Positions 1 through 48,423 of a stretch of 48,423 bases of DNA are shown piece after piece. Every line of letters begins with the position of its first letter. Positions within the stretch are counted from its first letter, which is position 1. The notes under the pieces are model-generated. The model was not told the origin of the DNA, did not search any database, and saw only the letters and a list, made by a program, of their open reading frames with translations. Made by a program: the position numbers and the translations under genes. Source of the DNA: Deltaproteobacteria bacterium (GTDB lineage: Bacteria; Desulfobacterota; Desulfarculia; Adiutricales; Adiutricaceae); NCBI GenBank assembly GCA_031264015.1, contig JAISET010000114.1:1-48423 (forward strand), written 5' to 3'.

Positions 1-565
1 TCCTTGTCAGTGGGCATAGAGTTATTACAAAATTTGCTTTGAAATCGACTGATGCAAACAGATTTTAAGGTCTGTCAAACTCACCTCCGAAGAGATTATC
101 AGCAAAATACTTGAATCTCGTCTTCTATCATCATCATCCTCACCAGCAACAACAACAACACCCTCAGCCGGCCGACCTTAATAAATTGTGACAAGAACGG
201 GTCCCCCGTCGACATAAATAAATGTCAGCCGTCAGGTTTTTCTTTGGCTAAGGGACGTAAGTGGCGGTAAGGACGACGACTCTAAATTGTTCGGCTGGCC
301 GCGAAACAATTTGACTTTTAAACCTTGATGAAATAAAATTTTCTTGACGAACAGTCGCGCGGGCGACTGATTCGACTTAGATTGAGGACAACCTATAAAG
401 GTCCTCTAGTTTTGGTTGATTATCTTTCATGTTTTAAATAATATGCCAACAACTTACTGATAAAATTACAAATTTTTCCCAATTTTGAATCTGCATATTT
501 TTCTCGTAATTATTATCTATGTTTAGGGAGAATTAAAATCTACCTAAGCAAACAAGGGGGGTGAC
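1..565. other. Non-coding AT-rich leader region
   Basis: I see no convincing gene here. The stretch holds a short trinucleotide microsatellite (ATC then AAC repeats, about 127-163) and a hairpin with 7-bp arms (CAGTCGC 352-358, GCGACTG 363-369). The last 100 bases are AT-rich and probably carry the promoter of the KTSC gene that starts at 566. The upstream end is cut by the window. Confidence 0.5.
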
Positions 566-778
566 ATGAGCTTGGAATTATGTGATTGCTTTGAATCCCC
601 CCTCATTCATTCGCTGAAATATGATTATCAAACATGTCGTCTTTATGTTTATTTTCATATCGCCAAACCGATAATCTATCAAAACGTGCCCTCGGAAACT
701 TGGGTCGATTTTAAGGAGTCCGATTCAGTCGACAATTTTTATCACGAGTCCATAAAAGACGATTTTGACGCTTTGTGA
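566..778 (+). CDS. KTSC-domain small protein (copy 1)
   Basis: This 70-residue protein matches the KTSC domain pattern: a serine-isoleucine start of the core, then a tyrosine-aspartate turn (KYDYQT), a beta strand ending in IYQNVP, and a final helix with FYHESIKDDF. KTSC proteins are small and of unknown biochemical role; some are linked to RNA or nucleic-acid metabolism only by context. The start is supported by a strong ribosome site (AAGGGGGG, 5 bases before ATG). A second KTSC gene follows 119 bases downstream, so the two are probably a tandem duplication that has diverged widely. The base composition is AT-rich compared with the GC-rich genes further right, which suggests a foreign origin. 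The fold is a fairly safe call; the function is unknown. Confidence 0.7.
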   Translation: MSLELCDCFESPLIHSLKYDYQTCRLYVYFHIAKPIIYQNVPSETWVDFKESDSVDNFYHESIKDDFDAL

Positions 779-897
779 TAAATCAATTTATTTTCTCATT
801 CCAGCTCTGATTGATTATTTACCTCACACGATGATTATTTCTTTTGCCTTCTATTTAAGATCTATCGCCGTCCGCATAATTCCAAATGAGGATAGAG

Positions 898-1155
898 ATG
901 GTAACTGGTTACTCCTCATCTAAATCTTCCACTTTGGTGAAGTACTTCAAGTATGACTACATGGCCCTGCGCCTGGAGACGTACTTCACGAACGGGAATA
1001 TTTATTATTACTACGACGTGCCGCATGAGATATGGCAAAAATTGACCCAGTCCGAACAGCAGGGTAAATTTTTCTACGACATCATTCGGAACAAATACGA
1101 CTACAGTGTTGAAAGACCGGGCGCGGACAGGTCCCTGTCCTTCCTGCCCGATTGA
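898..1155 (+). CDS. KTSC-domain small protein (copy 2)
   Basis: This is a second KTSC-like protein of 85 residues, with KYFKYDYMALRL, then a tyrosine-rich strand (NIYYYYDVP), then EIWQKL and FFYDIIRNKY, the same order of elements as the gene at 566. I chose ATG at 898 because it is preceded by AGGATAGAG; another in-frame ATG at 886 (four codons earlier) has no visible ribosome site. The C-terminal 15 residues (from VERPGADR) lie outside the domain and are coded by GC-rich DNA, so the end of the gene may have been extended by read-through into neighbouring sequence. The function is unknown. It may be cotranscribed with the first copy. Confidence 0.65.
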   Translation: MVTGYSSSKSSTLVKYFKYDYMALRLETYFTNGNIYYYYDVPHEIWQKLTQSEQQGKFFYDIIRNKYDYSVERPGADRSLSFLPD

Positions 1156-1560
1156 CCCACAGTCGCGCGTCGACCCCCTCCCCTCCCCGCTAAAATTTTA
1201 TCCACCGCCCAGTGCTAACAGCCATCTTGCAAACCGTCAGGATCGAATTTTTTATCCGCCGGTCTCTCCGAGCTTTCCCCCGCCGTCGTCCTTGCAAAAA
1301 TGTTACGTTCACGCCCCCCCTCAGCGAATTAGCCTGTAGCAAAAGAACTTTCAGAGTCATGATTCCCTGAAACGACGAGCGCGCTTGATGTTTTTAACTA
1401 GACGCAACTGGAGTCAGCGTCAGGCAAGGCGAACAACCCCGGGTCGCGGCCCCGAGGGAGAAAAAAAGCCCGGAGGAAAAGCCCCCGGGCCTGACAAACT
1501 AACGTTCTTGTTTTTTCAGACGTAACTCTGTCGGACAGACCTCTTTCAGACGGGCCCCTT
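1156..1560. other. Intergenic region between KTSC gene and tenA
   Basis: Apart from the terminator at 1461-1490 I see no feature here. Short open frames run through this stretch, but they are pyrimidine-rich, lack ribosome sites and give low-complexity peptides. Confidence 0.5.
1461..1490 (-). terminator. Rho-independent terminator of tenA
   Basis: Read on the minus strand, a GC-rich hairpin (GCCCGG arm at 1485-1490 pairing with CCGGGC at 1468-1473) is followed at once by seven T residues (1467-1461). It lies about 70 bases after the tenA stop and so fits as its terminator. Confidence 0.75.
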
Positions 1561-2205
1561 TCAGACGGGCCACTTCTCCAGGCGCCAGGCGCTGTCCCAG
1601 AACATCCACTCCATCTTCGAGGCCAGGACGAAGGAGCCGGTCATCTCCTCGCGGGCGACCGGGGTGGCCGCGGTCGCCAGCTCATCGGCCAGGGAGACTG
1701 CGCCGGCCACCGAGCGGGCGTACTCCTCGCCGCCGTAGGTGTCGATCCAGCTCTGGTAGGGGTTGCCGGGGACGCCTGGCTGGGCCAGGATGTGCTCCCC
1801 CACCCTCTGGTAGATCCAGAAGCAGGGCAAGACGGCGGCCAGGCCAGTCTCCAGGGAGGTCGTGGCCAGCTGCCGGTAGAGATACGAGGTGTAGAGCAGG
1901 CAGCTGGGGCTGGGCTCAAGGGGAGGGGCGTCCAGCAGGAACGAGCGGTGCAGCTCCCTCTCCACCTCGCAGGCCTCCTTGGCGAAGCCGAGAAGCAGGC
2001 CCGCCTGGGCGAAGCCCCGGGACTTAACGGCCAGGGCGGCCAGGGACTTGGCGAAGTCGTCGAGATAGAGGGAGTCCTGGGCGATGTAGAAGAGAAATTT
2101 CTCCCTCTCCAGGGTGCCGTCGACCAGGGTCTTGATGAAGGGGAGGTCCAGGATTTTTTGGTAGACCGGCTCAATGGCCAGCCAGGCTGCTTGACTCCAG
2201 GTCAT
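1561..2205 (-). CDS. tenA: Thiaminase II / TenA family protein
   Basis: TenA proteins hydrolyse aminopyrimidine breakdown products of thiamine (or thiamine itself) to salvage the HMP moiety in the cytosol. The 214 residues are the usual family length. The catalytic set of Bacillus TenA can be matched: Asp44 (QDSLYL), Tyr105, Cys128 (VLPCFWIY), Tyr132 and Glu199 (SKMEWMFW). The family signature WIDTYGGEEY is at 153-162. ATG is preceded by AAGGAG about 11 bases upstream. It stands alone: no other thiamine gene and no recognisable TPP riboswitch lies nearby, and composition is GC-rich, unlike the AT-rich genes on both sides. The family call is firm; the exact substrate cannot be told from sequence. 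Confidence 0.92.
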   Translation of the reverse strand: MTWSQAAWLAIEPVYQKILDLPFIKTLVDGTLEREKFLFYIAQDSLYLDDFAKSLAALAVKSRGFAQAGLLLGFAKEACEVERELHRSFLLDAPPLEPSPSCLLYTSYLYRQLATTSLETGLAAVLPCFWIYQRVGEHILAQPGVPGNPYQSWIDTYGGEEYARSVAGAVSLADELATAATPVAREEMTGSFVLASKMEWMFWDSAWRLEKWPV

Positions 2206-2321
2206 GATCAGCGTCGCTCCTTAAAACATGATTAGCGTGAATTCATTTCTAAAGTTGCATACCAGTCATCCCGTGGCCAACGCTAATAGAGCCAAGATCT
2301 ATTAATCAAGCGTGCCAACAG

Positions 2322-4082
2322 TCAGCTCTTTTTCTCATTTGCGTCAACAAGATTAGCAGATTCTATTTGGCCAGATTTATCCGCTAGAGACAGACCTTTA
2401 TGACGGCCAATCGCAAAGCAACAGGCAACAACATTTCTCAAATTATTGTCCAAGACAATCGACATAAGAATCGGATTCTTATATTGCCCTCCATGATTTT
2501 TCTTCACGATTTGTTCCAAACCGATTTTTGCCACATCCTTAGGATCTTGTCCTCCGCCTGCCATCTTGAGTTCGATCACATAGATTTTTCCAAGAAAAGA
2601 CACGACCAGATCGGATCTTCCCAGATTGCCGCTCTTTTCCTTTTCTACTAGAACTCCGGCATTATATAAGTACTTATATAAAATAGTCTGATAAGTTGAT
2701 TCACCTGGCTGTCGTTTTCTTGACTCAACCGCCGGTTCAGAGTTTGGTGAATTATTAAATTTATATTCGACAGCAAACAATGCCTGGTAATTTGTTTTCG
2801 AAAAGAAACTCCGTATGTGTTGAAAAACAAGACCAGGATCCCCGGAACCGAGGCATTTTGAAAGATCAGAAAAATAATCTTCAACAGTATTTACCGAGTT
2901 GTCCATCATCGCCAGGGTGGATAGTCTGGACATCGACTTCCTGACCTCTCCATTAGGATAGCTGAGGCTCAAACCGCCATCATCATCTTGCCGAATAGTA
3001 AGATAGCCGGCCTGATAAAGAAAACCCTCGGGCGATGTTGTTTCCAGCTCGCCAGGTTCCGAAGCAAAATCATTATCGATGCGCATCCCATCGTAGTCAA
3101 TAGAAAATGCTGCCTTATCCAATAAAAACTGCCTCAAATAAATATTAGATCCTGACTTAATCCAAAAATTATTGATCGCCCCACTTTCTATACACATAAC
3201 GATAGAATGTGGATTGTATACCCTAGTCAAACCGTCAAAAGAATACCCGTCATATTCGTTTCGCAGAGCTTCAAGAAGCGTAGGCACGTCCATGTTGTTC
3301 TTTTTAGCTAAATCGGAGAAAAAAGGAACAAAATATTTTTCAAGTTCCTTTTGAGTAAAGCCGCAGAGCGCGGCATATTCCGGTCGCAAAGAAAGGTCAA
3401 TCAAGGAATTAAGTTCCGAAAACACACCCATTTTGGAAAATTTAGTGACTCCAGTGATCAGCGTGAAGCCGAGAAAAAACTCATTCACTTTGATTTTTGA
3501 ATAGAATTGTCTCATAATGTTGCGCATATCGTCAATCAGTTTAAGATCCCAAAGCTTCCTTTCCTTTTGCATGAGACTTATCACCGGGCTATCGTATTCA
3601 TCTATCAGGAGAACACACTTAGAGTCAGGGGACTTCAATGCTAAAATTTCTATAAGTTCCTCAAAACGGTCGTCAAAAAGAGGATTTACCAGGGAGACGC
3701 CATTCATTTCGGCGATTTTATCAAGAGTGTTAATTAGTTTACTTTTTAATAGAACCGTGCTTGATATGTCAGTATCTGAAGTCACCACTTTGACGGCGCT
3801 CATATCAAGGTGGATGACAGGATGAGGGAAGAAAACGCTCGATTTCATGAACTCTTCAGCCCCAAGCCCCTCAAACAAATTGGTTCTACCAGAAAAAAAA
3901 GCATTCAGAGATGAAAGCAAAAGCGTCTTGCCAAAACGCCTGGGTCTGGCCAGAAATTTCGGATTAAACATGGAAGGAACATAAAAACTAGGGAAAAAAT
4001 TTGACTTATCAACATAGGGAATCTGCCTACGAAGAATGTCAGCAAAAAGAAGACTTCTGGAATTTTTAAAATCATCATTCAT
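2322..4082 (-). CDS. AAA-ATPase-like / PD-(D/E)XK nuclease fusion protein
   Basis: The protein belongs to the large family with an N-terminal AAA-ATPase-like domain and a C-terminal PD-(D/E)XK nuclease-like domain (formerly DUF1703). The N-terminus shows a Walker A of the family type (RPRRFGKT, residues 46-53). Walker B is LLIDEYDSP at about 157-165. Near the C-terminus a nuclease core is seen: Asp at about 490 (GRSDLVV) and Glu-x-Lys at about 504-506 (YVIELK). Both catalytic halves look intact. Such genes are abundant and multicopy in some gut Bacteroidetes and termite-gut bacteria; mobility or defence roles have been suggested but not shown. The gene is strikingly AT-rich and is followed upstream by an AT-rich desert, which supports horizontal gain. 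It starts at ATG with AAAGGCGAG upstream. It has no partner gene. Confidence 0.85.
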   Translation of the reverse strand: MNDDFKNSRSLLFADILRRQIPYVDKSNFFPSFYVPSMFNPKFLARPRRFGKTLLLSSLNAFFSGRTNLFEGLGAEEFMKSSVFFPHPVIHLDMSAVKVVTSDTDISSTVLLKSKLINTLDKIAEMNGVSLVNPLFDDRFEELIEILALKSPDSKCVLLIDEYDSPVISLMQKERKLWDLKLIDDMRNIMRQFYSKIKVNEFFLGFTLITGVTKFSKMGVFSELNSLIDLSLRPEYAALCGFTQKELEKYFVPFFSDLAKKNNMDVPTLLEALRNEYDGYSFDGLTRVYNPHSIVMCIESGAINNFWIKSGSNIYLRQFLLDKAAFSIDYDGMRIDNDFASEPGELETTSPEGFLYQAGYLTIRQDDDGGLSLSYPNGEVRKSMSRLSTLAMMDNSVNTVEDYFSDLSKCLGSGDPGLVFQHIRSFFSKTNYQALFAVEYKFNNSPNSEPAVESRKRQPGESTYQTILYKYLYNAGVLVEKEKSGNLGRSDLVVSFLGKIYVIELKMAGGGQDPKDVAKIGLEQIVKKNHGGQYKNPILMSIVLDNNLRNVVACCFAIGRHKGLSLADKSGQIESANLVDANEKKS

Positions 4083-4982
4083 AATGAGAACTCGCCTTTA
4101 ATAAGACAAGATATAATTGACAGTAATTATTATTAATATTTTTATTCTATTATGAGTATACAAAAATAATCGACTAAAATAGATAAACCTTTTAACTATT
4201 TTATCTATTTACATCCTGCATAATAAATTTTTGACCATATATAAGGAGACGAAGAATGTTTAAAATTACAGATAGGTATAGCGAAGATTTATTACAGCAA
4301 AAAAAACTGACAGTTTTCCTAAGGAGCAGCCCTCCAAAAAAGAATATTTAAGAATTAACATAAATAAATTATTTTATCAGCCACAATCTTCCTGCTAGAA
4401 ATTTATAAAGGGCCACTATATTTTTATATATTCTAATCTTTCCAAGAAATAATCTCAAATAGACAAATTGATTCCATATTTAAAATTTTTGCATTTAAAA
4501 ATAATTTATTGACATACTAATTAATAATTTAACCGAACTATATATATCATCTATTATTTCTAAATATTTAGCTAAATTAATATGCATATTAGAATATATA
4601 AGAATATAAATGATAAATTTTATCTTTTCTACCATATTTGCGAAAATAATAACTAACTTTTATATGGAAAAAATCTAAAAATTAATATAGAAAAAAATCT
4701 AAATTCCCTAAATTTACTTTACCGCAATTCAAACTTTCTGTCAACAACATTTTCAGAGGTGCTGTTAACATATTATTCAGGACCAATCATCTGTCAAACT
4801 ATTTTATGTTATTCTTTCCATCTTAATTCATTGGCCTGTAAATTTACCAAACATAATCCAGAATATTTGAGATAAGCTGCTCATAAAAACGACTGAAAAT
4901 TCTCAATGGCTTTTTTTTCTCCCCCGCCCTCGAAAAATTTTTTCGATGTAAATTGGTAAACATACAGTGCGGGCTGCCAATA
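4083..4982. other. AT-rich gene desert
   Basis: About 900 bases of very AT-rich DNA separate the ATPase-nuclease gene from the polyferredoxin gene. I find no recognisable gene except the short open frame at 4256-4351. The stretch has many ATATA and AATTA runs, and 4570-4700 is nearly free of GC pairs. It may be a promoter region, the remains of an inserted element, or a composition boundary of an island. Confidence 0.5.
4256..4351 (+). CDS. Short open reading frame with good ribosome site, unknown
   Basis: A 31-codon frame (MFKITDRYSEDLLQQKK...) starts at an ATG preceded by AAGGAG at 9-base spacing, in an otherwise empty AT-rich stretch. It may be a true microprotein, or the 5' remnant of a gene whose body has been lost. 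I do not recognise the sequence. Only the ribosome site and the hydrophilic, plausible codon content support it. Confidence 0.3.
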   Translation: MFKITDRYSEDLLQQKKLTVFLRSSPPKKNI

Positions 4983-5882
4983 TTAGTTTTTCCTTTTTCC
5001 GCCTGCGGCGACCGTCCCGCCGCCAAACGTCATGGCCAGACAGCCGTCGACCGGGCAGGCGTCCAGGCAGCGGCCGCAGAGCAGGCAGCCGGAGCCGGGG
5101 TTTTTCCTGAGGACGGGGGCGGCCTCCTCGACGGGACAGACCTTGCGACAGCGCCCGCAGCCCAGGCAGGCCCCGGGGTCGGCGCGCAGCCCGGCCAGCG
5201 TCTTTTTATGGAACAAACCGAACAAAAGGGAGACCGGGCAGACCCGGCACCAGGGCCTGGGATGCGCCAGGGCCATGGCCGCCACGGAGCCCAGCAAAGC
5301 CAGAGAAAGAACCGACAACGCCGCCGAGACGGAACTCGAGAGGTTCAGGGCAAGCCTCTCGGTATGCCCGGTCAGGAGCGTCATCATGGTGCCCGCGGGA
5401 CAGATCCTGCAGTAGGCGTAGATAAAATCCGGGTGCAGCAGCCCCAGCTCGACCAGGGGCGGGACGACCAGCAGGACGGCCAGCAGCAGAAGCCTGACCG
5501 CCGAGAGAGCCCTCAGGGAGGCCGGGGATAGACGTCCGCGCCTGACCCCCAGGAGCGACCCCAGCCGCCGCAGATATTCCTGGAGGAGACCGAAGGGGCA
5601 GAGCCAGCCGCACCACGTGCGCCCGAAGACGACGACCATGAGCGCGAGGACAGTTATGGAGAGAAAATACGAGCGCCCCTCCAGGCTGCCGAACGAGACC
5701 GGGCCCGCCAAAAAGGCCGCGAACATCTGCGCGAACCTCAGCAGGCAGCCCTGGCAGCCCCCGCCGACCAGGCTGCAGGTGAGGCAGGGAAAAAACATCC
5801 ACACAGGGGCCAGACGCGCGCCAAAGAGCGTCATGGCCAGCCCCAGGTGCTGGACCGCCGTTCTGGGGAGACCGAGCCGCAT
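4983..5882 (-). CDS. NapH-like membrane polyferredoxin (4Fe-4S binding)
   Basis: This 299-residue inner-membrane iron-sulfur protein resembles the NapH/CcoG/YccM group that passes electrons across or along the membrane. Hydrophobic helices lie near 72-88, 128-147 and 185-205. Cysteine motifs are Cys33-x2-Cys36, Cys43-x2-Cys46, CGWLCP at 91-96, CRICP at 158-162 and CRVCP at 212-216. Two classical ferredoxin motifs follow at 239-250 and 266-277 (both C-x2-C-x2-C-x3-CP). Its ATG directly follows the stop of the upstream gene (TGAATG), so the two are translationally coupled in a three-gene operon with a TonB receptor. In this setting I infer a role in reducing a metal, metal chelate or heme delivered by the receptor. 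A general quinol-linked electron-transfer role is the alternative. Confidence 0.85.
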   Translation of the reverse strand: MRLGLPRTAVQHLGLAMTLFGARLAPVWMFFPCLTCSLVGGGCQGCLLRFAQMFAAFLAGPVSFGSLEGRSYFLSITVLALMVVVFGRTWCGWLCPFGLLQEYLRRLGSLLGVRRGRLSPASLRALSAVRLLLLAVLLVVPPLVELGLLHPDFIYAYCRICPAGTMMTLLTGHTERLALNLSSSVSAALSVLSLALLGSVAAMALAHPRPWCRVCPVSLLFGLFHKKTLAGLRADPGACLGCGRCRKVCPVEEAAPVLRKNPGSGCLLCGRCLDACPVDGCLAMTFGGGTVAAGGKRKN

Positions 5883-6926
5883 TCACCCGCCGCCTTTCCT
5901 GACGAAACCGGCGCCCGCCAGCACCCCGAAGCCAAGCAGCACGGCCGCGCCCAACGGGTAGCTCCGTTTGTCCGTGTCCGAGCGGTAGACGGGGACTGTC
6001 AGCGAGGCCGAACCCCCGCCGGGCAGCCCGGCCACGTAATAAACGTCCTTGGAGGCCGAGTAGCCCCTCGAGGCCAGGGCGTCGTCGGGACTCAGGACGC
6101 GCCTGTGATCCGGCCCAGGAAGACGCCTGGGCGGGCTCCCGCCTTCGACCAGCCAGACGCCGGAAGCCGCGCCGGCCGAACCGGGAGTTTTCAACTCCGA
6201 CTCCAATATGGCCGGCTCGAAAACGGCGCCGGGATCAGCCTCGCAGATAATCAAAGCCGCCTCCTGGCCGGTCCGGAGGTAGGGGCCGGGGTGGGCCAGC
6301 TTAAAAACAGGTCGAAACTCCCGCCCGATATTGCTCCCCGGCCCCGAAAACTCACCGCCTCCCCGGCCGAACATCGGCAGCGACGTCTGGGCGTAAAATG
6401 TCCCGCCTCCGACAACCGCCCTGGCCAAAATTGTCAGGGAGACTATGGAGCCGCTCCGAAAAACGAGCCTGACATTCCCTGGCTCCAGAAAACCAGCGCG
6501 GGACGAGGACGCCTCGTCGCTGCCGACAAAAAGTGGGCCGGCGCTATAAATGTATTCTATTTCCGTAAAATTAGCGTCATGATCGGCACCCTTGCCGCCT
6601 CTATCATCATCATCATCATTATTAACAGAAGCATCGTCTGTTCCGTCCGACTCTCTCAGACGAAGCCCGAGGGTCAGTCCGACTGCCCCGTCCTTAAACC
6701 TCACTTCCGGCCCGGCCTCCCAGACCAAGAAAGGCGGTGGAACGCCGTCGTCCCCCGACTTCTCGGCGGCTGCGGCGTCCGGCAACTCGGTCCCGTTCGA
6801 CGGAATCGTCCCGTCCGCGCCGGACTCGCCCGCGGCTGACATTAAAACGGCCAGCAGGACGACGGCGGCCAGGACGGATGCGACGACCGGCTTCTTCGCG
6901 CGACGGCCATGAAAATAAAAACCCAT
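5883..6926 (-). CDS. Unknown exported/membrane-anchored protein
   Basis: I do not recognise the family. The 347-residue protein has an N-terminal signal or anchor (about 12-33, after RRAKK), a long extracytoplasmic part with predicted beta-rich segments (GNVRLVFRSGSIVSLTILARAVV style), and a C-terminal hydrophobic helix (about 322-342) followed by RKGGG. This resembles single-span periplasmic proteins with a C-terminal anchor, such as DUF4198-like metal-associated proteins, but I cannot confirm that. An acidic run (NNDDDDDR, about 103-110) is coded by an ATC-repeat microsatellite (6601-6625). A very strong ribosome site (GGGGGAGGG) precedes ATG. It sits between the TonB receptor and the polyferredoxin and is coupled to the latter, so it likely serves the same uptake process. 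Confidence 0.6.
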   Translation of the reverse strand: MGFYFHGRRAKKPVVASVLAAVVLLAVLMSAAGESGADGTIPSNGTELPDAAAAEKSGDDGVPPPFLVWEAGPEVRFKDGAVGLTLGLRLRESDGTDDASVNNDDDDDRGGKGADHDANFTEIEYIYSAGPLFVGSDEASSSRAGFLEPGNVRLVFRSGSIVSLTILARAVVGGGTFYAQTSLPMFGRGGGEFSGPGSNIGREFRPVFKLAHPGPYLRTGQEAALIICEADPGAVFEPAILESELKTPGSAGAASGVWLVEGGSPPRRLPGPDHRRVLSPDDALASRGYSASKDVYYVAGLPGGGSASLTVPVYRSDTDKRSYPLGAAVLLGFGVLAGAGFVRKGGG

Positions 6927-6989
6927 CGCCCTCCCCCGCCTCCCAAGGACCGATAAAGACCGGCCCTGCCGGGCGCAAGGCGGCTGGAG

Positions 6990-7012
6990 CCGGGCGGGGC
7001 TCCCCCGCCCGG
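6990..7012 (-). terminator. GC-rich intra-operon hairpin
   Basis: A perfect 10-bp stem (CCGGGCGGGG at 6990-6999 with its complement at 7003-7012) with a 3-base loop lies between the TonB receptor stop and the next gene. There is no T run, so it is more likely an attenuator or a 3'-end stabiliser that lowers expression of the two downstream genes than a full terminator. Confidence 0.45.
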
Positions 7013-7042
7013 TCTCGGCCGCCTGGTTGAAGTGAAAACAGC

Positions 7043-9163
7043 TCAGAAGACCAGCGACGCCGAGAGGACGACATGACGGGCCGGATAATAATAATAGGCC
7101 GGCTCGTACTCCTCGTTGAAGAGGTTTTTTAACGAAAGGACCACCATCACGCGCTCCGTTCCGGTGTAGTCGAAGCCAAGGTTGAGGTCCATGGTCTTGC
7201 CGCTGCGATTTTGGTAGTAGACATAGCCGCCGTCCTCATAAGCGTACTTGCCGGCCGCGCGGAACAGGGCGTCGGCGAAGACCCTCATGTCGCTCCGAAC
7301 GTCCCTCTCCCATTTGAGGCCCAGGGACCCCCAGCTCTTGGGGGTGGCGATATTTTTCGTGGTGGTCCCGTCCGTCTGGTTGGAAAGCTTTCCGTCGATG
7401 TGGGTGTAGTTGCCATAGGCGGTAAGGCCGGTCTCGAAAATCCGCCAGGAGGCGGCCAGCTCGAAGCCCGTCGTCTTATACTTGGCGGCGTTGATGGTTC
7501 GGGAGACGTTGAATTGGCTGGGGTTGGTGTAGAGATACTGCAAGGCCTGGTAGTCCCTGACCTCGCTGGTGAACACGGTGGCGTCCACGAAAAGGTTGTT
7601 GTCGTTATAACGGACGCCGAACTCGTAGCTTTGGGACTTCTCCGGCCCCAGGTCGGGGTTGGGCATCAGATAGCCGCCGGCCCCGGTCAGCTTGGAGGCG
7701 AGGTCGGGGGCCCTGAAGCCCTGGGAGTACTGGACGCGCAGCGCGAGGACGTCGAGAGGCTCGTAGACCAGGCCGGCGTTCCAGACGACGTTGGTGAATA
7801 TGTCGGTCCTGTCGGCGAAGGCGGGAAACTCGTCGAGACGCCCCTGCTCGCTTTTGATGTTGGTGTAGCGCAGCCCGGCGGTCAGGGACAAGGGGTCGGC
7901 GATCGTCCAGACGTCCTGGAGAAAGGCGGCGAAATTTCTCTGCTTGGCCTCGAAGACGTAGAGCTGGTTGGGGTTGAGATAATATGCCGAGCCGGTCAGG
8001 AAGTCATTGGCCAAGTCGTCATGGGAAAACTCCAGGCCGACGACGACCTGGTGCGAGGCGAAGGAAAAGTCCCCCTGCAGATAGGCGCCGTAAGTCTTGG
8101 ACTTGTCGCGCAGCATGGCGGAGAGATCGTCCGTGTTGGGGTACTGCCAGCCGATCTGGTCGGTGTCCCTCCTCTGGTGATGCAGACGAAAAGTTAGCTT
8201 GTCCATGTATGGGAGAGGATCGTGCAGGACCAGCGTTCCGACAATGCTGTCGCGCCTGTTTTTAGGGAATGTCGACAGCTCCATCAAATCCGGGTCCCCG
8301 TAGGGGTTGTAGTTGATGACTTTGTTCGCGAAGTCGAACATCCCGGCCATCTCGTTGACGTCCGAGTCGTAGTGGGAAAGCGAGAGGTCGAACTCGCCCT
8401 TGTCCCACAAAAATCCGATGTTGCCATAAACGCTCTGGGTCTTGAAGTCGCTGTGGTCGAGACGCCCGTATCTGACCGAGTCTCTGTCCCCGGCGTTCTG
8501 TAAGGAGCCGGAAATTCTATACCGAACATTTTCAGTGTCGCCGAAGACGGCCAGATGCGGGGAGTAGCCCCGGGTGGAGCCGTCGTATTTAAAATCCAGC
8601 CTGCCGCCCAGAGGCCTGCCGTCGCCGCCCTTTTTCGTGATGATGTTGATGACGCCGCCGATGGCCTGGGAGCCGTAGAGCGACGAGGCAGGTCCCCTGA
8701 CGACCTCGATGCGCTCGATGTCGGTGGGGTCGACGGTCAGGACGCCCTTGTTGATGTCGTCCTTGAAGACGGAATTTTGATTGATCCCGTCGATGAGATA
8801 GAGGACCCTGGAGGCCGTCTGCCCCCTCAGGGAAACCATGGAGTTGTTGCCGGGGCCGGACTTGTTGGGGGAGAAGCTCGCCCCGGGGACGTCCCGGAGC
8901 TTTTCCGCCGTGTTGGTGGTGATGTAGCGCTCGTCGACGGCCTTGTCGTCGACCACGCTGACCGACATGGGCACCCTCATCAGGTCCTGCTCGGTGCGTC
9001 CGGCCGTCACCGTGATGGAGTCCAGGGGAAAGGAGACTGTGTCGTCGGCCTGCTGGGCCATGGCCGCGCCGGTTAGGAAAAAAGCGGCCAGAATGAGAGC
9101 TGTGGACAAAACGGCCGCGCCCGCCGGAGCTGAAACGGCGGTTTTTTTTAATAATTGGAACAT
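7043..9163 (-). CDS. TonB-dependent outer-membrane receptor
   Basis: A 706-residue TonB-dependent receptor of the vitamin/iron-chelate class. A signal peptide (to about residue 35, ending TGAAMAQ) is followed by a TonB box (DSITVTAG), a plug domain with SLRGQTASRVLYLIDGI and IERIEVVRGPASSLYGSQA, IGGVINIITKK, and a 22-strand-type barrel ending in aromatic-rich VVLSASLVF with C-terminal Phe. I chose ATG at 9163, not the upstream one at 9238, because the signal peptide begins naturally there; the extra 25 residues would disrupt it. A TATAAT-like -10 lies at 9188-9193 on the minus strand. It is the first gene of a three-gene operon with an exported protein and a polyferredoxin. The substrate is unknown; iron, cobalamin or another metal complex is plausible. 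Confidence 0.9.
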   Translation of the reverse strand: MFQLLKKTAVSAPAGAAVLSTALILAAFFLTGAAMAQQADDTVSFPLDSITVTAGRTEQDLMRVPMSVSVVDDKAVDERYITTNTAEKLRDVPGASFSPNKSGPGNNSMVSLRGQTASRVLYLIDGINQNSVFKDDINKGVLTVDPTDIERIEVVRGPASSLYGSQAIGGVINIITKKGGDGRPLGGRLDFKYDGSTRGYSPHLAVFGDTENVRYRISGSLQNAGDRDSVRYGRLDHSDFKTQSVYGNIGFLWDKGEFDLSLSHYDSDVNEMAGMFDFANKVINYNPYGDPDLMELSTFPKNRRDSIVGTLVLHDPLPYMDKLTFRLHHQRRDTDQIGWQYPNTDDLSAMLRDKSKTYGAYLQGDFSFASHQVVVGLEFSHDDLANDFLTGSAYYLNPNQLYVFEAKQRNFAAFLQDVWTIADPLSLTAGLRYTNIKSEQGRLDEFPAFADRTDIFTNVVWNAGLVYEPLDVLALRVQYSQGFRAPDLASKLTGAGGYLMPNPDLGPEKSQSYEFGVRYNDNNLFVDATVFTSEVRDYQALQYLYTNPSQFNVSRTINAAKYKTTGFELAASWRIFETGLTAYGNYTHIDGKLSNQTDGTTTKNIATPKSWGSLGLKWERDVRSDMRVFADALFRAAGKYAYEDGGYVYYQNRSGKTMDLNLGFDYTGTERVMVVLSLKNLFNEEYEPAYYYYPARHVVLSASLVF

Positions 9164-9721
9164 TAGGTAATACCCTATATAAAGACTATTATAGTTTTGA
9201 AATATAAATAGCAGTATAAAGGAGATAGTACCTGGCAAACGTATCTTATATATACTTGAAATTAGTTTCAGATAGGTGGATGACTCAAGTCAGCGTTAAG
9301 GAGGATAAAAGATAAAGCTGATGAACAGCCAGATATAGGACATTTCCGCCTCCCTAAGCATTTGTTGTCCGTCGTCATAAATTTAAGATAATTCCCGGCC
9401 GGGGCCGGGAGGGCGAATAAAAACAGACCGTCGCCACCCCCAGCCGGGAGAGCGGATAACTTCATACCGCAACCCCCGCGACCCAAGACGGTTGAAAGAG
9501 GACGGGAGATGAGGAACTAATTTTTGTCCGGATCGCCGTTATTTGGACAAAATCATGGCGCTCGAGGACAAACCTCTCGCCGCAGCCAAATTATTAGCCA
9601 AGCCAGCTAAAAGATGACGAAAATTTAGACAAAGTTAATTTATGTTAACCTTGAAGCAAACATAAATTAAACAGCGTTAAATTGGTTATTCCTGAAGAAG
9701 AGGGAAAAATGATAAATGAAG

Positions 9722-9740
9722 TTTGAGAATGATTCTCAAA
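9722..9740. promoter_or_regulatory. Fur-box-like operator (perfect 19-bp palindrome)
   Basis: The site TTTGAGAATGATTCTCAAA is a perfect palindrome centred on G9731. Its core TGAGAATGATTCTCA differs at only two positions from the 7-1-7 Fur consensus TGATAATGATTATCA. TTGAGA, a fair -35 hexamer, lies inside it on both strands; on the plus strand TAGATT follows at 18-bp spacing (9747-9752), so repressor binding would block a promoter. The targets may be the divergent TonB operon (leader of about 560 bases) or the secreted protein at 10257. Confidence 0.65.
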
Positions 9741-9836
9741 TTCATCTAGATTTTATGGCTGGCCGAAGGAATTGTCAAGATTTATTTCATATTTTTTTAT
9801 CATCACCCGTAGCCGCTCCCCCCTACCCCTAAGTCC

Positions 9837-9908
9837 GCGGGGACACCCCTGTTCCTTGGGGACGCCGACAACCCGTGCGGACACCCCCCCCTGTTCCTTG
9901 CGGACGCC
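9837..9908. repeat. Direct repeat, about 30 bp, GC-rich
   Basis: Two copies of a unit with core ACACCCC-CTGTTCCTTG-GGACGCC lie at 9837-9866 and 9877-9908, differing by C-tract length and a few bases. A third, weaker trace (GCATCCCCGCAGCCCGCGGGGACG) follows. It does not encode anything evident. Confidence 0.5.
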
Positions 9909-10054
9909 CTCTCCCAATCCATAAGGGCATCCCCGCAGCCCGCGGGGACGACGACAAAACTTGAGAACAACCAGAAACGGGGGGACGGTGTCGGAATGCG
10001 GGGCCTAAAATCGGCGCGGGCGGAGGCGGGAAATCATTGTCGGAGGAAAAAGCA

Positions 10055-10103
10055 GGGGAAAAATCGTTTTTCAGGGGAAAAAGAGGCGGAAAAATCGTTT
10101 TCA
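10055..10103. repeat. Direct repeat with GGAAAAATCGTTTT core
   Basis: GGGGAAAAATCGTTTTTCA at 10055-10073 recurs as GCGGAAAAATCGTTTTCA at 10086-10103, a 31-base period. It lies about 150 bases before the start of the secreted-protein gene and could be a regulator site or a decayed duplication. Confidence 0.45.
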
Positions 10104-10256
10104 AAAGGAAATGTGGAGGTGAAAACCCTATTTCCAGAGTTGACGGGGCGCGTTTTGCTTTCCGGCAAGACCTTGACAAGCGGGCCGCATTGAGAATACC
10201 TTAGACAAGGCCATGGCCGCCGGGCGGCCGATCCGACGATCATTCGCGGGGGAGAG

Positions 10257-10880
10257 ATGAGTGAATCAATCGGCGGAACTGCCGCCAGGACGGTTTTGCT
10301 GGCCGGCTTATTCTTCCTTTGTCTGGCGGCCTGCCCCGCCTCGGCCCAGACCAGGGGGAGCTGGTTCACCTACAGCACCGCGGGGGAGCCCGCGGCCGAG
10401 GGGCTCGACATATCCGTCAAGATACCCGTCGGCTACCTGATCGCGCCCGAGCCCAAGCCCAGGGTCCTCAAGGAGTTCTACGTCGTCAACGAGGAGACCA
10501 GGAACCTCTCCTACATGACCATCACCATCCTCGGCCTCGACCGGAAGCTGATCAACGGGCTCCTAAAAAGCTCCGACGGCTCCTGGCTGCAGAGCTCGCT
10601 CTCGGCCTTCTGGAGATCCATGGCCCAGGGGCTGCACGGCGCCAAATCCTACAACGAGTTTTTCTTCCAGAGCTCGCCCGCCGCCGACGTGGTGGTCGAG
10701 CAGAGCCAGACGACCCCCTACCCCGCCTTCCGGCAGATCGACACCAGAATCGTCATTTACGGCGACCAGCTGGTCAAGCTCGAATGCGGGGACATCAGCC
10801 CCGACGCCTCCGTCAACGAGCACGCCCGCAACAAGCCGACCCTCTGCCACCCGTTCTTCAACAGCCTGACCATGAACTGA
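10257..10880 (+). CDS. Secreted or lipid-anchored protein of unknown function
   Basis: The 207-residue protein has an N-terminal signal (about 11-30). Two outcomes are possible: cleavage after ASA30, or lipid attachment at Cys26, because LAAC (23-26) matches a lipobox. The mature part has ISVKIPVGYLIAPEPKPRVLKEF (read here as a beta strand region near 52-74), then a helical middle and two cysteines, Cys177 and Cys197, which could form a disulfide. I recognise no family. ATG at 10257 is preceded by GGGGGAGAG. It is converged upon by the hydroxyacid dehydrogenase gene and has no operon partner. The Fur-like palindrome lies about 515 bases upstream, too far to be certain of control. Confidence 0.65.
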   Translation: MSESIGGTAARTVLLAGLFFLCLAACPASAQTRGSWFTYSTAGEPAAEGLDISVKIPVGYLIAPEPKPRVLKEFYVVNEETRNLSYMTITILGLDRKLINGLLKSSDGSWLQSSLSAFWRSMAQGLHGAKSYNEFFFQSSPAADVVVEQSQTTPYPAFRQIDTRIVIYGDQLVKLECGDISPDASVNEHARNKPTLCHPFFNSLTMN

Positions 10881-10981
10881 GACGGCTCGGACAAGGGCCG
10901 CTCGGACCTGGCCGGCCGGACGCCGGAAAAGCCTCAAATACCACCGGGCCGGCCTTCCTCGCGCAAAATCCTCCCCTCGCC

Positions 10982-12004
10982 TCACCCGCCGACCACGTTG
11001 ACGGGATTCCCCTTTAGAAACTGGAACAAATTCTCCCAGCCCGAGGCCATCAGCCTCTTCCTGGCGGCCAGCGACGTCCCGGCCAGGTGCGGGGTCATAA
11101 AGACGTTCCTGGCCTTCCCCAGCGGGTTGTGCGCCGTCAGCGGCTCGACGGAGACCACGTCGAGGCCGGCCGCCCGGACTTTTTTATAATACAGGGCCTC
11201 GCTCAGGGCCTCCTCGTCGATCAGCTTCCCCCGGGCGACGTTGATGATGATAACCCCGTCCTTCATCCCGGCGATGGACTCCCGATTGATCATGCGCTCG
11301 GTGGAGGGGGTCAGGGGGCAGGCCAGGACCAGGACGTCCGAGCTGGACATCACCTGGGGAAGAGGGACGTATTCCGCCAGCCGGTCCGACCGGGGGTTGG
11401 GATGATCCTGGTCGGCCAGGACCCTCATGCCCAGCCCGACGGCGGCCCTGGCCACGGCCAGGCCGATGCGCCCGAGACCGACCACGCCCATGGTCAGGCC
11501 GTCCAGCTCCAGGATGGGAAAATCGGTGTAGCACTTCGGCCGCGACTTGACCCAGCGGCCCTCCCTGACCTCGGCGCCGTAATAGCCGACGTGGTTGCAG
11601 ATCTCGAGCAGGAGGGCGACGGCGTGCTGGCCGACCGTGGCGGAGCAGAAGCCCGGGACGTTGGTGACGGTCACCCCGAATTCTTTGGCGGCCTCGAGGT
11701 CGATTAAGTCATAGCCGATGGTCAGCGCCCCCAGGTATTTGAGATTTTTCGCCCCCTCGAAAATCTTCCTGGTGAAGCGGGTCACCGTGGTCAGGACCAC
11801 CGTGGCGTCCTTGATCAGCTTCGGCACCTCGACCTGCCTGACGCTCTCGACGATCCTGAGCTCGCCCAGCTCGCCGAAATGATCCCAGGAAAGGTCGCCG
11901 GGGTTGTGAAACTGGGCGTCCAAAATCACAATTTTTTCCCTGTCGGCGGCCTTGGACTCGGCGGCCGTCGCCATCTCGACTTCCCCCGTCACTTTCTCGT
12001 TCAT
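10982..12004 (-). CDS. D-2-hydroxyacid dehydrogenase (NAD-dependent)
   Basis: A member of the D-isomer-specific 2-hydroxyacid dehydrogenase family (glycerate/hydroxypyruvate/lactate type), which reduces 2-keto acids with NAD(P)H in the cytosol. The Rossmann motif GVVGLGRIG is at residues 173-181, and the catalytic triad is Arg258 (NVARGK), Glu287 (SVEPL) and His306 (TPHLAG). The protein has 340 residues, with an extra N-terminal tail of about 22 residues before the first beta strand (KIVILDAQ). ATG at 12004 is well supported by AGGAGGA six bases upstream. The motif ALTIGYDLIDLEAAKEFG is typical of the glycerate dehydrogenase-like branch. The substrate cannot be fixed from sequence. It has no operon partner. 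Confidence 0.9.
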   Translation of the reverse strand: MNEKVTGEVEMATAAESKAADREKIVILDAQFHNPGDLSWDHFGELGELRIVESVRQVEVPKLIKDATVVLTTVTRFTRKIFEGAKNLKYLGALTIGYDLIDLEAAKEFGVTVTNVPGFCSATVGQHAVALLLEICNHVGYYGAEVREGRWVKSRPKCYTDFPILELDGLTMGVVGLGRIGLAVARAAVGLGMRVLADQDHPNPRSDRLAEYVPLPQVMSSSDVLVLACPLTPSTERMINRESIAGMKDGVIIINVARGKLIDEEALSEALYYKKVRAAGLDVVSVEPLTAHNPLGKARNVFMTPHLAGTSLAARKRLMASGWENLFQFLKGNPVNVVGG

Positions 12005-12301
12005 CGCGTCCTCCTGCCGGCCGGCCCCGCGGCGTCAAAGCGTCCCGGCGCCCGGCCGTCCCGTTTCGCGTCCGGGCGGATAAATTATGGCCGGCCGACG
12101 ACGGGGGCCCCTCCCCGCCTTCCCCTGTTCATGCCTGGTCATGACAAGCGCCTGCTAGTGAAAAAATGTTAGCAGACCGGGCCGGCCTCTTCAAGCCCGG
12201 GCCGAAACCCGCCTGAAATGATCGCCGCCGCCCCCAAGACGACCGTCGGGCCTCCCATTGATTTTCGCCCACGTCCTCGCCTCGGCGCCCTAGCCGACTC
12301 A

Positions 12302-12376
12302 AAAAAACGGTTCATAATGTTGGCCGCCCCCCCCCTTGCCTCGACAGATGAAATGCTTAATTCTGCATTTCATAGA
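12302..12376 (+). repeat. Dispersed 75-bp repeat, copy A
   Basis: This 75-base element is almost identical to 29178-29251. It differs only by one C in a long C tract (9 here, 8 there) and one substitution (TTGCCTCGAC against TTGCCACGAC). It contains a stem-loop with 9-bp perfect arms (ATGAAATGC and GCATTTCAT around TTAATTCT). Both copies have the same orientation, upstream of a minus-strand gene. Confidence 0.9.
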
Positions 12377-12569
12377 AAAACGCCGCGAAGACTCCCTCCC
12401 CTCGCCCCTCGCCGCCCGCCGTCCGACCGGGAAGAAAAACCGACTGACGCCCGGATTGCGCCGCCGGCCAGAACTCCAATCAAAATTATCACAAATTCAC
12501 ATTTTTACCATGATAATCACTCAAACTTAACAATATTTACCACCCGGGGTTATTTTCTTTGTAAAGACG

Positions 12570-12590
12570 GGAGGTAGAAAAAATACCTCC
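12570..12590. promoter_or_regulatory. Hairpin upstream of FyuA-like receptor
   Basis: GGAGGTA and TACCTCC form a 7-bp perfect stem around seven mostly A bases. It is about 110 bases before the receptor start. It may act in the leader RNA or as a protein-binding palindrome; sequence alone does not decide. Confidence 0.35.
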
Positions 12591-12699
12591 GCAGGGTATG
12601 AGTTTTTGTCAAAATTCCATTTGGGTTAAAAATAAATCATTTCGGGCTACTATTGCAAATAAGACTCAGTATCATATATAAAAAACACGGAGGCCTTCC

Positions 12700-14874
12700 A
12701 TGCCCTGCAAATTTTTAACTCCATTTCTCTGCCTATGCCTGCTGCTCCTCGCCTCCACGGGCCTGGAGGCGGCAGGCGACGACCCCCTCTCCCTGGACTC
12801 CATCACGGTCACGGCCCAAAAAAGGGCGGAATACGTCCAGGAGGTGCCCGTCTCCATCGACGTCATCGACGAAAGGGCCGTCGAGGAGAAAGGGATCAGA
12901 CAATTCATGGACCTCGGCACCCTGGTGCCCAACCTGACCGTCAGCTCCTCGGGAGGCGCGGCCACCTATGCGTATTTGGGCATGAGGGGCCGGGTCAACA
13001 GCTCCGGGGGCGACATGGACCCGACGGTCACGGTCATGCTCGACGGCGTCGCCTTCGACGACTTCAACTCGGTCGCCTCGCTGCCCATGTTCGACATAGA
13101 GCGCATAGAGGTCCTGAGGGGGCCGCAGTCGACCCTGTACGGGTTCAACAGCGAGGCCGGAGTCATCAACGTAATCACCCGCAAGCCGGGCCCCGACGCC
13201 AGGGCCAGGTTCGGCCTGACCTTCGGGGACGGACGCGACTCGGACTTCAGCTACGGAGTCCAGGGGGCCTTCAGCGCCCCGGTGGTCCGGGACGTTCTCT
13301 CCGTGGGGCTGTCTTTCAACGGCGCCCAGGACGGCAGCTACATCAACAACATTCATGCCGACGACGACTACGCCCGCAACCGGCGCAGCGCCGTCCGCTT
13401 TTCCGCCGTCCTGACCCCCGCCGAGGCCTTTGAGGCGACGCTAAACGTCGGCTACTCGCAGGTCAAGGCCGACAACGGCTACATCTCCCTGCCCAGGGAC
13501 CTGGAGGCCGCCCAGCTCATGGGCTGGACCAGCTTCAACAAATGGGAGACCGACATCGACGCCCCCGAGTACAGCCGGGTCAAAAATTTCACGGCCGACC
13601 TGAACATGCGCCTGAAAACCGGGCCGGTCGACTTGGTCTCCATCACCTCCTGGCGGACTTCCGAGCAGGATTACCTGACCGATTTCGACATGGGAGCCAA
13701 GGGCGCGGCCTACAACTTGGTGTTCGCCCCCTTTCCGCTTCCGGGTCTCGCATTGGAGGGCTTGGTGGACAACCGTTATCGCACCTTCATGCAGGAGTTT
13801 CGGCTCATGTCCCCCGAGGACGACCCCTCGAACCTGGAGTGGATCGCAGGGCTCTTTTATCGCCACTCCGAGCGCCAGGTGAAAATGGGCATGGAGATGT
13901 TCATGTCGGGGGTCAGCATGACGGACATGCCCTTGGCGGACACGACTTTGGACCTCAACGACTTCGCCGTCTTCGGCCAGGCCACCTACCGGCTGTTCGA
14001 CAAGAGGCTGGGCCTGACGCTGGGCCTGAGGCAGGACTGGACCAGCCGGGAGATGGATGACAGGATTTATTTCATCGGGGAAAAATTTAAGAAAAACGAC
14101 TCCCAGCTGATCCCGAAATTCTCCGTCGACTATCGGCTGACACCGGAGAACATGGTCTACCTGACCGCCACCAAGGGCTGGAGGCCCGGGGGCCTCTACA
14201 ACGTGCAGACCTACGACTACACCTCGCTCCCCGACAGAAGCGACGTCTATTTCGAAAAGGAGACGAGCTGGACTTACGAGCTGGGGAGCAAGAACCACTT
14301 TTTCCAGAACCGTCTCATGCTGAACCTGGCCTTTTATCACACCGACTACAACGGCTACCAGGACCAGTTCGTCCTCAACAATCAGACCAGCTTTTTCCGC
14401 AACGCCGGCAAGGCCAGGGCCTACGGCCTGGAGCTGGAGGGCCTGGCGGAAATAACCGACAATGTGACGGCCAGTTTCGGGTTCGGCTGGAACAAGGGCA
14501 CGTATAAAAGATATGTCGACTTGAGCGGCGACTACTCCGGCAAGAACGTCACCTCCTTCCCCGGATACACGGGCAACCTGGGCCTCAACTTCAGGTTCCT
14601 GGACGGGTTTTACGTCTCCCCGGAAATCAGGTTTGTCGGCAAGACTTATTGGGACAGGGAAAACCTTTATTCCCAAAAGGCCTACAACACCCTGCACCTG
14701 AGAATGGGCTACCAGACGGAGCGCTGGGAGCTTTTTCTCTTCGGCGACAACCTCGCCAACAAATACGCCATCGTCAAGGGCCTCCCCAGCGCGGTCACGT
14801 CCTTCGGGGAAAGATACGGCGTGCCCACCAGGCCCCTGCAGGCAGGTGTTGGCTTCAACTTCTATTACGAATAA
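12700..14874 (+). CDS. FyuA-like TonB-dependent siderophore receptor
   Basis: A 724-residue receptor with a signal peptide (to about 24, LLLASTGLEA), a TonB box (DSITVTAQK), a plug with LGMRGRVNSSGG, TVTVMLDGV and IERIEVLRGPQSTLYG, and VINVITRKPG. The barrel ends in LQAGVGFNFYYE. The plug style (RAEYVQEVPVSIDVIDERAVEEKGI) is that of the FyuA/pesticin-yersiniabactin receptor branch. An ideal ribosome site (GGAGG, 7 bases) fixes the start. With the YbtPQ-like transporters and AraC regulators to its right, it makes a locus like those for ferric-metallophore uptake, in which the receptor brings the complex into the periplasm. The specific ligand is unknown, and no biosynthetic genes are seen, so the cell may use metallophores made by others. 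Confidence 0.88.
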   Translation: MPCKFLTPFLCLCLLLLASTGLEAAGDDPLSLDSITVTAQKRAEYVQEVPVSIDVIDERAVEEKGIRQFMDLGTLVPNLTVSSSGGAATYAYLGMRGRVNSSGGDMDPTVTVMLDGVAFDDFNSVASLPMFDIERIEVLRGPQSTLYGFNSEAGVINVITRKPGPDARARFGLTFGDGRDSDFSYGVQGAFSAPVVRDVLSVGLSFNGAQDGSYINNIHADDDYARNRRSAVRFSAVLTPAEAFEATLNVGYSQVKADNGYISLPRDLEAAQLMGWTSFNKWETDIDAPEYSRVKNFTADLNMRLKTGPVDLVSITSWRTSEQDYLTDFDMGAKGAAYNLVFAPFPLPGLALEGLVDNRYRTFMQEFRLMSPEDDPSNLEWIAGLFYRHSERQVKMGMEMFMSGVSMTDMPLADTTLDLNDFAVFGQATYRLFDKRLGLTLGLRQDWTSREMDDRIYFIGEKFKKNDSQLIPKFSVDYRLTPENMVYLTATKGWRPGGLYNVQTYDYTSLPDRSDVYFEKETSWTYELGSKNHFFQNRLMLNLAFYHTDYNGYQDQFVLNNQTSFFRNAGKARAYGLELEGLAEITDNVTASFGFGWNKGTYKRYVDLSGDYSGKNVTSFPGYTGNLGLNFRFLDGFYVSPEIRFVGKTYWDRENLYSQKAYNTLHLRMGYQTERWELFLFGDNLANKYAIVKGLPSAVTSFGERYGVPTRPLQAGVGFNFYYE

Positions 14875-14904
14875 TTTCAACAACATGACCAGGAGGTCCA
14901 AGAT

Positions 14905-14940
14905 ATGAAAATATACCTGGCGACAATAAGAAATAAGTGA
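14905..14940 (+). CDS. Micro-ORF of 11 codons, possible gene remnant
   Basis: ATG at 14905 is preceded by AGGAGGT at 7-base spacing, one of the strongest ribosome sites in the window, yet the frame ends after 11 codons (MKIYLATIRNK). It may be the start of a lost third gene of the receptor operon, or a translated micropeptide. No family can be named. Confidence 0.3.
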   Translation: MKIYLATIRNK

Positions 14941-14959
14941 CACCCTGACGTCATATGGA

Positions 14960-15006
14960 AAAGCCTAATTGTAATTTTTAAAATTCAAAAATTACAATTA
15001 GGCTTT
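14960..15006. terminator. Perfect 20-bp inverted repeat, likely bidirectional terminator
   Basis: Arms at 14960-14979 and 14987-15006 are perfectly complementary, with a 7-base loop. It is placed between two converging genes. The stem starts with A residues and ends with T residues on both strands, as in bidirectional terminators. The arms are AT-rich, so a miniature mobile element remnant is an alternative. Confidence 0.65.
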
Positions 15007-15188
15007 AAAAATTTTAATTCATAGACTTTTCAGGCGACATCGAACTTTTCATACATATGAAAATTCGACCGGCCTACCGGCCTACCAGCCTACCAGCCAG
15101 CCAGCCCTGCCAAAGGCCGGCTGCCGGCGACCGACGGCCGACGGCCGACGACTGACGCCCGGAATATCCGGGCGGATGGCGAAAAAGC

Positions 15189-16427
15189 TTATTCCTCCTC
15201 GGCCGGGCGGGAGACGCCGTCCCTGGCCTGCCTACGCAGCTGCCCCGGGGTCAGGCCGAACTCGGCCCGGAAGGCCGCGATGAAATGACTGGTGTTGCTG
15301 TAGCCGACCAGATTGGCCACCAGTCCGACCTGCTTTTCCGATTTGGCGACCAGATGGCGGGCCTGCCTCATCCGCTCCCGGCGGAGGATGTCGCTGAATG
15401 TCTCCCCGAAATATTCCCTGAACCCGCTTTTGACCTTGTTTTCGTTGAGCCCGCAGTGCCGGGACAGAATCTTGAGGCTGGGCGGCGAGACGACGTCCCT
15501 GATGAGCATCCGCCTGGCCAGCCTGAGCTTGTCGAGGTCGTTCTCGCTAAAAAACAGCCTCTCTCTTCTGGGGACCACCATCTGGCTCAAATACAAGGCC
15601 GTCATCTCCAACGCCTTGCCCTCCAGAAACAGCTTCTGGCAGCTGTCGGGAAAGTGGCACCCGAGCATCTGGACGGCGATCTGCCTTTTCTGGGCGCTGA
15701 GCCGCTTCCGGCTGCAAAGAGACAGCGGGGACGCCCCGCCGGAATTGTCGCCGCCGCCGCGGCCGACGCCGCCGCCGTCATCGGCGAAGACGTCGCCTCC
15801 GCGGCTCCCGGCCAGGGAGAACGGAACGCAGAAAGTCCGCCCGGGTTTCCGAGGCCCAGGCGGCATGTCCGCCCCCCGGCGGGCGCCGACGCCGTCGGGC
15901 TCCCCGCCCGTCCCGCCGTCGTCCAATAAACGCGAGACGTGGCGCTCCAGAAACTCCCGGCGAATGATTATGGTCACCGACTGCAAAGAGCGCCCCCGGG
16001 GGAGAATAATCCGCCCGCCGAGGTCGTTGATCCAATAGACGCTCTCGGAGGGGCCCGCCGCCGGGCTGAACAAATGCCCGTGGCGGCCGTCCGCCGAACC
16101 CGGGTAAAAATCGGCCTCGGTCTCCCCTCCGACGACGGTGGTCAGACACAGGGCGCTGCCCCGATAAAAAAAGTAGTCGGCCAGATCCTCGAGGGCGGTC
16201 GCCTCGGCCAAAAACAAATCCAGCCCGGGCCGCATGCTCTCCAGACGCCCGAACTTTTCGGGGAAGCGGCAGGCCCCGCCAAAATGACCGCCCCTCCGAT
16301 AGATTTCAGCGGAGGCGGAGGCCAGGCCCGGCAAAATCCCAGACGACATCTCGGCCGACATTCCGCAGGTCTCGTCCGCAAGACGGAGGCGTTTGACTTT
16401 GGCTTCTTTTTTTAAAGACCAGACCAT
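15189..16427 (-). CDS. AraC-family transcriptional regulator (YbtA/PchR-like)
   Basis: The C-terminal 100 residues carry two helix-turn-helix units: LKILSRHCGLNENKVKSGF and QVGLVANLVGYSNTSHFIAAF, followed by GLTPGQLRR. This is the DNA-binding domain of AraC regulators. The N-terminal 300 residues are a sensor of the PchR/YbtA kind with a Gly/Asp-rich insertion (about 165-235). Such regulators bind a ferric siderophore and activate uptake genes. I kept the first ATG at 16427 although no clear ribosome site precedes it; ATG at residue 23 is a fair alternative. A 39-bp tandem duplication lies just upstream (16463-16540). It is oriented as the last gene after the MMPL transporter, so it may be cotranscribed. 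It probably controls the receptor and transporter genes. Confidence 0.85.
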   Translation of the reverse strand: MVWSLKKEAKVKRLRLADETCGMSAEMSSGILPGLASASAEIYRRGGHFGGACRFPEKFGRLESMRPGLDLFLAEATALEDLADYFFYRGSALCLTTVVGGETEADFYPGSADGRHGHLFSPAAGPSESVYWINDLGGRIILPRGRSLQSVTIIIRREFLERHVSRLLDDGGTGGEPDGVGARRGADMPPGPRKPGRTFCVPFSLAGSRGGDVFADDGGGVGRGGGDNSGGASPLSLCSRKRLSAQKRQIAVQMLGCHFPDSCQKLFLEGKALEMTALYLSQMVVPRRERLFFSENDLDKLRLARRMLIRDVVSPPSLKILSRHCGLNENKVKSGFREYFGETFSDILRRERMRQARHLVAKSEKQVGLVANLVGYSNTSHFIAAFRAEFGLTPGQLRRQARDGVSRPAEEE

Positions 16428-16462
16428 AGGGGCGGCACCATAAATCCAGAATTTGTATCCCT

Positions 16463-16540
16463 AAGACGACAAACCGAAGATCTTTAAAACGACGTTCATG
16501 CAAGACGATAAACCGAAGATCATTAAAACGACGTTCAGGC
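16463..16540. repeat. 39-bp tandem duplication upstream of araC-family gene
   Basis: Two 39-base units lie head to tail (16463-16501 and 16502-16540), differing at four or so positions. The core AAACCGAAGATC-TTAAAACGACGTTCA is shared. Position, 36 bases before the araC-family start, suggests an operator pair for autoregulation. AraC proteins commonly bind direct repeats. Confidence 0.85.
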
Positions 16541-16649
16541 AAGCGGCGATCATTTGGCGACATTCAGCCGTTCGACCATCCGGCCCGACAGGCCGGGGCG
16601 ACCGTCGCGGATGTCGCCCCCGGCGTCCCCCTCCCGGGCCGAGGGCGTT

Positions 16650-19076
16650 TTAACCAGGCAGTTTGTCGTTGTTGATTGAAGCGGTGACGACGTCGGCGTC
16701 GAAGGGGGACTCGCCGGCCCCCATGGCAGTCGTCCGTTCGGGGCCGAAACACGCGGTCAGCTTGATCATGACCGGGGTGACCAGCAGGTCGGCCAGGAGG
16801 GCGAAGAAGACGCCCAGGCCGATCAGAATCCCCATGTTGACGAAAACCAGCATCTCCGAGGCCAGATAGGGGCTGAAAGCGAGAATCAAAATGACCGAGG
16901 TCAGAATGATGGCCTTGCCCACGTTCTTTTCGGTGAGGAAGACCGCCCTGGCGTAGCTGCCCGTCTTCTGAAACTCCCTGCCCGAGTGGACGATGAAATG
17001 GATGGTGTCGTCCACGGCGAGGCCCAGGAGCATGGGGACGATGGTCACGGTCATGACGTCCAGGGGCACGCGCATCCAGCCCATCAGGCCGCTGATGGCC
17101 AAAACCGGCACGGCGTTGGGGACCAGGGCCATCAGGGCGATTTTTAGGCTGCGGAAGGTGAGGACCATGACCAGGGTGATCATGGCCAGTGCCAGAAAAA
17201 ACGTCTTGATCTGACCCCAGGTGACGTACTCCATCATCACCGTAAACTGGCTCAGGGCGCCGGTCAGGATGACCTCGGAGCCGGGGAAAAGCTCGGCCGC
17301 CCGGCGCCTGGCCTCCACCAGATCCTGGTAGACTTCCGCCGAACTGTAATCGTCCACCTCCACCAGCAAGCGCAGCCTTTGGTAGTCATAGTCCACCCAG
17401 CGCTCCGGCTCCGTCCCGCCGGCGTTCTCGTACAACAAAAGAAGCTGGGCCACCTCCTCCCTGGTCTCGGGCAGTTTGTAAAACTCGCCGTTCCCGTCGT
17501 TGACCACCTGGTTGAGGTCCTCCAGGATGGCGACCACCGAGGTCACCCGCTTGGTCAGACGCCGGGCCTTGATCTCCTCCTCGAGGGTCTTGAGGTTTCG
17601 CAGGACCTCTGGGTCCTTGGCCATGTCCGGAGACGGGAGCTCCACGGCCATCCCGTAGCTGTACAGGGAGCCCACCTGGGAGAGACCCACGGTGAACATG
17701 TCCTGGATGTAGCGGACCTTGGTCCCGTAGCTGCGCCTGATGTCGAAGGAGACCTCGAAGCCGCGGAGGCCCGTCATGAGGACGACGAAGGAGACGAAAA
17801 AGACCCCCAGGACCAGACCGGGCCTGTTCAGGACCCGGCGGCCCAGCATGTCCAGAAACCGGTCGGCGAGGCCGGGGGAGGACTTTGCGGCGCCGGACTT
17901 CCTCGGGGCGGTCCTGCCGCCGACGCTTAAAAAAATGGGCAGCAGGACGTAGACGAAGACAAAAATGAAACCGACCAAAAGCGCCGCGGTGAGCCCCACG
18001 AAACGAAGAGGCCGGACGGGCACGATCATGAAGGAGATCATGCCGCCCATGGTGGTCAGGGCGCTGGACAACAGCGGCCAGCCGGTCATCTCGGCGGCGT
18101 GCAGGGCGGAGTCCAGCCGGCTCCTGCCGGCCGCCAGGGCGTTGTTAAAAAAATTGAGCAGATGGACGGCGTAGCAGGTGGACATGGCCAGGGCCAGAAA
18201 AATAGGCAGGAAGACCGTCACCGGGTCGAACTTCATCCTCAGGTGCCCCTCGAGGCCGAAGACCGACAGGAGGGCCATGACGGTGACCAGGAAGGGAAAA
18301 AAGACGGCCCAATAGTTTCTGGTCAGCAGGGCGACGGCCAGGGCGATGATCAGAATGCTCATCATGATGAGCTTTCCGGTCAGCTGGCCGAAATACAGCC
18401 TCTTCTCCACCTCGATGACCGCCAGTCCGGCGGCCTTGGGCCTCAGGGGGGCGTATTTGTCGGCCCTGGTGATCTCCAGAACCTTCTCCCCTATGAGATA
18501 GTCCGCATGGGCGGAGCCACCGACCTGCTCGGCGGAGGTCGGCTTCAGGCGCAGGACGACCCAGGCCTCGGTGCCGTCCAGCGAGATTATGGTGTTCCGG
18601 AACATGGGCTTGGTCAAAATCTGCTCCCGAAGCCCCCCCTCGAAGTCGGCGGCCGAGAGCTCCGAGAGGTCGTCCGGCACCAGGTTGACGATCTCGACGC
18701 CCCCCTCGACGCCCCTGGTGAACTCGAAGTCGGTGATGGAGACGACCTCGGAGGCGTAGGGGACCTCGGCCATCAGCTCGCGGCCCATCTCGCGGATCAG
18801 GGCGAGGCTTTCCGGGGAGGTGATGTTGTCGGACCTCACCAGGACCCCGCAGAAGTCGTCCTTGCCGAAGATCGCCTCGAAGCGCTCCTTGGCCAGCAGC
18901 TCCTTGTCCCCCGCCAGCAGCCAGCTCTCCTGCGAGGTGTCCACCTCCAGGCGGGGCAGGCCGGCGGCCAGGCCAGACGTCAGGACCAAAGCCAGAATGA
19001 CGAAGACAAGCCTGCGTTTGAGCACCGCGGCGGTGAGGGAACGAAATTTACTATTGATGGAGGTCGAGTCAAACAT
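16650..19076 (-). CDS. MMPL/RND-superfamily transporter
   Basis: A predicted exporter of the RND superfamily (COG1033/MMPL type) with 808 residues and a typical two-fold layout: one helix (about 22-42), a large periplasmic loop, five helices, then the same again. The second half keeps the acidic pair in the membrane (LGLAVDDTIHF, near 685). The matching site in the first half reads LALAMSTCYAVHLL (near 297), with no acidic residue, so proton coupling may rest on one half only. I chose ATG at 19076, not TTG at 19094, since GGAAAG precedes it and the short tail MESVGD is unlikely. It is 235 bases after the DUF1302-like barrel gene and is likely part of the same transport system, moving a lipid, metallophore or other hydrophobic molecule in the envelope. 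Confidence 0.88.
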   Translation of the reverse strand: MFDSTSINSKFRSLTAAVLKRRLVFVILALVLTSGLAAGLPRLEVDTSQESWLLAGDKELLAKERFEAIFGKDDFCGVLVRSDNITSPESLALIREMGRELMAEVPYASEVVSITDFEFTRGVEGGVEIVNLVPDDLSELSAADFEGGLREQILTKPMFRNTIISLDGTEAWVVLRLKPTSAEQVGGSAHADYLIGEKVLEITRADKYAPLRPKAAGLAVIEVEKRLYFGQLTGKLIMMSILIIALAVALLTRNYWAVFFPFLVTVMALLSVFGLEGHLRMKFDPVTVFLPIFLALAMSTCYAVHLLNFFNNALAAGRSRLDSALHAAEMTGWPLLSSALTTMGGMISFMIVPVRPLRFVGLTAALLVGFIFVFVYVLLPIFLSVGGRTAPRKSGAAKSSPGLADRFLDMLGRRVLNRPGLVLGVFFVSFVVLMTGLRGFEVSFDIRRSYGTKVRYIQDMFTVGLSQVGSLYSYGMAVELPSPDMAKDPEVLRNLKTLEEEIKARRLTKRVTSVVAILEDLNQVVNDGNGEFYKLPETREEVAQLLLLYENAGGTEPERWVDYDYQRLRLLVEVDDYSSAEVYQDLVEARRRAAELFPGSEVILTGALSQFTVMMEYVTWGQIKTFFLALAMITLVMVLTFRSLKIALMALVPNAVPVLAISGLMGWMRVPLDVMTVTIVPMLLGLAVDDTIHFIVHSGREFQKTGSYARAVFLTEKNVGKAIILTSVILILAFSPYLASEMLVFVNMGILIGLGVFFALLADLLVTPVMIKLTACFGPERTTAMGAGESPFDADVVTASINNDKLPG

Positions 19077-19310
19077 GTCGCCAACACTTTCCAAAATTTT
19101 AAAGTTATAATTTTCAATTTTTAATTTTTAGTTTTATCGAAATAATAAAAATCGCAATAAAAATAAACTTAAAAATTAAAAAAATAAACGCATAACTATA
19201 AGAATATAGACTATTGACTATATAATATGGAAAATAGAATGTTGAATATAGAATATAAAAAGTAAATTATTAAAAATTCTCAAGCATAAATACATAAAGG
19301 CACAAAACAT
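19077..19310. other. AT-rich gap inside transporter cluster
   Basis: This gap is nearly pure AT from 19095 on, with repeated GAATATAGA-like words (19200-19260). It breaks the operon between the barrel gene and the MMPL gene and may hold a second promoter. No gene is present. Confidence 0.5.
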
Positions 19311-20654
19311 TTAAAAGTAATACTTGACCTTGAACCAGGCCTGTGAGTTGTCCTCATAGAACGAGAACATGCCTCCGCTGCCCCTGAAGACGTCCAGGCC
19401 CAAAGTGACGATCAGGCCGTCGGAGACCTCGTAGTCAAACTTGAGGCTGTTGTAGAAGCCCCGGTCGGAAAGGTCCAGATAGACCATGTCGGAGACCGTC
19501 AGTATCTGCCGCAAAAACTTTTTGGAGACGCTCAGGGTGGCCAGATAATTTTCCGTCGGGTCGGCGGAGTCGTTGTCGCCCAGAATCCTCTCCCCGGAAA
19601 ACTGCCCCGAGATCGTCCAGTCGGAGCCGGGCGTCCAGTCGAGACCGGCCAGATAATGGACGCTGTTTTCCTTGACCGGACCCGCCGTCATGTCCCTGCT
19701 CTGCCTGACCCGGCCCAGGGTCGCCGCCGCCTCGCCACGGAAGACAAAGTTGCCGCTTGGTTTGGACATTTCCAGGCCCAGGACCGTCGACTTGTGATAA
19801 AGGGCCTCCCGATAAGAGGGCCCGCCCCCGGCCCCGGAGGAGACCGGCGGGCCGAGGGTCGGGAAGTCGGAGTAGCCCCTGAAAAACGACACGGCGGCGT
19901 CCAGCCCGGAAAAATAGCCGGCGGCCCGAAGGCCGATCTCACCGCCGCCGAGACCGCGGGCGGGCTTTCTTTCCCTCACCTCGCGGAGGCCGCCGCCGGG
20001 CGGGCCCAGATACCAGGGGCTGTCGGGGCCGGGGTTGACTCCGGCCCGAAAGAAGGGGATCCAGACAATCTCCAGGGCCGTGTTCTCCCCCAAAATTCGC
20101 ACCCTGGCCGCGTCCACCGGGCGCCTGATCTCGTCGAGAGTTCTGGTGATGTACTCCGTGTAGTCCGGCGGGCAGACCACGTCGGTGATCTGGACGCCGT
20201 CGGCCTTGCCCCAGATGATGATCTGCCTGCCGACCCTGACGTCGAATCCGTCCCCCACATGCTCGACCCACATCTCGTAGGCCCCGGCGCCCGTCTCCGA
20301 TTTGACGACCCGGTTCTTTTCGGCCTGGCCCGCCAGGTGAAAATAAAGCGGCCCCAGACTGAAGCCCGTCTCCAGCCGCAATTTGACCCGGGAGCCGATC
20401 TCGCCCCCCGGCGAGGAAAGCCTGGCCCCCTCCAGGACCTCGACGAAACCGGAAAAGCTTGCCGCGGAAAACAGCCCGCCGGTAGAAAGCAGGCCGCCGG
20501 AAGAAAACAGCCCGTCCTCATCCTCCGAATTTATTCCAGCAACCGTCCCCTCCCCTGACGCCGCCGCCCTCAGGACCTCGTTTGGAAACAAGACGAGGCC
20601 GAGGACAAGCCAGAATCCCGCCAATATTGAACGACAAAGCAAAGCTCCGCTCAA
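19311..20654 (-). CDS. DUF1302-like outer-membrane beta-barrel protein
   Basis: A 447-residue outer-membrane barrel. The signal region is followed by a Gly/Ser-rich segment (GLFSSGGLLSTGGLFS, about 50-65), then VGRQIIIWGKADGV and TLDEIRRPVDAARVRI, the hallmark block of DUF1302-like proteins, and strands ending in AWFKVKYYF with C-terminal Phe. DUF1302-like proteins are often coded beside MMPL transporters and LolA-like proteins, as here. The start is TTG at 20654, overlapping the upstream stop (TTGA) and preceded by GGGGCAGG, so translation is coupled. A role as the outer-membrane exit or acceptor for the MMPL/LolA-like pathway is inference. The family assignment is moderately sure. Confidence 0.75.
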   Translation of the reverse strand: MSGALLCRSILAGFWLVLGLVLFPNEVLRAAASGEGTVAGINSEDEDGLFSSGGLLSTGGLFSAASFSGFVEVLEGARLSSPGGEIGSRVKLRLETGFSLGPLYFHLAGQAEKNRVVKSETGAGAYEMWVEHVGDGFDVRVGRQIIIWGKADGVQITDVVCPPDYTEYITRTLDEIRRPVDAARVRILGENTALEIVWIPFFRAGVNPGPDSPWYLGPPGGGLREVRERKPARGLGGGEIGLRAAGYFSGLDAAVSFFRGYSDFPTLGPPVSSGAGGGPSYREALYHKSTVLGLEMSKPSGNFVFRGEAAATLGRVRQSRDMTAGPVKENSVHYLAGLDWTPGSDWTISGQFSGERILGDNDSADPTENYLATLSVSKKFLRQILTVSDMVYLDLSDRGFYNSLKFDYEVSDGLIVTLGLDVFRGSGGMFSFYEDNSQAWFKVKYYF

Positions 20655-21577
20655 AACCTGCCCCTTTGAATGGTCGAGACGCTGAAGAGACTGTCCTCGA
20701 GACCCTTGTCATACTCTATTTTGGTGGTGGTGAGCGTCGTCTGATGCCCGGTGGTCACGTTGCGCATGAGGGCCTCCTCGATGTCGGCGAGACCGTCCTG
20801 CGTCCGGATTTTCACGGCCTCAAAGACTTTTAAGAGACCGTCCTTGTCATAATACTCGGCCCTGACCACCAGGTATGTCTCAGGGTCGACCCAGACGACT
20901 CTTTTGACATAGCCCTCGTCGTCGTCGACAGGCACGCACTCGACCTTGACGACCGCCCTGCCGTCCAGCTCCTCGCGCCCCAGGATGGCCTGGTCGTCCT
21001 TGGACGAGTGCCTGCGGCCCATGTCGTCGTAGGTAAAGTCCGTGCCCATGAAATACTCGCGCCTCGAGGCCCCGCTGACCCGCCTGTCTTTTCTCAAGGC
21101 CGGCAGATAGAGCCACTTGTCGTCCTCGCGGTCCGGGTCGTCGTACTCCCAGCTCAGGAACATTGTCCCGGCGACGTCGGCCGGCTCCAGAAAGATCATG
21201 ACGCTCTTTCTGTCGGGCCCGTAGTCCTTGGAGAACGTCTCCACCGAGCGCCTGCGCGTCCGGCCCTGCTTGTTTTGCAGGACCATGGTCATCTGCGAGT
21301 GCCTGTCGTCGCCGTCCGCCCGCTCGTAGACGCCGGTCATGAGCTCCCTGGCCTCCGGCTCGAAGGCAGCGGCCGGCGCGGCGCCGAAGACGAGCGACAA
21401 GACAGGGAGGAAAAATACAAGAATAAAAAAAGCCGGCGCGAAAAAGTCAGGCGCCAACAGACGGCTAATTCCCGCGGGATGAATTTTGCCAAAACCAGCT
21501 TGGCATAGCCCTGTTCCACATGGCCCTTTTTGACATGGACAGGACCCGCTTATTTTTTTCAGTCTACTTTTTGGCAA
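20651..21577 (-). CDS. LolA-like outer-membrane lipoprotein-sorting family protein
   Basis: This periplasmic protein belongs to the LolA-like family (PF17131 type) found with MMPL transporters. The signature block is clear: MIFLEPADVAGTMFLSW, then WLYLPALRKDRRVSG, then REYFMGTDFTYDDM (about 135-195). The mature fold would carry a hydrophobic ligand such as a lipid across the periplasm. The signal peptide (FFILVFFLPVLSL, ending APAAAF near 72) sits far inside, because the reading frame opens with a TTG at 21577 that overlaps the upstream gene by 14 bases. A later non-ATG start just before the signal is likely, so the true N-terminus is uncertain. The gene is coupled to the ABC transporter upstream and the barrel downstream. 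Confidence 0.82.
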   Translation of the reverse strand: MPKSRLKKISGSCPCQKGPCGTGLCQAGFGKIHPAGISRLLAPDFFAPAFFILVFFLPVLSLVFGAAPAAAFEPEARELMTGVYERADGDDRHSQMTMVLQNKQGRTRRRSVETFSKDYGPDRKSVMIFLEPADVAGTMFLSWEYDDPDREDDKWLYLPALRKDRRVSGASRREYFMGTDFTYDDMGRRHSSKDDQAILGREELDGRAVVKVECVPVDDDEGYVKRVVWVDPETYLVVRAEYYDKDGLLKVFEAVKIRTQDGLADIEEALMRNVTTGHQTTLTTTKIEYDKGLEDSLFSVSTIQRGRF

Positions 21578-23300
21578 ATTTCCAGCCCCCCGTCTTCTGC
21601 TGCTCGTCCCAAAGGGCGCGGTAGAGGCCCCCGCCGGACATAAGTTCCTCGTGGGTGCCTTTTTCCGCGGCGCGGCCCTGGTCGATCACGACGATCTGGT
21701 CGGCGTCGACGACGGTCCTGAGGCGGTGGGCTATGACCACCAGGGTCTTGTCCCTGACCAGGGCGCCGATGGCCCGCTGGATGTTCAGCTCGTTTTCCGG
21801 GTCCATGCTGGCCGTGGCCTCGTCCAGAACGACGATCGGGGCGTTTTTTAAGATGGCCCTGGCGATGGAGACTCTCTGGCGCTCGCCGCCGGAGAGGGAC
21901 GCCCCGCCCTCCCCGACCTTGGTCTGGTAGCCGTCCTCGAGCTTTAAAATGAAGTCGTGGCACTGGGCCAGTCTGGCGGCCTCCATGACCTCTTCCTCGG
22001 AGGCGCTTTTCCGGCCGATGCGGATGTTCTCGTAGACGGTCTCGGCGAACAGGTAGACCTCCTGGAAGACGAAGCTGAACATGGCGTTGAGGTCCTCCGG
22101 GGCCATGTTTCTAATGTCGGCCCCCCCGATCAAAATTCTGCCGCCCCCCGGGTCCCAGAACCTGGCCATGAGGCTGGTGACGGTCGTCTTGCCTCCCCCC
22201 GAGGGCCCCACCAGGGCCGTCATGGCCCGGCCGGGGAACGTCAGGCTCAGATTGTTGATGATCGGCCGGTCGGACGAGTAGCCGAAGGTGACGTCCTCGA
22301 AAACGACCCCGCAGCCCTCCGGGGTCTCGAGAACGCCCCCGACCGGGAGCGGCGGCTCGGAGAGGATGCCCGAGATCCTCTGCCCGGCCAGGGACATGTA
22401 GCGGAACTCGGAAAAGAACAGGGCCAGGTTCAGGAGCGGCTCGAAAAACTTCAGGCCCACGATCATGAACAGAATATAGACGAGCAAATCCAGCTGGCCG
22501 CGGTGGAGAAGATAGGTGGCCAGAATGATCAGGGCGGCCATGCCCAGCTCAAGAACCACCGAGAAGACGACGATGGGGGCGCCCGCCGCCGCCTCCAGAT
22601 GTATGGAGTCGCGCCTGAGGTCGAGAAGACTTTGATCCAGCCTCTTGAAACCCTTGCCGGTCAGCGAGAAGGCCTTCAAGACCGCCAGGCCCTGGACGTA
22701 CTCCAGGATCCGCGAGGCCGCCCGGTTCCTGGAGCGGATCTGCCTCTCGCCGTAGCGGGCGATGAGCCTCTGCCCGGCCCAGAGGGCCGGAACGGCCAGG
22801 GCGACGGCGGCCAGCAAAAGCAGCGTCAGTCTCGCGTCCTGGGAAAAGAAAAAGAGGGCCATCAGGGCGGGCAGGACGGTGAACGAGATGGACTCGATGA
22901 ACAGGTGGCTGAACAGCTGCTCGACCTTGGCCATGTCCTGGAGCATCAGGGCCGAGATCTCCCCGGGGTCCCGCTTCTTAAAAAACCCCAGGGACAGAAG
23001 CCTCAGGTGGTCCGCCAGACGCAGCCTGGCCCCGGTGGTGATGGAGATGGCCTTGAGGTAGTCTTGGACGTATACTTTCGCGGCCAGAAGCACGTTGGAG
23101 CCCATGATGACGGCCACCATGACGCAGCAAAAGACCAGCGCGCGGACGTCCGCCTCGGCCTTGGGCTTCAGAAGCTCGCTCACGACGAAAAACAGAAAGA
23201 CTATCGGGAGCCCCGTCAAAATCGTGTGCAGAATGTGCAGCAGGGTCAGGCTCCTCAGCTGGGCGAGGTCGCCCGCGATGATCCGCATGGCCTTCAGCAT
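21564..23300 (-). CDS. ABC transporter, fused permease/ATPase (YbtQ/IrtB-like)
   Basis: A 578-residue half-transporter with six membrane helices (about 1-310) and a nucleotide-binding domain: Walker A GPSGGGKTT near 363, signature LSGGERQRVSIARAIL near 468, Walker B IVVLDEAT, and H-loop VVIAHRL. It has the length and arrangement of YbtQ/IrtB-type half-transporters, which despite an exporter fold import ferric siderophores with a partner. Its ATG lies inside the end of the upstream ABC gene (7-base overlap) with GGAGGGG ahead. All catalytic motifs are intact. It forms a heterodimer, I infer, with the product of 23294-25198. An exporter role cannot be excluded. Confidence 0.9.
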   Translation of the reverse strand: MLKAMRIIAGDLAQLRSLTLLHILHTILTGLPIVFLFFVVSELLKPKAEADVRALVFCCVMVAVIMGSNVLLAAKVYVQDYLKAISITTGARLRLADHLRLLSLGFFKKRDPGEISALMLQDMAKVEQLFSHLFIESISFTVLPALMALFFFSQDARLTLLLLAAVALAVPALWAGQRLIARYGERQIRSRNRAASRILEYVQGLAVLKAFSLTGKGFKRLDQSLLDLRRDSIHLEAAAGAPIVVFSVVLELGMAALIILATYLLHRGQLDLLVYILFMIVGLKFFEPLLNLALFFSEFRYMSLAGQRISGILSEPPLPVGGVLETPEGCGVVFEDVTFGYSSDRPIINNLSLTFPGRAMTALVGPSGGGKTTVTSLMARFWDPGGGRILIGGADIRNMAPEDLNAMFSFVFQEVYLFAETVYENIRIGRKSASEEEVMEAARLAQCHDFILKLEDGYQTKVGEGGASLSGGERQRVSIARAILKNAPIVVLDEATASMDPENELNIQRAIGALVRDKTLVVIAHRLRTVVDADQIVVIDQGRAAEKGTHEELMSGGGLYRALWDEQQKTGGWKFAKK

Positions 23301-25198
23301 GTCCGCCCCTCCGTCTCCGAACCCGGATTAATCTCGGCCGCCGGCACAGTCTCCGCCGCCGGCGATAATTTTTCGGGGGCCGAATTTTCCTCTGTCTCCG
23401 ACCCCCGGGAGCTCCCGCCGGTGTCAAACTTCCATTTCAAAGACTCGGTGTGGGCGGCCCACAAGTTGCGGTACAGGCCGTCGGCGGCGACCAGCTCCTC
23501 GTGTCGGCCGCTCTGGACAAGCTCGCCCTCGTCGATGACCAGGACGGCGTCGGCGTCGGTGATGGTCGAGAGCCGGTGGGCGATGACCACCACGGTCCGG
23601 GAGGCCATCAGCTTTGAGAAGGCCCTTTGGATGCGGGCCTCGTTCTCGGCGTCGTTGAAGACGGTGGCCTCGTCCAGCACCACTATGGGCGCGTTCTTTA
23701 ATATGACCCGGGCCAGGCTCAGGCGCTGCCTCTCGCCTCCGGAGAGATGCACCTCGCCCCCCTCGCCGATCAGGGTGTCCAGCCCGCGGGGCAGGGCCGA
23801 GATGAAGTCCAGGCACTGGGCTGCCTCGGCGGCGGCCATGATCTCGGGGTCCGAGGCGTCGGTCTTGTTCATGCGGATGTTTTCCCTGATGGTGTCGGAG
23901 AAGACGAAAGTCTCCTGAAAGACGAAGGAGACCGTCTCCATGAGCCCGGCGAAGGTCATGTCCCTGATGTCGACGCCGCCGATGGTGATCCTGCCCGAGG
24001 CCGGGTCCCACATGCGGGTCAAAAGTCTGGCCAAAGTGCTCTTCCCGGCCCCGCTGGGGCCCACCAGGGCGTAGACCCCGCCCTGGGGGAGACTGAGGGA
24101 GACGTTCTTTAAGATCTCCTTGCGCCCGTAGCCGAAGGAGACAGACTCGAACCTGACGTCGTAGCCCTCCGGTTTTTTGGGCTCCGTCGTCTCGGGCATC
24201 TCCGGCTCGCCCATGACGGCGTCGACCCTGAAGAGGCCCTCCATGAGGTGCCTCAGCTGCCCGCCCATCAGAGCCAGCTTCAGAAGAGGGCTCATGTATG
24301 ACGAGCCCAGGACGAGAAAGAAGACCAGGGTGGAGAAGCTGACCGTCCCCGCATAATAAAAATAGAGGCCGAAGGGCAGCAGAAAGAGCAGCCCCGAGGT
24401 GGTCGTCACCACGAACATGGCCCAGGCGGGGGCGTTGGCGCGGGTGATCTTGTCCAGATAATGCTGGTAGGCGTCGCTGGCCGCCTTGAGGGCGGTGAAG
24501 GACTCCGTGGTCTGGTTGAAGATTTTGACCACCGGCATGCCCCTGACGTACTCGACGATGCAGCCGTTCATGTCCTCCAGGACGTCGTGGTACCTGCTTC
24601 TGATCTCCCGGCTCTCCCCTCCCCCGAAGGCCAGCCGGTGCAGCATGAAGGCAGCCGGCAGGGGGATCAGGGCGACCAGGCCCAGCCGCCAGTCGAAGGT
24701 CATCAGACATATGACCACGGCCAGGGGCTGGACGACCCCGGTGACTATGTCCGGGATGTGGTGGGCCAGAAAGAGCTCCAGCTCCTCCACGTCCTCGGCG
24801 AGGATTTTTTTGATGCGGCCCGACTGCCGGACGCTGAAATAGCCCATGGAGAGGCGCCCCAGATGCCGGCACAGCTCCGAGCGGATCTCGTAGAGGATGT
24901 CAAAGGCGGCCAAATGGGACGACATGATGGAGACGAACAGCAGCAGGTAGCGGACCGCGGCCAATATCCCGACCAGGACGGCCAGCCGTAGCATGGACCC
25001 GTACTCGGCCTCGGTCATCGCGGCGCCGCCGAAGAGGACGGAGACGATGAGGGCGATCAGGACGTAGGGGGCCAGGGAGAGGACTGCCGAGACCAGAGAG
25101 AGGACCGAGGCCAGAATCAAGTGACCTTTTTTGGCCCGGGGGAGCATCAGCAGGCGCCTCAACCCCGGCCTGGGCGTCTGAACGGCGGTGTCAGTCAT
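23294..25198 (-). CDS. ABC transporter, fused permease/ATPase (YbtP/IrtA-like)
   Basis: The partner half-transporter, 634 residues. Six membrane helices lie in about 25-320. The nucleotide-binding domain has Walker A GPSGAGKST near 379, signature LSGGERQRLSLARVIL near 485, IVVLDEAT and VVIAHRLSTI. A C-terminal tail of about 35 residues, rich in Ser/Glu/Pro, lies after the ATPase domain. ATG at 25198 follows GAGGT. It is the first gene of the operon that continues with the second ABC gene, the LolA-like protein and the DUF1302-like barrel. The pairing with a FyuA-like receptor and AraC regulators is the layout of yersiniabactin-type uptake loci. Substrate unknown. Confidence 0.9.
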   Translation of the reverse strand: MTDTAVQTPRPGLRRLLMLPRAKKGHLILASVLSLVSAVLSLAPYVLIALIVSVLFGGAAMTEAEYGSMLRLAVLVGILAAVRYLLLFVSIMSSHLAAFDILYEIRSELCRHLGRLSMGYFSVRQSGRIKKILAEDVEELELFLAHHIPDIVTGVVQPLAVVICLMTFDWRLGLVALIPLPAAFMLHRLAFGGGESREIRSRYHDVLEDMNGCIVEYVRGMPVVKIFNQTTESFTALKAASDAYQHYLDKITRANAPAWAMFVVTTTSGLLFLLPFGLYFYYAGTVSFSTLVFFLVLGSSYMSPLLKLALMGGQLRHLMEGLFRVDAVMGEPEMPETTEPKKPEGYDVRFESVSFGYGRKEILKNVSLSLPQGGVYALVGPSGAGKSTLARLLTRMWDPASGRITIGGVDIRDMTFAGLMETVSFVFQETFVFSDTIRENIRMNKTDASDPEIMAAAEAAQCLDFISALPRGLDTLIGEGGEVHLSGGERQRLSLARVILKNAPIVVLDEATVFNDAENEARIQRAFSKLMASRTVVVIAHRLSTITDADAVLVIDEGELVQSGRHEELVAADGLYRNLWAAHTESLKWKFDTGGSSRGSETEENSAPEKLSPAAETVPAAEINPGSETEGRTC

Positions 25199-25793
25199 TC
25201 TTACCTCAAATTAAATTAAGATTTACTGATGGCTTCAAAATTAGTTTTTTTAAATGATTAATTGTCAGAATTTGGCATAATGATTGATTTTTTTTGCTTA
25301 AGGCGCCGACCATCACCCCCGGCCGGGGTCGCGACGGGCATGAACGTCGCGACCCCGGGCGGCGGGCGATTTTTCGGAGCGGCTTAATTCTGCCTCAGAA
25401 CGCCATCAGGAAAATAGCGCCGCCGGTTATTTTTTTAGCGCGGGCGAACATTTTTTCAGGAAGAGAGAAATGCGGACGGAGGGGGGGACGATTGGAGGGA
25501 CGGTTGAACGGACGGCTGGACGGCTGGACGGCTGGACGGTTGGACGGTTGGACGGAGGTGATAATTATTGACGGGACGGACAAAAAGAGGCGGAAAGGGA
25601 CGAGCGAACAGAGGAAAAAAACAGACGACACGGCGGACGGACGGACGAACGGACGGACGAACAGACGAACAAACAGACGACGGGGGCGGACAGACGGACA
25701 AACGCCCGAGGTCAAGACCGCCGGTCGGACGCTTTATTTGAGGGAAGAATAACGAACGGTCAAGACGGAGACGTCCCCGGCCGGGACGACGGC
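25199..25793. other. Intergenic region with minisatellites
   Basis: AT-rich 25200-25300 likely carries the operon promoter (CTGACA at about 25273-25278, minus strand). The rest holds the 8-bp and 4-bp tandem repeats described separately. The open frames that cross it are repeat artefacts (VRPFVRPS- and NRPS-like peptides). Confidence 0.5.
25499..25680. repeat. Minisatellite, GACGG(C/T)TG and (GACG/AACR) units
   Basis: An 8-base unit GACGGCTG/GACGGTTG occurs at 25499, then in unbroken tandem at 25511, 25519, 25527, 25535, 25543, with a variant at 25551. A 4-base GACG/GACGA/AACA array follows at about 25633-25680. Together they form a low-complexity block that is likely unstable in length. Confidence 0.85.
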
Positions 25794-26885
25794 TCACATT
25801 TTATTTCTGCGGCAGTCGCTGGGGTGGAAATTAAAGCGCCTGGTGAAGGCCTTGGTGAAATGGCTGAGGCTGGAGTAGCCGACGGACATGGCCGCCTCGG
25901 TGACGTTGATGCGGTTGTCCTCAAGCATCTCCCTGGCCTTGACGAGACGGTGGTCTTTGAGATAGGCGAACGGGGAGGTCCCGTGGACCAGTTTAAAAAT
26001 ATGGATCAGCTTGCTGCGGCTGAGACCCACCGACCTGGCCAGCTCGTCCAAAGAAGGGACGGCCTCGAAGTCCCTGACCAGAAACGAGGCGGCCTCCCGG
26101 GCCTTCTCGACGTCGCGGCGGCTCAGGCTCCCGTGGGTCCGGCCGCGCGTCTCGCCGGGCGAGACGATTTGGATGGAGAGGGCGAAGAGCTCCAGGGCCT
26201 TGGCCTCCATGTAGATTCTGCGCAGGGGGCCGAAATAGGAGCAGGAGACGATCTCCCGTAAAATTCGACCCACGCTCTCGGGCCAGACGAACGAGTCGAC
26301 AAAATTTCTGTCGTCGGCGAACAGACCGGTGTCGCGGAACAGCCCCTCCAGCCCCGGGGAGGAAGGGCCGCCCTGAGTTCTTTCCAGGCTCTGGCAGTGG
26401 GAGATGGAGACCCTGAACAGGCGGGCAGCGGGCAGCTTCTCGACGTAGCTTCCGTAACCGGGGGAGCAGAAGACGGCCATCTCGCCCGGTCTGATGACCT
26501 TGGCGCCGCCGTACTCGCCCCCGTCGAGCCTCATGTCCCCGCGCATGCAAAACCCGAACCCCCTGGACTCGGGCAGCCGCAGACAATTGAAGGCCAGGGG
26601 CCGGTGGCTGACGATCTCGTTTAAATAGAAAATAAAGCCGGATTCCAGGGAGTAAGTCTCCATGCGCATCTTGCAGACGCCGGGGGCGCTGAACTCGACG
26701 TCGGACTGGCCGCTTTCGTACAGGAACCCGAAGTCCAGGTCCATGGTGTCGGAGGCGGAGGGAAATGAGGCCGCCAGGCCGTTTAATTTAAAAGAACGCC
26801 CCTCCCCCTCCCCCGCCCCGGAGCCGAGAACGGCGCCCAAGTCGCCGTCCGGGCCGGGCAGAAACAATGTCGGCTCGATTTTCAT
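25794..26885 (-). CDS. AraC-family transcriptional regulator (PchR-like)
   Basis: A 363-residue regulator with an AraC DNA-binding domain at the C-terminus: PSLDELARSVGLSRSKLIHIFKLVHG, then INVTEAAMSVGYSSLSHFTKAFTRRF and FHPSDCRR. The N-terminal 250 residues are a PchR/YbtA-like sensor (GFGFCMRGDMRLDGG, PGEMAVFCSPGYGSYVEKL). The start is fixed by GGAGGTGAT next to ATG. It is the second such regulator in the locus; the other is at 15189. They flank the transporter operon and differ much in sequence, so they may sense different ligands or act in sequence. It likely activates the ABC operon that lies about 600 bases downstream on the same strand. Confidence 0.88.
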   Translation of the reverse strand: MKIEPTLFLPGPDGDLGAVLGSGAGEGEGRSFKLNGLAASFPSASDTMDLDFGFLYESGQSDVEFSAPGVCKMRMETYSLESGFIFYLNEIVSHRPLAFNCLRLPESRGFGFCMRGDMRLDGGEYGGAKVIRPGEMAVFCSPGYGSYVEKLPAARLFRVSISHCQSLERTQGGPSSPGLEGLFRDTGLFADDRNFVDSFVWPESVGRILREIVSCSYFGPLRRIYMEAKALELFALSIQIVSPGETRGRTHGSLSRRDVEKAREAASFLVRDFEAVPSLDELARSVGLSRSKLIHIFKLVHGTSPFAYLKDHRLVKAREMLEDNRINVTEAAMSVGYSSLSHFTKAFTRRFNFHPSDCRRNKM

Positions 26886-27273
26886 AAATCACCTCCGAAC
26901 CATGTTTTTTTTCACGAGGACTTTTTTGGGAAGGGGGAGCGGGGGCTCCGGCGAGACAACCAGCCGACGGCGGGCAATAAAATCCGGGGCGCGGAAGCTA
27001 TCTTAAACTAATTGAGTCTCAATTGCAATATTTTTTTCCTGGCTTGATGGCCGGCCGGCCGGGAAGAAAAATAAATAGAGTATACATAATTATAGATCTT
27101 ATTTTATAGTTATGATATTTTATCAATAGTTATTGAATAAAATTTATTATTAATTAATTCATGTTCCAGTTGTCGACGAACGACGCGGAAAAAAAATCCG
27201 GCCGACGACCGAGGCCGGAGACCGGATTTTTTTGAGCGGCAATTAATTTAACCGTCGCCGGGCGGCGGGAGCC
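26886..27273. other. Intergenic region before beta-barrel gene end
   Basis: Contains the araC promoter region (27000-27160, very AT-rich) and the terminator at 27189-27233. No gene is visible. Confidence 0.5.
27189..27233. terminator. Bidirectional rho-independent terminator
   Basis: AAAAAATCCGG (27191-27201) pairs with CCGGATTTTTT (27222-27232), with an inner GGCC/GGCC extension in the loop. T runs follow the stem on both strands. It lies about 40 bases after the stop of the barrel gene at 27274, so it ends that transcript. Confidence 0.75.
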
Positions 27274-28329
27274 TCAGAAAGGAAAAATGGCGGCCAGGTT
27301 GAAAGTGTGGGCGCTGGTGTCGGAGCCCGCGAAGCCGTTGTAGCCGATCTCGAAGACGAAGATCTCCGGCACCACGTAGCCGAGACCCGCGCCCCAGCTG
27401 ACCAGGTTCCTGTCCCAGGAGTTGTTCCAGCCCAGATGGGCCACGCCGGGGGCGGTGGCCCTGCTGGTGAAGCCGGGGACGTCGTTTTTGCTGATCCGAC
27501 GGTTGACGCCCAGGCGCGCGTTCAGGGACAGGAGCCCGGCGTGCCAGGTGGCCTTCAGGCCGGCCGTCCCCAGGTGGGTCCAGGCGTGGGAGTCGACGCG
27601 GTCGTCGGGGTTGTTCGCCCAGTCGGTTTGATTCTTCAGGACGACATAGATGCTCCTCCAGCCGAGATAGGGGGTCAGGGTGACGCTGGGGGAGGCCTGA
27701 AAATCCAACATGTACCAGGCCATCAGGGAGGTCGCCCGGTCTTTGAAGTCGTTCTGGCTCTGGGTGTCTGGTCCGCCCGGACTGACGACGGTCTCGTTGC
27801 CGCTGAAGTCCTCGAAGACCTGCAGGAGGCTGGTCTCCAGGCGTCCGTATTGGGCGAAATTAAAATTTCCCAAGATTCCGATGACATGGGAGTTGACCCG
27901 GACGTCGCTGGCGCCGGAGAGTACCGGCAGGTCGGCCACCATCAGGCCGCCCTTATAGGTGCCCATGGCGTACTGATAGAAAAAACCCAGGGAAAAGACG
28001 TCGGTCAGAGGCTTGGTGCCGGTGACCAAAAAGCTGCCCGTCTCGCTGTGGCCGGAGTCCATTTTAAAGCGGTGCCCGTCAATCGTCCCCTTGGTGGCCT
28101 GGGTGCTGGTGTAATGAAACTCCGGGACCATGACCAGAACCAGTGGGCCGGCCCCGAAGCCGGCCGAGGGGGCGTCTTTCGACACCGGGGGCCTCAGGGC
28201 GAGCCCGGCCTGATAATCCATGGCCTTGGAGCGAAACGTTCTGGCCGCTTCGTCGCGGTCGGAGGCGTCTGCGGAGGCGAAGGACTGGGTCAGGGCAAAA
28301 ACTAGCAGACAAAGGAATAACTTCTTCAT
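27274..28329 (-). CDS. Outer-membrane beta-barrel protein, unknown function
   Basis: A 351-residue secreted protein: signal peptide (about 1-20, KKLFLCLLVFALTQSFASA), then a predicted barrel with alternating strands (VTLTPYLGWRSIYVVLKN, GTAGLKATWHAGLLSLNARLGV, LVSWGAGLGYVVPEIFVFEIGYNGF) and a C-terminal Phe (NLAAIFPF), the sorting signal for barrel insertion. It looks like an autotransporter-type barrel domain or porin but lacks a passenger. GAGG precedes the ATG by five bases. It has its own terminator. Neighbours do not reveal a role; the araC gene beyond the terminator may not be related. Confidence 0.75.
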   Translation of the reverse strand: MKKLFLCLLVFALTQSFASADASDRDEAARTFRSKAMDYQAGLALRPPVSKDAPSAGFGAGPLVLVMVPEFHYTSTQATKGTIDGHRFKMDSGHSETGSFLVTGTKPLTDVFSLGFFYQYAMGTYKGGLMVADLPVLSGASDVRVNSHVIGILGNFNFAQYGRLETSLLQVFEDFSGNETVVSPGGPDTQSQNDFKDRATSLMAWYMLDFQASPSVTLTPYLGWRSIYVVLKNQTDWANNPDDRVDSHAWTHLGTAGLKATWHAGLLSLNARLGVNRRISKNDVPGFTSRATAPGVAHLGWNNSWDRNLVSWGAGLGYVVPEIFVFEIGYNGFAGSDTSAHTFNLAAIFPF

Positions 28330-28606
28330 GAGAGCCTCGCATGGGTCGACGCAACTCCAGACAGGCGGCGACCACCAAACTGGAGCACGTCAAAGGGACA
28401 AAATAATAGAAATAAGAAGATGACAAATTTAGAAAATTGTCTGATTTGGAGTTGAACCTAAATTAACGGCCAATTAAAGAGATGAAACAAGCCGCACAGT
28501 CCGGCATCAATCAGAACGAAAAAACCGGCAGAACGAAAAATCCAGAGTCCTTTCCGTCCCGCCGGGGAAAAATCAAACCCGGGTCGCGGTCGGCGAAAGT
28601 CGTAAA
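28330..28606. other. Intergenic region upstream of the barrel gene
   Basis: I see no gene or clear hairpin in the 277 bases. It contains the promoter of the barrel gene and the 3' end of the small membrane-protein transcript. Confidence 0.4.
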
Positions 28607-29080
28607 CTACGCTCCCCGGGGAGGCCGGCCGGCATCCTTGGGTATGCCCAAAATGGCCTTGGTCAGAGGGATGCCGGTGGCGATGCCAAACAAGGCGGAG
28701 ACATAAACCGAACCGAGAACGTACGGGAAGGCGTGCAGAAAGGCGCCCCAAAACCAGGGGCCGATGCCCGCGTTGACGGCCACCATGAGCAGGCACATGA
28801 AAACTCCCATCATGCAGGCCAGAAAAAAGGTGGACAAAAGCCTCTCCGGCATGGAGTGCTCCCTGACCCCGAACAAAGCCGCTATCTTGTGGCTGGCGGG
28901 AACCACGGGGACGACGAAGACCAGGACGGTGCTGGCGACGAAGGAAATAACGAGGCCTTTGAGAAAAATCTCCCAGGTCACCGTGTGGATGAGCACGTAG
29001 GGCAGCGCGTAGCTCAGGACGGCGCTGATGACCAGGGACATCCACAAATTCATGATGACGTCGAATTTTGTGATTTTCAT
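28607..29080 (-). CDS. Four-helix membrane protein (DUF2798-like)
   Basis: The 157-residue protein has four hydrophobic helices (about 10-30, 37-60, 84-106, 113-135). The two halves look alike: each pair is followed by a Pro/Lys-Ile/Gly end (PVVPASHKIAALFG and ATGIPLTKAILGI), which suggests duplication of a two-helix unit as in DUF2798. I chose ATG at 29080, as AGGAG is properly spaced; the longer frame would begin with TTG at 29095. Function unknown. Copy B of the dispersed repeat lies about 100-170 bases upstream. Confidence 0.6.
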   Translation of the reverse strand: MKITKFDVIMNLWMSLVISAVLSYALPYVLIHTVTWEIFLKGLVISFVASTVLVFVVPVVPASHKIAALFGVREHSMPERLLSTFFLACMMGVFMCLLMVAVNAGIGPWFWGAFLHAFPYVLGSVYVSALFGIATGIPLTKAILGIPKDAGRPPRGA

Positions 29081-29665
29081 GACGATCTCCTGCAAATGAG
29101 TTGGAAAAAAATAACGTGGCCGCTGGCGAATCCGTCAGGGACCGGCCGGCCGCGGAGCAAATAAAAAAACTTCTCCCAAAAAACGGTTCATAATGTTGGC
29201 CGCCCCCCCCTTGCCACGACAGATGAAATGCTTAATTCTGCATTTCATAGAGAAGGTCTGGGCAAAAAATTTGGAGCGGAAAAAGCCAGGGCCGAATAAA
29301 AATCTCTGGATGCGAAAAAATAATCTGAATAAAAGTGAGACAAATAGTCGCACCATTTATAAGTAAAAATATAATTGACACGAAGTGACGCTAATTAACT
29401 GGTAAGTTTACAAACTTTGGCGCCCTGAAGAACAACCAAGCATAACCGTCATAATCGGTAGTCAGGCATTAATGTCGATTGTCCACAAAAACCTATGAGA
29501 GGTCAGAAAATTTCAAATATAAAAACCCGCTCTCTTTTCCAGATGATTTTCCACACTATTTATTTTCAGTCGAGTAGTGCAAACTACATGTGTATAATCA
29601 CGAAATCTGATATTTCTGTAGCGTCCCAAAAAAAGCGGTCATACATTTACCGGGGAGGCAAGACG
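29081..29665. other. Divergent intergenic region before crp/fnr-like gene
   Basis: Besides the dispersed repeat, the stretch is AT-rich from 29340 to 29640 and has a TTGACA at 29374-29379 without a clear -10. The frame preceding the regulator (29495-29665) is open but has no ribosome site and no resemblance to the family N-terminus, so it is left out of the gene. Confidence 0.5.
29178..29251 (+). repeat. Dispersed 74-bp repeat, copy B
   Basis: Nearly identical to 12302-12376, with the same 9-bp stem-loop (ATGAAATGC at 29223-29231 and GCATTTCAT at 29240-29248) and an 8-base C tract. It lies upstream of the small membrane-protein gene and of the Crp/Fnr-like gene. Confidence 0.9.
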
Positions 29666-30388
29666 ATGTCTGATTCCGAGAAGGGAAAAACAAGGGGCGG
29701 CATTGACAGGCAGGACGGCTACACCAAATACCCCAGCCGGGTTTTGTACCTGCCGCGGGGGGTGGAGCGGCTGAGCTCGCTGGGTGTCCTGAAAAGTTTT
29801 CCCAAGGACAGGGTCATTTCAAAACAGGACGAAATGCCACAATATTGCTACGTGGTTGCCAAGGGCATGGTCACGGCCTACGACTACTCGGTCAACGGCA
29901 GCGAGAGAATCTACAACCTGATGGAGCGCAACGCCGTCTTGTTGGAGGCCAACCTGCTGATGAGAATTCCGGCGCCCGTTTATTTTCGCGCGGCGGTCGA
30001 CTCAGATTTGATATGCATAGATCGTGAAAATTTACTTAACGCCATGATTGATGATCCAGAAGTTAATTTTGATATCATTCAATCACTTTCCATTAAGTTT
30101 TTGTCGTCGATGGATCAAATTAGACAGTCCGGAAGCTTCAACGCCTCATGGAAAATTACGAACTTGCTCCTAATATTTGCCGACCATTACGGGGTGAACT
30201 ACGAGGGCAAGGTCATGATCAAACAAAAAATCAGCCAGCAGATGCTCAGCAACATGCTGGGCATCAACCGGATCACCACCGTCCACGTCATCAAAAATCT
30301 GAGGGACATGGGTCTGATCGAAAACGTCAACGGCTACTACTGCATCCGCGACGTCGATAAGATGAAAATCCACCTGGACTACTGCTGA
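29666..30388 (+). CDS. Crp/Fnr-family transcriptional regulator
   Basis: A 240-residue regulator with a cyclic-nucleotide-binding-like fold (VVAKGMVTAYDYSVNGSERIYNLMERNAVLLEANLL) and a C-terminal winged helix-turn-helix (KISQQMLSNMLGINRITTVHVIKNLRDMGLIENVNGYYCIRD). ATG at 29666 has GGGGAGG seven bases before it; the open frame extends 57 codons upstream, but those residues are unlike the family. No cysteine cluster of the Fnr type is seen in the N-terminus, so oxygen sensing via iron-sulfur is unlikely. Composition is mosaic: the middle (about 30005-30175) is markedly AT-rich against GC-rich flanks. Its targets are unknown; it stands alone. Confidence 0.85.
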   Translation: MSDSEKGKTRGGIDRQDGYTKYPSRVLYLPRGVERLSSLGVLKSFPKDRVISKQDEMPQYCYVVAKGMVTAYDYSVNGSERIYNLMERNAVLLEANLLMRIPAPVYFRAAVDSDLICIDRENLLNAMIDDPEVNFDIIQSLSIKFLSSMDQIRQSGSFNASWKITNLLLIFADHYGVNYEGKVMIKQKISQQMLSNMLGINRITTVHVIKNLRDMGLIENVNGYYCIRDVDKMKIHLDYC

Positions 30389-30927
30389 GATTTTTCAGTC
30401 GAAATAATTTTTTAAAATTTTTTCGAAGCGCGGGCCACAGGTGTTGTCCGGGCTACTTGCCGACACTTATTGGAACTTATATTTTACGACATGAACAGAT
30501 TTATAATTTCGGCGGGAACCGCCGGCAAAAATAAATTCAAAATGCTTCTAGCGGGCCGGCTAAAACCATACTTGGGCTTCGGAGAGGCCCCGGAGGTAAA
30601 CAGACCTCGACTTATCAACCAAAGCCGCGATCATTTTTTGCGGGAATAATTTTCGGACGGGGATTTTTTGTCCCGACGCCCGTCCCGACTGAGCGCAAAT
30701 TTCGCCGGGAACTACCGGCGCCCCTCTCAAACTTTTTTCGTCAGACAGGCGACAGTTGTAGCGCGGACATCTAGTCGGGAGATTTTGTTTCCCCTAAAGT
30801 TGCCGTCATCGGAGACGGATTTCTGACGGCGGAAAAAAAATTATCCGCGAACAAAATTTTTTACCCGAGCTGAATATCTTGACCTGAGCGTCAGCGCGGC
30901 CGCCGCCGCAAATAATTCGAGACCAAA
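30389..30927. other. Intergenic region with small hairpins
   Basis: The 539 bases show only short hairpins: CGGCGG/CCGCCG at 30510-30524 and CGCCGG/CCGGCG at 30703-30720. Neither has a T run. I see no gene, promoter or RNA that I can name. Confidence 0.45.
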
Positions 30928-31623
30928 ATGGACCAGACTCTTTTTGAAACCCTCGTCGAGAAAAAACTCGCCAACCTGCTGGCCGACGAGAAACTGCGCG
31001 CCGCCCAGGACCCGGTCTACCTGATGCTCGCCGACATGACGGCCATGCTTCGGGAGGCCTACAAGAGAATCGGCGCCCCGAGGCCCCTGGCACAGATACA
31101 GTCCGAGACACTGGACATCATGGTGGAGTGCTTCTCGAGCGAGCAGACGGACACCGGGGACGATTTTTTCATCTGGCGCCTCAAACAGGAGCTGAAAAAA
31201 TATCGGCCCGTCGAGAGCCTGTCCGAGGTCATGATCCGGGAGATCATCGCCGAGCGCCGCCTGGCCGCCTCTCAGGCCGCCCCGGCGCAAAGAGCCGAGG
31301 CGGCTTTCGAGGCCTTCCTGGGCTCCGTTCGGCAGACCGAGGCCATGTGGCTCGGGGACAACAAAAAAAGGGCCGGGACCCTGGTGGAGGAGGACCTCCG
31401 CCTGGACGAGCTGATCGAAAGTGAAAACATCACCGTCTCGGCCGAAGAGATGGAGGAAGCCTGCCGGGCGCTGGCCGAAAAATGCCGGATCAGCGTCGAG
31501 GAAGTCAGGGCTGGCGTCGACGCCCCCGGGCTGGAGGCGCACTTGAAAAGACAAAAAGCCCGGCTTTTTCAAGAGAAGACAAACCCGGGCCAAGAGTTTG
31601 ACGGGACTGCGGCCGCCAATTGA
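30928..31623 (+). CDS. Trigger-factor-C/SurA-like helical protein
   Basis: A 231-residue cytosolic, almost all-helical protein. The C-terminal part (about 165-220: ITVSAEEMEEACRALAEKCRISVEEV, then LEAHLKRQKARLF) resembles the chaperone C-domain of trigger factor. The N-terminal half (EKKLANLLADEKLRAAQD) is unfamiliar. No peptidyl-prolyl isomerase domain is present. It precedes the molybdenum hydroxylase genes by 203 bases, with a hairpin between, so it could be a dedicated chaperone for that enzyme, but this is inference. The start ATG has only a weak ribosome site (CGAGACC). The family call is tentative. Confidence 0.55.
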   Translation: MDQTLFETLVEKKLANLLADEKLRAAQDPVYLMLADMTAMLREAYKRIGAPRPLAQIQSETLDIMVECFSSEQTDTGDDFFIWRLKQELKKYRPVESLSEVMIREIIAERRLAASQAAPAQRAEAAFEAFLGSVRQTEAMWLGDNKKRAGTLVEEDLRLDELIESENITVSAEEMEEACRALAEKCRISVEEVRAGVDAPGLEAHLKRQKARLFQEKTNPGQEFDGTAAAN

Positions 31624-31666
31624 GAAAAAGAAGACGGCGCCCGGAGATCTTTGGAAAGAGAATTTT

Positions 31667-31691
31667 AAACGGCCGTTATGAGCGGCCGTTT
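31667..31691 (+). terminator. Hairpin after trigger-factor-C-like gene
   Basis: AAACGGCCG (31667-31675) and CGGCCGTTT (31683-31691) form a perfect 9-bp stem around TTATGAG. The T run after it is very short, so termination may be partial. Confidence 0.5.
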
Positions 31692-31826
31692 CCGAGAGAT
31701 GTGAATTTTGACGGATGTTTTTCCACGTCTGATTTTTGACTGATTTTATCGACATCCGACTTTTGACATGTGGTTTAAAGACATGTGATTTTTAGACTGA
31801 CGTCTTTTAGAAAGGAGACCTAGCCA

Positions 31827-32687
31827 ATGACCATGCCAAGTTTTGATTTTGTCGCCGCGAAGAGCCTGGACCAGGCCGCGGAAATGGCCGTGAGCCTCGG
31901 CGGCAAATGCCAGATCATGGCCGGGGGGACGGACGTCATGCCGTTGCTCCGCGACCGCCTGATCCGGCCCGAGCTCGTCGTGAGCCTCCGGGAGATCCCC
32001 GGCCTCGACAAGATCGAGTTCAAGCCGGGGGAGGGCCTCAGGATCGGGGCCCTGGCCACCCTGGACCAGATCCAGGCCTCGCCGGCCGTCAGGGACAACC
32101 TGCCCGCCGTGGCCGAGGCCGCCCATTACGTGGCTTCCAAGCAGATCCGCTGCAAGGGGACCATGGCCGGAAACATCTGCAACGCCTCGCCTTCGGCCGA
32201 CACCGCCTGCATCCTGATCGTCATGGGGGCCAAGATTCTGACCACCAAAAGGGAGATCCAGATCGGGGACTTCTTCAAGGGGGTTAAAAAGACCTGCCTG
32301 GAGCCCGGCGAGCTCGTCCGGGAGATCTTCGTCCCGGAGCTCAAGTCCGGCGAGGGCTCCGGCTACCTCAAGCACGCCGTCCGCAAGGCCATGGACCTGG
32401 CCATCATCGGGGTGGCCTCCTGGGTCAGGATGGACGGCCAGAAGATCGCCGACTGCCGGATGGCCTTCGGCGGGGCCGGGGTCACGCCTCTACGGGCCCT
32501 GCAGGCCGAGAAGCACCTCAAAGGCAAGACCTACTCCGAGGCGCTGCTGGAGGAGGCAGCCGTCCTGGCCGCGGCCGACGCCAAACCCATTTCCGACGTC
32601 CGGGCCTCGGCCGAGTACCGGTCCGACATGATCCGCGTCTACGCCAAGAGGTCATTCAAGCGCGCCTTGGAGACCCTCAGGAGCTAG
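31827..32687 (+). CDS. Molybdenum hydroxylase FAD-binding subunit
   Basis: The medium subunit of a xanthine-dehydrogenase/CO-dehydrogenase-type enzyme. It binds FAD and passes electrons from the 2Fe-2S subunit to the acceptor. The FAD motifs MAGGTDVMP (about 30-38) and [14 protein letters not shown] (about 111-124) are present, and the 286 residues are the usual length. AAAGGAG lies about 8 bases upstream of ATG. The three subunit genes follow one another within 15 bases or overlap, so they form one operon. Family assignment is firm. The substrate (a purine, aldehyde or other N-heterocycle) cannot be read from this subunit. Confidence 0.95.
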
Positions 32688-32701
32688 AAAGGGAGCGAAA
32701 A

Positions 32702-33181
32702 GTGAAAAAAGCAATCAAGTTCATGTTGAACGGGGACCCGGTGGAGACGCTGGCCGACACCAACGTGACCATGACCGACTTCCTGCGCCGGGACATGCAC
32801 CTGACGGGCACCAAGCGCGGCTGCGAGGAGGGGGAGTGCGGGGCCTGCACCATCCTGCTGGACCGCCGTCCCGTGGCCAGCTGCCTGATGCTGGCCACCG
32901 AGGCCGAGGGCCACGAGATCGTCACCATCGAGGGCATCATGGAGGACGGCAAGCTCCATCCCGTGCAGAGGCAGTTCGTCGAGAAGTGGGCCCTGCAATG
33001 CGGCTTCTGCACCCCGGGCATGATCATCTCGGCGGTGGCTCTGTTGGAGGAGAACCCCTCCCCCACCGAGGCCGAGATCCGCGACGCCATCGCCGGCAAC
33101 CTCTGCCGCTGCACCGGCTACGCTAAAATCGTCGAGGCGATCGGCGCCGCCGCCGAGAGCCTCAGCAGAAAGGTGGCATGA
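32702..33181 (+). CDS. Molybdenum hydroxylase [2Fe-2S] subunit
   Basis: The small iron-sulfur subunit, 159 residues, with a plant-type 2Fe-2S set (Cys41, Cys46, Cys49, Cys61) and the second cluster set (Cys100, Cys103, Cys135, Cys137; motifs CGFCTPGM and CRCTGY). It transfers electrons from the molybdenum site to FAD. It starts at GTG 32702 with AAAGGGAG upstream. Its stop overlaps the ATG of the large subunit gene (ATGA), so the two are translationally coupled. All eight cluster ligands are present. Confidence 0.95.
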
Positions 33182-35622
33182 CCATGGCAATGTCCTCTAA
33201 AGAATACTATGCCGAGATCGAGAAGGTTTATAAGAAGCCCGAGGACTACGAGCTGGCCGGTAAGGGCAACGCCTACGTGCGCGTCGACGCCGAGGCCAAG
33301 GTCACCGGGCGGGCCAAATACACCGACGACATCGACCTGCCGGGCATGTGGTACTGCAAGCTGGTCCGCAGCCCCCACGCCCACGCCCGCATCAAGAGCA
33401 TCGACTTCACCGAGGCCCTGAAGGTCCCGGGAGTCAAGGGGGTGCTGACGGGCAAGGACTTCCCCGAGGGCCACAACATGGGCAACCCCGAGGCCTTCAA
33501 GGAGCTGGCCGACAAGGAGCCCATCTGCCGCGAGATCGTCCGCATGGTCGGGGACGAGGTGGCCGCCGTCTGCGGTGTCACCGAGGAGGCCGCCGAGGAG
33601 GGGATGCGCCTGGTCAAGGTCGAGTACGAGGTCCTCCCCGCCGTCATCGACCCCTTCGAGGCCATGAACAACGACGCCCCTTATGTTCATTATAAAAACA
33701 CCAATAATATCAGCATGTTCACGACAATGATCGGAGGCGACCCCGACAAGGCCTTCGCCGAGGCCGACTACACCGACAAGCACTACTACATGACCCAGCA
33801 GATGGTCCACGCGGCCATCGAGCCCCATGGCGCCGCGGCCATCTACGAGAACGGCGAGTGGACCATCTGGTCGACCACCCAGGGCGCCTACGTGACCAGG
33901 TTCTGGATCGCCTGGGGTCTCGGAGTGCCCGAAAGCGCCGTCCGCGTGATCAAGCCCCACATGGGCGGGGGCTTCGGGGGAAAACTGGATGCTTTCGCGC
34001 ACGAGCTCTGCCCGGCCAAGTTCGCCCAGCAGCTGGGACACCCGGTCAAGTGCATTTTGAAGCGCGACGAGGTCTTCCTGGGCACCAGGACCCGCCACCC
34101 CATCGCCTTCGAAATCGAAACCGCCTTCACCAAGGACGGGAAGCTCCTGGCCAAGCGCTGCAGGCACATCCTCGACGGCGGGGCCTACGGCGGCAGCGGC
34201 ATCGCCGCCAACGCCCTGAGCCTCATCTGCGCCACCTTCCCCTACAAGGTCGATAACATCGACATGACCGCCAGGCGGCCATACACCAACAAGCCCGCCT
34301 CCGGGGCCATGCGCGGCTACTCGGCCTGCCAGGTGCACTTCGCCCACGACGTCCACATCGAGGAGGTGGCCGAGTCCCTGGGCATCGACTCCGTGGAGCT
34401 CCGGCGCAAGAACGCCATCACCCCGTACTACACGGGCCCCACCGGCCTCCAGTTCACCACCTGCGACTTCGACGAGACCCTGGTCAGGGCGGCCGAGGCC
34501 ATCGACTGGGCCAAAAGGGGCGAGATCCCCCGCGGCTCCGGCACTGGCGTCGGCTTCGCGGGCTCGGGCTTCATGTCCGGCACGGGCTTCCCTGTGCTGG
34601 TCACCCCCAGGTACAGCTCTTCATCGACGCTGGTCCGCCTCAACCGGGAGGGCTACGCCACGGTCTTCTCCGGGGCCAACGACATCGGCCAGGGCTGCGA
34701 CACCGTCATGGTCATGATCGTGGCCGAGGAGCTGGGTCTGAGGATGGACGAGGTCAAGATCGTCAACAGCGACACGACTCTCACCCCCTGGGACGCCGGC
34801 TCATTCGGCAGCCGGGTGACCTTCCTGGGCGGCAACAGCTGCCGCCGGGCCGTGGGCGACGCCAAGCTGAAGCTTCTGACCCACTGGGGCGAGGAGTGGG
34901 GCTGCAAGCCCGAGGACATCACCATGAAGGACCACCGGGTCTTCGTCAAGGGCGACCCGGAGAAGAACATCTCCTACAACGAGGCCTGCTTCGGCTACGA
35001 GGAGAAAAACTTCGGCCGCTGCATCTCCGGGGTGGGCTCCTTCGCCCACGACGGCGACAAGGACATCTACGTGAAAAACAGGGGCAACTACGCCCCGGCC
35101 TACTCGTTCTCGAGCTCCGCCGCCCGGGTCGAGGTGGACATGGAGACGGGGCAGATCGAGCTCAAGCACTTCGTCTTCGCCCACGACTGCGGCCGCCCCC
35201 TAAACACCAGGGCCGTGGAGGGCCAGATCGAGGGCTCGGTGCTCCTGGGCCTGGGCTTCACCTGCTACGAGGAGTGCAAGTACGACAAGGATGGCCATCA
35301 CCTGAACCCCTCGTTTAGGGACTATCGCTTCCCGACGGCCCTGGACATGCCCAGCATCCAGACCATCCTCTGCGGCAAACCCGACCCCGACGGGCCCATG
35401 GGCGCCAAGGAAGCCGGCGAGGGGTCCACCGCCCCGGTGGGCCCGGCCATCGCCAACGCCCTGACCTACGCCACGGGCCTCAAATTCCACCGCCTGCCGG
35501 TGGACCCCGAGACCATCTGGCGGGGGATCAGACAGAAGAAGCTCACCGGGGCGATCGACGTCGGCCTGGAGGGGCTGGAAGAAAAGTTTGCCAAAATGCC
35601 CGACGTCAAGCCATTCCACTAA
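33178..35622 (+). CDS. Molybdenum hydroxylase molybdopterin-binding large subunit
   Basis: The catalytic subunit, 814 residues, of the xanthine-oxidase family. The molybdopterin-binding motif GGGFGGK is at about 263-269, AMRGYSACQ at about 377-385, and the catalytic base Glu748 is in KEAGEGSTAP (about 744-753). It hydroxylates its substrate with water-derived oxygen and gives electrons to the 2Fe-2S subunit. The sequence has the length and shape of the bacterial form found with XdhB/XdhC-like partners. The CO dehydrogenase active-site loop that holds the Cu-binding Cys is not evident here, so CO oxidation is unlikely. Whether the enzyme is selenium-dependent is not clear. The downstream vWA, MoxR and molybdopterin-binding genes may assist its maturation. 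Confidence 0.93.
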   Translation: MTMAMSSKEYYAEIEKVYKKPEDYELAGKGNAYVRVDAEAKVTGRAKYTDDIDLPGMWYCKLVRSPHAHARIKSIDFTEALKVPGVKGVLTGKDFPEGHNMGNPEAFKELADKEPICREIVRMVGDEVAAVCGVTEEAAEEGMRLVKVEYEVLPAVIDPFEAMNNDAPYVHYKNTNNISMFTTMIGGDPDKAFAEADYTDKHYYMTQQMVHAAIEPHGAAAIYENGEWTIWSTTQGAYVTRFWIAWGLGVPESAVRVIKPHMGGGFGGKLDAFAHELCPAKFAQQLGHPVKCILKRDEVFLGTRTRHPIAFEIETAFTKDGKLLAKRCRHILDGGAYGGSGIAANALSLICATFPYKVDNIDMTARRPYTNKPASGAMRGYSACQVHFAHDVHIEEVAESLGIDSVELRRKNAITPYYTGPTGLQFTTCDFDETLVRAAEAIDWAKRGEIPRGSGTGVGFAGSGFMSGTGFPVLVTPRYSSSSTLVRLNREGYATVFSGANDIGQGCDTVMVMIVAEELGLRMDEVKIVNSDTTLTPWDAGSFGSRVTFLGGNSCRRAVGDAKLKLLTHWGEEWGCKPEDITMKDHRVFVKGDPEKNISYNEACFGYEEKNFGRCISGVGSFAHDGDKDIYVKNRGNYAPAYSFSSSAARVEVDMETGQIELKHFVFAHDCGRPLNTRAVEGQIEGSVLLGLGFTCYEECKYDKDGHHLNPSFRDYRFPTALDMPSIQTILCGKPDPDGPMGAKEAGEGSTAPVGPAIANALTYATGLKFHRLPVDPETIWRGIRQKKLTGAIDVGLEGLEEKFAKMPDVKPFH

Positions 35623-35950
35623 AAACTTGACGCTGGCGGCGCCTGCCTGGTTGGCGAATTGAAAGCCCGCGGGCGCGGTTCTCGACGAAAAAACCCGCCG
35701 AGCCGGCCGAAACCGGGGGAAATTATTCCCGGTTTCCCCGGTCCGACGGTTTTAAAGGCGTCGGGCGGAGGCCAGACCCCGTCCGACGCCTGCCCCATTT
35801 TCTGAAATTAAATTTTTTTCGATTGGTTTGACTTTTTTTGATAGTTTTTGGCGTTTAATTTTGACGATTGTCGGCGCGAGTTTTTTTCGTTTGTTTTGCG
35901 ATTGTTTTTCCAGGGGGTAGAACCCCCGCGACCGTCGACGGACAATTTCA
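35623..35950. other. Intergenic region with two hairpins and T-rich tail
   Basis: Two hairpins follow the large-subunit stop: AAACCGGG/CCCGGTTT at 35710-35735 and GGCGTCGG/CCGACGCC at 35757-35790. The rest (35805-35905) is a T-rich, degenerate GATTGTTTT-like repeat. A GGGGG/CCCCC hairpin (35913-35927) precedes the vWA gene. The hairpins likely end or attenuate the hydroxylase transcript. Confidence 0.5.
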
Positions 35951-37708
35951 GTGGAATCTGACAAGCATCATCTGAGGCTGGACAGTCGGAGGGATCTGAG
36001 AAAAGGGGTCCCGAAGGAGGAGGTCCTGGCCCTGGAGGCGCTGCGCCTCGTCCGCAGCGCGCTATTGATCCATCTGCGCTTTCTGGACGCCGCCCTGATC
36101 CGCTTCGTCCCCCTCCCCTCCCCCGACGCCGCCATCAACCTGGCCACGGACGGTAGGGTCATGTTTTTCAACCCCTGGCACATTCTGAGGTCTTTTAAAA
36201 ACTCCCGGGCCGGCCTGGCCAGGGATTATCTGCATCTGACCGTCCACTGCCTCATGAGGCACCTCTTCGTCGGAAAAAAAATCATCCCAGAGCTCTGGGA
36301 CCTCTCCTGCGACATCGCCGCCGAGAACCTCATCAACTCGCTGAACTTAAAATTCCTGGAAGTCCCCCGGGTCGACAGCCAGCTGGAAATCATCGCCGAC
36401 CTGGAGAAGACCCTGGGCAGGCTCACGGCCGAGAAACTCTACCGCCATTTCAAAAATATCGAGGACCTGGAGCCCGAGAGGATCGCCGCCCTGCGCTCGG
36501 CCTTCGTCCGGGACGACCACTCCGTCTGGTACGAGGCCATTCGAGACGGCGGGTCCGGAGGGGCGGCCGGCCGGGACAAGACCGATTCCGACGCCGAGGG
36601 GACCGGCGGCGACGACGACCGCTCCGGCCCCGACAAGGACGACGACGCCGGCGAAACCGCCGACGACGACCGGGACGACGATGACGGCGAGCTGACGGGG
36701 GCCGCCGGCCTCCCTGACGACGACTCCGACGACGGAAAAGACGACAAGAATGACGACGACCAGGACGGCGACTCCGACGGGGGCGAGAAAACCAAGCCCG
36801 GGCCCGACGACGACCTCGACGACGACGCCCCCGGGACGTCCGGCGGCGAGGGCGACGGATCCGGGCGGGAACATGAGGCCGGGCGCGCTGCCGGGCGCGA
36901 CGAGGACCCGGAGGGCCCCGAGGAGACCGGCGACGACAAACAGCCAAACCCCAGGGAGGAGCTGGAAAAAGAGTGGCGGGAGCTGGCCAGAAGAATAGAG
37001 GTGGACCTGGAAACCGTCGCGGGGCGCTGGGGCAGGGGCGAGGGGGAGTTGTTTCAGCAGCTCAAAAGCCTCAACGAGGAGCGTTACGACTACCAGGAAT
37101 TTTTAAGGCGCTTCGCCGTCATGGGCGAGAACGTAGAGGTCAACTCGGACGAGTTCGACTACATTTTCTACTCCTACGGCCTGAGGCTCTACAAGAACAT
37201 GCCGCTGGTGGAGCCGCTGGAATACCGGGAGACGGAGCGGGTCAGGGAGTTCGTCGTCGCCCTGGACACATCGCAGTCCGTCTCGGGGGACCTGGTGCAG
37301 AGGTTTGTGCAGAAGACCTACAACATCCTCAAACAAAGCAAAAACTTCTTCACCCAGATCAACGTCCACATCATCCAGTGCGGGTCCAAGGTCTACGAGG
37401 ACGCCAAGGTCACCAGCCAGGAGGAGTTCGACCGCTACCTGGAGACCATGACCCTGCGCGGTTTCGGGGGCACGGATTTTCGGCCGGTCTTCGAGCACGT
37501 CGATTTTCTTATTTCCTGCCGGGAGTTTCTAAACCTCAAGGGGCTCGTCTATTTCACCGACGGATACGGGGACTTTCCGGCCATGCCTCCGGCCTACGAG
37601 GCCGCCTTTGTTTTCGTGACCGACCCAGTCTCCGACAAGCCGACCCCCGACGTGCCCCCCTGGGCCATCAAGGTGGTGCTGACGGAGGAGCAGATAGAGA
37701 ATTTTTAG
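35951..37708 (+). CDS. vWA-like metallopeptidase-domain protein (DUF2201 family) with acidic linker
   Basis: The N-terminal 200 residues match the DUF2201 type of putative metallopeptidase (HLTVHCLMRHLF, about 97-108; the His-x3-His spacing resembles a zinc site). A highly acidic, low-complexity linker (about 200-337, mostly Asp/Gly/Glu) follows. The C-terminal von Willebrand factor A-like domain has an intact metal-ion site: Asp439-x-Ser441-x-Ser443, Thr508 and Asp537. Such proteins pair with MoxR-type ATPases; the ATPase here is two genes downstream. The start is GTG at 35951 since a stop lies in frame shortly before. In Cox operons the related CoxD/CoxE pair helps make the molybdenum-copper centre, so a maturation role in this Mo cluster is plausible but not proven. 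There is no signal peptide, so it is cytosolic. Confidence 0.8.
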   Translation: MESDKHHLRLDSRRDLRKGVPKEEVLALEALRLVRSALLIHLRFLDAALIRFVPLPSPDAAINLATDGRVMFFNPWHILRSFKNSRAGLARDYLHLTVHCLMRHLFVGKKIIPELWDLSCDIAAENLINSLNLKFLEVPRVDSQLEIIADLEKTLGRLTAEKLYRHFKNIEDLEPERIAALRSAFVRDDHSVWYEAIRDGGSGGAAGRDKTDSDAEGTGGDDDRSGPDKDDDAGETADDDRDDDDGELTGAAGLPDDDSDDGKDDKNDDDQDGDSDGGEKTKPGPDDDLDDDAPGTSGGEGDGSGREHEAGRAAGRDEDPEGPEETGDDKQPNPREELEKEWRELARRIEVDLETVAGRWGRGEGELFQQLKSLNEERYDYQEFLRRFAVMGENVEVNSDEFDYIFYSYGLRLYKNMPLVEPLEYRETERVREFVVALDTSQSVSGDLVQRFVQKTYNILKQSKNFFTQINVHIIQCGSKVYEDAKVTSQEEFDRYLETMTLRGFGGTDFRPVFEHVDFLISCREFLNLKGLVYFTDGYGDFPAMPPAYEAAFVFVTDPVSDKPTPDVPPWAIKVVLTEEQIENF

Positions 37709-37824
37709 ACGGCGGATTTCCGGGTTGAGATTTTAGATTTTAAATTTTTGAATTTTGGATTTTTTGTCTGATGAGTTTTAGACGCGGAACTCATTTTGGA
37801 TAATTTAGCGGAAGGAGCTTCTAT

Positions 37825-39768
37825 TTGGCGGCGGAGTTTACCATCGAGGACGGCGTCCTGACCGGGTATCAGGGCGACGACGAGTACCTGGACCTGCCCG
37901 ACGGGATCACGGCCGTGGCCGACCACGTCTTCAGGGACCGGAGGCACCTGACCGAGGTCGTTCTGCCCGAGGGGCTGGAGACCATGGGCGACGGGGTTTT
38001 CCAATGGTGCGGCGGGCTGGTCAAAGTGTCCGCCCCGGAGAGCCTGAATAGAATAGGCCGGGACGTCTTCGCCGGCACGCCGTTCTATCGCTATCACGAG
38101 GAGAACGAGACGGACTGGCTGGACGACTTTCTTTTGCTGGGACGCTGCCTGGTCAAGGCCAGAAGAAACATCCGGGAAGCGGTCGTCCCCCGGGGAGTCT
38201 GGCAGATTGCCGCCGACGCCTTCAGCGAGCGGGTGCTTTTGAAATCCTTCGAGATCCCGGAAAGCGTCGTCGAGATCGGCTGGCGGGCCTTCCAGGCCTG
38301 CACGGGACTCACTCAGATCACCATCCCCGGTACCGTCAAGACAGTCGGCTGGCGGGCCTTCCGGGACTGCACGAGACTGAGGCGGGCCGACATTCTCGAG
38401 GGGGTGGATCACCTCGAGGGCGGGGTTTTCTCCGGCTGCCGGAACCTGAGGACCCTCGCGACACCAAAAAGTCTCAAGAAAATGGGCTCCTGGATCTGTT
38501 TCGGCAACACCAACCTGGAGCGGGCCGAGATCCAGGGGGCGCCGGAACAAATCGGCGACTGGGCCTTCTCCGGCTGCGGCAACCTGACGGAGGTCAATTT
38601 TCCGATGGGCCTGACAAGAATTGGGGTGGAGGCCTTTTTCGAGTGCGCGTCCCTGGGGGGCGTGGCGCTGCCCCGCGGTCTCGTCACCATCGCCAGAAGG
38701 GCCTTCTCGGGTGCCAGGAGGGTGACCTGCCTCCTCCTGCCGGACACTTTGCAAGAAGTCGGCGAGGAGGCCTTCTCGCACATGTGGGACCTGAAAGTCC
38801 TGACGATCCCAGGGTCGCTCAAAACCGTGCCTGAAAAATGCTTCTACGGCTGCGCCGACCTGGTCCGACTGGACGTTCGGCCGGGGGTCGGGCGCCTGGA
38901 GAGATCCGCCTTCGAGCACGCGGGAAGCATCAGGGAAATAGCCCTGCCGGAGGGTTTGGAGTTCATCGGGGCGGAATGCTTCGCCCGCTGCCAGAATTTA
39001 GTCGAGATGACGCTGCCCGAGAGCTTGTTGGAGATAGGCGCCCGGGCCTTTCAGGGTGACAAAAAACTGGCCCGGATCAACGTCCCCGACACCGTCAAGA
39101 AAATTGGCGCCGCGGCCTTCGACGGCTGCCTGACCCTCGCCGACGAGACGGGGCTGGTGGTCATGGACAGAGTCGTCTACGGTTACCTGGGCGAGGAGAC
39201 GGACCTCCTCGTACCCGACGGCCCCGTGAAGCTGGCCAGCGGGGCCGCGAGGGGGCACAGGACGCTCCGGTCGATCACCCTCCCCCCGTCGGTCACCGAG
39301 GCGGGACACCTGGCCCTGGCCGAGTGCCCGAAGCTCCGGGAAATCCGTCTGGGACCCGGAGTGCGGGACCTGGGGGAGACGCCCTTTCTGGACTCCGTCA
39401 GCCTGGCCCTGGTCGTCGCCCCCGGCATGGCCCCCGACGACTTCGCCGACCCGGCCGACGCGGTCAGGGCGGCCTCGGGTTTCGCTGCCGCCTGCGAGGA
39501 GCCGGGACTGTATGCCGGCAGCCTGGCCCGGCGATACCGGCGCTTCCTGGCTGACAACAAGTCCCGGGTCATGGCGGCCGCCGTCGACCAAAATTACCTG
39601 TCCGTGGCCGGATACTTCACCAAGCATTCGCTTCTGAGCGCGGCCGACGTGGCCGAATTTTTGGAGCGCGCCCAGAAGGCGGCGGCCATGGAGATAGTCA
39701 GCCTCCTCATGTCCTACGCCTCGGAAAAATTGACCGGCCTGGAATATCTGGACGAGTTTTCGCTCTAA
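37825..39768 (+). CDS. BspA-type leucine-rich repeat protein (LRR_5), cytosolic
   Basis: A 647-residue protein made of about 20 leucine-rich repeats of the BspA/LRR_5 kind (FxxCxxLxxIxxPxxxxxIgxxAF spacing, about 20-530), then a helical C-terminal domain (about 530-647) that I do not recognise. The N-terminus (AAEFTIEDGVLTGY) is the usual cap of such proteins. There is no signal peptide or anchor, so unlike most BspA proteins it should stay in the cytosol. It begins at TTG 37825 with AAGGAG eight bases upstream. It lies between the vWA and MoxR-like ATPase genes and could be a scaffold or substrate-recognition subunit of that pair. This is inference. Confidence 0.82.
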   Translation: MAAEFTIEDGVLTGYQGDDEYLDLPDGITAVADHVFRDRRHLTEVVLPEGLETMGDGVFQWCGGLVKVSAPESLNRIGRDVFAGTPFYRYHEENETDWLDDFLLLGRCLVKARRNIREAVVPRGVWQIAADAFSERVLLKSFEIPESVVEIGWRAFQACTGLTQITIPGTVKTVGWRAFRDCTRLRRADILEGVDHLEGGVFSGCRNLRTLATPKSLKKMGSWICFGNTNLERAEIQGAPEQIGDWAFSGCGNLTEVNFPMGLTRIGVEAFFECASLGGVALPRGLVTIARRAFSGARRVTCLLLPDTLQEVGEEAFSHMWDLKVLTIPGSLKTVPEKCFYGCADLVRLDVRPGVGRLERSAFEHAGSIREIALPEGLEFIGAECFARCQNLVEMTLPESLLEIGARAFQGDKKLARINVPDTVKKIGAAAFDGCLTLADETGLVVMDRVVYGYLGEETDLLVPDGPVKLASGAARGHRTLRSITLPPSVTEAGHLALAECPKLREIRLGPGVRDLGETPFLDSVSLALVVAPGMAPDDFADPADAVRAASGFAAACEEPGLYAGSLARRYRRFLADNKSRVMAAAVDQNYLSVAGYFTKHSLLSAADVAEFLERAQKAAAMEIVSLLMSYASEKLTGLEYLDEFSL

Positions 39769-39979
39769 ACCCGACCGGGGAAAACCAGCCCTCCTAGGAA
39801 GATCAAACCCTCCGGCGGGAACTTAGGAACCGTCCGTTAGATGGAAAAACCAGTCGTCCGACCGGCGAGAAATCAATCGCTGATAATAAAACGTCATCTT
39901 GGCGACAAAAAATCCGCCGCGGTCCGTCGACAAACCCGTCAACCCGCAAAACAGACCGGGGAAGGGAGCAAGGGAGAAG

Positions 39980-41494
39980 ATGAACATCAAAGAGGCCAAG
40001 ACCCAGATCAAAAACGCCATGCTGGCTTATTTCAGCAAAGACGAGTTTGACTGCTACCGGATCCCCCTGGAAAAGCAGAGGCCGGTGCTCCTGATCGGCC
40101 CCCCGGGCATAGGGAAGACGGCCGTCATGGAGCAGGTGGCCTCGGAGCTCGGGGTGGGGCTGGTCTCCTACTCGATGACCCACCACACCAGGCAGAGCGC
40201 CCTGGGCCTCCCCGTCATCGTCCGAAAAAACTTCCGGGGCTACGAGTACGACGTCTCGGAATACACCATGAGCGAGATCATCGGCTCTGTGTACGAGATG
40301 ATGGACAAGACCGGGGTGAGGGAGGGCATATTGTTCCTCGACGAGATCAACTGCGTCTCCGAGACCCTGGCCCCCTGCATGCTCCAGTTTCTCCAGTACA
40401 AGATTTTCGGTCAGCACCGGGTGCCCGACGGCTGGATCGTGGTGACGGCCGGCAATCCGCCGGAGTACAACAAGTCGGTCAGGGACTTCGACGTGGTCAC
40501 CTGGGACAGGCTGAAAAAAATAGAGGTGGTCCCGGACTACCCCGCCTGGCGCGAGTACGCCTCGGAAAAAGGCGTCCACCCCTCGGTGACCACCTACCTG
40601 GCGGCCAGGCGGAAGGACTTCTATCTGGTCGAAAACACCGTCGAGGGCAGGAAGTTCGTCACCGCCAGGGGCTGGGACGACCTCTCGGAAATCATCAAGC
40701 TCTACGAGGAGAACGGTCTCCCGGTCGACGAGAGCCTCGTGGAGCAATACCTCCAGCACCCCAGGGTGGCCAAGAATTTCGCCATCTACTACGACCTCTA
40801 CCAAAAATATCACTCCGACTACCAGATCGACAAAATCATGGCCGGGGATCCCCCCGAGTCCATCATCCTGAGAGCCAGGATGGCCAGTTTCGACGAGAGG
40901 GTGTCCCTTCTGGGACTGCTTTACGACGCCGCCAACGCCGAGATGACCCAGGTGGCCGAGACGGAGGAGACGCTGCTGATCTGGAAAAAGGAGCTCGGGG
41001 ACATTCTGGCCGACATGACGGGGGGCGACGGCGCCTTCCAGGCTCTTCTGCCCCAAAAAAACGCCGAGCTCCAGGACCGGCTGGACAGGGGGGCCAGAAG
41101 CTCGTCCGTCTCCCCCAAAAAGCGGGCGCGGATAAGGAGGGTCATGAAAACCATCGACGACTGCCGCCGCAGGCTCGTCCAGGAAAGCGTCCCAGACGCC
41201 GGCGTCCCGGACAAGCTGCGGGGGTATTACCGGGAGGAAATAGCCGCCCTGGAGCGGGCCGTCGTCGGCGCCAGGCAGAAACTCGACCACGTCTTCGCCT
41301 TTTACGAGAAGGCCGTCCCCGAGGCCGACGACATTTTACTTTTGGTCACGGAGCTGACCGCCGGCTATTACAGCGCCCGCTTCATCGGCCACTACGGCTG
41401 CGAGAGCTATTTCCGTCACAACGCCGACGTGCTCTTCGACGAGAGGGAAAAAAACATCCTGAGCCAGATATCCCAGCTGTGCCTGGCCGGATAG
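39980..41494 (+). CDS. MoxR-like AAA+ ATPase
   Basis: A 504-residue AAA+ protein of the MoxR type. Walker A GPPGIGKT is at residues 40-47, Walker B ILFLDEIN at 117-124, and sensor-1 TAGNPPEYNKS at about 154-164. The C-terminal part has about 250 residues of helices after the core (from TTYLAARR), longer than simple MoxR proteins. ATG at 39980 is right after AAGGGAGAAG; an earlier in-frame start at 39899 is rejected as it lacks a ribosome site. MoxR ATPases act as chaperone-like machines with vWA partners to insert cofactors or remodel complexes; CoxD is such an enzyme in Mo hydroxylase maturation. The partner here is the vWA protein at 35951. Confidence 0.88.
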   Translation: MNIKEAKTQIKNAMLAYFSKDEFDCYRIPLEKQRPVLLIGPPGIGKTAVMEQVASELGVGLVSYSMTHHTRQSALGLPVIVRKNFRGYEYDVSEYTMSEIIGSVYEMMDKTGVREGILFLDEINCVSETLAPCMLQFLQYKIFGQHRVPDGWIVVTAGNPPEYNKSVRDFDVVTWDRLKKIEVVPDYPAWREYASEKGVHPSVTTYLAARRKDFYLVENTVEGRKFVTARGWDDLSEIIKLYEENGLPVDESLVEQYLQHPRVAKNFAIYYDLYQKYHSDYQIDKIMAGDPPESIILRARMASFDERVSLLGLLYDAANAEMTQVAETEETLLIWKKELGDILADMTGGDGAFQALLPQKNAELQDRLDRGARSSSVSPKKRARIRRVMKTIDDCRRRLVQESVPDAGVPDKLRGYYREEIAALERAVVGARQKLDHVFAFYEKAVPEADDILLLVTELTAGYYSARFIGHYGCESYFRHNADVLFDEREKNILSQISQLCLAG

Positions 41495-41639
41495 CTCCCC
41501 CGGCGAGTCCCCCCCGTCCCGGCCGGACGACGGTCCGACCTCCCGCCCGCTCCTGCCAGGACGGGACGGGACGGGGGAGAAAAAAGCGGCGCGCCCCCAC
41601 CTTTTTCACCGGCCTTTTTTTTCGAGCGGGAGGAACCCC

Positions 41640-42269
41640 ATGACAGCGACAATGAAAGCCAGTTCGGACCGACAATCCTTTCTGATGGCAAGTTACAAAA
41701 GACAATTGGAGCCGGGCGCGGCGGACGGGACAGCGGCGGAAAACGACCGGCCGCCCTATTCCGGCCTGACCGCTTCGCCACAATCAAACCTGACCGGCGC
41801 CAAGGAAAATTCTAAAAAGCCGGACCCGACCCCGGAGAACAGTTCCGCGTCCGGCAAGGCCCCGTCAAGACACGCGGCCTGGCTGCGCCAGATTAAAATC
41901 TGCCTCCCCCTGCTGGAGATCGAGCGCCGCGAATTTATCGGGCGGCATTTCGAGAGGCTCGCGGACGTCGTCGTCATGCCCTACTGGGACCCCAGGACCG
42001 AGGAGGAGAAATATCTGCGGGACGAGTTCGACGACCGGCCCGTCGGCGACCCTCTGGAGCTGTCTTTGGCCCAGCTCGCCAGGCTGCCGACGCTGATCAG
42101 GAAGATCGTCCTGTACAACACCTGCAGCTATCCGCCCTTTTTTCCGCTGCGCGACGAACTGGAGCCCGGGAGGCTGGTCTTTCTCGCGAACGCGGCCAGA
42201 AAACTCGGGCTGGGGAAGATATTGTCCGAAGACGAGCTCGAGGAGCTTTTCCGGCGGCACGAGGGCTGA
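41640..42269 (+). CDS. Unknown protein associated with the vWA/MoxR/LRR cluster
   Basis: A 209-residue protein I do not recognise. Residues 1-75 are low-complexity (Ala/Ser/Pro/Lys-rich); residues 80-209 look folded, mostly helical (LRQIKICLPLLEIERREFIGRHF, then PLELSLAQLARLPTLIRKIVLYNTC). The only visible cysteines are Cys88 (KICLP) and one near 160 (NTCSY). The ATG follows GGGAGG at about seven bases, a good site. It lies 145 bases after the MoxR-like gene, same strand, and is followed by the 40-bp repeat array. It could be a regulator or adaptor of the pair. Confidence 0.6.
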   Translation: MTATMKASSDRQSFLMASYKRQLEPGAADGTAAENDRPPYSGLTASPQSNLTGAKENSKKPDPTPENSSASGKAPSRHAAWLRQIKICLPLLEIERREFIGRHFERLADVVVMPYWDPRTEEEKYLRDEFDDRPVGDPLELSLAQLARLPTLIRKIVLYNTCSYPPFFPLRDELEPGRLVFLANAARKLGLGKILSEDELEELFRRHEG

Positions 42270-42545
42270 AAAAGTCGTCCCGTCAACTTGTCCGTCGGCC
42301 GATTAATTATTTTCTTGGACAAATCGCTTGTCTGTCGGCCAATTAATTATTTTCTCGACCAGTCGACTTGTCGGCCGACAAATTAAACATTTTCATGTCC
42401 GATCAATTTGTTCGTCTCTAATTATATTTTTTTCCCGACCAGTCGGCTTGCCTGTCGGTCAATTAGCTTGTAGGTCCGCCAACTTACCATCAAACTGTTT
42501 CTTTGTTTGTTTTTTGTTTCACCTTTTTGCTCAGTGGGAGCCATT
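42270..42545. other. Intergenic region with 40-bp repeat array
   Basis: The stretch is dominated by the tandem array at 42287-42486, then a T-rich, CTTTTTG-containing piece and the ribosome site GGGAGCC at about 42536. No gene is visible. Confidence 0.6.
42287..42486. repeat. Five-unit degenerate 40-bp tandem array
   Basis: Units of exactly 40 bases begin at 42287, 42327, 42367, 42407 and 42447. The first two share CTTGTCnGTCGGCC-ATTAATTATTTTCT; the others keep CTTG, GTCGG and AATTA in phase. Unit 3 contains a 14-bp palindrome (TTGTCGGCCGACAA, 42368-42381). It sits just before the molybdopterin-binding gene and may bind a regulator. Confidence 0.85.
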
Positions 42546-43589
42546 ATGAAAACGATAGACACTCCGAACGCCGTCGGCACGATCCTCTGCCACGACCTGA
42601 CCCGGATAGTCAAAGGCAAAGTCAAGGAGACGGCCTTCCGCAAAGGCCACGTCATCCAGCCGGCGGACATAGATCCGCTTCTCTCCATGGGCAAGACCAG
42701 GCTCTACGTCTGGGACCCGGGCCCCGGCATGGTCCACGAGAACGAGGCCGTGGAGACCCTGGCCTCCCACTGCCACCTGGCCGGACAGTTCAACCTGACC
42801 CAGGCCAAAGAGGGCCGCATAGACGTCTACTCGAGGAAGTCGGGGCTGTACCTGGTCAACGTGAGCCTCTTGGAGAAACTCAACGTCATCGAGGAGATCG
42901 TCGTGGCCGTGCGTCTGGGCGGGGTCGACGTCAAAAAGGGTGATCTTCTGGCCGGGATAAAAATAATCCCCCTGGCCATCCACCAAAGCAAGCTGGAAAA
43001 AATTAAGGAGATCCAGTCCGACGTCCCTCTGATGACGGTCAAGCCCTTCAAAAAACTCAAGGCGGCCATCATCGCCACGGGCAGCGAGATCTACAACGGG
43101 CGCATCCGGGACACCTTCACCCCGACGGTCGAGGAAAAGATCGCCCGCTACGGGATCAAGACCGTCAGCAAGGTGGTCTGCGACGACTCCGCGGAGGACA
43201 TCAAAAACCAGATTCTGGCCTCCAGGGAAGCCGGGGCGGAATTAATTCTTTGCACCGGGGGCATGAGCGTCGACCCAGACGACCTGACGCCAGGGGCCAT
43301 CAGGGAGACGGGGGCGGAGGTGGTCACCTACGGGACGCCCGTGCTGCCCGGCGCCATGCTGATGGTGGCCTACCTGGGCGACGTCCCCGTCCTGGGCCTG
43401 CCCGGCTGCGTCATGCACGACACCAAGACGGTCTTCGACGTGATCATGCCCAGAGTCGCCGCCGGCGTCAGACTCAGCCGCGACGAGATCAGCAGGATGG
43501 GCCACGGGGGCCTGTGCCTGTCGTGCCGGACCTGCGTCTTCCCCAACTGCGGCTTCGGGCGGGCCCAAAACGGCCTGCCGCCGATGTAG
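42546..43589 (+). CDS. Molybdopterin-binding (MoeA/MoaB-like) protein with Cys4 tail
   Basis: A 347-residue protein with a MoeA/MoaB-type molybdopterin-binding domain: ATGSEIYNGRIRDTF (177-191), CTGGMSVDPDD (236-246), and LPGCVMHDTKTVFDVIMPR (285-303). The N-terminal 165 residues resemble the MoeA-like first part. The C-terminus ends in a four-cysteine group (Cys324, Cys327, Cys330, Cys335), a likely metal or iron-sulfur ligand set not seen in ordinary MoeA. Genes of this kind lie beside xanthine-dehydrogenase-like operons, and here it closes the Mo gene cluster. GGGAG lies about six bases before ATG at 42546. Its likely role is delivery or modification of the Mo cofactor. Confidence 0.85.
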   Translation: MKTIDTPNAVGTILCHDLTRIVKGKVKETAFRKGHVIQPADIDPLLSMGKTRLYVWDPGPGMVHENEAVETLASHCHLAGQFNLTQAKEGRIDVYSRKSGLYLVNVSLLEKLNVIEEIVVAVRLGGVDVKKGDLLAGIKIIPLAIHQSKLEKIKEIQSDVPLMTVKPFKKLKAAIIATGSEIYNGRIRDTFTPTVEEKIARYGIKTVSKVVCDDSAEDIKNQILASREAGAELILCTGGMSVDPDDLTPGAIRETGAEVVTYGTPVLPGAMLMVAYLGDVPVLGLPGCVMHDTKTVFDVIMPRVAAGVRLSRDEISRMGHGGLCLSCRTCVFPNCGFGRAQNGLPPM

Positions 43590-43873
43590 GACGCCCGGGG
43601 AACGACGTCCCGGGGTGGACGCCCGGAGGAGGAGGAGGCCCCCCGGCGCGGCAGCCCGAGGATTTTTTGATTTATCCGACGGGCCGCCGACGATCAGAAG
43701 ACGGCTGTTGATTATGTCCAATTAAACAATTGTCAGTTGTCAGTTTATAATCGGTTGGCTGTCGGGCGACAATAAGTCGAGAACTTTCCCGCCAATCGAC
43801 GTCGTCCGAGAAAAATTGAACTCGTCGGGCAGACGTTCGTCGCGTCTGGAAAACAAAACAAGGTTTGACGCAT
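43590..43873. other. Intergenic region before MFS gene
   Basis: No gene or clear signal is visible in the 284 bases. A GTCAGTTGTCAGTT repeat (43731-43745) is the only regularity. Confidence 0.4.
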
Positions 43874-45058
43874 ATGGAAGACGGAAAAATCTGGACAAAA
43901 AACTTCGTTCTGACGACGGTGGTCGGCTTTTTCTCCGCCCTGGTCTTTTACATGTCGCTGACGACCCTCGCCGTCTACGCCATCCTCAGCTACGGGGCGA
44001 CGGAGAGCGTCTCCGGGATGGCGGCGAGCGTCTTTCTGCTGGGCAGCGTGGTCGGGAGGGCCTTCTGCGGCAGGTACCTGGAGCTGATGGGCAGGCGCCG
44101 GACCGTCCTGGGCGGCGGGCTGGGCTTCGCGGCCGTCAGCTCCCTTTTTCTTCTCCCGCTGGGGCTCCCGGTGTTTGTCGTCCTCCGCCTCGTCCACGGG
44201 CTGGTCTTCGGCCTGCTGCAAAACGTCCTGCAGACCGTCGTCATCCAGTTCATCCCCAAAAAGCGCCTGGGCGAGGGCCTGAGTTATTTCTCCTTAAATT
44301 TTATCAGCGCGGCGGGAATAGGGCCGTTCGTCGCCCTGCCGGTCGTCGGCCGCTTCTCCTACGGGACATTCTTCCAACTCCTGACTGTCTTGTCCGTCAT
44401 ACCCCTGGTCCTCTCGTTCTTCATCGACGTGAAAGAGCCCGCCTTCACCGAGGAGGAAAAGAAATCCTTCCGAGCCCCCTTCAAACTTTCCGACGTCGTT
44501 GACGCGGGCGCCCTGCCCATGGCCGCGATGGCCGTCTTTGTCGGGGCCTGCTACACCAGCGAGACGACTTTTTTGGAGGCCTACGCGAGGGAGCTGGGGC
44601 TGCTGGGCTGGGCGGGCTCCTTTTTCATCGTCCTGGCACTGGTGGTCATCGCAGTGAGACCCCTGGCAGGAAAGATCCTGGACCGCCGCGGCGAGAACAT
44701 GGTCATGTACCCCTCGTTTCTGTGCTTCATAATCTCCCTCGTCGCCCTGTCCCTGGCCGGGAGCGGGCCCCTGCTGCTCGTCTCCGCCGTCTTTCTGGCC
44801 CTGGGGTTCGGCAACGTCCTGATCATGGGCCAGACCGTCGCCGTCAAATCCGTCCCGCCCCACCGCACCGCCAAGGCCAACGCCACCTATTTCTGCTTCT
44901 CCGACCTGGGCTACGGCCTGGGTCCGATATTGTTCGGCCTGATAGCCGCGGAAAGGGGATTCTCAGCCATGTACCTGGCCGGGGCCCTGGTCATGGCGGG
45001 GACGGCCGTCTTGTACCACCTGGTCCACGGACGCGGGGCAAGGCGTCAAAATGCCTGA
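43874..45058 (+). CDS. Major facilitator superfamily transporter
   Basis: A 394-residue MFS protein with 12 expected membrane helices and the loop 2-3 motif in the form GRAFCGRYLELMGRRRTVLGG (near 57-77). The early helices (FFSALVFYMSLTTLAVYAIL) and the central loop (ERHF-free, KEPAFTEEEKKSF) match the family. ATG at 43874 is chosen over TTG at 43865 since AAGG precedes it. It is followed by a good terminator. It may export or import a metabolite linked with the Mo enzyme (for example a purine or a breakdown product), but the direction and substrate cannot be read. Confidence 0.85.
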   Translation: MEDGKIWTKNFVLTTVVGFFSALVFYMSLTTLAVYAILSYGATESVSGMAASVFLLGSVVGRAFCGRYLELMGRRRTVLGGGLGFAAVSSLFLLPLGLPVFVVLRLVHGLVFGLLQNVLQTVVIQFIPKKRLGEGLSYFSLNFISAAGIGPFVALPVVGRFSYGTFFQLLTVLSVIPLVLSFFIDVKEPAFTEEEKKSFRAPFKLSDVVDAGALPMAAMAVFVGACYTSETTFLEAYARELGLLGWAGSFFIVLALVVIAVRPLAGKILDRRGENMVMYPSFLCFIISLVALSLAGSGPLLLVSAVFLALGFGNVLIMGQTVAVKSVPPHRTAKANATYFCFSDLGYGLGPILFGLIAAERGFSAMYLAGALVMAGTAVLYHLVHGRGARRQNA

Positions 45059-45380
45059 ACTGACCAAGTGCCGGCCGTCAAAAATTTGGACGGACAATCC
45101 GGCGGACGGACCGGCCGAAAAAAGAAGGTCAAGCGAACAAACTGACAAACAGCCATCAAACAACCAAGCTGACGGAACGACGGCCGGGTGAACGCCCGGC
45201 CTTTTTATTTGCATCCGACCCATGCCGGTGCTAAGATCAGCGTCCGAGGACCCGAAAAGACTGACTTTTTAGGCCCTGTTTTTCTTTTTTGGCACATTTT
45301 GTGTCTTTTAGCCTTTCATGGAGTCATGTCGCTTTTTCCGCCTCGAGCCGCGGCCGCGACCGCCGGGTTGATCGAAGGTC
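45059..45380. other. Intergenic region with terminator
   Basis: The gap contains the terminator at 45182-45206 and then a T-rich promoter-like stretch up to the hydrogenase-like gene. No gene is seen. Confidence 0.5.
45182..45206 (+). terminator. Rho-independent terminator after MFS gene
   Basis: GGCCGGG (45182-45188) and CCCGGCC (45195-45201) form a 7-bp stem with loop TGAACG, followed by five T residues (45202-45206). It ends the MFS transcript. Confidence 0.85.
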
Positions 45381-47243
45381 ATGAATAAAATTTCGCCGGT
45401 CTACACCCTGGCCAACGCCTGCCAGGACTGCTACAAATGCCTGCGCAGCTGCACCGTCAAGGCCATCAAGTTCGAGGGCGGGCGGGCCTCCATCGCCGAG
45501 GAGCGCTGCCTCAAATGCGGGCGCTGCGTGCTGGCCTGCCCCAGCCGAGCCAAAAAGATCCGCGACGACCTCGACGTCGTCAGGGGGCTGGTGGCTGACG
45601 GCGAGATGGTGGCGGTCAGCCTGGCGCCCAGCTGGCGGGGGGCCACGGGCTACAACCGGGCCCGCCTGGTCCACTCCCTCAAGGCCAAGGGGGTGGCCCT
45701 GGTGGGGGAGACCGCCCTGGGGGCCGAGCAGGTGACCCTGGCCATGGCCGGAACGTTGAGCCGGGCCGGGGCGGGCCTGCACATCTCCAGCGCCTGCCCG
45801 GTGGTCGTCGACTACGTGCGCAAGTACAAGCCGGGCTTCGCCGACAGGCTGATGCCCGTGGCCTCCCCGGCGCTGACCCATGCGAGACTGCTCAAGGACT
45901 GCTACGGCGACGAGCTCAAGGTGGTCTTCGCCGGGCCCTGCGCCGCCAAGAAGGTCGAGGCCGACGAGCGCCCGGACCTTTTGGCCGCGGCCCTCACCTT
46001 CGGGGAGCTGAAAAGATGGCTGCGGGACAACCAGTTCGACGCCGGGGTCCAGCCCATCGACGAGGACTCGGACTTCTCGCCTTACAGATCCCACGAGGGG
46101 GCTCTCTACGCCCTCCCGGGAGGCATGGCGGAGGGGCTGAATAAAACCGGCCTTTTGGGGCCCTCCGTCAGTTTGGTCAGCGTGGCCGGCCTGGACGGGT
46201 TTTCCCGGGCCCTGGACGACCTGGGGCAGGACGGGTTTAAAAACACGGTCTTCGTGGAGGCCCTGGCCTGCCGGGGCGGCTGCCTCAACGGGCCGGGCTC
46301 GTCCTCCGACCGCTCCGAGATCCTGGCCGCCTCGGACCTGTTGCGCCACGTCCAGCGGCGGGACGCCTTGGAGACGCTGGAGGTGGCCGCCCTGGTGCCC
46401 GCCGAGTACCCGGCCGCCCCCGTTCCGGCGGCCCCGGCCCTGGGTGTGGACGCCCTGCAGGACGCCCTGGCCGCCCTGGGCAAGCACCGGCCCGAGGACG
46501 AGATCAACTGCTCAGGCTGCGGCTACAGAACCTGCCGCGAGCTGGCCGCCGCCGTGGCCGAGGGGCACGCTGGCCCGGAGATGTGCGTCTCCAACATGCG
46601 CAGGCTGGCCGCCCGCAAGGCCTCGGCGCTGGTGCGGGCCATGCCCTCCGCCCTGGTCATGGTCGACCGGGACCTCTCCATCATCGAGTTCAACGAGGCC
46701 TTCGTCTCCATGTTCCTGAGCGAAAGCGACGGCGGCGGAAACGGCGGGGGCGCCCGGCCCTCCCCGCACCGCCTCTCCTCCTTGTCCCCGTCCTCCTCCT
46801 CCTCTTCCTCACCTCAAGGCGCCCCGGCCCTGACCGGCAAGCCGGTGACGGACTTCGTGGAGTTCGGGGGGTTGTTGAAGAGGGTCCTGCGCACCGGGAC
46901 GGACATCAGGAGGGAGCGCTTCCTGCACAGAAGGAAACTTTTTAACGTCCACATTTTCAGCGTCGAGAAATTCCAGTCCGTCGGGGCCATCGTCACCGAC
47001 GTCACCTCGCTCAAGGACGACCGCCTGGCCCTGGCCCGCAAGGTGCGCGACGTCATCGACCGCAACATCGCCACCGTCCAGGAGATAGCCTGCCTCCTGG
47101 GCGAGCACATGGTGGAGACGGAGTCCATCCTCTCGGCGGTGGCCGAAGACTACGAGTCCCCGGAGCCGGGGGAGGAGACCGGCGAGGATATCGGCAAGGA
47201 GACGGCGGAAGTCGCGGGCCCGGGCGGCGGGACCGGAGTCTAG
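45381..47243 (+). CDS. Sensory [FeFe]-hydrogenase-like protein with PAS domain (HydS-like)
   Basis: A 620-residue cytosolic multi-domain protein. Two ferredoxin-type motifs lie at the N-terminus (Cys14/17/20/24, Cys43/46/49/53). The hydrogenase catalytic domain follows, with H-cluster ligand positions kept: Cys139 (SSACP), Cys187 (GPCAAKKVE), Cys297 and Cys301 (ACRGGC). The adjacent position of the proton-relay cysteine is Ala138, as in sensory-type hydrogenases. Then comes a four-cysteine FeS domain (Cys377, Cys380, Cys385, Cys402), a PAS domain (about 412-565) with a Gly/Ser-rich insertion, and a helical tail. This fits the HydS branch, thought to sense hydrogen or redox state and to signal. 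The next gene, one base after the stop, encodes a SpoIIE-type phosphatase, the likely output. Hydrogenase activity is not expected to be high. Confidence 0.87.
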   Translation: MNKISPVYTLANACQDCYKCLRSCTVKAIKFEGGRASIAEERCLKCGRCVLACPSRAKKIRDDLDVVRGLVADGEMVAVSLAPSWRGATGYNRARLVHSLKAKGVALVGETALGAEQVTLAMAGTLSRAGAGLHISSACPVVVDYVRKYKPGFADRLMPVASPALTHARLLKDCYGDELKVVFAGPCAAKKVEADERPDLLAAALTFGELKRWLRDNQFDAGVQPIDEDSDFSPYRSHEGALYALPGGMAEGLNKTGLLGPSVSLVSVAGLDGFSRALDDLGQDGFKNTVFVEALACRGGCLNGPGSSSDRSEILAASDLLRHVQRRDALETLEVAALVPAEYPAAPVPAAPALGVDALQDALAALGKHRPEDEINCSGCGYRTCRELAAAVAEGHAGPEMCVSNMRRLAARKASALVRAMPSALVMVDRDLSIIEFNEAFVSMFLSESDGGGNGGGARPSPHRLSSLSPSSSSSSSPQGAPALTGKPVTDFVEFGGLLKRVLRTGTDIRRERFLHRRKLFNVHIFSVEKFQSVGAIVTDVTSLKDDRLALARKVRDVIDRNIATVQEIACLLGEHMVETESILSAVAEDYESPEPGEETGEDIGKETAEVAGPGGGTGV

Positions 47244-47244
47244 C

Positions 47245-48405
47245 ATGTACGTCGACGTCAGCTGCCGCCAGGAAAAGAAGCACGGGCAGAACGCCTTCGG
47301 GGACTATTTCCTCTCCCGCAGGTTCAACGACGAGGGGCGCGTCCTGGGGGTGCTTTCCGACGGGCTGGGCAGCGGGGTCAAGGCCTCCATTCTGGCCAGG
47401 ATGACGGCCACCATGCTCCTGGGCTTCGTTAAGGAGCATATGGACATCCGCCGGGCGGCCGAGACGGTCATGAACTCTCTGCCCGTCTGCCAGGTCAGGG
47501 GCATCAGCTACGCGACCTTCTCCGTGGTCGACTGCGACGACGAGGGTCAGGTGACCGTGGTGGAGGAGGGCAACCCCGACTTTCTCTGGTTTCGGGGGAA
47601 CTCCATCCTGGAGGCCCCGTACCGGCTGGTGGAGTCCCGCATCTTCCCCGACCGCCTGATGAAGCTCTACCAGTTCCAGGTGGCCCAGGGCGACCGCCTG
47701 GTCTTCTGCTCGGACGGGGTGACCCAGGCGGGCATCGGGCAGCCCGGGCCCGCCAACCTGGGCCTGGGCAGGCGCGGGCTGGCCGACTTTCTGCAGGCCA
47801 GGCTGGAGCGCCACCACGCCATCGACGGGACGATGCTGGCGAGGGAGGTGGTCGGCCAGGCCGTCAAACTATCCCCGAACCGCCATCCCGTCGACGACAT
47901 CTCCGCCGTGGTGGTCCACTTCCGCACCCCCAGAAGATGCGTCCTCTTCACCGGACCGCCCTTCGAGAAAAGGCGCGACGCCTACTACGCCCGGTCCTTC
48001 GACCAGTTTCCCGGCCGCAAGGCTGTCTGCGGGGGCACCACGGCGGCGCTGCTGGCCAGGGAGCTGGGCCGGACCGTCGCCACCGCCGGCGACTTTCGGG
48101 GCGGCCTGCCACCGGCCAGCCGCATGGAGGGCGTCGACCTGGTCACTGAAGGTTTGCTGACCATGAGCCGGGCCGTCAAATACCTGGAGTCCGACGAGCC
48201 TCCCCCCGGCGACCCGGCCGGCTCGCTGGTCAGATTTCTTTTAAGCCACGACATCATCCACGTCATGGAGGGCACCGGCGTCAACATGGCCAACTTCGAC
48301 CCCTCCCACGTGGCCGACATGGACCTGCGCCGCAACGTGGTCGGCAAGCTGGCCGAGGCCCTGCGGAACAGGCACCTGAAGACCGTGGCCGTCCAGCGGG
48401 TTTAG
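47245..48405 (+). CDS. SpoIIE-type PP2C phosphatase, hydrogenase-sensor-linked
   Basis: A 386-residue protein with a SpoIIE/PP2C-like phosphatase core (1-228): Asp20 (GDYF), Asp39 (LSDGLGSG, 37-44), Asp157 (CSDGVTQ) and Asp217-Asp218 (PVDDISAVV) fit the metal-binding acids. It should remove phosphate from Ser/Thr of a protein such as an anti-anti-sigma factor. The C-terminal 155 residues (about 230-386, with CVLFTGPPFEKRRD and SHDIIHVMEGTGVNMANF) are an unrecognised extra domain. ATG follows one base after the hydrogenase-like gene stop, so the two are cotranscribed and likely form a signalling pair. Confidence 0.88.
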   Translation: MYVDVSCRQEKKHGQNAFGDYFLSRRFNDEGRVLGVLSDGLGSGVKASILARMTATMLLGFVKEHMDIRRAAETVMNSLPVCQVRGISYATFSVVDCDDEGQVTVVEEGNPDFLWFRGNSILEAPYRLVESRIFPDRLMKLYQFQVAQGDRLVFCSDGVTQAGIGQPGPANLGLGRRGLADFLQARLERHHAIDGTMLAREVVGQAVKLSPNRHPVDDISAVVVHFRTPRRCVLFTGPPFEKRRDAYYARSFDQFPGRKAVCGGTTAALLARELGRTVATAGDFRGGLPPASRMEGVDLVTEGLLTMSRAVKYLESDEPPPGDPAGSLVRFLLSHDIIHVMEGTGVNMANFDPSHVADMDLRRNVVGKLAEALRNRHLKTVAVQRV

Positions 48406-48423
48406 GGTTTAGGGTTTAAGGTT
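48401..48423. repeat. TTTAGGG repeat at window edge
   Basis: Two TTTAGGG units and a third variant (TTTAAGG, then TT) run from 48401 to the last base; the first unit starts in the stop codon of the phosphatase gene. The array is cut by the window end, so its true length is unknown. Confidence 0.7.

Follow-up and report, generated by a model that had tools for sequence, protein, structure and literature searches.

The window, by which we mean the whole stretch of 48,423 nucleotides that was analysed, contains two near-identical copies of a 74-bp repeat that can fold into a hairpin, and the question that they raise is what kind of element this is: a miniature repeat family, an RNA regulator or a protein-binding site, as the original prediction put it. 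Both copies were recovered where that prediction had placed them, each between divergent open reading frames (ORFs), namely, 10982 to 12004 (minus strand) and 12700 to 14874 (plus strand) for copy 1 and 28607 to 29095 (minus strand) and 29495 to 30388 (plus strand) for copy 2. These neighbours are given as context only; Pfam confirmed the product of the ORF at 10982 to 12004 as a D-2-hydroxyacid dehydrogenase, and the ORF at 28607 to 29095, earlier described as a four-helix membrane protein, has no match in Pfam. Copy 1 is a plus-strand unit of 68 bp, from CGG to CATAG (12308 to 12375), with a left run of seven A's (12301 to 12307) made up of the target side and the shared core A's, and a right run of five A's (12376 to 12380). 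Copy 2, a plus-strand unit of 67 bp (29184 to 29250), is preceded by six A's (29178 to 29183) and followed by AGAA. Within the unit, the two copies differ as had been described, that is, in the length of the C tract (nine C's versus eight) and by T or A at TTGCC(T/A)CGAC, and outside the A-runs the flanking sequences are indeed unrelated. The arms ATGAAATGC and GCATTTCAT, both on the plus strand, are exact in both copies, at 12348 to 12356 and 12365 to 12373 in copy 1 (12348 to 12373 overall) and at 29223 to 29231 and 29240 to 29248 in copy 2 (29223 to 29248 overall). A scan for these arms around an 8-nt loop, with up to three mismatches, found no further place in the window, where 0.02 would be expected by chance.

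The possibility that only these two copies exist, named beforehand as the outcome that would count against an element of interest, fails at the genome scale. When the entire assembly (3.95 Mb in 282 contigs, 87% complete) was searched at an E value of ≤1.3e-11, 31 places were returned: 27 complete short units, a further unit truncated at the end of a contig and, on longer IS110 remnants, three left ends. The 27 complete units measure 65 to 70 bp from CGG to TAG, with a pairwise identity of 81 to 100% (median, 91%), and their variation is concentrated in the C tract and a few positions of the stem. All share the plan A-run, CGG…CATAG, A-run: the left A-run is present in 27 of 27, with A at each of positions -5 to -1 in 21 to 27 of the 27 units, and AAA follows nearly all of them. 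Furthermore, two head-to-tail arrays occur, of three units on contig C191 and of two on contig C56, in which the joint reads TAG-AAA-CGG. One copy (L009; C266:29669-29745) lies near the start of an HTH-like gene, and the frame there fits a gain of three A's. An exact 20-mer of the unit is absent from 84,980 species genomes, a set which may omit the window's own genome, and a sequence-level search of 59 relatives with the window repeat gave no match; diverged miniature families in relatives were detected only when each relative's own ends were used as the query.

In the longer remnants on contigs C204, C166, C98 and C136, the repeat is divided at a single point, GCTTA^ATTC (also written GCTTA^AATTC). 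On C204, C166 and C98, the left part runs up to GAAATGCTTA and then passes into a common sequence; on C98 and C136, a common sequence terminates with AATTCCGCATTTCA. In copy 1, the left-end part (CGGTTCATAATG ... C tract ... ATGAAATGCTTA; 12308 to 12359, plus strand) is the same sequence that precedes the remnants on C204, C166 and C98 and that starts the IS110 relative in G010, a genome of another genus of the same family; the right-end part (ATTCTGCATTTCATAG; 12360 to 12375, plus strand) also terminates the remnants on C98 and C136. The left non-coding stretch on C204 runs into an open frame (MSFSPIMQSAIGLDAHSK...) that has the start of an IS110-type transposase and is preserved as a 59-codon fragment. 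This frame is 76% identical to that of G010 and more distantly related to the IS110 transposases of other relatives; since the 59-residue fragment taken by itself matches PF01548 weakly (E = 0.21), its assignment to IS110 rests on these relatives. An ORF on C136 (DPDIVNEP...) was considered as the C terminus of the transposase and rejected, having no match to IS110 models. Short palindromes of about 45 bp (GTAACCATTCAGG.../GTAAGCGTTCACGG...) also lie in or beside the IS110 remnants (L038 on C166, L032 on C136 and L033 on C204); about 20 more places in the genome match their terminus, and they are possibly another miniature element.

In G010, the window-type left end precedes an IS110 gene, and no other copy of that end occurs in this genome. 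In G017, a relative of another genus, there are two full-length IS110 copies, 89% identical over about 2.0 kb and with unrelated flanks, which start at AAAACGCTCATGG and end at CTTTCATATAAAAA; their alignment runs from AAAACGCTCATGGAAGGCC...AAATGAAAG to ...AAACTTTCATATAAAAA and then stops. Their ends follow the plan of the window repeat, i.e., an A-run, ACG(G/C)..TCAT, a C-rich stretch, ATGAAA..., ...TTTCATA and an A-run. On the evidence of its matches to PF01548 (1.4e-23), PF02371 (4.6e-19) and the NCBIfam IS110 model NF033542 (1.5e-68), the encoded protein of 484 residues is clearly an IS110 transposase. The unrelated flanks of the two G017 elements, together with the occurrence of the G010 end with the insertion sequence only, indicate that the end sequences belong to the insertion sequence. 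Thus, as judged by sequence comparison, the 74-bp repeat is an IS110 left end joined to the corresponding right end, with the interior deleted, and we put the probability that it is a miniature derived from an IS110-family insertion sequence and devoid of a transposase at about 0.92. It follows that one of the three options of the original prediction, the miniature repeat family, stands and acquires an IS110 parent, while the RNA regulator and the protein-binding site received no support.

Miniature families with the plan of the window repeat are also present, separately, in four relatives, which brings the number of genomes to five. In G017, about 20 short derivatives were recovered by means of the ends of its own element, of about 111 bp except for one of 59 bp, including two tandem arrays. 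In G007, which belongs to the genus of G017, the units of the family measure about 149 bp and also form tandem arrays, and the family of G006 and G001, both from the genus of the window's species, is of about 63 bp (AAAAAAACGCTCATGATAAAACTTTAACRCCCCAGCAAATGAAAGTCTCGACRACTTTCATAG) and located in A-runs. The families of the five genomes have common ends and different middles. In addition, the inverted-repeat arms differ among the families and yet remain complementary, with 100% pairing in seven arm pairs and changes on both sides in 3 of 9 pairs; the covariation score of 0.481, compared with 0.186 ± 0.048 after shuffling (reached in 0 of 500 shuffles), is to be read as support and not as proof, because the rows were chosen by hand as representatives. 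As a separate observation, the tandem arrays of G007 on its contigs C158 (L178) and C19 (L179) are made of IS110-derived units of about 144 bp, each of which has a promoter-like TTGACA-N17-TACTAT, so that every array is a series of repeated promoter-like sites.

A search for target-site duplications, which the original prediction had recommended, revealed instead a gain of three A's within an A-run. The copy on contig C50 (L064, about 3533 to 4000) interrupts an OFA/MFS-type transporter gene, of which three intact relatives were noticed in G002. The orthologous MFS gene of G002 provides the empty site and reads LYFFYGG at the insertion point; the flanking bases number 11 in the interrupted gene and 8 in the orthologue, and by codon spacing the insert therefore corresponds to the unit plus three bases. 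At L010 (C46), the element interrupts one copy of a tandem repeat, with A7+A4 where the uninterrupted copy has A8, and at L018 it lies in a repeated segment of which the other copy, on C204, has A6, compared with A6+A3. The four lines of evidence, i.e., the C50 orthologue, L010, L018 and the AAA of the tandem joints, agree on CGG…TAG plus three A's. The three A's may be a duplicated target or may be carried by the element, two options that A-runs do not separate and which leave the exact ends unfixable there. For members of the IS110 family, recombination at a core of two bases has been reported, and in the duplications listed for IS110 elements one of the copies can be part of the insertion sequence (PMC11208160, PMC11187229). 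A TA target duplication of the IS630 kind, suggested by locus L004, was discarded, the orthologous gene showing a gain of three bases in an A/T run. The array at L010 (C46:about 450-900) consists of units of about 100 bp (GATGTCAAAAACC...TTGCACCA...) that are unrelated to the element, one of which contains it.

The same observations can be set against other readings of the repeat. It could be conceived as an independent repeat whose hairpin loop is merely a site of IS110 insertion, as QMITE2 of Coxiella is for IS1111 (PMC5896051), and the three loci at which an IS110 remnant follows the repeat halves or lies between them would agree with this, as would the known tendency of IS110-family elements to target repeats. 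However, both end sequences lie within the insertion sequence in the two G017 elements, the G010 left end occurs with the insertion sequence only, the miniatures of the five genomes have nothing but their ends in common, and the empty sites correspond to whole units inserted into A-runs, so that we regard this explanation as very improbable. A single hairpin found in both dispersed and tandem copies looks at first sight like a REP, which would speak for a REP/REPIN-like or IS200/IS605-type element with a Y1 transposase, i.e., a hairpin unit dispersed by a RAYT; instead, the ends match IS110 elements, insertion takes place into A-runs with three A's gained, and it is the hairpin sequence that varies between families while the ends are fixed, which makes a RAYT origin even less credible.

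Equally hard to believe is a regulatory role near gene starts, for which the repeat would have been retained as a cis-acting RNA element or a protein-binding site. Its appeal lies in the position of both window copies between divergent genes and in the folding of the plus-strand RNA, which is better than that of shuffled sequences (z = -2.5). Against it, an Rfam search returned no family for the repeat (nor any for the bridge/seek RNA of the parent), the lack of a sequence-level match extends to all 59 relatives, and the copy in the MFS gene on C50 is inside a coding gene. Moreover, the hairpin itself results from the two subterminal inverted repeats of the parent being joined by an internal deletion, and it is thus no evidence for a regulator.

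Under the IS110 origin, a deletion between the inner edges of the two subterminal inverted repeats of the parent would have joined GCTTA on the left to ATTC on the right, leaving about 52 nt of the left end and 16 nt of the right end, that is, the two recombination ends, and bringing both inverted repeats together as a hairpin. The unit would then leave its site as a putative small circle (RE-AAA-LE) and enter A-runs through the IS110 recombinase and the bridge/seek RNA of a full-length relative, presumably acting in trans and under RNA guidance; insertion beside another copy would produce the head-to-tail arrays. IS110 elements move via a circular intermediate with joined ends, their guide is a non-coding RNA produced from the longer non-coding region, this RNA can act in trans, and insertion of a cargo-bearing mini-IS is possible (PMC11208160, PMC11187229). 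The repeat is consistent with a natural mini-IS that moves in trans, and we infer such mobilisation from the copy number, the empty sites and the tandem arrays. In a simple scan, the pairing of a guide from the non-coding region with the ends or the target was not significant, and the U-run/hairpin/A-run pattern seen in the folded left non-coding regions is best taken as a lead. No IS110 transposase above threshold was found in the 87%-complete assembly, which yielded just the 59-codon fragment on C204; the family is therefore probably immobile in this genome at present, and mobility in this species is not attributable to a living helper, which appears to have been lost or to be absent from an assembly whose contigs are often broken at repeated elements. 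It is fairly probable, if less so than the origin of the repeat itself, that the IS110 lineage repeatedly spawns minimal donors of about 60 to 150 bp, made of the two ends only, which move in trans into A-runs under RNA guidance and stack in tandem.

Like IS110/IS1111 elements (IS621, ISEc11, ISPye46 and others), the parents of the repeat have a transposase of the DEDD family, found complete in G017 and as a fragment in the window's genome; they lack long terminal inverted repeats and have subterminal ones, and the ends of the repeat are those of full-length IS110 elements. The use of a short specific target with minimal duplication is also shared, as comparison with the orthologous empty site and with the two repeat-based ones shows a whole unit in an A-run, and so are joints resembling circle junctions. 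Different from them, the repeat has neither a transposase gene nor a non-coding RNA region. With respect to the subgroups, the extension beyond the inverted repeat is about 2 to 3 nt on the right (3 bp in IS1111) and about 40 nt on the left, compared with about 7 bp in IS1111, and the longer non-coding region is upstream in G017 (338 nt versus about 220 nt), while in IS1111 it follows the transposase gene. The parent thus has inverted repeats like those of IS1111, with an unusually long left extension, and, as in the IS110 group, a longer non-coding region upstream; it was assigned to neither subgroup.

Bacterial miniature inverted-repeat elements (MITEs) such as MITEPsy1, MITECca01, MITEPye1 and QMITE1 are likewise short, gene-less and multi-copy, have ends in common with a full-length, autonomous insertion sequence and are assumed to be mobilised in trans. 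However, they derive from families with terminal inverted repeats (IS982, IS1182 and, questionably, IS5) or have such repeats themselves, whereas the present repeat targets A-runs and has its inverted repeats inside the unit, as expected from IS110 elements, which have no terminal ones; "MITE-like" is for this reason the safer word. The repeat also resembles the engineered mini-IS of IS110/IS1111 (Siddiquee et al. 2024, PMC11187229), shortened to the ends and supplied with transposase and RNA in trans, but the latter is a laboratory construct with a cargo gene, and the former is natural, without cargo and amplified. In the open-licence literature searched, we found no IS110- or IS1111-derived MITE, which does not prove that none has been described.

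Programmable "bridge" recombination relies on IS110 recombinases, which are guided by RNA, and the miniatures of the five genomes show which ends suffice for a donor to be copied (about 40 to 55 nt on the left and 10 to 20 nt on the right), while dozens of natural insertions show the use of A-runs as targets. The miniatures suggest that action in trans occurs in nature and, if the repeated formation of minimal donors is true, they would be what evolution has produced in parallel to the donors engineered for bridge RNAs. A class of short hairpin repeats that one would otherwise take for RNAs or REPs is also explained by them, and the true ends of IS110 elements, which are hard to define, become easier to locate.

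Elsewhere in the window, two other short repeats were observed: a 40-bp unit (CTTGTCCGTCGGCCGATTAATTATTTTCTTGGACAAATCG) occurs three times in tandem at 42287 to 42406, with 63 to 75% identity to the reference copy, and two 39-bp tandem copies, 92% identical, lie at 16463 to 16540 and adjoin the ORF at 15189 to 16427.
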